From Daphnia pulex (Eukaryota; Arthropoda; Branchiopoda; Diplostraca; Daphniidae), in the NCBI RefSeq assembly GCF_021134715.1, contig NC_060026.1, positions 7,121,001 through 7,185,000 on the forward strand: 64,000 nt of DNA, given 5' to 3'. Shown here one piece after another: positions 1 to 64,000 of this stretch. The notes beneath the pieces were generated by a model. It did no database searches. It saw nothing but the letters and a program-made list of their open reading frames with translations, and was not told the DNA's origin. Each line of letters begins with the position of its first letter. Position 1 is the first letter of the stretch. The position numbers and the translations under genes were made by a program.

Positions 1-2501
1 CGGAAAGGCTGATTTGGATTTGAATGATGGTCGTCTGAAAATTGATCACATTTAAAGGACCGCCTAGCGAACATGGCGGGGGTCTGTATTGTTCTGCGAG
101 GGGCTTATCTCAACTTTGAAGAGAGATTACGGTAGAAAAATATAATAAAAAAAAAAATAAAAAAAAATGCGAGAATCAGCGTAAAAAACTGATTCGAATG
201 ATTATGATCTCCACCCGATCCCTTATTCATGCAAAGACCCTTTTCGATGGATAGGGAAGTTGTTTAGAAAATATTCATAAATTATGAAAATATTTTATTT
301 TTATCTACCATTTGATGATGCATCTTTTGGTAAAAAACTTTTATATTCAAAGTGTTGTTTTCTAATTTTTTAAATGACCGATTTTAACACTGTGCTTATG
401 GCGGGGAAAAGTGGGTGTACTTAATTGGTAAACGAGGATGTAGAGACGTGGGGTTAAATCTGATCAAATTTGTAGATCGTCTTTTCTCCATCTCTAGCCC
501 TTCAAAAGTTGTTCGAGTTGCAATGAGACACGTAGCGCAACAAGAATGTACTCGCAAAACGAAGGGGAGGGGTGTTTTAAATTCGTTTGATACTGTAAGT
601 ATTATTAAAAGTTTTAATATATAATAATTTAATTTTTATAATTACTCCATATATTTTCCAAATACAAATTTTTGATTATAAATTGCTTTAAGATCCAACA
701 GTACGATTTTGTCCGGGTTTCATACTTACAAAGTAAGAACAAATAATGCTCATTAAAAAGTCTGAATTAAAATTTTTATTTAGGGTATACCCCCTTTTTT
801 AGCTAAAATGACAAAATGAGAAAAAGTCCGTTCCGCCGATAGACGTTTTTACTCCTTTAGGGGGTAAGTAGAGTTGGGACCGAAGGCTGTTGTGCTTTGC
901 TATCACACTGCTAGGGTGCCGAACGTGACACACACCAGGCTGACAGATTCGTAGTATACCTAACCGAAAGTCATGGTTACTCGTGTGGGTTCTTCACCAT
1001 TTCAGTGGAAAAGATACGAAAAAGTTTTTCTTGATTCAGATGATGATTGGCTGTTGTGCTGTGTGTTAAACCGATCGGCCAGAACACGTGACTAGCAGAC
1101 TAATAAAAAATATCGCTAGAAAAATCACACCCGCCGCAAACAAAATTTGCAACAAAGTCATTTTTAACAGTTATTCTACCGTTGATTGTTCTCTAACAAA
1201 GACATCTAGTGGGGAAACAATGACAACAAAGAATCAACTAAAGACGAACCCTAACCAAGCGTAAGAGTTGAACTAACCTAGCGTAAGAGTTGATAGACCC
1301 AAGATAAAATAGAGGGTTTCTGAATAAGCGGATCAGAATAATGAAGAAGGCATACTGGATGCTGGATCGACGGTTAGACGAAGACGAAAAGATGACCATT
1401 CCGAGGCCGCAGCGTCAGTTCGACGAAAAACGGATCGGCGGTTTGACGAGGAAGCGGATCGTCGGTTAGAAGAAAACGAAAAGATGACCTTTTGGAAGTT
1501 GGATCGTCAATTAGACAGAGAAGGAAACCAGAAAAAAGACAAACCTTGAGAGACCTTAGAGGCTGGATCGTAGGGTAGACGACGACAAAGAGGCCGATTG
1601 ACTGGATCGTTGATTGAACGGGGACGAGGAAGAAAATGGATTGAGGAAGATGGATAAGGAAGAAGACGAGGACGAGAAAGAAGACGAGAATTAAAAAAAT
1701 GAGAAGAAAAAGAGAAGACGAGAAAGAAAAAAAACAAACTGGGGTTGGATCGTCGGTTACACGAAGAAGAAGTAAAGGAAGGCGGTTTTTTGGATGAAGG
1801 ACAAAGAAGAGGACGAGGCTGCGAAATAAGAGGAAGGCGACGAGGGCGGTTGATGCTTTCAGATAGGCTTGAAAGGGGGATGCCACGTTCCGTGTGCCTA
1901 TAGAAAACACGGTGTGAGAAAGAGACCAATAATCGGATTTGGGCTGATGACCCAGTTATAATCTAAGAGAAGACTTAGGTACCTTCGAGACAAAAGGGTT
2001 TTAATAAGTTTTATTGAGTGTTGCATATTTTTTCATAAATAATGTTCAATTAACGATCGTGCACATTTCATACAAAGTTAGCTCTCGAATGTGTATTTCC
2101 ATTTCTTTCGGGCAGCAGTCTGCAAACCGCGTTTATCTATTATTGAACTGACTATATATGTTTACTGTTTTTCGTGTATTAAAATATGGTTTCAGGTAGC
2201 TTACATCCTGTTTTTATGACAGCTGTGTCCAATTTCACATGGATGGAGATTTAGAGTTCTCTGCATTTACTCATTCTAAATTCATGTCGAATAAATCAGC
2301 CATTTGTTGGTCTAGTTTAGCCATATGGTAAGCATGTCGTCAAAATATGCGCATTAGGTACCCGATGTATTCAGCAGTTTTTAGGAAAGTAGAACGAGAG
2401 ATTAGCATTTTTTTGTAGAATTACTCTTTTCCATATTTATTACTACTTGCTAGTCATTGGTATTTCATATCATCTCAAGCTCTCTCAAACCACACTTCAA
2501 A
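1..2501. other. Upstream AT-rich region without a supported gene
   Basis: I see no convincing exon or RNA gene here apart from the degenerate repeat at 1366-1770. The short reading frames lack splice context or recognisable domains. The last ~100 bases are the presumed 5' flank of the mucin gene whose signal-peptide exon starts at 2502. No clear TATA box was identified. Confidence 0.5.
1366..1770 (+). repeat. Degenerate purine-rich repeat with a GGATCGTCGGTTAGA core
   Basis: A core close to GGATCGTCGGTTAGA recurs near 1366, 1432, 1456, 1500, 1564, 1604 and 1746, separated by GA-rich spacers. In the phase of several copies the plus strand would read charged peptide units such as DRRLDEDEKMT and DRRLEENEKMT. 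Stops and phase changes break that frame. It therefore looks like the remains of a charged-repeat coding sequence or a purine-rich minisatellite. The long minus-strand frames over it are leucine/phenylalanine/serine-rich and are a by-product of the purine bias. Confidence 0.45.
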
Positions 2502-5500
2502 ATGAAATGGTTCTCCATTTTCTTTATTAAAGCTGTCTGCTTTATCATAATTGGGGTAAGTGTTTAACCTTTCAGATCTGGTTGATTAGTTTAGTCCACG
2601 AGACCATGACGGAATGAGACTCATTTATTTATGTCTTAAGTTTGGCCTTTAAGTTTAATAACTTAACTTTTTGGGCATATTATAATGAAAGCCTAGGGTA
2701 CACTCGAGCGTTTTTTTAAGGTTTGTGTAAAAATAAAAAAAAACCTTAAAAAGTTCTTAACAATTTGTCTGTCTTCGCTTTCAAACTGCCAAACTTTTTT
2801 ACGTAACCCATATTTTCAAGAAATATGTAGATAAGAACTTAAAAAAGCTTAAAAAATTCAAAACGTTTTTAATTTAAGCTTTTTAAGGCTTAAATATTAC
2901 ACTTTTTAGTGGACAGCCAATGAATTGCTATTAAGGAATGAGATCAACAAAATAATTGTTACCACAGTTTTTGTGCGCGACAAAGTTTCTTACCCGTCCC
3001 ACGGTTTGAAGTGTGGACTCAATTTAAAAAGTTTTCAAATAAAATAAAATGTTTAATATGTTTAAGAAATATTTAAGATTTTAATGCCTTTTTGAGGAAA
3101 TATTTACTTAGCCTTAAAAAAGCTGTAGTGTAGCCTAGGCTAAACATATTTAATGTCAGATTCACATCTCCTTGAACCTTTTTTAAAATTTAAATTTCTC
3201 AATCTTTCATCTTCTTTAATCTCTATCATCATCTTCTAAATCTGATAAATAAAAAAGGGTCAAGATTCAACACCAAAACGGACAAATCTTGGCGTGGTAA
3301 AAATTCTGAATCGATTTTATCTGTGATTATTCATCTTAAATATGGGTTAAAACAAGATTTTTCGCCGAAGGGTTTTGACAAATTATTGAGATGGGTGGGC
3401 GGGGCATATTTTTAGCAAACATTATTACGGAACTCACTTTTTTCATTTTCTAGAATTTTAAAGAATGAGAAATGATAAAATACTGCTCAAGATTTTTGAA
3501 ATCATAATTAATTTTAGGGACCAAGTGTTTCGACATCGCATACCAGGCAGCCCCATTGATTCTGCATACTGTCTTATTTTATTACTACCCATTTAGTTTA
3601 AGCACAGTAGCTACAAACAGTTTGTGAACGCGCGAGAGAACCTTAAGTAAAAAGGTGATTTTCTCGGCGTTCCCAAAAATCGAATTTTTGACGGGTGACA
3701 ACGAAATTTTTTTAAAAGTAGTCATGGAGGTTCGCAAACTTTTGGTAGCTACTGTATATTAAAGATGGTTATTCTAACTTGAGTAGAAAAATCTAAATAA
3801 TTCCCAAAATTGCAAAAAGTGTAAAAATCTTCGTTCTTCGAAAAGTCACAGAAAATAGATGATGTTTTTTGCTTCAAATTAAAACGTTGTTTTGCCTAAT
3901 GTGTATCCTAAAATATATAACAAAATAAAATGTAAATAAATAAACATATTTAGTGATTTAAATATCACGTTGTTAGGGGTTTAGCGATGTAAAGGGAAGG
4001 GCGGGGTTATCCTGGACAAAATTTTGTTTTTTTCATAATTGAGAAATTTGTTGAAATATGATAAAAAATATTTTGTAAACTTACAGCTTATGGTTCCAAC
4101 TATGTTCGATATTTTTTCAATATTCCCGGTGTCGAATTTTTTTTTAGTTATAGAATTTAGAAAAAATTACGAAAATAAAAAAAAGGGGTGAAATAGGACG
4201 ATTAGGGTGAAAGATTGGACAACCCCACCAAAAGAATCCATTCCTCAGTTTTATTGAATATTTTTTTACATATCTTGATAAATATCTTGAAATATATTTT
4301 AATATACTATTTGATATATTATTGAATAAGCTTTGTAATATATAGTAATTAAGTTACTTCAATTCTGAAATTAAATAAGGGTTGGGGGGGGGGGGTGAAC
4401 TGGACAATTTGGGGTGAAGCCATTAAAAAAAGGGGCGTTTCCCTGGCAGGCTTTTTTTCCGTATCCCCCGTGCAGTTTAATTTCAGCCCACATTGCCTGT
4501 TTAAAGCATCCCCATGAATATTTGAAAAAAAACTGTACATGAAAAAATCACCGGACTTTATAAAACATGGGCATTCTATTATTAAATGTCATGTATTTTA
4601 ATTTCTTGACTTTTTCTTTGAACAATACCGAAATAATGTAAAAAAATATTCTTTGAAAAAATTCCGCAATTTTTATTTTTTAAGATATCTTACAAATATA
4701 AAACGTAGATAACCAAAATTCTATTCCTAAATGGGGATTGAAATTCTACACTTGCTAATGTTTTTTAAAATAATTAATTCTTACTAATTTAATAATAAAT
4801 TGATTTATTCAACCTTGGACGCGTCCAACATGACCCCGACCTTCCATATCAATATTTAATATTTTTAAAATGATCACCTATAAACAATTGAAGCATCCCT
4901 TTACATTTCATTTATTAAAACCAAATTTGGGAAAAATTTAAGAAAGTTTAAAGTTTTCAAAAATGTATTGTTGGAACACCCATTTTTTAAACATCGACGT
5001 TTTACTATCTTATCTTTTATATACAGTATCCACCTTAAGTTTGAAAACACGACGAGTGTTTCCGCGCTAACACGGCGGATTACGGGCCAAAGTGTTCCCA
5101 TTTTTTTCGCGATAACTCACGTTCGAGTTATCGCAGAGAAAAACTAAAAAATCCTCTAGTAGAGGGAATAATATGCTTTCACCATGGATGTTTTTGAAAT
5201 TTTTGTTAATAGCACTTTACCCGCAAATTCATAGATTATACGTTTGGAAACATTGGCGCTTCCGCCATATGTTTCCATACGAAAGGGTGTGGCACTTAAA
5301 AAATTGCCAAAAATTCAAATTTGTCAATTTTTACTTGAAAATTGCACAAACAGTAGATGGCATAGTCATCTACAATATTTAGTCATCTATTAAAAGATTT
5401 CTCCTTTGTTTCATTTTCTTAGGAAGGGTAAATATCACCTACTAGAGCAAAGGCGAAAATTTCCCACTTCCGAAAATGAAACAAAGAGGGACACGCGACA

Positions 5501-8500
5501 ACACCGCGGGATGGGATAGAAGGGGTGAAATGGGCGAAAATGACAATTCTCATTTTCAATTTGAAATTCATTGTATTAAATGAAACTCAAAAAATTTGAA
5601 AATGACACCTGTCATAGAGCTAACTTTGCTCTTTATTTCAACTTGGCGTCTTTGTAGGGTTATTTTTTTCCTATTTAGAGAGCGTCAAAGCAGCCACTTT
5701 TTAATACGCTTCTACAGCGTGTTTCCAAACTTCTGGATCCATTTTTAGCTGCCCTCCCCTTAGCTTTAAAAATTTAAAAAATATTCAGGAAGTAGCCAAC
5801 CATTATGGCTACTTAAAAAAAAATTCGATGCCTTCCGTCAAAAACCCGATTTTTGGGAACGCGGCGAAAATTCTCTTTTTACATAAGCTTCTCTCGCGCG
5901 TTTCCAAACTTCTGGTAGGTACTGTAAATATCGACCTTTTCCTGTGAATTTTTAAAGAACGACAAATTTTACTCTTTTTGCATTTCCTGGAATTAATTTG
6001 ATTTTTTTTTACTGAAGCTAGGGTAACAACCTTTGGTGTAATTAAACAAATTAAGTAAGACTGTAACAAAACGGAATAAAGCATTGTAAAAACGTTTTAG
6101 GTCATACGCATAGTGTAGGTCAAAGTAGGGGGTTTTAGCGTTCAGTAGAATCTATGGTGCTGCCACCTGTGATGTCCAATGTCTTCGCACTTGGTCTCTA
6201 AAACTAGTTATTATTCGAAAAAAGTCCTGAGCATTTTTTACAATTTTTTCCCCTTTCAGATTATAGAAGTTGAAAAAAGTAAGTAGGTACGGTCAACATT
6301 TTTGCTACAATTATGAATCGTTGCCACGCCCATCCATCACCTTATTTTTCAAAACCAGCAAAAATTATTTTAACCAATATTAAAGAATTATTATTTCAAC
6401 ATTTAATTCGACCGCGGCAAGGTTTGTCGATTTGGCGTGGAATGTCCCTTTATGAATATATAAAAGTAGAAAAATATCGTTTCTCTTTTTTGGTTAAAAA
6501 ATACTGAATTCTGATTAATAAACACAGAATTTAATAAATTTAAATTAGAGGGTAGAAACTGGACGATTCCTGGTAACATCATTGAAAAAGAGGGCGTTTT
6601 CAGTTTTCCCTATCTCCCTGAAATTCGATTTTGCCCCCGAGCGTCTGTCCAAACAAACCCCTAGCAATGGCCATCTAGATAAGTTGCTATAATGTTTTAA
6701 TTATGTACAAACCTTTTTTTGAAAATAATCTCAACGTATATAGGGATGGGCAGACTATTATTATATTATATATTTGATCTTTCAGTCGGTCGTAACCCCA
6801 AAAAACAGAAGTCTGCTAGTCACGTTATGGCAGACCAATAAAAAAGGTCAGCCCATAGCAATAATGGATTCACAAGTAGAATCAAGAAAAACTTGCAGCA
6901 GCATTCCCACCAACCACCACTACGGTGCGAACTAGTCGACAAGTTGCACAACTTTTTGTTCTTCGCATACCTTTAGACTTTAAAATGATTTATAATCTTC
7001 AATGTAAGCGTAAAATAGATAGAAAAAAAATTTTATTTTATATTTTCTCGGGTTGTTAATTAAGAATATGATGTAGGTTTGGTTTGGTAGGGTTAGGTTA
7101 ATATTAGGTGGGGTTAGATTATGTTAAAAGCATCAACCGTTGGATTTAATGCAGTACTTACCTCAATTTTGGGAACGCGCGAGAGAACCTTATGGCAAAC
7201 GGCGATTTTCTCGGCGCTTCAAAAAATTCAATTAACGTCGGAAAGCGACGAAATGTTTTTTGTACCTTTTCCAGATTTTATGAGTAAAAAGAACTACAAA
7301 ATTTTTAATAAGAATTCCGTTCGTATTGAAAATCTACATTTCGTTAGTGTTAGAGGCGGGTATGAAAATATAACCAATTTCCTTTGTTTTTTTCCCACTC
7401 TAGATTTCCTCCCGTTTTTGTTAAATTCGCGATGATTTTAGTATATTCGAAATCTCTACACGAGGGGTAATTAGGGAAGAAAACAGCAAAAATGAAAAAC
7501 GGATTTTTATTAAAAAACTGGACAGAGTTCTGTTTACTGAAAAATTTAGAACTTTAATATGTTCCAGAGCTAACGCAGCTCTATTTATTTTAAAAACAAA
7601 CCCCAACTTTCTAGCTTTACCCATTCACTATTTATAGGCCGCAAAAGTAGCCCTTTTTACATAAGGCTCTATGAGGTGTTCCTAAATTTAGGGCTCGGCC
7701 CGAAAATTACCTTTCCCCTGATTACAAAATAATAATAAAAAAATTAGCCTAATCCTAACTCTAATGACTACGTCAAAAACATTTCGTCGCTTTCCAACGT
7801 TAATTGAATTTTTTGAAGCGCCGAGAAAATCGCCTTTTTTCATAAGGTTCTCTCGCGGGTTCTCAAACCTTAAGGTAATGTATGTCTGAGTGGAAGAGAG
7901 GGTAAAAAATGAACAACAAACGTGGACTACGTGACACGTCTCTTTCATTTGACGTTATTCAATGTCTTTCTTTTTGATAGAATTCACTGACTACACTAAA
8001 GACAACACCAGTAAAGTCAAATTCACCACTGACGACTTCAAAGAAGGCCTTCAATGCTACCTTATCTTCAACACCAACCGTAAAAAAATATCAACGAAAC
8101 CAACTATTGGAGGGACATCACCAAATCCAATAACTATTAAAGCCACTAAATTAACTTCTAGCTCCACTTCATCCAAAAAATCCACGACAATGTCAGCAAA
8201 AACAACTAAACCAACGACGAATAAACCAATATTCTTGACAACTGCAAAAACCACCAAGACATTGTCAACTACCACTATCAAACCTACTATAAAGTCAACG
8301 ACAACAATTAAATCGACAAAATTGTCAACACAGACGACCAAAAATTTAACGTCGACCTCGACAAAAACAACTAAATCAACGACAATATTTCAGAAAACTG
8401 CTAAAACCACTTTAAAAATTCCAACTACTACTACCAAACCCGCTATAACGTCAACCAAAACAACTAAACGAACGACCATGTCATCGAAAACAACTAGTCC

Positions 8501-11500
8501 CACTATGAAGTCTACATCAAGGACAACTAAACGACCAATAACGTCATTAAAAACCACTAAACCTACAACAGGTTCAACTAAAACCACCAAAACAACTAAA
8601 CAAACGATTATGTCATCGAAATCTACTAATCCCACTATGAAGTCTACATCAAGGACAACTAAACGACCAATAACGTCATTAAAAACCACTAAACCTGCAA
8701 CAGGTTCAACTAAAACCACCAAACCAACTAAAACCTTAAAAACAACAACTAAACCGACGACAATGTCAGCGACAACTAGATTAACTACATCGACAAAACC
8801 GACTAGACCTACAACAACGACTAAACCTACAACAACTTCAACTAAAACCACCAAACCCCCTAAAACATTAATAACAACAACTAAACCGACGACAATGTCA
8901 GCGAAAACTAGACTGACTACAATGACAACAACGACGAAACCTACGACAACGTCAACTACATCAAATAATCCCGCCACAATGTCAATTACAACTAAATTCT
9001 CAACCATGTCAACTAAATCCACTAAATCAAATACATTATCAACAATAACCAAAACCACGGCAATGCCAACAACTACAATCACTCAACCAACTACAGTCCT
9101 ATCTACTACAATGGAACCGACAACAATGCCACCGACAACGAAACCCACGACATTGCCACCTTCCACAAGTAAACCCACGACAGTGTCAACTACAATCAAT
9201 GAAGCTACGGCAATGTCAACTTCTACAACTACGCCGACACCTAGAACTACTACCACTGAGCTAACTACAGAATCAATTACAACAAGTAAACTTACAACAG
9301 TATCGAATACACCAAATAAACCCACGACAATGACAGCTACAATCACTGAATCCACGACAATATCGACTTCAACAATTGAACCAACAACATTTTCAAGTCC
9401 TGCAAGTAAACCAAACACAATATCATCTACAAACACGGAACCAACTACAGATTTAAATATAACAAGTAAACCTACGACAATGTTAAATACACACAATGAA
9501 ACTATGGCAATGTCAAATACAACAACTGAAACGACAGGGTCAAAACCAACAGCTGTACCCGCTACATTGTCAACTACAATCACTGAACCAACTGCAGAAT
9601 CAAGTACAATAACGCAATTAACGACAGTGGCAACTACAATTACTAAGCCCATGGCAATATCGACTTCCACACTGAAACCTGTGACAGATACAACATCTAC
9701 TATTGTAAACGCAACAACAACTTTAGAAGCTATTTCAACAACAGAAGGTCTTATGACAACTGCTGTTGAATCAACATTGACCACTAAAGAAGAAACAGCA
9801 ACCACCGTAAACCCATTATATACCACTGAAGAAACAAAAACAACCATTACAAAGGAAACTCTCGCTACGGACAAACCAACAAATACCACAGAAGTCATAA
9901 ACACCATTGAAACATTTAGGACTACAGAGACAACGCAAATCGATACCACAGAGCCCACTCTTACTACTACGGAACCATCAAAAACGACATTGAATGAAGA
10001 ACACCACATATATAGATGTAAATATGATTGACCAAATCTAAAACAAAATATTTACTCCATTGATGACATTATAGCTAAAGCAAGTAATTTGAGACATTGC
10101 GTTGATCTGTATGGAGTTGTTCGAGGTTGCCATCTAGGATTGCTTTTATCTCATGTTTGATGCAGTACAACCCTAAAGAATTGCTATGTTTGGGTACTTT
10201 TAGGTTTAGCAGTTACACAGGAAATAAAAGAAAGATAGAAAAGTGTGAATAAAAGGAAACCTACCCTTTTCCTCTCCAATTATATCTAAATCACTTTTCT
10301 TTGTGAAAATCTTCGCTACAAGGTTTAAAAAGGGATTCGCCACTCAAAGAGACCGTTTTTTTCTTAGTGGAAATCATCGCTAGGGGCTGTAAAAATAAAC
10401 AAAGAGAACGGTTTTGATCCAAATTTTTTGCTAAGTCGATTGGTTAAAACCACAATCGATTGCAAATGAAAAAATATTTTTTTTTTCTCAAAAACAAAAA
10501 ACACGTTATATAGATTTAAATTTTTTTTTATCCTGGCGACTATATCTACAGTTTGTCGTGAAAGTTCAACAACAGCAGCAAGCGGGACCATTCAGCCATT
10601 TGATAATAAATCTGATCAGGCGATACAGTGTAGCTTTTACATATACGCATCTTCTGACCAGATAATTCAGCTATCTTGCTCGGTGGTCAACGTCACAAAA
10701 GCAAGCAATTTCGCACAAGTAAGTGGACTATTTTAAAAACTACGAGATTCCTATTTCTGTTTCACTCAAATTAGCATTACCATTAAAAATTTACAAATTC
10801 GATTTTGATTGTTTTTTTGTTTGTTAATTCAATGGTGCTATAGATGGTAACTCAAAGCTACTTGTAGCCTACAGAATAGGGAAGGGAGGTGTACTTTGGG
10901 AATTATCCTAGGTATAACAAGGAATTTATTAATAAACAATTCCCTTGCCCGTGAATCCCTTGCCCACAAGCCAGTTCGTTAGTTTGATAATTTAACTGGT
11001 TTTTTTGGTTGTCAGTACCCTACTAACACTCCTTCATTTCTGGGACATTAATACTATATACTGTCGGTATAACTAGACATACAAACGGTATGTGCAGGGA
11101 GTGTTTCTTTGTTATTCCTATTGCCGCTCTCTCTTACATACAGTTTTATATATCCTAAGAATGTTGCTCATAGTAATATCTCCCTTGTTCCCATTGATAC
11201 ATTCATTCCTAATCCCAAATATATATAACTCCCTTCAGAAATAAAAGACAAAAAGTCTTTACCCAGGATCAAGCTATTGAATTTTAATTATGTGGTTCGC
11301 GGATCTCACAACTCGACCAACTGTTCTTATAACTCTACCGAACGTTTGGTAATCTATCGGTACTTTAACATTGACGTCCGCAATGGACATAATATGATTA
11401 TACTAAAATGATAATTCTGTGTATGTACTAAATGGTATCAAAACAAAATCATATTTTCTAAGACACGTTGTGTCATAAGAATGCACTGAAAAAAGGGTGG

Positions 11501-12798
11501 TGTACCTAATAGCTTGGTGGGTACTGTAAAAAGTGGTAGAGCGAGTTAGGCTAGACGAGGTCAGCTTTCTACCGAGACTATGGTTATATCACTCACACAT
11601 GGTATCTACCTAGACAGGGACATATATGGAAATAAAAACAGTCTATGGTGTTTCTAAAGATAATTGCGAACAAAGACCGGGAAGCTGTCGACCTTGATTT
11701 TTTGTCCACTAGTTCAAGCCATCTAACGCTCAAATTTCAATTATTTGTTCGGAAGTTCCACTTCCTATTTCTCAAGACGACTTGTTGCAATGCGATTATA
11801 AAACGGCTCCAAATCCAAATACAATTGATGTCCTTCGAATGGAAATAGGGATAGAGATACTTCTTATCGCATTGGTTTCTGTAGAAATAAAGAAAGTGTT
11901 TTATGTCATTACCCCGAGTATTTAGAACTCCAGTAAGTTTATTCTATTATTTATTCCTCTTTGTGAGAAAATTTTTAATTTTTTTGCTTTTTCTTCTTAC
12001 TCATTTACTATTAGCTTGAGAAGCATTTGAATTACTGTTATAGGTTGCTATCCGTGGATTTTATTTAAAAGTAAAGGAGATTGCAATCTTTTTTAGTACC
12101 TCACAAAAATGCCTCAGGTTTTGACAATGATATCAGTGACAGTGAAAATGATACCTCACGAGAGAACAGTTAAATGCATATATGATTTTCCTACGTAACA
12201 GCTGTATCTTTTCATGAAATGTTGGGTCATCTTTTCAATTGGATATCATATTTCCTTTCTAGTCGATTTTGAAAGCAATAACCCAATTTTGTGTTACATT
12301 GATAACAAACTGGATATTGTCCTGACTTGTCGCATCATCTATTATTTTTTTATTAGTTTATTCTCCCCGATGCTTTTGTTAACATCATTCCCCAGTCTGC
12401 CATGGCGAATTAAAAATAGTGGCAACTGGTGGAATTAATTCATTGAGAAAGTGTAACTTTATATGTAAGCTTTTGTCGATTAAGTGATCGAATATATTGC
12501 TCTGTTGTTCCATAAAAAGTCGAGCAACAGTTTATGCAGCCTTTCTAGTTTTAAGTTCAATTTTTTTTAAATTAGTCATACAGTAAATAAATATTTTTGA
12601 ATAATAACATTTCCTGTGTTATTAATTACATATTCCTAATTCCAGATTGGAGGTTTACTGGATCCCATCATGAGCCCACTCATGGAAAATGAAAAATATA
12701 CTTCCAGTTCCAGTTACATTTACATATCTTCTCGTCTTGGTCAAACCGACTGGATTCAATGTAATTGGACCATGATTCACAACACTGGTACTTTTTAG
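2502..12798 (+). CDS. Secreted Thr-rich mucin-like protein with C-terminal CUB-like module (5 exons)
   Basis: Model: join 2502-2555, 6260-6278, 7981-10017, 10552-10718, 12646-12798, giving 809 codons plus stop. All junctions are GT-AG and all phases agree. Exon 1 encodes a hydrophobic signal peptide (MKWFSIFFIKAVCFIIIG). Exon 2 is a 19-nt microexon. Exon 3 is a low-complexity Thr/Ser/Pro/Lys domain, roughly residues 55-690, dominated by TTKPTT-like units, a typical O-glycosylation substrate. It contains a near-duplicate block at 8505-8580 and 8638-8725. Exons 4-5 carry a CUB-like pattern with spaced cysteines (FCRESS, IQCSFY, LSCSVV, IQCNWT). Known for the families: mucin stalks and CUB modules are extracellular; a role in cuticle, gut or ovarian matrix is only inference. 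The introns (3.7, 1.7, 0.5 and 1.9 kb) are unusually long for this window and hold inserted repeats. The weakest parts are exons 1-2; exon 3 and the CUB exons are solid. Confidence 0.7.
3605..3756. repeat. Short inverted-repeat element (MITE-like), family A
   Basis: Both ends read ACAGTAGCTAC followed by AGTTTG and GAAC, in inverted orientation, enclosing about 100 bp. The interior has the family signature of GCGCGAGAGAACCTTA and a TTTTCTCGGCG block. The same ends and interior recur at 5022-5929, 7155-7883 and 14900-15319, so this is a dispersed non-autonomous family. It lies in intron 1 of the mucin gene. No transposase is present. Confidence 0.6.
5022..5929. repeat. Inverted-repeat element, family A, about 0.9 kb
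   Basis: The left end reads TACAGTATCCACC then AAGTTTGAAAAC. The right end, on the other strand, reads TACAGTACCTACC then AGAAGTTTGGAAACGCGCG. An internal inverted piece near 5690-5745 repeats the TTTCCAAACTTCTGG end sequence, suggesting nesting or an internal duplication. It lies in intron 1 of the mucin gene. The small reading frames inside it are not credible proteins. Confidence 0.5.
7155..7883. repeat. Inverted-repeat element, family A, with ~105-bp arms
   Basis: The arm at about 7160-7262 (GGGAACGCGCGAGAGAACC, then CTCGGCGCTTC, then GTCGGAAAGCGACG) is found in inverted order at about 7775-7880. A few substitutions separate the arms. The interior is AT-rich with no transposase. It ends about 100 bp before exon 3 of the mucin gene, so it lies in intron 2 close to that splice acceptor. 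Confidence 0.65.
10719..12645 (+). other. Fourth intron of the mucin/CUB gene, 1.9 kb
   Basis: It is bounded by GTAAGT at the 5' side and TTCCAG at the 3' side. The stretch near 11030-11300 has LTR-like composition with an AATAAA about 45 bases before its end. I could not pair it with a second copy, so I do not call an LTR. A short open stretch near 11725-11930 shows no recognisable domain. Confidence 0.5.
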
Positions 12799-13231
12799 TT
12801 CATATCCACTAATGCAGAAGCAACAACTGAAAAAATACGCCCCGCCATAATTTCCACTGAATAAGTTCCTTGGGCAATACGTTAATTTTTTACCAATAAA
12901 TGTTTTAAGATTTTCTAATTTAAAAATATATTTTTATTGGAATCCTTTTTTACAATCATGTACTTTTAAAAATTTATCTTACCAGCGTTTGCCGTTTGCA
13001 TTATTACATTCTTCATTTTTACATACAAATACCAATTTTTAAAGCCTTGGGGTAATTTATCAAAGAGGGTTAAATGAACTGCCGTTTAGAGAGTAAACAG
13101 CCTCCTCTTCGAAGAACTTTATACTTTAAAATAAATTACATAATTTTCTTTTAAAATGATGAAGGAATTATACTTCATCGTCGTACTTTAAGAAACGCCT
13201 TGCTTCACAAGTAATAAACGGATAATGAATC

Positions 13232-14285
13232 TGTAGTGTAGCTATATTATGTATCCCGTAGCGTAGCATCATGTAATAGGATATGCCACACGCTGCTATA
13301 TAACGCGCTGCCCCTTGTATTCATTAGGGCATTCACAGTATTCATTCATAGTAGTGCAGTAATTCATAACATGTACCGTTCACCGTGTAGGCCTAGAGAG
13401 CTTAAAAGTGAATACACATAAAAGAATATTACACTGGTGACGAGGCAAAGTAAGTTTTAACCTTTACATTTAATAATGGAATTGATACCAGTCCGAACAG
13501 TTTCAAATTCATTGTGATCAACATACCGCGGGCTTGAGATGGGAAAAGTGGATTCTTGCTTGGAATGTAGTCTAAAAAAATGCAGACTCAGCCGACCAAA
13601 AAACGGCTACCGACAAGCGAAGACTGGCCTTACTGCTTCATTACGCAGGAAACGAAGTTAAAGACGAATTCGACACCCTGCCCGATGAGCAAGGCGATAG
13701 AAATACTTACTTACTTTGAAGTATTTAATTTCCGAGGATCCAGACAAGAATAACAGGCGAAAACATTGATGCTTTTGCAACAAGACTCCGTCAACTCGTA
13801 ACAACGTGTGATTTTAATTATTCTGACTTAGAAATTAAATTACAGATTATTCAAGGCTATAAGTCAAGCAACTTCCGAAAATTGTGCTTAAGAGATCAAC
13901 TTTCCCCACAAAAAATGCTAGAAAATGCGCGCGCAGCAGAAGCCGCTGATCGCTATGCAGAAGGCGTTGAACAGTCAACGAAACAAGCCACTAACTCGGT
14001 AAATAATCAAGAGATAATTTTAAATTAAGGTAACACAAAGAAACCAGAGTCAACGGAAAGAAGAAGACGTCAAAATGTCGCAAATGAGGACAATGGCATC
14101 ACACAGGAAGTCCGTGTCCGACAAAAGGAAAATGTCGAAAATGTGGATATAACTGGCCGCATGCCAAATTAAAACCATGCTCGGAAAAGGAAAAAGGTAG
14201 GAAATGTAAGTCTTGTGGAATGTTGAATCATTTCATCAAATGCTGCAGGAACGAGAAAGCCAATCCGGGAAAGCAATAGCACACC
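13232..14285 (+). mobile_element. Decayed Ty3/gypsy retrotransposon: LTR-like leader plus gag remnant
   Basis: A TG-starting LTR-like stretch (about 13232-13434) ends in ATTACA and is followed by a TGGTGACGAGG leader, as in many Ty3/gypsy elements. Downstream, in a broken frame, the sequence encodes a gag-like region: LLHYAGNEVKDEFDTLPDEQ near 13640-13695, then IDAFATRLRQLVTTCDF near 13770-13825 and a long helical stretch to about 14010. Two cysteine clusters near 14135-14265 (C-x2-C spacing with later H and C residues) look like zinc knuckles. Several stops and frameshifts are present. No pol region or 3' LTR follows, so this is a truncated, dead copy. Family-level placement is from these motifs only. 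Confidence 0.65.
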
Positions 14286-14519
14286 AGACAAGTCAACGAC
14301 CGAGACAGCTCGAGTGACGAGTCGACTTGAGAAATTAGTCCAATCAGATCGGATGACAGGCCAATCACACACATTAAGCTATGTGGTGGAAAATGCAAGA
14401 TGATGATCGAAAATTGTAATGGCAGCATAATTTATAGCATTGAGGGAGATGTTTTTTATTTCAAAGAGACATATTTGAACAAATTGTATTGTGTTGTTTT
14501 AATTTAAATTTAAAACAAA

Positions 14520-14720
14520 TGCTGGCTCTTCCCCGAAAATTTATAAAGAGTCGTAGAACTTTTCTCGTTGATCATTTTGAATAAAGGATCAAGTTTTTGA
14601 AAATGACGGTAGTAACCGTAAAACGCGTTCAACGTTTTGAGTTTTACGTGTCTGACTTTCAGCCCAAGCAAGCCAGTAAGGGGGTCGAGCGGGGGGGGGG
14701 GGCTGCGCACACCCAAGGGA
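14520..14720. repeat. Dispersed repeat, family B (copy 1)
   Basis: It shares a core of CCGTAAAACGCGTTCAA, GTTTTGAGTTTTACG and GCCCAAGC plus a CTGCGC-CACCC end with 16848-17060, in the same orientation. It has a poly-G run of about 12 near 14691. No coding potential is seen. Confidence 0.5.
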
Positions 14721-14899
14721 AAGGGGAATTATGATAAGTAATTTAGAAAGTTTCTAATTTCTATTGCCATGGTTATGGGAAGGTCATTTTAATTATTTCC
14801 ACCCCGTGCGCCTTTTTCTCTGTTAAACAGGGAAATCGCGCGCTTATGGGGGGGGGGGACTACAACCCGGCGTGGGTGGAATGGGGGGGGGGAGAAAGG

Positions 14900-15319
14900 G
14901 ACTAGAACGGACAAAAAAATATATTCTGTTTTCAATTCACAATTGACTAGATTAAATATTACGGAAAAAATCTTAAAATGAAAACTGTTGTTGAGCTTGT
15001 GAAGCTCTCCATTTCAAAGTTTTTTGCGTCTTCTTACCTTAACCCGTTCTGTAGTTATCCCTCCCCCTCAAAGTACCCTAATTTTCATGGAGTTCTATAG
15101 TGTTCAAACTTGGGGATCCATTTTAAACTTACCCTTTCCTTGATCGGAAAAATAAAAAATAAAATTAGCTTAATGCTACCCATAATGGCTAAGGCAAAAA
15201 AAAATTTTGTCTCGATCCGACGAAAATTGGATTTTTGGGAACGCCGAGAAAAAACGCCTTTCCCCATAAGGTTCTCTCTCGCGCTCACACGTTCCCAAAC
15301 TTTAGGTAGGTACTGTAAG
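14900..15319. repeat. Family A element, right-hand part
   Basis: The right end (GGTTCTCTCTCGCG, then GTTCCCAAACTTTAGG, then TAGGTACTGTA) matches the family A ends at 5929 and 3756. The block near 15115-15200 resembles 7690-7760. The left end was not found, so this is probably truncated or interrupted. Confidence 0.5.
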
Positions 15320-15385
15320 AGTTCTCTGCACCTCGGGATTCAAAATACTGACCACTAGACTATATGAGAGGGCCTATAGCATGTC
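15320..15385 (-). repeat. Truncated tRNA-like sequence (pseudo-tRNA or SINE head)
   Basis: On the minus strand the sequence contains CTCATATAGTCTAGTGGTCA, an A-box-like 5' half of a tRNA. This runs almost directly into TTTTGAATCCCGAGG and GCAGAGAAC, resembling a T-arm and acceptor end. The anticodon arm is missing, so it cannot be a working tRNA. It abuts the end of the family A element. Confidence 0.35.
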
Positions 15386-16096
15386 CCTCGGTCTAAAGTG
15401 AAGGACAAGAACGCGTAGCTTCGCTGTCATCCACCAGGAGCGCGAGGGAGAAGTGATAAAAAACACTCCCGCGGGCTCGAATCACGCAGGAGGCATCCTC
15501 GCTGCATCCGCTACGCAGCCGCTTGCATCGGAAAAGTTATCGGTAATAAATATAATAAAAGAAGCATCGCATTCAGGGTTCAAAACGACAAACTTTCGTG
15601 TCACAGGCTGGCTCTATACTACAACGTTGCGTCCCCGTATTAACCAGCCAACGTGTTTGATCTCAAATAGGCTATGTTAATCCTCTAGTCGATAAGCATG
15701 CTCAAAAAGTGGAACGTGACGTCTAAATTTGGCGAAGCACTTGTTGTAACGTGCTGGCGTGCGGACTTGACGGTGCGTGCTGGTGCGCCAGCTGAGACCA
15801 GGTCTTCGTTTTTTAGTTAATAACATGAATTTCTAAGACGGTAGAGCAGTAGACTACTATGAGGAGGGTATAGTGAGCTCTGATGTTCGCGACTCATCCT
15901 TCCTTACTCTTTGTTTCTTTTTTATATTAACTTTTTTAAAATAAATTCATCGAAACAAAATTATGATATTTTTTTATCAGGAAACCTAACGTTAAGGTAG
16001 ATTCTTTTAATACTATGGAAAAGAGAAACAAACGGAAGGACATAACACACCGACCAGAGGGATATATTACCTAGCTGTATCAAATGGTCATCGAGG

Positions 16097-16673
16097 GCTT
16101 ATGGAAGGAATTAACTGGGAGCGCAGCAACCATAAGTTTGATGACTCTCGTTCGATGTTGCCATCTTGGATGGTTATATTCCCACCTTTGGTGCAGCCGT
16201 AACCCCAAAGCATTGGCATGTTTTATTTTTGTTTTCCTTAAGCAAGGGGATGAAAGGGGGTACGAATTGAAAGACAAAGAAGAGTGAAAAAAGAGGAACC
16301 GACCCCTTTCTTCCCCCTGTATTCTTCCCTTCGTTCATTGCTCAATGGAAAGAACCCCACAATTCTAATGTTTTTTTGTAAAAGGGTACGAAAGGAAGGA
16401 CAGTCAAGGAAGGGAAAGAATAGAGTGGGGAAGAAAGGGGTCGGTCTCTCTTTTTTCACTCTCTTTTGTCTTTCCATTCGTACCCTTTTCTTATGGACAA
16501 TGTCAATGCTTTTTGGTTTGAGGTTGCACCAATCTGGGATTTAAACTATCCAAGATGGCAACCTCGAATCACTCTACAGATATTATTTGATAGACTATTT
16601 TTATATTATTTGATAGCCTTGCCAGAGCCATTTACTACGGTTACCGGTCTCAACGTTAATGGCTTCCATAAGC
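16097..16673. repeat. Fold-back element of ~0.58 kb
   Basis: The outer sequences GCTTATGGAAG (16097) and CTTCCATAAGC (ends 16673) are inverted copies. So are the inner blocks around TTGCCATCTTGGATGG, AAAGCATTGGCA, GGGTACGAATTGAAAGACAAA and GACCCCTTTCTTCCCC. Together they make almost the entire element one imperfect hairpin with a centre near 16360. No coding sequence is present. Confidence 0.65.
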
Positions 16674-16847
16674 TTTTGGCGTCGTCTTGAATTCCTATTG
16701 ACAATCACTGCCACCTGGTGGGTGTGTAAAACGCTCTGACTCTGTCACGCGCCAGTCTTACTACCAATTTGAAATGTCTAACAGCTTTGACACGTTTGGG
16801 GGTTTTTGCTTTTTGACTATTAACTTTAGTACTTATTCTAGTGGCTG

Positions 16848-17060
16848 TTCCCTAGCAAGACAAGTTTTCTGCTATCGAAAAAAGATTTTATTTTAATATA
16901 GGGTTTAGGGTGTGCAAATGAGCGGGAGTGCCCGTAAAACGCGTTCAAAGTTTTGAGTTTTACGGAGCTGACGCACTGCCCAAGCCGGCCTAAAGGGAGG
17001 TCAAGTGGAGGGGACTGCGCGCACCCCTGGGAGAGGGGTGAGTGAATGGGGGGTATACCT
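16848..17060. repeat. Dispersed repeat, family B (copy 2)
   Basis: It has the same core as 14520-14720, in the same orientation, with substitutions: CCGTAAAACGCGTTCAAAG and GAGTTTTACG, then GCCCAAGC and a GC-rich CTGCGCGCACCCC end. The surrounding bases do not help define the full unit. Confidence 0.5.
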
Positions 17061-17100
17061 GGGCCATACCATACGATGCCATATTTCCTCTTTGCCACCA

Positions 17101-17365
17101 TATCAACAGTGGTCCAATGGTCAGCAGCCCGTGATGTAATACTAAGGGTCCGATGTTCGAATCTCGGACAAGTCGAAATATAAATTTAAAAAATTGAATT
17201 TTATAAAGACAATTGCATTCTATATCATCCCGTCACTTGTTGCTGGCTAGCTACATACGGATCATGCATTCCCTATATCAAAACATGTCAACGGTAGTCT
17301 AATGTTCAGTAATCCGCGCTGCCATTCTAAAGTACTCAAGTTCGAATCTCGGTCGAGTCAGTTGG
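17101..17365 (+). repeat. Two tRNA-derived SINE-like heads in tandem
   Basis: Two related units start near 17105 and 17285. Each has an A-box-like GTGGTCCAATGGTCAGCA or GGTAGTCTAATGTTCAGTA and, about 35 bases later, a B-box-like TTCGAATCTCGG. This is the spacing of an internal RNA polymerase III promoter. Each is followed by an AT-rich tail. They do not fold as full tRNAs by eye, so they are best read as SINE heads or pseudo-tRNAs. Confidence 0.45.
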
Positions 17366-17850
17366 AACAAAGTGAAACAAAATTCAATTATTGACAAAAT
17401 TAACTTCAAAAGCATCCGGAGTTAATGAAAGTGGAAGATCGGTGGTCGAACATTTCAAAAATGTTAGATTTCACTGATTTTGAAGCTCTTCGTCATTTCT
17501 ATCTTCTTCCCTTGTCCTCTCCACAGTCATCACGATATTTTCGCGGTCGTGAAGAGTTACCATGGTGCGTGAATCTCGGACATCTTAAAATATTTCAAAA
17601 AATCGTCTTGGATTCGGAAAGAGGGATGAACGGGCTACATTTTCTATAAATTAGTTTTTTATTGAAGGCCGAATATACGGCGAAAAGCGATGTAGACGGA
17701 GGGGGAGACTTTGGGTTTTCGTGATATTTCACGATTTTCAACCGTGATTATCTCGTGAACGAAAAAAGATAAAAATCCGGACTTTATTCCGTTAGAATTG
17801 CCTTGCGATTCTGAGCAGAATAGACCTAGTCCGGATTTTTAGAGTCCTTT

Positions 17851-19071
17851 GGGGACGTCCATAAATTACGTAACGGTATTTTCGGCATTTTTTGACAAAC
17901 CCCCCTCCCTCCCCTATGTAACAAAGTGTAACAAAAGTACGAACCCCCCCCCCCTAAAAATACGTAACAATTTTCTAACCCCCCCTTTTTCAAATTTAAA
18001 TGCAATTTTTTCTAATAGAAATTTAAAGAAATCTTTAAAATTTTTATCTGTATTTAAAAACCACTTTTACACAGCGTTATCGACTACAAAATGATACATC
18101 TTTAATAATTACGTATTTTACAAAAGAAGATCATTATTCGTTCGTCTCTTTTAAGAAAATTACTATTTAATATGTTGATTTTTTACCGCTAGATGGCCTT
18201 TGTAATAGCCAAAATTGTACCACAGACTAAGAATAGAAAGACCACGATCGTCCCTATAGGGCTGAGAGGAACCGTCTTGGATCATGCTCGTGGCTCCCGC
18301 TGCGGCGCTGCGATCGATTTAGAGGAGACTTTTCGGTGAATTTTCCTTTATCCCTACTGATTAGTCTTCACACACCTTAATTTTAAAAATTTACTATTTG
18401 TGCTACATTTTTACTTTTCCCTGTGTAATTTTGTTCGTGATTTCTTGATTATGCAATAAAAATGTCAAATAAATTGATTGATTTATTTGTGCCTTAAAAA
18501 ATTGGTTTTTTAGACACCCTTTCTCGCTTATTTTGTGACGATTTATAGTGAATCGTGAAACGCTGGACTAATAGACTATTCATTTGGCGCCTAAATTATC
18601 CTGAATTCCAAACGACACAAGAATCCAGCGTTTCACCATTCATTATAAATCGTCATAAAATAAGCGGGAAAGGGTGTCCATAAAACCAATTTATTACGGC
18701 ACAAATAAATAAACCAATTTATTTGACATTTTTATTGCATAATCAAGAAATCACGAACAAAATTACACAGGGAAAAGTAAAAATGTAGCACAAATAGTAA
18801 ATTTTTAAAATTAAGGTGTGTGAAGACTCTAATCAGTAGGGATAAAGGAAAATTCACCGAAAAGTCTCCTCTAAATCGATCGCAGCGCCACAGCGGGAGC
18901 CACGAGCATGATCCTCATTGGCTGTATAGGAGATAGTCGTCTTTCTATTCTTAGTCTGTGATTGTACGTAACGCAGCGCAAAACCCCTTCCCTCCCCATA
19001 GTAACAAACCGTAACATTTTCTTCAACCCCGTCCCTCCCCCGAACCTGTTACGTAATTTATGGACGTCCCC
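17851..19071. mobile_element. Non-autonomous DNA transposon with long fold-back arms
   Basis: The ends are perfect inverted copies beginning GGGGACGTCCATAAATTACG. A second, longer pair of arms (about 18210-18575 and 18640-18960) is nearly identical in inverted order. It includes the blocks CATGCTCGTGGCTCCCGCTG, GATCGATTTAGAGGAGAC and AAGCGGGAAAGGGTGTCC or their complements. The left side has about 230 bp not matched on the right. C-rich runs flank the outer arms. No transposase and no clear target duplication were found. Confidence 0.7.
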
Positions 19072-19387
19072 TTTTCCGGATTACGATCCCAAAACGACCT
19101 CCGGAAAAAAGGGGGTATTTCGGTGCGGTTGAGTGGGAGATCGCTTGTTAAAATTAATTACATGAACTTTGCATACAAAATAATTCTACACAAAATAAAA
19201 AAGTTACAAGTTGAAATTTTTTTTAAACACATAAATGTAGAGCTTCAAAGGGGTAATCCCATAAGACCCCATGTTAAACTAGGCCGTCTAGTTACACACC
19301 CGGCCAGAGTTGCCGATTTCGACGATTCCAATTTTCTTGCCATTCTGACAGCCGTCGGCTCTGGGAAGTACTCGTACCAGAGCTATA

Positions 19388-19640
19388 GAATCCCTGGTCG
19401 GTTCTCGGCTGTGTTGGCTTCCCTATCCCGGTTTCAGGGTAAACGTGGTCCGTTTTGGAAACTGGAATGAGCGCTCTAGTGAGTGTGTCAGCTACTACGC
19501 TCAGCTACTTTTGAGAGCCTAGATGGCTCTGTTTCTAGTTTCCAATGACAGGCCCCGCCCTAAAACCCCCTGAAAATCGGACCACGTTTACCCTAAAATC
19601 GAGATGGGGAAGCCAACACGGCCGAGAACCGACCAGGTAT
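19388..19640. repeat. Small palindromic repeat
   Basis: The left arm TAGAATCCCTGGTCGGTTCT, continuing into CTCGGCTGTGTTGGCTTCCC, is answered by GGGAAGCCAACACGGCCGAG and AACCGACCAGGTATCTA on the right. The inner GGTAAACGTGGTCCG pair is also inverted. The centre is about 19515. The overlapping reading frame at 19060-19470 is a by-product. Confidence 0.6.
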
Positions 19641-20105
19641 CTATTGCTCTGCTCGTACCAGTAATCCTATACCATGGCCTTGCTACTGAAATAACTTACA
19701 ACTAACTAGTTATAAAAATTAAGAGGGAAATAAAAACGTAAGAACCCAAGAATCTAAAAATATTTTATTAAAAAAAAAAAAAAAAATAGTAAAGAAAAAA
19801 AAAACCATAACAAAAGGTCGGACCTAGAGCGAAACTCGCGAGCGAAGTGGGCATAGAGGGGTCGGATTTTAAATAACGAGTAATCGTCAAATATCTCTCC
19901 ATCTTTGAATTAAGAACATGATGCTTTAAATTTTCATGTATTATTAATACCAACACACAATAACCACGAAGTATCTTTAACTGAGCCACAAAATCATTGT
20001 TGCTAAAGCAATTTTATCCCATGTTAAGCTTTAAAAAAAAACCTCTTTTTCAGACCGTAGTGGTTGAAAACAATTTCAAATTCGCTCACTCTTTTTACCC
20101 TTTTT

Positions 20106-23100
20106 CTATATGTAACTTTGTTTCCCAAAGAGTTTCTTCTCGACAAAGGGTTGATCAATACTCATTAAGGGCAGAATAGAAGTCTTGATGTTGAGATAAA
20201 TGCAGGGGAAGAGTAGTTCCTGTTGAGCTAGAAGCTGTTTTATTCGATGTCTTTCCTTAGGAGCTTCGAAACAAGCAGGGCAGTTTTCTGGTATAACTGG
20301 AAGACGAGTCTCGCTGGCAAATTGGCGAAGTTCTTTTTCCCGAACGTAGACGAACGGCCGTATGATTTTTAAATCTCTCTCGCGATTAGCATAAGCGGCT
20401 TTCATGGTTCTCAGGCGTCCATTGTGGAAGGTCGACATAAGAAAGCTCTCAGCTAAATCATCTAAATGTTGGCCTAAGGCTATTACATTGAAACCATGAT
20501 TTCGCGCAGTTGCATATATTCGGCCTCCTAATGAATTATTAGAATAAGAATTATGTATATTTACACACATTTGATCAAAAACAAAACTTACGCTTTAGCC
20601 TACTACAAAAGCTGCAAATAGAATCGACGTCGGGGATATCCATGGCTTTTGTGATGATACCTAACAAAGCAAAAAAAGAAAGAAGATTGTTAAAGGCGTT
20701 TGTAATGCCCTTTCAAGTAGGATATTTAATACATTGCCGCTCATAGAAGTAAGGAATCCCAAGCTGTTCCATGTAAGGAATAAGTGGTGAAGGGTCATAC
20801 GAGGAGCTTCCAGGATCAACAGTTATGGCCCCTATATCAAAACTAATGCCAAATCCTTTACTCTGTTTCTGGTACTGACGAAGGGTGTGTAGAAGAGAGA
20901 GCGAGTCCTTTCCGCCAGAAACGCAAACGAGCACACGATCACCGTTGCTGATCATCTTGTAACGCAATAGTGCCTCCAATGTCGGTTTCATAATGTTTTT
21001 CATTGGTGACATCCACAGTCGTGAACTCGCATTCCTCGCAATGGTTTTCATAGCCAGTGCTCTCGACTCTTCATCTTCATCATCGTCGAAATTGAGAGCA
21101 TCCATTAAGAAGCTTTCTGATTCGTCTGGAGATTCATCGTCGTAACGGTCCTTATCATTATCCTTGCTTTCAACGTAACTTCTGTCTTTTTCCGTTTCAC
21201 TATCTCCGTTCCGTTCTACCATGGGTGTGATTTCGTCGGAAGATATTTTAGACCCATTTCTACGGGACGGAACGGTGGAGTAATGTTGTAAATGGTATTC
21301 ATGGGTGCTAGAGGCATATTCTCGTGGATGGAAAGGTGTCACGATCTTTGGCAGTACAACTCCACTAAGAAGATCTTTGGCTTCACTTGACAAAAGAAAC
21401 CATCGGAGCTCAGACGCTTCAGTATTGAAACCTTGCCGCTGATCTGGAATAATCATCGTTGAAGTCACTTGCAAAGCTCGTGCAAAAATTTCTTCTCCTT
21501 GTCTTAGGCAATCGTCGTAGTCGGTCGGTGCATTTTGCGTGTCAGGAACTCTAGGATGGCGGACTATCATATGGCCTAGATTGAAGTCAATATTGCCAAT
21601 CCACTTTCGATTCTTGAATGACTAAAAATAAATATTGCAAATGTAAGTTTAAGCACAAACGTAAAACAACCAAAAAATAAAATTTAAAAAATTACTGACC
21701 AACTGAGTGTGATGATGCCATTCGCCAGTTTCGGCATTCATTTGATAATGAGGCAACATGGTCCAGCCGTTTTTAGCAACAGCAATAACTGCATTTATGA
21801 TAAATTCGACTTCCGAATCGGAAGCAAAGTAAGGTAAATTTAAGCGTGCAAACCCCGGACGGAGAATTTCGTAGCATGAATGCTCTTCTTTACGCCGCAG
21901 ATGTGTTCTGTCCAAACGGTTATCTTCGACCAGAATTTCTTGATAACGATGAGAGAGAGTTTCGTCAATTCCAAGTAAATCTTGAGCGTACGGGCCGGCG
22001 CAAGCACAGCCTCCACGAGCTTGGATTCCATACATGTCGTTCAGTAAAGCACAAACGAAATTGTGGTGTAAATAATATCCAGTAGTTAAATTACGAACCA
22101 TAAACGAAAAAACCGCCAACCGCGGTGCTTTTGTACTTCCAAGCAGAATAAGTTCCGGAATGCTTTTCCATTTTGAATAAGCGAGTTGAACGAGGTCTTC
22201 TTCGCGCTCCATAATCCACTCAGATGTGACATTTTCCTTCAATTTTAGCACTACACCAGCTCGAATACTTTCCACAATAGCTGGAGTTCCCCCTTCTTCT
22301 CTCATTTCTGCATCGCGCAAATACAGATGAGCTTCTCTGTCTACAAAGAATACAGTCCCTCCTCCAGCACCGTTGGGAATATGATTTTGAAGTAGAGATT
22401 TCTTGACAACGAGGATCCCCGGAGTTTGTACGCCACCAACAAATTTGTGCATAGAGAAATATATCGCATCCTTATGAGCAACACCTGATGGATAATCAAC
22501 AGTGGTGGGATTCATAGCTATTTTGACATATGGAGCAGCCGTCGCGTAATCCCAGAAAGAAAGAGCTCCGAATCGACGTAGTAGTGCGGTTATCTGCATA
22601 TCCTGATACAAAGTACCAGTAATATTAGACGCAGCAGAAAAACAGCCAATCATTTTCCGATTCTCTTTTTTTGCTGTTGTCAATGAAAATTCCAATTCAG
22701 ACATGTCCAGAAGGCCATTTGAATCTTCCTTGATACGAACGACTTTTGCCGCTATTTCCCTCCATGGTATAAGATTGGAATGATGTTCATTGGCACCTAC
22801 AAACACCTACATTAAAATAGATTACAGGCTTAAAATGTTTGTTGAACACGTTTTGTTTAATTGATAACTTACAATTGGTGGTTCGGTGAGATCCAGTCCA
22901 TTGATTAGCTTGTGAACGGCTCCAGTACAGCCACTACCTACAAATATCACAGCATCATCTTCAGATGCTCCAAGTGCATTTCTAAAGATTTCTCTAGCCT
23001 CATGACGAAACAGAGTTGTTTGCAAAGAAGTTACTGAAGTAGTTGTGTGGGTATTTCCATATGTAGGTAGGACTTCATTCATAATATAGTTTTCAATGCA

Positions 23101-23421
23101 ATGCAACGACTTTCCTGAGGCAGTGTAATCACAGTAAACTACTTTTCTCTTTCCGAAAGGACTCACAAAATAATTTTTTTTTCCAATGATATTTTCATCG
23201 ATGAAGGCTGCTAACTTAGGTGATGTCTCAAAATCAGGTCCCTCAGTTTGGCAAGTTCTACCATCCTGCTTTTGGGGAAATTGAACTCCAGAATTTTCTA
23301 CTTCACTTTGCGTTGCAATGTTATTATCGAAGACAAGTTCTCCGCGTGATTTGTATGCTTCAGACAAATCATAAAACTTCCTATCCATAACTCCCTCGAG
23401 ATGCTTCGTCATTTTCGTCAC
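20106..23421 (-). CDS. Fused class V aminotransferase (cysteine-desulfurase-like) and TtcA-type tRNA thiolase
   Basis: Five exons on the minus strand (23421-22873, 22806-21700, 21621-20733, 20660-20592, 20527-20106), with 64-78 nt GT-AG introns and matching phases, give 1011 aa. Residues about 70-530 are a PLP-dependent class V fold: VGSGCTGAVHKL, a pyridine-binding Asp269 in FWDYATAAP, Lys304 in FSMHKFVGG as the Schiff-base lysine, and GGCACAGPY (Cys450/452) in the loop where cysteine desulfurases hold their catalytic cysteine. An acidic linker (about 690-745) leads to a PP-loop ATPase with SGGKDS at 787-792, C864-SF-C867 and C954-PA-C957. These cysteines match the positions TtcA uses for its iron-sulfur cluster. 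Inferred role: cysteine sulfur is mobilised by the N-terminal half and used by the C-terminal half to thiolate RNA. Start chosen as the first ATG in frame (23421); Met at 23412 is an alternative. No presequence is obvious. Confidence 0.85.
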
Positions 23422-23652
23422 AAATCCAAATTCTTAAAACGAATACTAGTTGAAAAGGTTGTATAACGTTTCACTTGTACACAGATCACAGTTATTCCGA
23501 TTAAATTCGTTCTACCTCCAATTCATACCACTCATTTAAGTCATTTTAACATTTTTCCACGTGTTTACAAAACGAAAAAACTAATTCGTATTAAAGATGA
23601 TAGATGGCGTTATATTATCAGACGAAAAGATATGATAAGTGACGATAAATGA

Positions 23653-23661
23653 TAATTTACA
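23653..23661. repeat. Target-site duplication TAATTTACA, left copy
   Basis: TAATTTACA directly precedes the GGGCGTCCC terminus at 23662 and is repeated exactly at 34383-34391, directly after the GGGACGCCC terminus. A perfect 9-bp direct repeat at exactly these two points marks one insertion event. Confidence 0.85.
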
Positions 23662-23667
23662 GGGCGT

Positions 23668-24609
23668 CCCTAAACTGCGAAAGCGAAACGCGAAACGCGA
23701 AACGCCTAAAATGCGGAAAAGCTGTGCGAAACGGACCAAAATTTTGGGACCGTTTCGCGGTACCAAATGCCGGAGGGCATACTAAAGAGCGAAACATCTT
23801 GCGAAACAAAAAGTTTTCCTTTTCCCCACAAGAGGTCCAAATTGACGGAGATTGCCGCCATTTTTCATTGTCTCCCGCTATGATGAGGCATTAAAGGAGG
23901 AAGGGGGGCAATCAAATTCGATTTCTTCGGCCACTACCCCTGTTATGTTTTAATGCGCATTTTACGATTAAACTAATGAAAGACATAGAGCAGCACGGTA
24001 TGGTGATATTTGTAAATACTAAATAATAATATGGGGATAATGGCACAGGGATTACTATACATTACATTAAATTATTTAAATCAACTAGTAGGCTACGTGA
24101 TTGTTCCGGCTACGTGCATAAAGGAAAAATCGGCCATTGCAGCATGAGTGCCTTAAATCAAGCTAAAAATCAAAGCTCCCATGTTCCAAATCAAGCTAAA
24201 ATTTAATCAGCTAAAACTTTCCTTAAAATTAAGAATGTTAATCTGATTGATACATGAAAACGAGAAGTTCCATTAATTTTTTTATACCAATCTTTTAATT
24301 AAAAACACCTATTGCATTCAAGGTATTCCGTATTCATGGTCAACACACAAATAGACCGGCCATAAGGCATAAAATGCGCGAAACTCGAAGTCTCGAAAAA
24401 TTGAAACTCTTAACTTTTGTTGATGGCGTCCATTGTCGTCTGCTACCAAGACGTTTACACTGCGACGTTTCGCACACACCGATTTCGCAGTTTAGTACGG
24501 ACCCAAAGACTAAAATGCGAAACAGGGTCCCAACTTTTGGGACCGTTTCGCACAGCTGTTTCGCATTTTAGGCGTTTCGCGTTTCGCGTTTCGCTTTCGC
24601 AGTTTAGGG
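23668..24609. repeat. Fold-back insert near the left end of the large transposon
   Basis: Inverted arms of about 93 bp (23668-23760 and 24517-24609) start CCCTAAACTGCGAAAGCG. They contain three tandem GAAACGC units followed by CCTAAAATGCG and a CTGTGCGAAACGG block. The interior is AT-rich and noncoding. It interrupts the long arm of the large element between its terminal 11 bp and position 24609. It may be a separate nested element or a rearranged terminus. Confidence 0.6.
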
Positions 24610-24978
24610 ATATGGCATGCCGTGGGGACAATCTGTTTCCTTAAAATTGGAAGCTTAAATTTTAAAAAATACTTATTTAAATATTAAAGTAAATGCTTAA
24701 TTACATTCAATTCTCTTATCTTTCTATTAACTTTTAATGTGTTTAAGTCTTAAATTTAAAAATAAAATTTTCAATGTTGAACGCTAAACGGCTAAAGTAG
24801 AAGTCTATCGCTGAAATTTGAAGTCTCAAGTATGTGAATTCGGTGTCTACAAGCGCCACCTATCAGTGAAAATACATACTCAAAAGGGCAATAGCTGTAT
24901 TTAGGTATTGTTCACTATTCTGCGGAATGTCGCGGGAGCACAAATCGAACAAGTCACTTCAAACTTTGATTTCGTTTA
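24609..24978 (+). repeat. Long inverted arm, left copy
   Basis: The sequence from TATGGCATGCCGTGGGGACA to TTTGATTTCGTTTA is the inverted counterpart of 34002-34368. By eye the two differ by very few changes, for example one substitution (TCTACAAGC versus TCTACTAGC) and one single-base gap near the inner end. No gene lies in it. Confidence 0.85.
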
Positions 24979-25282
24979 CCGTCGTAAAATTACGAGTTCT
25001 TTGACGATTTTTACGAGAATTTGAATTGAAATTTGATGCAGGCGTTGTAAGTAACGTTGTTAGTCAAAACAATGTTACTCGTGTCTCGTTTTAAAAAGAA
25101 CATTTTATAAGACAATATCGCCAGAGGATATCCCTTGTCTTTTTTGTTTTAATGTTGAATTTGCTTCCTCTTCCAAGAGATAATGATGCTTCTACTACAG
25201 TCTATAGCGAACCCTTTGGAAAAATTCTTTAGTAGTTTTATGGATGCATTCCACCGTGGGTGAAAGTAAAATTTCCCAAATC

Positions 25283-26926
25283 ATGAAAATCCTAGTCGTT
25301 AGTCTTCTTCTCTTCCTTCAGGTAAAAATCGATTGATTATTATTATATTTTGTCTCTCGTCAAAAATGTGAATTGAAATCCAACAAGGGTATTCAATCAG
25401 CGCCATGGTCTCCGTCTTGTCCTCACGAATGCTGGTGTCACGAATCCTACTTGGCCAGCATAGTCGACGAATGGCATCTACTCAATAAAATGCAGCCGGA
25501 TTCATCCGCCAGCCCCAATAGCAGCGCCCTTAATGACCTATTATTCCGTGCCGTAATTTGTGTCCAACAACACGACATGGAAATTGAAACCCTATTGGCC
25601 CGCTTGCCGTCTCAAACCGAGGTTCGTTGGAATACCTATAAATATCCTTCAATAACCGTGTCTAATGAATTTCCAATGAATTTTTAATAGGCCATGAAGA
25701 TTATCCAAGCATCCGACGCACCGGAAATCCGCTTGACGGCCACTCATTTGTCGAAATTTGTCAACTTGAGAGCTCTGGGTCTCGAAGGATCTCAACACTG
25801 TCTCAACAACAGGAGTCTAGTAGTGCGCCATCAATCATTTTACATTCGGATAGCCTCAAATCTTTGATTCAACTTCAATATTTGAGTCTTGTCAACTTGG
25901 AATTGCTGGATCAGCCTTCGCCGGAACCGGTCACGGTGGTCGAAATAGCCGACGACGAACAATCAGCCCCTTCACAACGGTTGACGTATGACGTTCCCGA
26001 AGAAATCCTGCCTTACGAAGAGTTCAAAAAGTTGCACCAACAAACGGAACTAAGCGTTCCGTGGAATGGCTTTTCAATGTTGACCCAACTCGAGTATTTG
26101 CTGATCGTCGGTTGCCAGTTGCCGGAAGCTTTTAGCACGGGTCACTCTGGTGCGTTCACGAGTCTGAGTCATCTGAAAGAGTTGACCATCCACACGAGTC
26201 AACTGCGAGTGCGGCTGGAAATGGAACCGGGCGATTTAATGGAATTGGAATCCCTTTCGCTAGCGGACAATGAGTTGCTGGAGATCAAGCCGGGCGAGCT
26301 GCAAGGAATGGGCGCACTCCAGCATCTCGATCTGTCCGGTAATCAGTTGACTCACCTCACCGAAAACTCTTTCCCTTTCCTGCCCGATTTGGAATCGCTG
26401 GATTTGAGCGACAATCCGCTTTCGACTCTCTACCCAAACACTTTCGCCAACGTCTCGTCCATCCGCCGCCTTTTACTCGCTCGGATCTTATCGCTGGAAG
26501 GAAGGCGAAATCGTCGTCAACCGAGAGCCCTTGTAAGGCATGCAGGTCGTTTCCATGGAGTTTGAACCTGACAGTTTCAACGGATTGGTGAAATTGCAGG
26601 AGCTCTGGATCAGTCAGGGCCCCCCTTGAAGGAAATAAAAGCCTCGATTCAAACTACTTTAAAGATTTGCTTTCCATTTCCGAGTTGCATCTACGCGGGC
26701 GGATCGTATCGATCGACGCCGACACGTTCAAGGCCAACCGACGACTTTAACATCTCGACTTGAAAAACTGTCAACTCCGCCGCTTGAGCGTCGACGCTTT
26801 CCAATCGTTACTCAAATTGCGCCTTTTAGACCTGTCGTCCAACCAACTGGTCCAGCTTCCGCCGGGCCTGTTCGACCCTGTCGTCTCGTTAAAAGAATTG
26901 TGGCTCAACGACAACAAGTTGACGAC
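25283..26926 (+). pseudogene. Leucine-rich-repeat protein fragment, disabled
   Basis: Exon 1 (25283-25321) encodes a signal peptide MKILVVSLLLFLQ. Exon 2 (25388-25621) carries an LRR N-cap-like CPHECWCHE. Exon 3 starts at 25691. From about 26060 classic extracellular LRR units follow, such as LESLSLADNELLEIKPGELQ and LQHLDLSGNQLTHL. The frame is lost between the start of exon 3 and 25864, again after 26480, and stops appear near 26538 and 26748 before LRR reading resumes (LLDLSSNQLVQLPPGLF). It ends abruptly at 26926 against the nested inverted repeat, with no C-terminal cap. A Toll-, slit- or chaoptin-like parent is plausible, but I cannot name it. All these breaks fit a captured, non-functional copy. 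Confidence 0.75.
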
Positions 26927-29650
26927 TGACGTAATATTTTGGGGGGAGCAACTCTTTAGGCGTGAAAATGTGTTCACAGCTCGAAGCAGAGCAATTTTTC
27001 CCTTCTGTTTCTTGGCCAGCAATATCGGATGGGGGTCCATTGTTGGTGTGGTCTCCTGTAACGGAATACGCTGCTTTATTTGAAAATTCTGAGTTTTTTA
27101 AACGATTGTAAATCAAATGAAATCATAGCCTACTGAAGAAAAGTAAAGACAATGCGCTGCTGATATATATATTTCTTCCTTTTTTTATGTGTGTAGGGCC
27201 AGATCCAATGCTGCTGATTACAACTGATCGAGATATTCGCTTCTTCTCAAAGAGTATGGACTCGTTGTATCAGGCATTTCACAAACGCACGGCGTCGCAG
27301 CTGATTATGAAGATGGGGTCGTCTACTGGAATGAAAAGAGCGAGGGCAAGGCTGGTATTTACAAATCCATGTTGGATGGATCAGCTTTCCAGTACGTTGT
27401 TTCGGTTGGTGTGGAGATTGTTGAAGACTTGGTGATCGACTGGGTTGGCAGACACATTTATTTCGCGGACTCCGGCCGGAAGCACATCGTCGTTTGCGAT
27501 TTTTATGCTGCCATTTGCAGTGTTGTCATTAGTGGACAACTAGACAAATCTCGTGCCGTGGCCGTCTATCCTGAAGAGGGTTTGCTTTTCTGGTCTGACT
27601 GGAGTTCTAGTTCACACATTGGTTCTGCTGGCATGGATGGATCGCAGCGGACAAACGTAATCACGGCAGACATTATTTGGCCTAATGGATTATCTGTGGA
27701 CGAAACCATTCAACGTATTTATTGGGTAGACGGCAAACTCAATCGCATTGAAAGTTCGCGGATTGATGGATCCGATCGTAAAATCCTTCCCTTTAAAGTG
27801 ACCCATCCGTACGCTCTCGATATATTTGAAAACACAATCTTTTGGTGCGATCCTCTGGAGCACGAAGTTCTTTCCGTGAACAAGTTTACCGGCAAGGATT
27901 ATAAGGTATTATTTATCTTCAGATTTGCGAGTCAATGAGGGCAAGTAAATTCTGAAAATCAAACTTTTCCAGATTTTGATGAAGGAGGCTTCATTAACTC
28001 CAACTGGCATCCACGTTCATCATCCTTCCAAGCAAAGCCATCTCACCAACCCCTGTCGAAACGTGATTTGCAGCCATCTCTGTCTTCTTTCACCAACCCC
28101 TACAAGGTTATAAGTGCGCTTGCCCTGTCGGAATGACTTTGAACAAAGACGGTCGTACCTGCGAGTCTATTTCCGCTCACGAATCTTCCATCGTCATCGC
28201 AACTTACACCGACATCTATCGCATGACTCATCACCAGATTGGCAAGGATTCCGTCTTTCGTCTGCCTACGCGTAACGTGGAATACATCGGTGCATTGGCG
28301 TACAGCCCCTTAGGCCACTCAATCGTCTACAGCGAAATGATTCAGAGGACGATCTACTCGATCCACCTGGATACTTATCGACAGACGGTTCTCTTCGAAA
28401 ACGTCGACATGGTCGATGGGTTGGACGTGGATTCCTTCACGGAGAACATTTACTGGACGGAAGTTACTCGGGAAACTGTTGTAGTTGGCCAAAAGAAACA
28501 CGATGGTAGTTATGACCGTCTAGTATTGGCCCGAAATCTTAACAGCCCCCAAGGTGTTACCATTGGATCCCAATCCGGCAGGATGTTCATCGTCGAGGGC
28601 CGCATCAGTCACGTCATCAGCGTTTGGCATATGGATGGAACTAACCGACAGGAGTTGGTCAAAGTTCGTGGAATTGTATCGTCGATGGCTTACGACGGCA
28701 AACATCTACTTCAGCGACTCCCTGCGAGGTACAATTGAACGGATCGAAGTCAACGGTGAAAATCGAACCATCCTTCGCTCTCATCTGGGCACTCCGGTTG
28801 CCATGGACGTCAGTGCAGATTCCGTCTTTTGGCTGACTCAATCCTCCACTCGCATCAGCTGGTTGAACAAGCAATAAGAGACGAAAACTATGCGCGGCTT
28901 CGTAATCGACGCTTCCGACGACATAAACGTTCAGTATCGTTTGATGTCCGATCGATTTCAACAGTCACGATCATCATTGCTTGGGGGATACTGGAGGTTG
29001 TAGCGACATTTGCGCACCAACACCTGATGGAGTCACTTGCCTGTGTCCATTGGGTAAAGTATTGGGAGAAGATAAACACGCATGTACTAAAGCCGACTGC
29101 GTTGGTGTTGAATGGTTTAAATGTCGAACCAGTTGTATTCCCGCCAAGTACCGATGCGATGGGGTCAACGATTGTGCCCTAGGTGAAGATGAGCTCCAGC
29201 GCCGCAACACGACGACAGAAGTAAAGTATTCTTTAAAGGTAGGTAATATAAATTACTTTTTTCTGAAAAAGACCGAGTGATTGTAAGGTGTGAAAGTGGA
29301 TGCTTAGATGGATTAGGGCAATAATAGGCGTGGTTAACCGTTCTACAATAAGATGGGTAGGGAGAAGAAATGTCAACACGCACTGACGAGCTCTCCTTTA
29401 CCGAAGATTACATCAGCAGCGCATTGTCTTTACTTTTCTTCAGTATAATTTCATTTGGTTTACAATCGTTTACAAACTCAAAATTTTCAAATAAAGCAGC
29501 GTATTCCGTTACAGGAGACCAACACCAACAATAGACCCCCTGCCGATATTGCTGGCCAAGAAACAGAAGGGAAAAATTACTTAGTGCTTCGAGCTGTGAA
29601 CACATTATCACGCCTAAAGAAAGAGTTGCTCCCCCCAAAATATTACGTCA
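26927..29650. mobile_element. Nested 2.7-kb inverted-repeat element enclosing an LRP fragment
   Basis: The arms are about 238 bp: 26927-27164 begins TGACGTAATATTTTGGGGGG, and 29412-29650 is its inverse. The arms differ at more positions than the outer arms of the host element. Nearly everything between them is the LRP-type receptor fragment. No transposase and no clear target duplication were found at its edges. The reading frames inside the arms are mirror images of each other and are not proteins. Confidence 0.65.
27197..29230 (+). pseudogene. LDL-receptor-related protein fragment (YWTD propellers, EGF, LDLa), disabled
   Basis: An acceptor (TGTGTGTAG) precedes LLITTDRDIRFFSKSMDS. The reading then jumps frame near 27265 to VVYWNEKSEG and runs through YWTD-type propeller blades (RIYWVDGKLNRIESSRIDGS, NIYWTEV, IYFSDSLRGTIERIEVNG). 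An intron is retained at about 27906-27972. EGF-like pieces follow (NPCRNVICSHLC, GYKCACPVGM, GGCSDICAPTPDGVTCLCP) and one LDL-receptor class A module (CRTSCIPAKYRCDGVNDCAL). Several frameshifts and a stop near 28875 separate these. Real LRP/megalin or vitellogenin receptors are thousands of residues with membrane anchors; this is an internal slice. No function is expected. Confidence 0.8.
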
Positions 29651-30404
29651 CTGGTTCTTAATTTATTTTTAAAAATACGTTTTTTTTTGTTCTGAAAAAT
29701 ATGTGTAAGATTAAAAACTGAAAGATGACTTTAATGTTATATAATACGAGTGTATTATGAGGAAGCTTTGTTACTTTTGCCACGCAGCGTATAGAATATA
29801 GAATATCGAAATTTCTCAACACATACACATGTTATGTAAACATTCACTGAAGCGTGGATGCTGCCCGTCTATTGTATAAAATGTTTATGGTTCTGAACGA
29901 TCATCGACAGGTGCGTTGGGTTTGACGACTAATGCGTTTTTCATCTCACCCAAAACATGTTACTTTTAACCAAGAACAAAACTGAAAACTCTTTTTCGCG
30001 AAAAATCCTCACGACCTATAAAAAAAAAAGGAATCAAAAACCTTAATTCTAATTTTATATTGAGTAATTTATAATTTTTTTTTTCTAATACGAAGCTTCT
30101 CTTATTGGGTTGCAGACAAGAGAATATTAGCAGATATTAGTCTGTGTAAGAAAAACAAATTTACATAGAATTCCCCTCTTTTTCGCTTCTTCTGGATAGT
30201 GTCATCTCTGGATCCCAGACGGCGTTGTAAATTCACTTTCAAAAGCAGCACTAGATAGAGCTTTTTGACAATTGTAGTCGTCTGCTTTTCGTGGTTTGTC
30301 ATTCATCCACATGTCTTTTTCTTCTTCGTGTTTTCAGTAAAATTACTTGAAGTAAAAGTTATTACAGATTTTTAAAGTATTTTCAAGTGAAAAAGGAAGG
30401 AAGA
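29651..30404. other. AT-rich spacer inside the large transposon
   Basis: I find no exon, domain or repeat arm between the nested LRP element and the BMS1 fragment. The last ~100 bases resemble a 5' UTR ahead of the BMS1 start codon and were probably captured with it. Confidence 0.4.
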
Positions 30405-31896
30405 ATGGAGGACCATGTTGATGAAGACAAGAAAAAGGCTCACCGGGAACGCCGTGCTGGTAAACTATTTTGCAGCACACAGTATTTGAAGACTATAGCA
30501 TTTAACGATGGTTGAAAAATTATTAGGGCGCAAAGCGGACAAGAAAAATTCAAGGATCCACACATCCAAGAAATGGATGAGAAAAGCTTTTGCTATCCAG
30601 TCATTAGCCAAGGCTCGGAAACATTTTCACAGGTAAATCGGTTTGGTTCAGCCCAGATCAATCGAATCTTGCATGAAATGTCTTTCATAGCTGACAAAAA
30701 TTTATTTCCCACGTTGGTTAGCAATTTCTTATTCTTTTCTTTTTTTTTCAGAGCACGTAAATGAAAAAAGCATCATATTCCATTAGTAGACAGGACTCCA
30801 TTAGAACCCCCACCGATCATGGTAGCCATTGTTGGCCCACCCAAAGTTGGAAAAACCACTCTACTCCAAGCTCTAATAAAAAACTTTACACGACAGAATA
30901 TCACATCCATACAGGGGCCCGTAAATGCGTTATCCGTTAATTTTTTACAATATTGAATCTAAAACTTATTATTTTTCTTGAAAAATCTAGGTAAAAAACG
31001 AAGGGTGACTTTTATGGAATGCAATAACGACATCAACTCAATGATAGACATCGCGAAAGTGGCTGACCTTGTTCTGCTTTTGACTGATGCTTCGTTTGGC
31101 TTTGAAATGGAAATTTTTGAATTTCTTAACATCTGTCAGGTAAGATTTACTGAAGCATACTCCTTGTGTTCAAAATTTATGATCTCGAACGATTACCAGG
31201 TGCATGGATTCCCCCGAGTAATGGGCGTTCTGACTCATCTGGACATGTTCAAGAATAACAAACAACTGAAAAAAACTAAAAAAGTTTTGAAGCACAGATT
31301 TTGAACAGAAGTTTACCAGTGAGCGAAATTGTTTTGCCTTTCTGGTCAACTCCACGGAACCTACCCTACAAACGAGATCAAGAACCTCGGCCGCTTTATC
31401 TCGGTCATGAAATTCCTACCTCTGTTGTGGAGATCGACTCATCCTTACGTCTTGGTGGACCGATTGGAAGACATGACACCTCCCAGTCGATTACACGAGA
31501 ATCCCAAATGCAATCGGGACATCTGCCTTTACGGTTTCGTGCGTGGTGTCCACTTGAGAAATCACTGCCCCATCCACATCCCAGGCTGTGGTGATTTCCG
31601 CCTTAAAGATGTTTCTTTTCTTCCCGATCCTTGCCCTTTACCGGATAAATTGAAAAAACGTTCGCTGGTCGAAAAGGAGAAGCTGATCTATGCCCCCATG
31701 TCTGGGGTGGGCGGTATCATCTACGACAAGGATTCCATCTACATTGAGCTTGACGGCAGTCACTCGCACTCCAAACAGGATGGCCCTACAAATCCTAAAT
31801 CAGAGATGATCTCGTCGCTGATGAAGTTGCAAAGGACGCTGGATGTACAGATGTCTGAATCAAAAGTAGAAGGACCTACTCTGACTCGGGCGGAAA
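30405..31896 (+). pseudogene. BMS1 ribosome-biogenesis GTPase fragment, disabled, introns retained
   Basis: It starts MEDHVDEDKKKAHRERRAG, then (after an intron) RKADKKNSR and KAFAIQSLAKARKHF, then VDRTPLEPPPIMVAIVGPPK and VGKTTLLQALIKNF (P-loop GPPKVGKTT). Next come RVTFMECNNDINSMIDIAKV, VLTHLDMFK and a long domain with YGFVRGVHLR. This order is that of BMS1, the GTPase of the small-subunit processome. Retained introns lie near 30460-30530, 30631-30750, 30920-30990 and 31141-31199. In-frame TGA codons appear at 31302 and 31320 and another near 30763. The fragment ends after about a third of the protein (BMS1 is usually over 1000 aa). It is a DNA-level partial copy; the working gene must be elsewhere. 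Confidence 0.85.
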
Positions 31897-31912
31897 TTTT
31901 GGCTGCCCGATT

Positions 31913-33284
31913 TTGGCTGCCCGATTCACATTAAGAAACCCGTTCGGCTGCCCAGCTGACACCAAGGCCGTCATTGAATGCTCGTCTGACTCGGACTGTT
32001 CCGGCCGGGCCAAGTGCTGCTCCAACGGATGCAGTTCCACCTGCACCTCCCCCGAAGGTCCGTTTAATTGGAAATTATTTAAAGTTAATCGAATTAAATT
32101 TAATCCAATTAAATGGAATTTTTTTTAAATTAACGAAACAGAAAACAGTTCCGGCCCGTTGATGATGTCCATCTCTCTGCCCGTCTGCACCCTGAAGGGC
32201 GACTATGCCCGGGAGCAGAGCCAGGGCGAGTTCAGCTGGTGCGTGGACACGACCGGCCAGCCCATCGACGACTCCTTCACCCGCGGATCGGTCCGCTGCT
32301 CGCCCAACGGGACCGTCCTGGAGCAACGGACCCTGGGTCCCATCTGCCCCGACCCGAGCGTCCAGCCAACCGCCTACCGGGACGAGTGCCTCCACGTCCG
32401 CTGCCCGTTCATCCCGGACGCCATCTGCGTGGCCGATCCTTGCGACGACTGCAAGGTGGCCTTCATCGACGAACAGGGCCAGCGGCTTGAGTGCACCGAT
32501 CGCTGCAGCTAGCCGGCCGAGACGGGCCACTGTTGGGCCCTTTTCCCCCGCTACTGTTACAACGTTTCTTCCCGATCCTGGGAGGAATTCATTTCCGGCG
32601 GATGCGAAGGCAACGAAAATAATTTCGAATCCGTCCAGGAGTGCAGCCAACACTGCGAGAAACCAGGTAGAAAATTCAATTGACTTTAATTCATTTGACT
32701 TTATTCATTTAACTTAATTCACAAATTTTTTTGTTTCATTAAAAATTTTTGTTTTATTATTTTTAATAGTGAACGTGTGTGAATTGCCCAAGGAGCCGGG
32801 CATGTGCCGGGCGAATTTCCCTCGCTGGGCTTACAATCCGTAGACTCAGCTGTGCGAGAAATTCTCGTTCGGCGGATGCGGAGGCAGCGCCAACAACTTT
32901 CAAAGTTACCAGCAGTGCGCCAGCCGCTGCCCGGACTTGGTCCTCTGCCCGCAGCAGTCGCCGATGCAGGGCGAGATCAAGTCGTGTAGCCGTAACGAGG
33001 CCTGCGCCGGACAGACGTGCGCCAACCACCCGGAAGCTGCTTGTTCCGTCGATCCTGCACCTGTCAGGCCGTCTTTGTCGGCGCAGACGGACAGGCCGTC
33101 AAGTGCCTGGGTCAAGTCGAGCCGGCCGTCCTCCAAGCCGAGCCCCGCCACGCCTTCCACGACGTCCAGCCGGAAGTCAAAGAGTCGACGACAACAACAA
33201 CCACGACAACAACTACCACCACCAGCCCAACAACCACCACAACAACAACGACGAAAGCCCCAACAACAACGTTGGGTTAATGTT
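31913..33284 (+). pseudogene. WAP / thyroglobulin-1 / Kunitz multidomain inhibitor fragment, disabled
   Basis: Domains in order: WAP-like (NPFGCPADTK, CSSDSDCSGRAKCCSNGC), thyroglobulin type 1 (VCTLKGDYAREQSQGEFSWC with downstream RGSVRCSPNG), Kunitz 1 (GHCWALFPRYCYN, FISGGCEGNENNF, CSQHC), Kunitz 2 (CELPKEPGMCRANFPRWAYN, FSFGGCGGSANNF, CASRC), then a cysteine-rich stretch and a Thr tail near 33185-33280. Stops interrupt at 32510 (before Kunitz 1) and 32841 (inside Kunitz 2), and the frame shifts after 33050. The exons are clearly GC-rich, unlike the AT-rich sequence around them. Papilin-like or thyropin-type secreted protease inhibitors have such mixes; the parent cannot be named. No signal peptide is present, so the 5' end was not captured. 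Confidence 0.8.
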
Positions 33285-33439
33285 GATTAACGCTTTATAA
33301 TCATCCATTGGCGAGAAATGAATTTTCAATTTGATTAATAAAACCTTGTCACATTTCTCCGGCATTTCTTATTTCACACCTGCGTTAGCGAAGCATTTTC
33401 TAGATGAGGTAGTTTATATTATTACAATCCCTTCGATTC

Positions 33440-33600
33440 GAAATGTAGTCGTTCAATTATAACTTGAACCTTTAGCGTGAGATCATGCCTGTTGATAAGA
33501 TCCAAAATTTGGACGACGCGCTCTCCAACTGCGCTCTCTAATTGGTTGTTGCTGCACGAGTGAATCCTCCATGGGCGTTGTCCATGCGCGTGTCGTAGAC
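33440..33600 (-). pseudogene. Unidentified coding-like remnant on the minus strand
   Basis: The minus strand has a coding-like stretch reading GERVVQILDLINRHDLTLK and ending in a stop near 33430, with GC content higher than its surroundings. I do not recognise it. Its opposite orientation sets it apart from the other captured pieces. It could be a C-terminal exon of another gene or a chance frame. Confidence 0.3.
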
Positions 33601-33749
33601 GATTTTCAGGAGATTAGGAAAGTCCAAATTTCGGAAAATGGCAATGCAATTTGGATTCACATCTTTTCCAAATTCCAGCAGAAACCGAATGATGCCTAGA
33701 AAACAACCCAAAAGCCCAGTACGGTGGATCTACAACCCAATCAAAAAAT

Positions 33750-33990
33750 GTAGGACAATGGGAAAAATCCCGCCCCGGACGATTCAAAAAATACCCCCCC
33801 CGCACCATCATCAGTGGCCCAGTAAAGACTGAAGAAGAACTCGTCGTCATTTCCAGTCCCATTGAGGAAAAATCTCTCCCTGGCAACAGACTTTTACTCA
33901 CCAATATCCAAGGTGGCGATTATGGGCGGATTGTTGGTAGCGGGGGATCAAACATCTATCGCATTGAAACAGAATACGAAATCGTCGTGA
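33750..33990 (+). pseudogene. KH-domain-like fragment
   Basis: The plus strand reads GPVKTEEELVVISSPIEEKS and LLLTNIQGGDYGRIVGSGG, then SNIYRIETEYEIV, followed by a GTGAGT donor at 33990. The G-R-I-V-G-S-G-G loop followed by an I-x-x-I pattern is the signature of a KH RNA-binding domain. Upstream coding is broken, with a C-run near 33788. No downstream exon follows because the transposon arm starts at 34002. The parent gene is unknown. Confidence 0.5.
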
Positions 33991-34001
33991 GTACAAGAGG
34001 A

Positions 34002-34368
34002 TAAACGAAATCAAAGTTTGAAGGACTTGTTCGATTTGTGCTCCCGCGACATTCCGCAGAATAGTGAACAATACCTAAATACAGCTATTGCCCTTTTGAG
34101 TATGTATTTTCACTGATAGGTGGCGCTAGTAGACACCGAATTCACATACTTGAGACTTCAAATTTCAGCGATAGACTTCTACTTTAGCCGTTTAGCGTTC
34201 AACATTGAAAATTTTATTTTTAAATTTAAGACTTAAACACATTAAAAGTTAATAGAAAGATAAGAGAATTGAATGTAATTAAGCATTTACTTTAATATTT
34301 AAATAAGTATTTTTTAAAATTTAAGCTTCCAATTTTAAGGAAACAGATTGTCCCCACGGCATGCCATA
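34002..34368 (-). repeat. Long inverted arm, right copy
   Basis: Inverted counterpart of 24609-24978, followed by ATAAT and the terminal AGGGACGCCC (34373-34382). Unlike the left copy, this arm runs uninterrupted into the element terminus and so shows what the intact end looks like. Confidence 0.85.
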
Positions 34369-34382
34369 ATATAGGGACGCCC

Positions 34383-34391
34383 TAATTTACA
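34383..34391. repeat. Target-site duplication TAATTTACA, right copy
   Basis: Exact direct repeat of 23653-23661, immediately outside the right terminus of the 10.7-kb element. Confidence 0.85.
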
Positions 34392-34668
34392 TCTAAATGT
34401 GTTTTGTTTTCTTTATTATTGCAACAGATAAATGAGGAATTGAAAAAAGGTAGTTAAATGACCTATTTCGATTTTCGATAAAAGACGTAGGCCTACGGTT
34501 CTTTAGTTACTAAATACTAATCGCCACCGCTAGTTGCAAATTCGGTTCGATTGGAAAAAATAGTCTGCTAGATATTTCTTGTGTTTAACATTCATTCCTT
34601 CCTCTTCAACAATTTCTGTGGTTTCGCATTAAACTTTTAAGTTACTGAGGTGTTTTCTAATCAATGCC

Positions 34669-37600
34669 ATGAATCAGGAAGTAGAATCTCACATTCAAAA
34701 GAATTGTCCCTGGACAAAGCTTCCTCAAAATGTGAAACAAGTAAGAATATATGAAACAATATGAGACAGTGTTTTGACAGGTAGTGACATGTTTTGTCTC
34801 AGTTATTAGGTGGATCATATAAAGAGTATGATAAATGTGTGGTTGCACATAGCATTAAAAATCAGCTTCGTTATAAAGGCAACTTAGGTAACATAATTGT
34901 ATTATTTTATTAAATACTAATCTTAATGAGAATCATTTTCCAGTGCGCCATGTAAGAAAGGATGAAGAGAGATATTATGAGGAACTGCTTGAATACAGTA
35001 GGGTGCATCTTGTTTTGTACCCATACCATTTATCTGATGTTATGGTAAGAGGGCTGAGAGTCACTCCATTTCAGTACTATGTTTCTATGGTTGAAGCTAT
35101 TATGTTACAAGAAAGAAGCTATGATGCACTTCCAAATTTTACAGCAGCAGACTGTAAGTAAAGAAAACATAAAACATTTCAAATGTATCCAATATACTCA
35201 TATGATTCAATATACTTTTTATGTCATTTATTGATAGGTCTAAGGCTTCTTGGAATAGGAAGAAACCAATATATTGATTTGATGAACCAGAGTCGTTCTG
35301 GGAGGAAGTTATTCAGAAAAAGGAATGCCAGAGAATTTCTCCCAACAAAACCTGTACAAAAAATGGTGATAGAGCCTTGGTGGTTGTAAGTTTTTTTGTT
35401 TTCTAGGTTAATTTGTTAATTTGATTCCTGTTTTAACATTGTTTATTTTTAATTGTGTAGGGTTCACACAGGTTCCATAACTGAGGATGATATAAAGGTC
35501 TAAACTTTTCTTGTAGTTTGACAATGAAACACTTTATAGATTTTAAAATGTGTTCGCAGATTGCAACTGAAGGCGACAAGTGCTTAATAGATTGTATAAT
35601 TGACAATGGTCCACGCAAAGCAGGAACTTTGAATTACAATGATTTGCACAACCTTTATGGGTAATTCTTATTTATTGCAACATAATTGGGCAAGCTCTTA
35701 TGATGTTTAATGTTCATGAGTAAAAATTTATTAATTATTTAGCAAGGGTTTGGTGTACCTTGAAGTGCCTATTGATGCCAGTGATCATATTTCAGTCCCA
35801 CCACTGGAGGGTTTTGTTATGAATCGTGTACTTGGGGACTATTTTGAAACTTTGCTGTATAAAATATTTGTCTCCGTGGATGAAAAGACGAGTGTTGGAG
35901 AGGTACTGTATCTTTGTTCTAAAGAATAATTTATTTTTCCTATTTATTAAGACAAACGGTTTTAGTTGGCCAATGTCCTACAAATTGGCGTAGATCAAGT
36001 GAAAAATGCCGTTTCACTTTACTGCCGCTTGGGATTTGCTCGTAAGAAAAATGCTGAATTGGAACCCGGTACACTTCATCCATCATGGAAAAATGTTCTT
36101 AACACATCTCCCAACCGGACATCATCTGTTAGTTCAGTACAATCTGATGAAGATCCTCTCTTGGCCGAGCTCGCTGCCGCTTTAGCTGAACTCGGCACAC
36201 CTTTACCGGTGGAGAAGGAAGGTAACAATTTCTTCTTTTTATTTTATTTATGTTTTTTATTCGTATTTATTAATAATAATAAATATTATTTTTTATTATA
36301 TTTTATTATATTTTATTATATTTTATTATATTTTATTATATTTTATTATTTTTATCATTTTTATTTAGTCCATCGTCCCGTTGGCCCAGCTGCGGATGAG
36401 ATAGACAAAGAGCTAGGTGCAGAACAGAAAAGAATCGCTTTTTTGTTTGACTCAACACTGACAGCATTTCTGATGATGGGAAACTTATCTCCGGTACAGC
36501 CTACAACTCGTATACTTTAGATGGTTAAATGGCATCACAACTTTTTTTGTTTGACAGGGTCTTAAAAGTCATGCTGTCACCATGTTTGAAGTCGGCAAGC
36601 TGTCCGATGAATCCCTAGACAGTTTATTGATAGAACTTGATCGAATCTGTACTGACGACAGTGAAGGAGAAGCTCAGCGGTACTTTGAGCACGCGTTAAC
36701 CCTGCGCTCGACCGTCCAGTTTTTGAGGAAGGCCCGTCCGGTTTTGGAGAATGATACAAGCAGTGGGACTAGTACTTGGAGCGGGGGCCTGGATCTCATT
36801 CGTGTTGAAAGCTTACAATCACTTGACGCCGAGATCTATAGCCGATTGATGCACAAGAACTATCATCTTCTGGTTGCAATGGCTCCTCTAAGCCTTGAAG
36901 TTCGTTCTGGCTCTGTTGACGGCCTCCCGCCATTTTGGGGTCCACCTTCTCCCGAATTCACATCGCCTTGGTTTAAACTCTTTTTGTATCAACTAACTCA
37001 ACAAGGACCGCCGACTTTGTTACTAGCCAAAGGCACACGTCTTCGTCGTTTGCCGAACGTTTTTCATCGATTTGATCGAATACTTTTAACTCCATGGGGT
37101 AATTTTTAAACTTTATCAACAGAGAATAAGTCGCTTTCCTAACCACAAATTATTGGATCATACAGGCCACGATTCTGGACTGGTTCCAGCTTCAAATGCT
37201 TTAGTGGTATTAAACGAAGCGCTGACCCATTCGGCTCTCATGATACAAGGTTATGGTGCTCAACGTCAACAGGAAAAATTGCACATACCGTTCCCTTTTT
37301 TAAACCAAACGGAAGGGAAATCTACACAAGAGGATGTTTGGATGAGTCACCCTACTGTTAAACGGGTTCGCCAAGAGTTGAATTTGCAGAATAGTTGTGG
37401 TTTTATAACCATGATCAATCTTGGGTTGGATAAACCATCCGATATCACCGATGTATCCGACCACAGAAGCAGGAGTTCAACGTTTTCGTCCTCACCCATT
37501 AATGGCATTAAAGGTATACAAATTAATCATTCACAAATCTTTTTTCTCTGTCGATAAACAAGCTTCGTATCTCCAGATTCTTCGTGCGCTGAAATATTGC

Positions 37601-37971
37601 GCGAGGAGTTGGACAGTATGGTGGACGAAGTTAGTGAACCGTTGAATCTTCGTGCCAAAGTCCATTTGGAAAAATGGAACGAAGCTGACTGGACCATTTT
37701 GAATGTTGATTTTGGCATTCCATTATTCGATTCGCAATTAAATAGTGAGGTTTGTGATCGAATTACCAGCCAAAAATTGTGGCAACGAGAAACTCTAGAC
37801 TCTCTTATGAAAGTGCAAAAAGCCCTGTCCGAAAGTTTAATGGAGTTCATTCGGCACAACGTAGACATTTCGGTCGAAGGGAAACTAGTAGCGTCGGATA
37901 TCGTTTTACCCACAAAAAACCTCTTCTTCCATGATGGCAAATTAAATTCATGGGAAGGGAATATCAACTGA
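34669..37971 (+). CDS. FAM91A1: FAM91A1 ortholog (endosome-to-Golgi vesicle tethering adaptor)
   Basis: Twelve exons: 34669-34740, 34803-34887, 34944-35153, 35238-35385, 35461-35497, 35560-35660, 35743-35902, 35966-36221, 36369-36493, 36558-37098, 37166-37513, 37577-37971. All are GT-AG with agreeing phases, giving 825 aa (human about 838). Diagnostic stretches: NPW-type start [97 protein letters not shown] and [19 protein letters not shown]. Known: FAM91A1 works with TBC1D23 and WDR11 at the trans-Golgi to capture endosomal vesicles carrying acidic-cluster cargo. The first exon lies 278 bp past the large transposon's target duplication, so the insertion is in its promoter region or upstream flank. 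The gene looks intact. Confidence 0.93.
36293..36352 (+). repeat. Microsatellite (TTTTATTATA)n in FAM91A1 intron 8
   Basis: About six tandem copies of the 10-bp unit TTTTATTATA lie within the intron between 36221 and 36369. This explains the long translated run of F, I, Y and L there, which is not protein. Confidence 0.85.
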
Positions 37972-38432
37972 TAACTGTATTCTTAAAAAAAATGTTATTG
38001 TTGTTAACTGAAACAAAACATAACCAACTTATATAATGTGATCCACACATTCCCTGCATATGCAAAACTTATTAAGTGTAATTGCCTTGAGGCTCTGGTG
38101 TCAATTTATGGTTATCTTACAGTCTTATTAAATATTACATTACAGAAGATTTTTTTTCGTTAGCCCCAATTGAAACCGTCATTGTGAATCACGAGTCAAG
38201 AGATCTTTAGAAATTGTTCGTCAAAATAAACGGTTATTTCATGCTAATTAATTTCTACTAATTGTAATTTTTTTACCAGTGTAGTTGAAAATTGACTTAT
38301 CGCTATGTGATTGCTCACACTAAAGATTGTGCAAATAATTATTTCACCAATCATCCTTCTGCCCAGTCAAGAAATATACAATGAAGTATTTCGTACATTT
38401 ACCGCACTCAGTTTACTTTTATTCTCTTTAAA

Positions 38433-38637
38433 CTACAGTTGACCATTGGTGCCATCGATTTTAACAAGTGCTCCTGCTAAAACAAGGTCGAAGGGAAAAA
38501 CAGAAACAGCAAATAGCTAAACAAACAACGGTGATTTAGTGAACAGATATTGCCAACCTACCATTCAAAGTATTGAAGCAGAGCGGATTGACATCTTCGA
38601 CGGAAGAGTTCACACTATTCGTCAATACTTGTCCCAT
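38433..38637 (-). CDS. Small two-exon ORF, 39 aa, unknown
   Basis: Model: 38637-38562 joined to 38476-38433, with a GTAGGT donor, a TTTTAG acceptor and matching phase. The peptide starts MGQVLTNSVNSSVEDVNPLC and ends KIDGTNGQL. The Gly at position 2 could allow N-myristoylation. The start context (GTGAAATGG) is acceptable. It lies between the converging FAM91A1 and glutaminase genes, on the same strand as glutaminase and downstream of it. I do not recognise the family. It could instead be a noncoding or chance pairing. Confidence 0.35.
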
Positions 38638-38979
38638 TTCACAAACACACAGGTGTGATTATTAACAATAATAAAAATGGAATTAAAAATTCATACTGAA
38701 ACACAGTCATGGAGTTGATTCGCCGTTTAAATCCAAGTACTTGGGTGATTTCGGGTCAATAGCTATACGACAGAGGCTACTACAGAACACAATGATGTAC
38801 GAGATAACATAACAACTGATTGAGAACTGGAAGAAGAAAAATTATGCTTAAAGAAGCACACACAATTCTACATTCCAATTACTTTTTTTTTTATTAAGGA
38901 TAGCGGTAGTTTCTTTGTTCAGATTATCTGAACTCGAAAACCTTTCCATGATAAAGAGCACTCATACCTAAGGGAATCC

Positions 38980-41900
38980 TTAAAAAATTGAACCTATGCT
39001 TCCTTGATCCTTGCTTTTAGCTTTAGTATCTTCTACTGGTTCCTCGGCGACTGGTTTCTTATCGATGTAAGATTGAATCAATTCAGCCACCGCAGTGTGA
39101 TTGAAACGTACTGCTTCATCTTTCGGCGTTTGTCCCCATCTGAAATAGCAGATTTGATTTGATTTTTTTATTTCTTCTGCCGCTTTTACTAAATTAAAAT
39201 TTAATATCCAAAGTACCTGTCGGCCGGACTGGGAGGCACTGCGCAGTATTTCAAAAGGAAATCTACGCAATCCAAGTGTCCTTCTGCGGCAGCTAAATGC
39301 AAAGCTGTACGATTGTCGTAGTCGGTTTGCGTCATATCGACACCGGAGAGTTTATAGCGCCTCATAGCCGTAACGTCGCCAGCTGCTGCTGAAAATAACA
39401 AGCTAACGATATTGAGACCTTTAGTCTCATATTTGTGTCGGCGAGGATCTTGCTTGTTCACTGCATGTTTCAAGTTGTCGTAGCGATGGAAATTGAACAT
39501 GCTGACCAATTCCTAATTAATTGAGAAAAAGCTGCTGTTAGTATCCACAAGTAATTTTGTTTTTTCAATGAGTTTTATTAAAGAAACTTACTTTACAAAA
39601 TTCTATGCCTCTAACTGAATTTCCAGACTGATCCAATGGAGGTGACCAGAGAGCAATGCCCAGCACGTTTGGAATCACAACCAGGAGCCCACCACATACC
39701 CCAGATTTAGCAGGAAGGCCAACCTTGCAAAAATATTAGGATCAAGTATACTCTCTAAATAATAAAATTAATATTTAAATTATTTATTTGACTTACGGTG
39801 AATGCAAATTGCCCAGAGTAGTCGTACATTCCACAAGAGTGCTTTAATTAAAAGACAGCAAATTTTATTATTTCAAATCATAACACAAACAATTGATAAA
39901 ATAATTACCATAAGGGATAAGACGTCTCGAACCGAGTCTGGTTTCAAAACTTGATCTCCCGTAGTAGGACAGATACCTCCATTAGCCAATGTGGCTGCAA
40001 TTACGGACATGCTTTCGCAATCCACCTCCATGGAACAACACTATGGAAAACAAAAAATTTCAATTAAAATTTTGTAAAATTGAAATGGTCTAAAAAAAGA
40101 AAGCGGACCTGGAAATAAAAATCAAGACATTCGCGGAGATTGATTTTCTCTGGGAAACATTTATTTTCGCGCATGTAGAAGGCCAACGCGTAGTTGCGGT
40201 CTGCGTTTTCCCGTTCTGATAGGAAAACGGCGTTGTTAAATCCAACGAACTCCCCGCCAGACATCCGCTGTGAAAGAAAATAATACCAAATTGATTCGAT
40301 TACATTCAGGAAATGATAATTTTCAGTCTTTCTAACGTATATGGTAACAATATACGAAGCCTGATGCGTAGTTAGAAGCATGCTGTTAGTTCATAGGAGC
40401 GTCGCCATACATCTATATAGAAGCCACCTAAGCCAACCCTTAATAAGCCTCCTCATTTGAAAAAAATTAAGAAGTTATACGTGTAGGGAGAAAACACAAT
40501 TCTTCATCTAACCCTTCACCTCATGCTCGGCAGTGCTAGCCAACTGATTTGATTGTTTTGTTTTTTTGTTTTTTAATTTTTTTTAATGGCAATCATGCGC
40601 AATTACCTTTAAGAAACTTCTGACAAATTCAAATTTATCCGAAAGTGCCATCTCTCGACGAATTAAAGTCAGCATAAAACTGCTCGTTAACAGTGCTCCC
40701 GCGTTTACCAGAGGATTATGTGGCCTTTCTATAGAACAGCAACGTATTGAAATAATAATCTACGTTGCAAATGCAAATTAGAAGAAAACCGAATGCGAAA
40801 TACACGCAGAAACAAGGCAACAGAAGTAAATAAGTGACGCAAAATACTGTAATTTAAGAAATGTAGATGGCTTAGTTACGCCCTTATTCGATTCATTAGT
40901 AGTAGATGTATAATGTAACGATTCTAACGAATCTAATGAAAAAAAAAGAAGCTATGAACAAAGGCACAAGACGACCATCGACAAACATGTCATGCAAACG
41001 AAATCATCTCTCATACGGTGCGAATACAGCGAAGACGTACAGCACGAAAAAAGAGCACAGGGGAAACATTCGTTTGCATTTTTAAAAAAAAGGGGGAGGG
41101 GGACTGACCTTGAAGTAATTCATGACCCAATCGAATTTTTCGGCCAATGACATGTCTACCTCGCTTAGATTAAGCAGTAGACTAAGAACGAGAATAGCTC
41201 CTGCGTTTACCATCGGATTGTGTGGTTTCTCTATGGAATCACAGAAATTCTAAACATTATGGTCTGGCTCAATTGTTTTTTTAAAGATACAAGTTACAGC
41301 AATTCGACGTTATATCAACAACAAATGTGGATTTCGGAAGCATAACACTCGAAATGTCTTTAAAAAAGCAAAACATCACATTATCGGGGGCGGAGCGAGG
41401 GGCTAATGTATAAGTATATAGCTGCATTGATTGGTTAATTAGTGTAAAGCAGATTCTATCATGCAGAGATGGTAATTACCAAGAGGCCACCCTATGTATT
41501 TTAAGCCTTTTCCCCAACTTTTAAACTAAAACAAAATCTTCGCAAATGGTTTACCGGTAGCCTAATGGATTTTTTTAATTAACTTAAACAAGAAAAAAAA
41601 TCTGCCCATTGGAAGAAAATAATAACCTAGATAACCTAGATAAAACTAAATGGTCGTTGGTGCATATAAATTAATTTCGGGGGTTAGTGGACGTGGCAGG
41701 TTGCACGCTGCCTACAAGTTACCGCTAGATTTTAGGGCACTTTTGAGAAGTAACCGTCTCAAAAAGCTTACCTTCTTATCTTTTCAAGGTTTTAGCTTTT
41801 AGCATTACCTAATCATAGTAGAATTCATCTTGGATGGATCCTGTCTGGGAAAGGAAAAGGGGTGAGAGCGGAGGAATCGATAGGAGAACAAATAAAACAA

Positions 41901-44900
41901 GTTCTGTGAGCTGCCATGCCCGAAATTCAGAACCCCATGGAGCAAAAGTGCACGGCAAATACATTGAGTGCTGTTGAACGAAGACGGTGAAAAAGGATTA
42001 TATCGGTTCACTTGAACAGTAGTCTATACATCCGTAGAATATAGCCATACAAGTTATAAATGCTGGTGCAGAACAAAATCAGTTTCGTTTTTAACTCCAC
42101 AAGGTAAAGACTGTGCATTTAGGCAACTAATAACGTGCAAAAATCCGATATTTTATTTTTTATTTTTTGTAATTATGGGTGAAATAAAGATGTATTAGTG
42201 TACACCCTTCAGTAACCATTAAATGGTCAATTGCTTTTTTAAAACGGTGCGTGATGTTCCAGTTTGTTTGAAGTGTATGAAATCACAATTTTACAATCGA
42301 ACTCAGCTACTGCTATTTTAATTTTGGAATTTGTTTTCTAAATTACGGACGATTTCCCTAGCATTTTGTTTGCATTAATAGATTGTATAAGTATCCATTG
42401 AATGCCCTTTTAAATAATGAGGCCACTTCTCTATTATTTGAACAAGAGAGATGCTTCAAAAGAGGAAGCTACCGTATTTGACTTTCAATTGATTTTTTTT
42501 TCTTGCTTATCTTATCGATGGATGATTGACATATGAAGAAAAGGGCTGTGATAAAAACACGGTACCGTAGTGTACACATCAATCTTCCGTGATCTCCACG
42601 CTTTCACGAGCTTCGATTCACGATTGATTTAATAATAAGCTTGATGCATACAAAGTTGCACTACTTCTAAATTTAACTTTTCCGGTGCGATAATTTTTTT
42701 GCGAAATTCAAACGATACTTGCGCAATAAAGTAGGCCTACGCTTAAAGTGTCACTGTGATGATCATCTTAATAAAGTACTTATTTTTCACTATCTATGAT
42801 TAATAATTTAAAAAAAAATCATTCATTGAATATGGGCTTACTGTTATGATCGAGGATAAGTTCGTTGAACATTCTGCCACTGGGTTCCTGCCCAACGTAA
42901 CGGTGAACGACCTCCGACCCCAATTCATTTAAGGCGATGGCGTAGGTTAGCGGTTTACTATAAATTTTATAAACATGAAGAAGAGAAGAAAAACAAGAAA
43001 AATTCAAAATTCAATCTGAAATTATAGCTCTAGTGACTATGAAATTGATTAAAATCACTATTCGAGCATTTAGATAACATCACCAAATCGAGGGAAAAAA
43101 TTAAAACAGTGAAGTATACCTGCAAGATTGGATGGTAAAAGGTATTTTGACATCACCGATAGAAAATCTCTGGCCATCAATTGTACAAAGACTAACACCC
43201 CAATACTAAAACCGAAAAAAGGTTTGCATTAAGCATAATTGCATTAAAAGTCGCAGTTTAAATTTTCTTTTACGTTGGGACTCATTCGTTCTAGTTGCGG
43301 GATGTACGCCGCTACCTGAAAAGTTGTACAAATTGAATGTTTACATGAAATCTTTTTAAAAACAGAGTTCGTACTGGTCCACATCATACCTTTCCTGTGT
43401 CTATTGCTTTACAATTGAAATAAAACTTTTCGATTTTATCTGTGAATTCCTCGAACTCTGGAATGACAAATTGACGACGAAAAGCTCGGGAAATCAGCAC
43501 GATGTTCTCGTTGATGGATCTAACAAAATAAAAAAAAATTTCGAAGCTATTCAACGTGTTGACGATTCGATTTAATGAAAATATGTTAGGATAATTACGC
43601 TTTGAATTGTTCACGATTCAGTTTGAGATTTTCAAGGTTTCCAGGGCCATCTCTGCCTAAATCTTGTTGAATCTTGTTTAGATTTTGAATGAGCTCGCTC
43701 AGCCGAGGATCGGTGCTTCGTAACCCGGTTGCCCATAGCGCCTAAATCAATAACAGCAAATCAAAAATCAAACATAATGAATAATGATTGACTTTTGCTA
43801 AAAAAAAAAATAACATTTTGGCAACTGCTACGGCCGGAAACATAAAGGGCATAAGCGCGATCGATATAATGCGCGCACACTGCACAACACATCTGCAAGA
43901 AGGAAAGACAAATCTGCGGGGGAGTTTTCTTACCGCGAGAAAATCTCCGACGACCAAGTGATCGGCATCGTTGTGTTTGAAGATATCGTAGAGAAGATCT
44001 TCGACGCTGATGGATGAGTCCTTCTCCCTGCGCAAAACAAAACAGTTCATACAAATAATTAATCAAAGCAATTTGGTGTAATTAGTAGCTTCATAAAAAA
44101 TATACAGCAGGATTATTAAAAACAAATTGTCCTCATGGGCAATCAAAAATACTAAGAGAACGGAGCGGATCACGTGGGAGAAGGCGTGGGTAGTCATCTA
44201 GAATTTGGACGCGCGCTAAAGATCTACATTATACAAAGTAGTAAGAAGGGAAAACGGCGGTGACGTCTGGAGCGATCAATACGCCCTGAAAGAGATTCGA
44301 TGACACAGCAGCTGCTTGATTCAACCCTTTGGGCGCACTAAATCCGCGAGGGCAGTGCGCTGTGTACGTTCTCTCTTTAATTGAAGGTGAGTATATGTCT
44401 AATTACTATACCCGTAGTCGAGGAAGCTCATGTTGTACCACGAAGAATTCTGTCTATTGAGCGGCTTCTTTTCGTTCTTCATTTTCTCTTTGTCGGCCAT
44501 TTTTTCTTAAAAATTGGGAATCTCGGGAGATGGTAACAGAGTAGAACAAGTCACGCGATAAGTCGACGCCGAACTGGAACATCTAACGTTGGAGGCATCG
44601 CCACACTGGAGCATTATTATTGTGTCAGTCATGCGCACTCGGCGTCTGATGTCGAGCACACGCGTGATAGCTACTGTTGTCTCTCCGGCGGCGATATAGA
44701 GCCAAAAGGAGATATAATAGTAGTACCGGCTGATATTTTTCTTGATAACCTCCTCGCGTCAGTTCGTCGGGATGAGTAAGCCCAAAATACTATTGTACTT
44801 GGGCGCATTCGTTTCTCTCTATATTTGGGATTCCTTTATCTTCTTTTAAGCTTAAGCCGTCTCGTTTGGGCACAGATTCGATCGATATTTTTCTTTCAAC

Positions 44901-46009
44901 GACAGAATAAACGACAAGCCTATTCTTCCTCCGTACAGCTGCTACACTAAATAGACTATAGAGCGACAGGGCAAAATGGATAGATTGATGATGTTCTGCT
45001 GCTGTCCCAATATTTGTTGGAAATGGCGATTTTTATTCCATCATGATTAGATGACATTTGAGGAATAAAATGGTATTGATTCATTATTAAACGACTACGG
45101 ATAAAGAATTCATATTAAAAAATTAGTTCAAATAAAATTCTAACGAAAAAATATCATGAAATTTAAATTATTCGAAAATTGGACGGATAGAACGAGATAA
45201 GGTAAGAGATGAAAGACAATCCGGAATTGACAGCATTCATTTTGAAGTTGCGTCGTCATGACAGTGTCATGACAGGAATCTAGAATATCTCATTTTACAC
45301 TGGCTCCCTACCTGAATACTAATGTGACGTGATTATTCCTTGCGCATAACCCATTTACGGTGGAGTCAACAACTAATAAGATATTCCGTTGACCCGACGA
45401 GAGGATGTGAGTGATTTAATCATTGATACTTGTTACCGAATCTCTCGATTTAAGCTATAATACTTATCTCTAATAGAAAACTATGAGATTTGCCAACAAA
45501 ATAGGGAAAAGTCAAGTGTTAACTCGCATACCCAGTAGTGGTGGATCCAAATTCCTCGATGGGGCTAAAGATCCCCGCCTTGGTTTTGTGAAGTCCCTAA
45601 TAAAAAGGATTCAATTAAAACAAAATAATTATAGAATAATTTAAAAATTTAAAGGTTTGAATTTGTGACTAGTCGGAAAATCGTGGTTACATTTCCTGTC
45701 ACAAGATGGACGCAACCTTAGTTACCACATCATTCAGATAACAGAGCCGCTGTATATAATTCTGGTACATGCCGGCTATAACGATTATGAAATTTACATG
45801 CCGGTAGTGTCAATAGTTGGAGACGAGATAGTTACCGAGGAAGTGTGCAACACTTGTTGTCTGATGTAATTGGGTTGCTGACGATTATCCCTCGCTGACG
45901 GCGAATACCATTTCTTCTGAATGAACAGGCAGCATGTGACACGTTCAGCGTTATTATTCACCAAAGAAAGAATCGAGCGAACACGAAGGAATCCTAGGCC
46001 GAAAGACAT
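38980..46009 (-). CDS. GLS: Glutaminase, kidney type, with alternative first and internal exons
   Basis: Hydrolyses glutamine to glutamate and ammonia in mitochondria. Exons: 46009-45836 and 45596-45532 (long form) or 44500-44412 (short form); then 44027-43934, 43741-43599, 43519-43390, 43315-43274, 43205-43120, 42957-42842, one of 41230-41109 or 40728-40607, then 40267-40109, 40040-39909, 39841-39797, 39723-39592, 39512-39217, 39139-38980. The long form is 631 aa, the short 581 aa. Hallmarks: the catalytic S-x-x-K in IQSCSKPLTYA (split by an intron), [31 protein letters not shown] and LPAKSGV. C-terminal ankyrin repeats follow ([20 protein letters not shown]). The long form opens with an Arg/Ser/Leu-rich, acid-poor presequence ([19 protein letters not shown]). 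All junctions are GT-AG and in phase. Confidence 0.92.
40607..40728 (-). other. Glutaminase mutually exclusive exon, copy b
   Basis: 122 nt, acceptor TTCTATAG, donor GTAATT. It encodes [20 protein letters not shown] and then [16 protein letters not shown]. Length and phases equal those of 41109-41230, so only one of the two can be included without breaking the frame. Confidence 0.85.
41109..41230 (-). other. Glutaminase mutually exclusive exon, copy a
   Basis: 122 nt, acceptor TCCATAG, donor GTCAGT. It encodes [20 protein letters not shown] and then [17 protein letters not shown]. The VNAG asparagine that binds glutamine in this family is in both copies. The residues after it, in the helices behind the active site, differ. 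Confidence 0.85.
44412..44500 (-). other. Glutaminase alternative first exon, no presequence
   Basis: It starts [20 protein letters not shown] and ends in phase 2 at a GTATAG donor, matching the acceptor of exon 44027. It is strongly charged with no amphipathic Arg-rich helix, so this form is predicted not to enter mitochondria. It has its own upstream region, which suggests a separate promoter. Confidence 0.7.
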
Positions 46010-49000
46010 AGCAATCTGCGAGTTACAATAGGGTCTTGTTTATTCCTTCGCCGTCACTAATCAAACGACGTGGTGCTGGTAGTAGAACAGGGAAATCGAC
46101 GACACAAAAAGGGAAAACTGAATAAGGTGAATCGATGGGATAACCAAGGCAACGCGATGCACACCTCACTCCAAACAAAATAACCGGATGCCAAATTCAC
46201 AAAAATACACTCTCTCGAAACTTTACCCAACGCCGATTTCAAGGCACACACGGTGTATATAAATAATAATAAATTTCGGTCGGTGAATGTCGAGGAACAA
46301 ATCAAATACTCGACTGGACGGTAACGAAGGAAGTCCGGATCTGGCGAGATCGGGGATCTAGCGGGATCGAGAGGAGACGAACTGAAGTTTATTTTAAACC
46401 GAGAGCTCGACTTTTTCCCTTCTCTCAGCTGATGGCTAGGAGAGCCGGCGTGATTCTCTAAGGGAGGGAGGAAAAAAAAAGGAAAAAGGTGCCTGGTTAT
46501 GATCACGTGACACAAACGATCTGACGTCACAAACTATGCCGACAGTAGTCGACAACGTGATTTTTCTATTCTCAGCAGAGCTGACCTTGGATTTCTCTTT
46601 TTCCTTCTTCGATCACGATCCTTTTCGGTCGGACCCAGTATCGGCAATTCTATTGGGCATTATCGTCACATAACTACAGACGCTCAGTAGACATTTCAGG
46701 AAACGAATCAGTAGATATTGCACCGACCACAAACCACCAGTCACCAGATAAATGCTGTTCAATCTACTTCCGTTTGGACTTGCACTTGCGTTAGAAACAG
46801 TCGCTCACGATAAAAAATAATAGTCAAGAATTGCAAACAAAATTCCAGTGTCGCTTTTCATCGTAGTTTTCACCGTTCGGGACTCTCTCGAAAGAACAAA
46901 AATAATATCGAATTCCATTTCCTGGCTACGTCACCGTGGATTGCGCAACTTCTTCTTAACTAGATGAATTGGAGAAAAGAAAACTCGACAAATGGAAAGA
47001 CGAAAGAGTCGAATTTCTTGAAGCTAAATTTTTTCGACTGACTTTGATCACGTGACGTCTCTTCTTTCTTATCGAAACTGTATTATGAGGCCGAGCATTT
47101 GGCTTCGTGGGCGAGTTATGTTGCAAACTTGCAATGTTTGCTTATTTTCCAGTGGCTAAGACAGCTTGCATTATTTCAGTGTTACAAGCGGGAATGTCAG
47201 ATTTGGGTTCAACCGTTCGGGAGCGTGATTCATCGTCGTAGACTCACGTGATGAAATTCTTATCGTTTCGCAGATCGGCCGCTAGGTATCACTACTTTGC
47301 AGCCACATTTTTTCAATTCACCAATGACTAAAGGGAGAATTTCTACTCAATTATCAAATAATCTACCATACCATCTAAATAATATAGAGAAACTGAAAAT
47401 AAACGAATTGAAATTCTGTACTCCAAATTTATCTGATTTTGGTTCCTAACCAAAATTACAAATATTTGCCTTAATTTATTTTATCGGCTTTCATCGTCCG
47501 TCGATCCCGATTACGATTAGCGATGGCTGACGCTGACCATTTTGACACACCGGAAAACCCGAATAAGAAAAAAACAAACAGTATTAATGCGATAGAAATA
47601 AACGAGCTTCGTTTGGCAACAGATATTAACTTTCACACGGCATGCACGAATGTTGAGTATGTTCATTGATCACCAGTGAAGCATATTCCGAAGTATTATG
47701 ACGTCGCCTTGGTTACCGTTCCTTAATAAAAAAAAAAGTCAAACAATCCCAATAACGCCGTGAGCCGCCAAAGGCCGACAATGGAGAACATTGCACGAGA
47801 TTTAGAAGATCTATATACAGCCCGGCATAAAATGAACAAGTATATACTTCACGGCGAGTATCACGACGCATATCACCGTAGCTTGGGAATCGGCAAAGTG
47901 TTAAATGTAAATTTCCATGTGAAGCACTCGTAAGAGTATTTACCGCATATTGAATCATTTTCAACTGAATGTCGAGAACCACCGACGAGTCACTCCCCTC
48001 ATCATTTAAATCCAATTTTTTTTTTTACAATTGAATTACGAACTCTACAGACTTAGATTTTTTTGTGTGTGATGAAAAGCCTCCTGAAAAGCAGTGCTCC
48101 TGGTTTTTTATTTTCGACAATACACCTACAGAATAATACGTAACCGAGACAAGGCAGCGCTGTCATAGCTCCCCAACTTTCTCATCTCTCTTTTTCTACT
48201 AAAATTTTGAATTGCTTCTCATAAAACTCATTTCGTGTATCAGTGGGTCGGTCGAACAGCAACGCGCCAAATTTTAAAAGATTTCGCTATGAAACGAATC
48301 GCTGCTGCGTCATATGAATGAATGACGTAGTATGGTTACACTCCCACTCAATGTTTAAAAAAAGACGCAACACTACTACGCCTTTCATTCATCTATAAAT
48401 ATCTAAAAGAAACGATCCTTATTATGATTGTTTCGTCAGCAATATTTTAAATCATGCGCCTGTACGTATATGTTACGTAACTGCTAAATAATTTACCAAT
48501 TCACTCGAGCGTGGAATTACAGCGTAATGGTCTGCGGGAAAAAAAAGTATTAATCCGCGCTGTCCAAGGGATCGATTATTGATCATGTTGACGTCGTACG
48601 TGGCTTTATATATACCGTGATTAAGTGGGCGTGAAAGTTGTTTTTTCGTTATACACAAGCGTGCGTCCCGCCCGTCAATATAAATTTCGGTCTATCTATA
48701 TAAATAATGCGAACTTCATCTCTTAGTGTCTCTCGTTTTCTTTATCAACCAAGACGCACCCTTCTCTCTATCCTATACAAAATGCCCAATATACTATATT
48801 TTTCTATCTACATAGACTATATACTATAGAGGATGATATATATTCCAACATCAAGAGGAAAAGAGTTGCCCTTTTCAAAATGTATATGCACTCCCAATAG
48901 GCGACACAATACTACTCTCTAACCTCTCTTTGGAAGACGGGAAAAAATGGGGAAAAATAAAGATACGACACCAAAAGAGAACCAAAAACAATAAAAAATA

Positions 49001-52000
49001 AAAGAGAATATGAAAAATAAGAGCGGCACAAAATGCTGCTGCTGCTGTGTCTGACCAGTACAGCAGTCACTGCTCCTGGCATTCGTCGGTCGAAAACTCC
49101 CAAGTCCGGAAGGAAGTATACAGCACAAAAGACACACAACTAGATAAAGATATATATACCAGATCTCGACGTCATTGCTGCTGTTGTGCTGCTAGACATA
49201 ACTACCGCTGTCTCTTCTGGGAATAAGCCACCATATCTTGTCTCTTTCTTGTTTCTATTCGAAGCGAAGCCAGTGCTGCGCTCGGTGCTTATTATATGAT
49301 CGTCTATGTTTATGAGCTTGTGTTGTTACCACTGCGAGCTACTAAATGGGTCTTCTTTGGCCAACGGTAATAGTTATCTTCGCAACGCCCTCATTCAATA
49401 ATAAGTAATCGATTACAAAGTGTCGTTCATCATTTTGAAGAATTTCCGATCAAAACAAATAAAATAAAAGGATGAACACACACACAGATACAAATCTGGA
49501 GAGATATTGAATGAAACTCGTGATTTATTTGGCAGCAGTCCGTTCGATTTATTCTAGATACATCAGAGTGCCGCTCACCAGACCCCCCCGCTAACTCAAT
49601 ACAGAATGACGATATTCTTGTGTGTATAACTTTTCCCCGAATATGGCTGGAATAAAATTGATTTGTGTCATGCACTGCACAATCCATACTAGTATATACA
49701 TGTACATGTCGGCAGTATAGAGAGCACGCGGGGGTGGTGTCAATCGAAAGCTTCAGGGAGACAGGGCCGGGATGCTGGTGGACTGGGCCGCCAGCTGTCG
49801 TCATATCCAATGTCTCCTTCACTCGAGATCTCTTTCTCCTTCTGGAATAAGGAGCTCGCAGGAGAGCACTATCTTGTAGTAGTATGTGTGTACGAAAGCG
49901 ACCCAAAAACGTTTGTTGATTCTATGGTGAAGAGCAATCTGTTCGATCTGTTATATGTGTATACGCATTGTATAACTTCGCATTTCATTGTTGCGACCAG
50001 CCCGCTAGTGTATATACAAACATCGCAATCGGTTGAGGTTCTTGTCACAAAGGAATTCCTTCAAAAGAGAGGGAGAGATCTAGTCGCCGCGGGACTCTTT
50101 TCGGCTCGACGTATTAAATATATATCAGCAGAGAATGTGGAAAGAAAATTCAACTTGGGATCCTTCACTACCGGCCAGCAGCTGCCGCGCAACTCTCTCC
50201 ATGTCTGAGCGAAGAAATAACATCCAAAATGGGGAAGCCTTATAAACTCTTTTGCCGAGAGACTCCCTTGGGGGTGGAAGACTCTCTATACAAGTAGACA
50301 TACATGGTGCGTTCGCCACACTGCGTGTAATAGTGTTTACTCCCGCCTATACATACTAAGGTAAAGAAACTAGCATTGGCGTCACAGTTGATTTTGACAA
50401 GCTTTCAACGTAAGAAAAAATAAAAATAAAAATCTAAGATAATAATGGCTTCTATCAAGAAATTCGTCGTGAAAGTTCTGGGTTCCTGGAATCTTCCAGT
50501 CGAAATCTAACTCAACTTTGCTGTGCACCGACGAACTTGTTGTCGTTCGTCTTCTCCGTGCTGCCCACTGTGGGGCGGCTGATTTGTGTATCACGTCATA
50601 TGCTAATATTCAATTTTCAAACCGTCCTCAGACTAATTGATTCGAACGGATGTTTCTAGCACACGCGCAACTCTTACAAGATAAGGAAACGAACGGGGGA
50701 AAAAAACGAATGTAACAAACTTATTTCAAACAGAATGTTAAAAAAACATCACTTGGTGATGGCTGATGTAGAGTTAATTGCCACTTTCCAGCGCGTGTAC
50801 ATGTGAAACGAACTGCGTGTTTGCTTGATTCACAATGACGATATAGTTTCTTTATGATTAATGGATTGCTCGTTATATATTTCACCGAGAGCTTAAAGTC
50901 GATATCTTTTTTGATTGGAAAAAAAAAATTTGTTATTTTCACGTCAAAAGAATTTAGCGAGCAGTTCATTTGCAACGAGAGTCCACGTGAGTGAGTCGCT
51001 CATGTGTCAGATTTCCCAACACACGTCGCATCGACATCTTTTGCCTCTTTATTCGCTCTCCAACTTGTTCACGTTATGAAATGATTTTTTTCTTTTTTTC
51101 TTCCGGTTCCGCCGCTGGATAGTGGTGCTCTATTCAACGGTAAATATGTACGTATATAAGATTCAAACCTGCCTGGGGGCTGTTATCATACAAGCTCATT
51201 ATGCGCGGACGAATCCAGATAATGAACACACTCGTCCCCCTTTTGCTGGATGGCAACTCGAACGCGGATGGCGCATCCGCGCGCATCCCTTTATATAAAA
51301 CCCCCCCACCCACTCCCTTCGGTCCTTATTCCAAACGGATCAGCACATGTGTAACGAAAAAGGGAATCGCAGCCAGCCAGAAATCTCTTTACAAAACGGG
51401 TGGTTTAAGACTTTCAGACAAAGCCAGTCTCGGAGCGACTACTACTACAGAAGACTAGATCGCTCGTTGCAAATTGAATTTTTTTTTTTCTCTTTTTATT
51501 TTATTTCACGACACTCGTCCAGCACCGCAGGCAGAGCACGAGCGAATAAGAACCGACTGCGGCGATATATATACTGTTGTATATACCCAAGCGACATCGC
51601 GAGGTCTCTCACAGACCCCCAAAAAGACTAGACACCATTATCTATCCCTTGCGCTGCTGAACTGAATATAATAGGCTAACAATCCAAATCCTCTGTTTGC
51701 ATTTAGCCCAGCCGAACTATAGTACTATAATACTGGCGACTGCTGTCGTTTCCATTCCCCACTAATCGGACGCAAGTCAATGCAGTCGACCGATATTCTT
51801 TCGCCATTTCATCTGCGAGGAGCAATTGTTTTTAAAAAGAAAACGAACCTCGGCCTGATTTATTTTAAGTTGGGTAACATATTACATAACGAACTGTGTT
51901 TAGTTATATATGATAGCAAGTTGAAATACATATATAGACTTAATCATCAGATCTATGACGACACTCTAAGCAAGTAGCCTACCATTGGAGGAGGGAATAC

Positions 52001-54121
52001 GCTCGTACTTGTACATATATTGTCACGGGCGTTTTTATTCTAACTATACAACTCGGCGAGAATCGTACACAGTAGGGGAAAAACAACTCGATGCTGGACG
52101 AGGACACAGACAAAGAGCGTATTCGCCACTACTGGCACAATAACCAGTAGATTGATATACGCTTTTACACACTAGAAAAGAGAACTGAGACGAACAGAAA
52201 GAGAAGCGGGTGCGCTCTTGTGAGTCTAAAACGGATCTGCCGTCCAAGAGACGCCAGAGAAAAAAGAAAGACAACCCACGAAAACAATCCCCGGAATACA
52301 AAACAACAAATAATACCGAGAAGCGATGACCAACACACAGAGCTATCCAGAATCCTAGTCAACGTATTCAACGTTGACTAGATCAACAAGGTCGATTTTA
52401 TTCGCTTCTGGCGAAAGACCTTCAACTGAAATACACAGGAACAAACGTTAACACTCCGTCCGTGACAATATATATAGTAAGTAGACAAATAAAGTTGAGG
52501 CCCCTTAACATGGTATATAAGCCGGAACGCGCGGCGCAACGTCTATGAGGCTAACGTCAGGGCTAATGCGGTCGGCAATAAGTCGAAGTGCGGCTTCGTA
52601 TATATACACTATAATATATATCCTCTTGGAGATCTTGGCGGTTCCGCGTCGTATAACGGCCGTCTGATTTATGGGTGTATGCGACAAGCCGCCAAAATGG
52701 TCACCTCAATTAAATAACAACGGATTTGTTATAGAAATATATAAATATAATACCGTGTTTTATTTCGTAGAGTTTTCTCCGACTTTTCTCTACGTATAAT
52801 AAACATAGATTAAGATTGACCAATCGTCATCGAGTTGGCCTGAACAGGGGAGTTGTTTTGTTGCGCACTTGATACCCAGGGGGTATATATAGGGCCTGCA
52901 AATAATAAATCCATCAAATTCATCTAACCAATTACTTAGCGAGGCGAGAGCTCTTGCTTTATCGATCAGCTGAGCGAGGGGGAGCTTATATTACTTTTCC
53001 ATATAAAGTAGAGCTAGAGTAGTATAGTATCTAGGCTATATGTAGTAGCCGGGGCGTCCGGCCGTTCGTCAATCTAGCTATATATATGAACAGTGTGAAG
53101 CTCATCGCCGCGACTATTTCGATTAACCTCTTGCCCATATCTTTTGGAGTGACTAGACTCTATAAAGGGCGCATTATACAGCTCATATGAGAGCCTCCTG
53201 TTTGCCAGTTTTTATTGTTACAGCCGAATGAAAATGGTTCGATCGCGGTGTGAATGGGACTGATGCGCGCACAGTCGCTAGTCGAGTTTTCCTATAGTTG
53301 CGACTGTGGGACCCCTCTCTACATTCAATGTAGAATGCACGGAATATGTGCTAGCTGCTTATAATCCAAGTATACGCGCGAGCTACTCTATAATGGTATA
53401 TCATATTAAAATGTAACAAAGACGAATCTACACATTGTGTTGACGCAAGAGTAGCAGGCTATAGTATACTGTAATATAGTGTAGTGTCCAATCGTCAGGA
53501 TGGATTCGGACGGGAAATTGGATTGGCGATTTTGGCCCTAACAATCGATGCCTATTGCACACAGCCTATAACATTTCTTTAGTTATTCTTAAAAAAAAAT
53601 AAAAATAAAAATCTGTGGAGATTGAATTGGGTTTCGATCGGAATTGACGCGCTTGCGCACGCCCGTGACGTGATGTGTACACCTTTCGCCACGCGCGCCC
53701 AGTTTGTTCCCGCCCTTTATATATCGCCGGGCCATGTCTTAGAGAAACGTAATCTACGCTCAGACGGCGTGCCGCCGAAAAAAGGAAATATATATAGATA
53801 GGGCTCTATAAGTTTCTTGCATATCATTCGCTTTCCAAGTGTGCGCCCTCTCCGAGGAGCAATAGCTCTCCCGATTGTTGAACAACTGTTATATCCACTG
53901 GATATTTTGTTTTTGTTTGTTTGATTCGTTCTTTTTGTCAAACAAGTTTTCTTTTTTTTTGTATTTATTTTCAATCGCTGAAACAAGAATTTTCGGATAT
54001 GTAACCGAGCGACAGACGCGAAATATCAGCTGTCGACAAGCGCTTGATCGAGAGAGTGTGAGTTTGAAACTTTTTGACATCACTTTTGCAAGCGTCGTTC
54101 ATATTGGTGACAAAAAAGGCA
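46010..54121. other. Gene-free interval with possible upstream regulatory sites
   Basis: No exon with domain content or matched splice phases was found on either strand in these 8 kb. The interval is rich in TATATA-type runs and short purine/pyrimidine tracts (e.g. GAAAAATAAA-rich 48930-49020, CTGCTGCTG near 49032). The reading frames here are short or low-complexity. It separates divergent genes: glutaminase upstream region on the left and the beaten-path gene upstream region on the right. Regulatory DNA is likely but cannot be pinned down. Confidence 0.5.
46501..46529 (-). promoter_or_regulatory. E-box and CRE-like pair upstream of glutaminase
   Basis: CACGTG (46504-46509, within ATCACGTGAC) lies 13 bp from a perfect CRE palindrome TGACGTCA (46522-46529), about 500 bp upstream of the long-form start codon. 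Another CACGTGACGTC occurs at 47049 and a CACGTG at 44171, upstream of and beside the two first exons. Such sites bind Myc/USF- and CREB-type factors. Functional use is inferred from position only. Confidence 0.3.
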
Positions 54122-57100
54122 ATGACGACTGGGATTTCATCGTTTGAATTTGGCGGGCGCTACTGTTGGTGCTGTGTTTGCTTCTTATGGATTTGGACGA
54201 CAATGACAGGTAAGACTGGATCCATCATTTGATTTTCTTATTTCGTCAACAGTTTCATTGTGGAATAAGCTGTGTCGTTTATTTCCAAAACACAACTCGA
54301 TTGTGCTAACACAATTTCTTAATTCGATTATGGAAAACGGTTGACTAACTGACCCTTTCTTGGGGAAAAGGGGGAGGCCTGGCCTCTATCCCGTATACTT
54401 CTAATTAATCCTCGTCATCAGAAAAGGCTTATAGAAGGAAAAAGAAAACTGTGGAGAGCCAGATGTAGTGTAGCATAGCTCTAGAGCGAGAGAGAGAGAG
54501 CAAGCTTTGTGCTAATCAATCAGCCATCGGACTTGATATGTACAAACGAGTGACCATCACGGACGTTGGTCCCCGGTTGCGCGGGGGGACGGAAGTTGAA
54601 TCCGACTGAATGCTCATCAAAAAGAAGGAATGCCCGGGCGCTGTTGTCACCCGTGGACGCCGGATCTCATTACGCGCACGATACAGCACAGCATTCCTAT
54701 CATCTTATTTATTATATCGTCAAGGGATTATTTAAGCTGCGTAATTCCTCCTCGTTTTTTTTATATGTTACATACAATACATTAATGGCTACCTAATGCA
54801 CCGTGTTATATATATATACGCGGGTTTTTTCTGTATGGATGTTGCCGTTAGCTTCTCTCAGACTTGCCAAGTTTGGATCACATAGAAACGAAACAATTTC
54901 CGCCATCCGGAATTGATTATATACGGCCAAATAATATTTTTTTTACCCCTCTTGTGCGCTTTAACTTAATTATATATCTGCTGGACCTGTCAATCGTTTT
55001 TTTATTCTTTTACTCGAGCGTGAAAAGGTTGACAGACGCAATGTTGTTATTGTCCAAGCGAGACCAAACTCGGTATAAAAACGGACAAAGATAAATGGGT
55101 CGTCTCATCTATACTATAATAGCCGCGATCGTTATTATATAATATTCCTTTTGATTGTTATATTCCAGTGTCCGGGACGTTGATGATTCAGCAAATTCTG
55201 GTTCCGGTCCAAGTCATGAGTGGTTCTAATGTGGTACTTCGCTGTCTATTTGCGGAAATTGGCTCTAACTCAACTCCGATTTCGGGTAATCACAAACATG
55301 GCATTACGGAATACGATCCCGCTGCCGCAGGTCCGCTCTATTCTCTCAAGGTTCGTTTCATTTCGCCCATAGAAATAAGTTTTGCAAGTTTTTCTTTCTA
55401 ACTTTCACTTTGCTTTATGTATAATACAAGTGGTATAAAGGTTCGCACGAGTTTTACCGGCATCTTCCGAGAGAAAACCCACCGACAAAAGTCTTCCATT
55501 GGTCACAGTTTAACATAGAGGTAAGAGACTGTTATATACATAGGCCTACATCATCTTTCCCATAACGACGCAAAAAGCAATTTAGCATAAAATCACATCG
55601 CTATTCAACAAACTTCCGACTTGCGGTGAACATTTTTCGATGGATAGACGGAAGCGCGGTCTAACAAAGATTCATGCGAGCTCTCCTATTTTGTCTGAAC
55701 ATTTTTCACGGGACGCAACTTTTTTTTAGTGAGATCGCTACACATTTTCCCGGCATTTTCGTCTTACATTTGATGACATACTGAACATACAAGTCTCGTT
55801 CCTAGTTTCATCCTTGTCCGAAAGATGTTGAAGAAGATGTTATCCGAAAGCTAAAACTCCGCAGCAGGAGGTTGATGAGTTTTCGGTCCAAACTATATGT
55901 TGATGGCCGCAAACGTATAGTCCAAACCAACAGACATAAAACATCATCCCTATAGATATATCAAAACTTTTGTCGGAAACACGTTGACAGACGATCGTTA
56001 GATTTCTTTTTCGTCTTTTACAATGTTCACGGCTCAGTGCGGCTGAGCCGATCGAAATAAACCGACAGCCTTCGTCTCATTTATCCAACCCATTCAATCA
56101 CGATCGCATTCGTCTATTACACGTAGACGACGTAGACCATCTTATTTCGCGATTGAGTTATTATATATTTTATCAGGTTTTGGCGGTTCTTTTGAAGACA
56201 AATAGTTTTAATTATTATTTTTTTAATCCTACGCTCATTTGTAGCCTATTCAAAAAGGCAGAAAAAATCATTAAATATGATGTTTTATGAAGAAACTAAA
56301 TAAACCAAGTTAATAGAACGTATAGAGGGGCTTAATACGGAATCAAGAGAATTCATTAGGTGGGCATAGACATTGAATGATTGGCTAGTATCATGCGGGT
56401 CCCTATTGAGGGCCAAGGTTCATTGTGGCTATCGCCTCATCAAGTAAAGATTGTCCGCAGACGTGCTGACGTGGTTCCGGGGTTCCGGATCATACAGGCA
56501 GGCAAATAGGCGCGTCATGTGAGTGCTTCTTTGATCACGTTTAATTTCTTTAAGTTTACAGATATATCTACGAACCGGAGTCAAACTAGGCTAGTAGCTT
56601 TATACTATTATTGATGAATGGCCGATTGTTATTTTCAACTGAATTTGGTTTGCAAATCATCACTGGCCATGGCAATCCAGTGATAAAACTAAGCCGTGAA
56701 TGGCCCCACTGCTGCTTTGTGTACATCAATGTTGATTGAATATATATACAGACGGATGCGATGGAGCCGGGCAAAGTGATACTGCGCGGCGTCAATTCGG
56801 AGGCCGAGGGATCGTACAAATGCGAAGTATCGGCAGAGGGGACTTTCCACACTGATTTCGCCGAGGCAAATCTCACCGTCATTGGTAAATAAATATAAAT
56901 AGTTTTATCTTTTATGGATACTTTATGACATCATCTCGTTTTATTGACATTTCTTTTTTGGAATTTTTAAGATGTCGAAAACGAATCCTTGAATCTGGTA
57001 CAAGATTCGCCGTTGGAAGAAGCCAGAACGGGTGACCGGAGAAAGTGGAATTGCACTTTTGGCCAGAGTCGACCACCGGCTCACATAGCCTGGTTTATCA

Positions 57101-58783
57101 ATGGCGAACCGGTAGGCCCAATCAAATTTACATGTCATTATATTGTGTTACATTATTAGTCGCTATACCTGTACCTACTTGGCCCCGACGACCAACTAGT
57201 GGCGTTATTTTCCTGAAAGTGAAAAAGAAAAATTCCGGAAAAACTCGAGAAATTGAATGCGAAAATCGAACCGTTAAAATGCAACAGACTGTAAGGCAAG
57301 GCAAAACGCATTATGCTTCGCCGTCGTCCTCATTGACGTGTGCTCTCTCGTCGAGTGATTGGGGCCGTCAGTTGTGAAAGAGAGCTCTTCACATCAAAGG
57401 CTATATACATGGGATTCCTTCAGGCTGTATAGGCTCACTGCGACAACAAATAAAATAATGGCAACTCCCTAGTATTCGTTTGATGGTGCACTGCTTCCTA
57501 TTTTAGTTTTCCAGACATGGTTTTCACTGAAATGAGAATATAAAAAAACGGGAAAGATAAGAAAAAAAGGCAACAAATGCATTGACATGATAAATGAAAG
57601 ATACACTGCACATTGCATTTTGAAAGTCGACGCTAATACACAACGAGAACGTGCATTTTAAAATTCACATATTTTATGGATGCTCCGACGGATGCAGGTG
57701 GCATCCAGCAGTCCCTACAGCACGGCGAACAGCAGAAGTGCAGTGGAAGAACAGAGCGGTGAAGCCGAAATGAACTCACGAACCGGTGCGACAAAACCCT
57801 TGGAATTCGTCAACTCTGTCTTGGAATTAACTCTTTCCGAACGTCACTTTAAAAATCAGGTAATATAAAGTCACATAGCTAAATGAGTGATTATCATTGA
57901 AATAGAGTGGTGCTTTAAGGATTGCGATAAGGTCGAGGACTTCATGCTTAAAGAATCTTTTTTCGGCTGAGGGCTTCGTTCATCTTCTTAATGCTATATC
58001 CTAACATCGTTTACCTTGGTACTCAATTTCATCTGTAGTGGTTACGAGTCTCTTGCGTGGTACAAATCGGCAGTGGATTTAAAAAGACGAAAGAGATCCA
58101 CATCCGACAACAGAAGCAGGGCTCAGCTGACCGTCCAACTAACCATAATCCGTCAGCTGTGGTTGGTCCGAATGGCAGCAGAACTGGAACTAATAGAGAG
58201 AACGAATTCCAACCCTCGACCATGTCAAAAATTGCTGGTGAGTGCCAACCAAACCAAATACTCTCTGAAATGTAGTTTGCTTCTAGCTTCTATCATTGTT
58301 ACTATAAACAAAAAATCGTCCATGATTTGAGATTTTGAGTCTTGACAATTTTATTTGATGCAACATTTTAATTTGTCATAATTTTCAAAGCTCTTTGAGG
58401 CGTTCCATTTTTCCGCTCCCGTAACTAAATTTCTAATTACGTGGAAATAAAAAATTCTTAACGAATCAATTCCTTATTGTTCCGTTTCGATCTTTCGCTC
58501 TGATGGAAATCAGCTATGTCTAATGGTTTTCGTCACTGAAACGGTATAATTTGAAAACAAGAAGCCGTGATAATTCGATTTGTCTATCGTTTACAACAAT
58601 TGGTTTCTCCGTTTAATCTAAGATTAATTTCTGATAATGCGTAATTTTGTTACAGGATCGCCAAAGGCTACTATAGCGGACTCGGGGACGAGCTCACTAG
58701 TTAATATGACTGGTCAATCATCGTTCAGCTGGATGCTACTTATGCTCATTTTTATTCAAACAATGCATGCCAAATGTTTTTGA
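54122..58783 (+). CDS. Beaten-path family immunoglobulin protein, likely GPI-anchored
   Basis: Eight exons: 54122-54209, 55169-55350, 55431-55520, 56752-56884, 56972-57111, 57698-57859, 58039-58237, 58656-58783; phases agree, 373 aa. The first exon ends in a hydrophobic Cys/Trp-rich segment acting as signal peptide. Ig1 has Cys55 (VVLRCLF), WYKGSHEFYRHLPRENPP, VILRGVNSEAEGSYKCEVS (Cys144) and FAEANLTVI. Ig2 has Cys192 (WNCTFGQ), WFINGEPV and Cys271 (LRVSCVVQIG). The WYK-x-x-HEFYR and P-x-x-PP block is the signature of the Beat family, whose members are neuronal surface or secreted proteins binding Sidestep-type receptors in axon guidance. A long hydrophilic linker ends in a hydrophobic tail (SFSWMLLMLIFIQTMHAKCF), consistent with GPI attachment. 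AATAAA follows the stop near 58804. Which paralog it is cannot be told. Confidence 0.85.
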
Positions 58784-59623
58784 GAAGTCGTTTGTTCAGA
58801 ACTCAATAAAAATAAATTAAAGGCACAAAAAATGGTGGAAAAAGTCCCATTGATTATCCAAATTTTTATCCGGCATTGGCAGTTATTTGGAAAAGGTATA
58901 ATATGAATCCTTCAATATTATTTTGAAGCAATATTAATGTAATTCACTGCAACGTTACATAATGGCTATGTTTTAATGTAATCATCAATAGCTGTCATAC
59001 CTAACTATGTCGCAACTTGATTTGATTGAACTTGTGGAAAAATTTCTGTGACCTCAAAACGAAAAGAAATATAAGATGAAAGAAACACGATGCAAAATGT
59101 AAACAAAGAAAAATACTGACAATAAGGTAGCCTACCATTGACAAAATAAATAAAAATTATTGTTGGATCCAAACCTAAGGCATCAACTTCCCCTCCGATT
59201 TGCTGAGTGTAGCCGAGTGAAGCAGGGTCGTTGTACTTTTCAAAACAAAAAAAAATAAATAATTTATAGATAAAAGTAACTAACTATGAAAAAAAAAATT
59301 AAAAAGGAAGAACAACAGAAGCAATGCTCATGCGAATGGATGACGTACATAAGTTTTAAAGAAAAAAGTGAACTGATTCTGTTCACAAAGGAGACAAATA
59401 CCTGACTTTCATTATTAAATCTTGATATTCTATTACATAACGCAAGGTTAGGTTATACCGGATAACACAAAGAACTATAAAAAAATAATTCATGGCTCGT
59501 AATAAAGGCGACGATCCCTGCTCGAAGAACTATATAACCCAAGACTGGAAAGAAGTTAAAAAAAAAATATATATTTTCTAAAGATTTGTATTCATACAAC
59601 TGAAATTCAAATCGAATTACCAA

Positions 59624-61445
59624 TTAGTCGACCACAGTTATTTTGTCCAGAGAATCTCCTTTAACTAAATTGGCATCACTCAATTTCTTGGTGATGATGC
59701 CGGTCGCAACATTGTAATTGTTTTCTCTGATCGTGAAAGTTTGTCCGGGTTCGACGGCCATTCGCTTGAGCAAGGTGAGGTTGACGACGGAGTGATCTCC
59801 TGGCATAAGCATGTCTTTGTCACTCGGCATATCCACCCGCACAGCTAAATTCCATGTTGCACTAAAGATTTGTTGAATGTAGCCTGAGATGACCGGACGG
59901 CTACGGCCTCCTTCGCCTCGCGTTAACAGGTACAGCTGAGCTTGGTAACGATTGCCAATTGTTGCACTATGGGCGGCCACCAGCATCATACCTCGCTGGA
60001 CCCGATCCAGTTTGATGGAGCGCAGTAAGAGACCAACGTTTTCACCAGCTTCTGCAAAGGGCACTGACTTCCGAAACACCTGGACGTCCGTCACCACTGT
60101 TTTGATGGCTGAATTATGCCCCAAGAGTTCGGTTTCATCACCTTTCTTCAGCGTTCCCTTCTTTATAGTTCCCGTGACCACAGTCCCTCGGCCAGGTACG
60201 GTGAATGCGCTGTCAATTGCCATCCAGAACGGTGATGTGACGTCTCTTTGAGGTGTAGGAACATATTCGTCGATGGCTGCTAGTAGTCTCCTAATGGATG
60301 GGACGCCCATTCTACTCTCATCGCCTTTCAATGCCAACAAAGCTGAGCCGCAAATTACTGGAGTTGCTATGCCGTCGAAGCCGAAATCGGAAATTAATTC
60401 CCGCATTTCGATCTCCACCAATTCGGTCATTTCGCTGTCAGCTATATCAGCTTTATTGATAAACACTACTAGATGCTTCACGCCAACTAAACAAAAAAGA
60501 AACAGAAATTCTTGGAATTCTATTGAATTAAATCCATACAAAACATCGATTTTACCCTGTTTCGCAAGTAAAAGGTGCTCTCTAGTTTGAGGCATCTGGC
60601 CGTCTGTCGCAGCAACTACCACGATGGCTCCATCCTATTGTTCAAGAAATCTATACTCAGAATCCTATAATTATATAGATACATGATTTTTCGAAGGTTC
60701 TGATACCATTTGGGAAGTTCCAGAAATCATGTTTTTGATAAAGTCGGCATGGCCAGGACAGTCTGTATGAGCGTAGTGTCTATTTTTAGTGGAATATTCC
60801 ACGTGAGCGATGTTGATTGTAATGCCTCGTGCCTTTTCTTCTGGTGCTTTGTCAATCGCATCGTATGACACATACTTGGCCAACCCATCCTTCTGCAAGA
60901 CTTTGGTGATAGCCTATTTGTATTAATGGTCAACAGTTATTAGGATTTAAGTATATATTTTTTTATAAAAAAAAAATAATAATACCATACCGCAGTCAGT
61001 GTTGTCTTTCCATGATCTACATGGCCAATGGTGCCAATATTGGCATGAGGTAAGTTGCTAGACTGAGCATTATGGGCTTCAGTTTTGCTGAATTGAGGTG
61101 ATGATGATGTCAATCTGTAGACAAAGACACAGTTAATGTAATGCAAACAAATATAGTTCATGCTCTTTTAATGAATTTACAAACTAAGACATTACATTTT
61201 GTAATGTTTGTTAAATTTAACAAAAACACTATCTGAAAGTTAAATCATTAAATATTTGGATTCGGTAAAGTAGCCTATGCATGAAAATCCATGAATTGAA
61301 GAAAGAAATCATCTTTTAAACCGCTTTACCTTTGAATTAATAATCGCGATAGCATCGGCGTTCTTAGCAAAGAATGTGATCTCAATAAAGGTAGTAATCG
61401 TATACTACATGAACACATTTTGCGTACAACAGTAGTAGCCACCAT
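59624..61445 (-). CDS. TUFM: Mitochondrial elongation factor Tu
   Basis: Five exons on the minus strand: 61445-61330, 61114-60991, 60913-60707, 60634-60556, 60486-59624; 462 aa (human about 452). It delivers aminoacyl-tRNA to the mitochondrial ribosome. The N-terminus ([20 protein letters not shown], Arg/Ser-rich) is a presequence. GTPase motifs are all present: GHVDHGKT at 69-76, RGITI at 109-113, DCPGH at 131-135, NKAD at 186-189 and [10 protein letters not shown]. Domain 2 ([14 protein letters not shown]) and domain 3 ([16 protein letters not shown]) follow to the end. All introns are GT-AG, four in number, 77-215 nt. It converges with the beaten-path gene; about 0.8 kb separates the stop codons. 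Confidence 0.95.
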
Positions 61446-61756
61446 TTTCTATCAAAAATTATACAAGATCGTTTTTAACTTTAACAATCACAAAAGTTCG
61501 GTGCGAGAAACAGCATAAAGTTATACAATGCTATATTATTATTAATAAATAACGAGAATAATTAGTCAATGAAAATGATAACTATAATGTAAATGAAAAG
61601 TTCGCTCAAAGTCAAATCCGTGAAAAAAAGAAAAAGTCAAAAACTTGTTAACCAATGTTTTTCTTTTCTATTTTTCGATCAACCCATAATTCGTCTGCAT
61701 CTGCCCAACATTGTAAAATTTATTATTCCTTCAGGCGGTTGTTGCAACACGGGTTG

Positions 61757-62261
61757 CAGTGAGCGAGCTCAGGCGGGGGTGAGCGCGTACACGGCACCCT
61801 ATTTCCAGCGTTCCTAGCGGCGGAGGGCCGCAACTCGTGTTTTGACGTTTGGCCAGGCTTTGATAAAAACGCTCACCCCCGCCTGAGCTAGCTCACTGCT
61901 GCATTTTAAATTTCAACAGTGCTTTGAAATTGTTACTTTTTGTCTTCGTGTTTGGCGAAGATGACATCCTGCATCTGCGATCTAAATAGCTACTTAAAAA
62001 AATAGGTAAAACTGCGAAACGACTCTTTTAGTCTTTTTTCCGTATTTTCGTAAGTAGCTCTAGCCATTAAAAGGTTTCCCCACCTAGGTTTTCCTCGTTC
62101 TCGCCTTCAATTTTTCTGTGTTATTTAATTTGATTTGTCTTTTACAACAAAAACTTAGTATGAGGGTAAAAATGAAAACAGAAGTGAGCTAGCTTTGGCG
62201 GGGGTGAGCGAGCTCAAGCGGGGGTGAGCGAGCTCAGGCGGGGGTGAGCGCGTAAACGGTA
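61757..62261. repeat. GC-rich 20-bp minisatellite blocks, partly inverted
   Basis: The unit GAGCGAGCTCAGGCGGGGGT occurs once at 61761-61780, in inverted order at 61871-61898 (with GAGCTAGCTC), and as three tandem copies at 62186-62245. Each run ends in GAGCGCGTA and an ACGG. The interval between blocks is ordinary AT-rich DNA. The nearest block lies about 310 bp upstream of the mitochondrial EF-Tu start. No coding sense is seen. Confidence 0.75.
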
Positions 62262-64000
62262 CGGTACCCAGAGCGGCTAATGAATAGATAGAGAATTTAA
62301 TTTACTTAAACATACTGAAAATTGAATAAGATCCTACGATATAAAGGTACTTACAAGGCCGAAAACTACACTTTTTCTGGCATTACAATCTGGGTATAAA
62401 ATTTCATAAATTATTAAAAATTTTAAAACTCAACAGAAAAGAGTTAATTTTACATATAAATGACCGCATCGTCAGGGGCTTACATCTCGTCTGAAATTTA
62501 ATAAATTCTTGTCAGGGAAATCTGCCGAAAATGAGGCTGAAGGTGATTTTCTTGGAATTTTAGCCGCCAAGAAGCTGGTTTTATTTAAATTTAGTGGTAA
62601 ATAGCTAATCAAAAATAGTTTTAATTAGTGAAAAGATAGACAATATGAAGGACAACAACATACTGAAAATTGAGCAACTTTCTTTGGCTTATAAGGTACG
62701 AATAGGGGTAAAAACGCCAGCCGCAGAGCGCGCGCGGAAGTAAAAATTCTTTGGCCGTCGATTACGCATACGTGTGTACATATTATGCTGATTCTGAATG
62801 CATATTTCGATTCAGCGTAAAAAGTTGAGTTTATGATGTAATTTTCATTCATTTTGACCGTAGCCTTGGCAAACGTCAAAATTAAATACAATATGAATTC
62901 TTAATAAAAATTTTTATGAAAAAATTACCTAGGACTTTTAAACAACGGCAAAGAATTTTACCAAAACAGAAGGAAAACAATATTCGTCTGCAAAACCCTT
63001 CGTAGCCTTGGTGCAGTGCAGTAGTTTATCCGCTAGAGGCACTACAAGCACTCCAAGAACTCGGGGTCAGTATGGGCCCCCATTTTTTTCATAGTTTCCT
63101 TTTCTCCCTTCGAGGGAGCAAAGGGGGTTGCCGAAGAAGAAACAGGCGCAGGGGGTGGCGATTGATGGTTGTACACGGCCGTACGGAATGAAGCAACGTG
63201 TCACACACAAAACTACACACAAATGAAAAATAGAAAGAAAATGTTCAGCCGGCGAATGATAATTTATTAAGTAGGAGGAGGCGGACTGCAGTAGAACCGA
63301 CCCAGCATATATTCTCCTATATCTCTCTCTGACTCACACCAGTAATTCGTCGGTCTCTTTCCGTTTTCGGATAGATAGATCATAACGGTGGGACAATAAG
63401 GATCGCTCCTACCTTTTTTTTAAAACTGCTCGTCGTTTAGATTCGGAATATACAAAAAATTAAATAATATTTCTGGCCCGTCGTCATATTTGATGTGGTT
63501 TTTTTGCACTTAATCGACATTCCCATTCCCGGTCGATCCTGAAGGAAAACGGGAGATTTCTCTCTTGTAATTATTGTCACTTTAATTCTCCTATTTGTCA
63601 CTTTTCTTCCCCCCCCTTGACGTAAGCCCCCTCCTTCTCTGATTGCACCCATCTCCATTTGTTCCTTCCATCGCGGGTGGGATTTTTATTTTTTCTTCCC
63701 AAGAAGAAAGTGCTTGACAAAGTTTTCACATTTGCTTCCTAATCGCGAAAATCATTAAGGAAATCATTAAGAAATCAGAAATTGAAAAAGAGGCTGTAAG
63801 ATATAATCATCGGGATGGCAACGTTATTAATCATTTTGCCGTTATTAACTTGGGAAGTACATCAATCTGCAATTTAACCATTAATATCACCATCAGAGGG
63901 GCAGAGTCAAGCGCCTAGTAATTTTTTTAGGATACTTACATAATTAAATATTTTCCCATTGAGATCCCCGGGGTAGTTGACCATGACCATGTACCCTACT
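62262..64000. other. Right-edge region without a supported gene
   Basis: No exon, domain or repeat arm is recognisable. The stretch near 63060-63180 is locally GC-rich and could be a promoter or first exon of a gene beyond the window, but there is nothing decisive. Confidence 0.4.

Follow-up and report, generated by a model that had tools for sequence, protein, structure and literature searches.

The gene-carrying transposon in the window, by which we mean the whole 64,000-nucleotide stretch of contig C10 that was analysed, extends from 24611 to 34371 (9,761 bp), and not from 23653 to 34391 with a 9-bp duplication, as the first-pass annotation had proposed. It is probably a non-autonomous DNA transposon of the IS3EU type, which carries fragments of host genes and spreads as a unit ('Pack-IS3EU') in a Daphnia-like genome.

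The element starts with TATGG and ends with CCATA followed by ATA. TAGGGA is duplicated at its flanks (24605–24610 and 34372–34377), the left copy reading TTTAGGGA if the duplication is taken as 8 bp with one mismatch. Its terminal arms are ~370–390 bp long: the left arm (24611–25000, plus strand) starts with TATGGCATGCCGTGGGG, and the right arm lies at 34002–34371 on the minus strand. They contain exact inverted stretches of 345 nt (24611–24955 and 34024–34368, 100% complementary), and they show one mismatch and one gap across 368 bp. The existence of these arms had been recognised earlier, but their placement just inside the outer ends did not hold, as a foreign element fills the 949 bp between the outer left end and the left arm.

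The outer ends are those of this foreign element. Identical 9-mers TAATTTACA are indeed present at 23653–23661 and 34383–34391, without a third occurrence in the 64-kb window, and GGGCGTCCC and GGGACGCCC lie directly inside them. Two occurrences of the 9-mer in the window are at chance level (1.64 expected; at least two in 46 of 100 shuffles). However, a GGGCGTCCC-ended inverted-repeat element of ~950 bp occupies at least 31 full-length places in the genome, that of the window included, and in the 29 non-window copies read, an exact 9-bp duplication was found in 25 and TCGCTTTCGCAGTTTAGGGACGCCC forms the end in all 29. In the window this older, high-copy element (23662–24610, plus strand) is broken near its right end and lies outside the gene-carrying element, and its final five bases, CGCCC, lie at 34378–34382 (plus strand), immediately before the right 9-bp duplication. 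The large element was inserted into the right end of the ~950-bp element. As the 9-bp duplication and the GGGCGTCCC ends belong to another transposon, they no longer argue for a Pack element of MULE type.

A genome-wide search with the arm sequence, the check that the first-pass annotation had proposed, was positive. It retrieved 20 matches, among which are the pair of the window and three others whose arms are 8.4–8.5 kb apart. The latter delimit three additional full copies (L009, L010 and L011), located on other contigs (C3, C8 and C9) with different flanks and sharing the LRR, LRP and BMS1 cargo. The window copy is 97.7% identical to L011 over 24611–31892; to L009 and L010 it is 97.4–97.6% identical up to 30126 and 90.6–90.7% over 30194–31892, and L009 and L010 are 99.4% alike across 8.4 kb. 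TATGG..CCATA was found at both arms in all four copies, and none of the other three has GGGCGTCCC ends as its own. Each copy has its own flank duplication: CAACATG (L009, flush, 7 bp), CACAAT (L010, flush, 6 bp), CACAAG (L011) and TAGGGA (window), the last two giving 6 bp only if 4 extra bases at the left end of L011 and 3 at the right end of the window copy are counted to the element. In pairwise comparisons of L009, L010 and L011, no homology extended past the arms beyond ~15 bp. The site of L011 is uninterrupted on C5, as it is in no fewer than 15 further copies of the repeat that L011 breaks, and the element broken by the window copy has 30 full-length places besides that of the window. 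For two copies out of four, uninterrupted repeat copies thus provide paralogous empty sites. Multiple copies with distinct target duplications indicate that the cargo was mobilised with the element, as in a Pack-TIR.

Between the arms lies host, non-transposon sequence with separate source loci on contigs C9, C9/C11 and C5. After ~30 unassigned bp (25001–25030) follows an LRR gene fragment (25031–26928, plus strand), whose parent is C9:1547461–1549324 (95.7%). Its cut falls within a 650-aa ORF of the parent, and its divergence is 3.3–4.4% from the parent and 0.16–0.59% among element copies. The LRP fragment (27171–29223, plus strand) has its best parent at C9:7973516–7975587 (91%), followed by C11:4062788–4064867 (90%), and another segment from this C9 locus (29240–29382, plus strand; C9:7971607–7971750, 95%) corresponds to a position 1.77 kb farther along the parent. 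The adjoining segment (29382–30106, plus strand) is the most diverged piece of the cargo, with 72.5% similarity to C5:1484461–1485182, and 71 unassigned bp (30107–30177) separate it from the BMS1 fragment (30178–31892, plus strand; locus C5:1491454–1493201). The last two pieces, both on the plus strand and 98% similar to C5, are a WAP/thyroglobulin-1/Kunitz fragment (31893–33271; C5:3078797–3080185) and a piece with the first part of a KH-domain gene at its end (33281–34002; C5:3083476–3084197). An inverted duplicate brackets the LRP piece, with its left copy (26922–27167, minus strand, ~245 bp, 85–97% by segment) matching 29409–29655 within the C5-like segment. A nested transposon, suggested by these 245-bp inverted repeats, was set aside as less likely because the right repeat continues into homologous C5 sequence and the left one, overlapping by 2 bp, begins at the junction with the LRR fragment.

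This cargo largely agrees with the plus-strand fragments described earlier. The LRR, LDL-receptor-B (LRP), AARP2CN (BMS1), thyroglobulin-1, WAP and Kunitz stretches passed Pfam cut-offs. The KH assignment stands indirectly: the window fragment matched no Pfam family, and the homologous C5 gene (L058) contains KH_1 at 1.1e-5. Introns are retained in so far as stretches of 1.9–2.1 kb can be aligned over their full length with parent loci, and copying at the DNA level is supported. Cargo joints, read by eye, show 0–2-bp overlaps or short fillers, and no arm sequence was found in the examined stretches of six source-type loci. The captured reading frames that were looked at are interrupted, and a function for them is unsupported.

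The cargo has layers. BMS1 tail sequence already adjoins an arm in the diverged relic L013, and among the four copies that of the window alone has the WAP/Kunitz/thyroglobulin and KH pieces. Within BMS1, the window copy is element-type up to 30763 (86 of 92 informative sites) and BMS1-locus-type from 30786 (105 of 109; 201 sites in all). Past this switch its sequence follows that of a chimeric C5 locus carrying BMS1, WAP and KH without arms (L051). Three element-type sites after the switch, 31667 and 31676 (both common to L011) and 31928, imply that the new cargo is not one simple tract from L051. The change of type inside BMS1, together with the run-on, suggests homology-primed template switching terminated by illegitimate joining.

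As for the superfamily, no transposase was recognised between the ends, in line with the first-pass annotation, in 15 Pfam-scanned stretches (two in the wrong frame) from 43 listed ORFs. At ten arm-type loci, none was found in the 21 Pfam-scanned ORFs of 62 (at least 110 aa; the others were judged by eye), the matches being to ABC transporter, CBF/Mak21, cytochrome b5 and a weak zinc ribbon. None of the 85 rva_4 integrase-type matches in the genome adjoins an arm (nearest ~19 kb, by eye), and no matching arms were seen around two of these loci, L057 and L059. Likewise, none of the 55 matches to the MULE transposase (PF10551), 48 of them over the cut-off and many in open frames, adjoins an arm (nearest ~44 kb, by eye). 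A less stringent search for termini yielded 20 places against one in a reversed control, and a search with the diverged arm of L017 mainly pulled another repeat (query 399–649). The superfamily therefore rests on the ends and the duplication length. MULE target duplications measure 8–11 bp, usually 9, and those of Dada 6–7 bp. Published IS3EU ends, in the sections consulted, are TAYGG..CCRTA with 6-bp duplications (PMC12730594), or TA..TA with a duplication of usually 6 bp (PMC10045372), and IS3EU is listed as 0.05% of a D. pulex assembly (PMC8594854). The ends and duplications of the present element fit IS3EU better than MULE, which falls short of proof of the superfamily.

Membership of another superfamily, either a MULE with a short duplication or Dada, is unlikely. 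It would accommodate the long arms, the 7-bp duplication of one copy and the 55 MULE-transposase matches, and MULE-MuDR (0.15%) and Dada (0.08%) are likewise listed for a D. pulex assembly (PMC8594854). Duplication length alone cannot exclude a MULE either, as the consulted part of one source gives 4–10 bp for IS256 and MuDR jointly (PMC10045372). Nevertheless, TATGG..CCATA corresponds to the IS3EU ends given in PMC12730594, 6 bp are readable in three of four copies and no MULE match adjoins an arm. The animal Pack-type element with about five host-gene fragments stands from the earlier proposal, and its MULE character, given these ends and duplications of 6–7 bp, is the less likely one. The 10.7-kb MULE-type unit with GGGCGTCCC ends and 9-bp duplications was accordingly dropped and is now very improbable: its outer 9-mers do match, its arms are long and fragments were captured, but its ends and duplication were traced to an element that is complete elsewhere, and the three gene-carrying copies without GGGCGTCCC ends refute this reading. 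A diverged piece of the ~950-bp family does occur at L010, but it sits ~130 bp outside the right arm. Dispersed segmental duplications that end in inverted repeats by accident, with no transposon involved, are scarcely credible. The arm-less chimeric duplicate on C5 would be in keeping with them, but the four copies end at their arms, in differing surroundings and next to duplications, and paralogous empty sites exist for two.

A closer competitor retains the same element and differs in how the WAP and KH pieces were gained. An 8.4-kb element would have landed on C10, broken and been repaired in place from a C5-like locus without transposition, much as gap filling is modelled for single-copy Pack-TIRs in the portion of PMC8277862 used here. 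The restriction of this part to one of four copies and the presence of homology at one joint and none at the other make this quite possible, somewhat short of an even chance. Against it, the older cargo is common to four copies and so was acquired before the spread, and the near-identity of the window arms leaves little time since insertion, unless the arms were converted.

Under the Pack-IS3EU reading, a transposase encoded elsewhere in the genome would move the element through its arms, and cargo would be gained by template switching while the element is repaired or replicated. The BMS1 fragment already present in the element probably paired with a chimeric locus that includes BMS1, such as the one at C5:3077–3084 kb. 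Synthesis would then have continued into the WAP and KH regions next to it, and the end so made may have been joined to the arm without homology. More tentatively, and with considerable doubt, IS3EU could be a serial gene collector in an animal, in which a captured fragment acts as homologous primer: during repair the element would invade the fragment's parent gene, or a duplicate of that gene, convert itself and read on into the neighbours, each capture thereby favouring the next. Should the BMS1 switch be what it seems, new cargo would be gained in connection with gene conversion by parent genes, which offers a testable account of element growth. The family comprises several genes, copies that differ in cargo, a relic from an earlier stage, parents that can be recognised and two paralogous empty sites, so that the order and mechanism of capture become readable from the sequence.

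Plant Pack-MULEs hold several fragments per element, with introns, between MULE ends and 8–11-bp duplications, unlike the 6–7-bp duplications and TATGG..CCATA ends found here. Helitrons, in turn, are rolling-circle elements without such arms. The stepwise gathering of gene fragments is nevertheless shared with maize Helitrons, according to the part of PMC3288121 drawn on, and long arms with fragments captured from other chromosomes are shared with plant Pack-MULEs, about a third of which are multicopy in rice (PMC8277862, in part). IS3EU elements resemble ours in their TAYGG..CCRTA ends, TIRs >30 bp and usually 6-bp duplications; 17 of 45 families in Repbase are autonomous and non-autonomous ones are known, and in fungal members the transposase may be accompanied by TET/JBP and alpha-kinase genes (PMC12730594 and PMC10045372, sections consulted), whereas in the window element no transposase was recognised and the cargo consists of broken host fragments. 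Among animals, the sections used of the survey of Tan et al. 2021 (PMC8277862) report 370 Pack-TIRs, 323 of them in hAT and TcMariner, with four multicopy cases in reference genomes and an illustrated example carrying 291 bp; its main text mentions neither IS3EU nor Daphnia. Host sequence between arms, multiple copies with distinct duplications and microhomology or short inserts at joints are common to those elements and ours, which differs in its roughly five genes in 8–10 kb, its four copies and its layered capture. Ssk-FB4 of Drosophila melanogaster, described in the same sections, is also multicopy, with long arms, a captured gene and proposed template switching, but it has one gene, 9–10-bp duplications, ~700-bp arms and a MULE assignment. 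Gene capture by inverted-repeat transposons is well described in plants, and multicopy cases are rare among the animals of that survey, as far as its consulted sections go. An animal Pack-TIR is of an already known kind; the gene-collecting transposon described here is real, and its cargo seems to have been gathered stepwise.

Two elements, one inside the other, occupy the interval that the first-pass annotation had described as a single 10.7-kb transposon (23653..34391). The outer pair TAATTTACA / GGGCGTCCC is present as described, but it belongs to another, ~950-bp element and does not form the termini of the gene-carrying element. The window corresponds to C10:7121001-7185000 in a genome of 133.2 Mb and 13 contigs. 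Across this genome, a 947-bp stretch of this ~950-bp element has full-length matches at at least 31 places, the window's included (40 of 78 candidates scored), and the other full-length places (at least 30) are 87-92% identical to the window copy. TCGCTTTCGCAGTTTAGGGACGCCC is the terminal sequence in all 29 other copies read, two of which (L049 and L050) are not independent since their flanks are identical; an exact 9-bp duplication accompanies 25 of the 29, and the remaining four depart from this by a single base or by a one-position shift. In the window, the right end of this element is split, reading ...CAGTTTAGGGA, 9.8 kb of intervening sequence and then TAGGGACGCCC. The gene-carrying element itself (24611-34371) starts with TATGGCATGCC and ends with GGCATGCCATA plus ATA, and its target duplication is TAGGGA; allowing a single mismatch, it can also be read as 8 bp, TTTAGGGA/TATAGGGA. 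Judged by the length of its 9-bp duplication, the interrupted element (23653-24610 and 34378-34391) is MULE-like.

The arm search proposed in the first-pass annotation, run on the whole genome, gave 20 matches, including three further full copies with their own flank duplications: L009 (contig C9, 8,379 bp), L010 (C3, 8,368 bp) and L011 (C8, 8,474 bp). Their flanks are unlike one another (duplications CAACATG, CACAAT and CACAAG), and left and right arms are 98.4-99.5% identical inside each full copy. The L011 insertion site is uninterrupted at C5:1493217-1494341 and in 15 or more further members of the repeat concerned (each about 1.1 kb or longer). One copy of the repeat lies directly upstream of BMS1 on C5 (L054:3718-4842), and another, on C8, is where L011 landed. 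A diverged end of the ~950-bp family lies ~130 bp outside the right arm of the L010 copy (L010:9097-9245), which may reflect chance or target preference. The other arm matches (L012-L020) are partial or diverged; among them is a 1.4-kb relative on C3 (L016:3899-5316) with arms of ~209 bp, 78% alike, and ends TTTGG/TATGG. A few lone ends came to light in terminus searches. The lone terminus at L056:1096-1130 (C9:8767.6 kb) follows a near-copy of its own opening bases, perhaps an insertion adjoining another end.

Likely parent loci could be located for the captured fragments, with best matches on C9 (LRR, LRP) and C5 (BMS1). The LRR fragment (25031-26928) is 95.7% identical to its C9 parent and cut within a 650-aa ORF; the best organism-named relatives of the parent protein are from Daphnia (D. 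magna 71%, D. carinata 70%, D. sinensis 67%), which identifies the host as a Daphnia. The LRP fragment consists of 27171-29223 and 29240-29382, which are 91% and 95% identical to one C9 locus and skip 1.77 kb of it. Segment 29382-30106 shows 72.5% identity to C5, and the BMS1 fragment (30178-31892) matches a C5 locus, extending in L009-L011 into further BMS1 parts with two skips. LRR, LDL-receptor-B, AARP2CN, WAP, thyroglobulin-1 and Kunitz stretches passed Pfam cut-offs. A KH domain, also claimed previously, is found in a homologous C5 gene (L058) but not in the window fragment itself. Interruptions were seen in the captured reading frames inspected; one is a stop within Kunitz unit two, which is open in the chimeric C5 locus L051. 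The arm sequence was absent from the examined stretches of six source-type loci (L051-L055, L058).

Identity to parents (BMS1 85-86% in L009-L011, LRP 91%, LRR 95.6-96.7%, WAP/KH 98%) gives only a rough order of events, because conversion occurs and best matches may not be true parents. BMS1 tail sequence already adjoins the arm in the relic L013 (84.8% to L011 over 762 bp), with the second of the two BMS1 skips. LRR divergence between the compared copies is just 0.16-0.59%, so this fragment was captured before the copies spread. WAP/KH is present solely in the window copy among the four full copies.

L011 aligns to the window copy in a single alignment across 24611-31892 (97.7%), and L009 and L010 are 97.4-97.6% identical to it up to 30126 and 90.6-90.7% across 30194-31892. 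We compared 201 sites at which L009 and L010 share a base that neither L051 nor the BMS1 locus L054 has. Up to 30763, 86 of 92 sites in the window copy are element-type (four locus-type, two neither); from 30786 on, 105 of 109 are locus-type (three element-type, one neither). Locus-type tracts also occur in L011, at 31391-31811 (29/31 sites) and, more briefly, at 30810-30863 (6/8). Element-type sites 31667 and 31676 are common to L011 and the window copy, which therefore probably inherited an earlier conversion. Past BMS1, the window copy tracks L051 (C5:3077-3084 kb) through a BMS1-WAP joint common to both; 3.3 kb of L051 is missing from the window copy, whose junction with the arm lies at 34002. 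Joints inspected by eye have overlaps of 0-2 bp or fillers of roughly 8-17 bp. One homologous side and one illegitimately joined side fit strand invasion and template switching: the window copy would have arisen by invasion via homology, a switch of template and then illegitimate joining at the other side. The element-type sites beyond the switch imply either multiple tracts or an unsampled donor. Across 29656-30177, the divergence of L009 and L010 from the window copy is 4-5%, against 0.5-1.3% in parts to the left, a rise that hints at exchange between element lineages. L051 (L051:1-9901, C5:3076000-3085900) is itself chimeric, combining a BMS1 5' part, a WAP/Kunitz/thyroglobulin gene and a KH piece without the transposon's arms, flanked on both sides by ~560-bp direct repeats, 90% alike.

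A Pfam scan of 21 of 62 ORFs at ten arm-type loci found no transposase with these arms, and none of the genome-wide matches to MULE transposase or to rva_4, which we take as a marker of IS3EU-like transposases, lies beside an arm. Genome-wide, rva_4 integrase-core matches number 85, of which about 55, by a count made by eye, contain stop codons. MULE-transposase matches number 55 and have mostly open frames; the MULE transposases look better preserved. All four full copies of the gene-carrying element have IS3EU-type ends. A 6-bp duplication is flush in one copy; counting 3-4 additional bases to the ends gives this length in two others, and the fourth has 7 bp. IS3EU elements are described with ends TAYGG..CCRTA and 6-bp duplications (PMC12730594), or with TA..TA ends and duplications usually of 6 bp (PMC10045372). 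For IS256 and MuDR taken jointly the latter source states 4-10 bp, so duplication length is also compatible with a MULE, the likeness first proposed. The element is probably of IS3EU type. In a D. pulex assembly, IS3EU makes up 0.05% and MULE-MuDR 0.15% (PMC8594854). Among the open-licence papers listed in our searches, no title or abstract beginning describes an animal IS3EU element with host gene fragments; animal Pack-TIRs as such are already known (PMC8277862).
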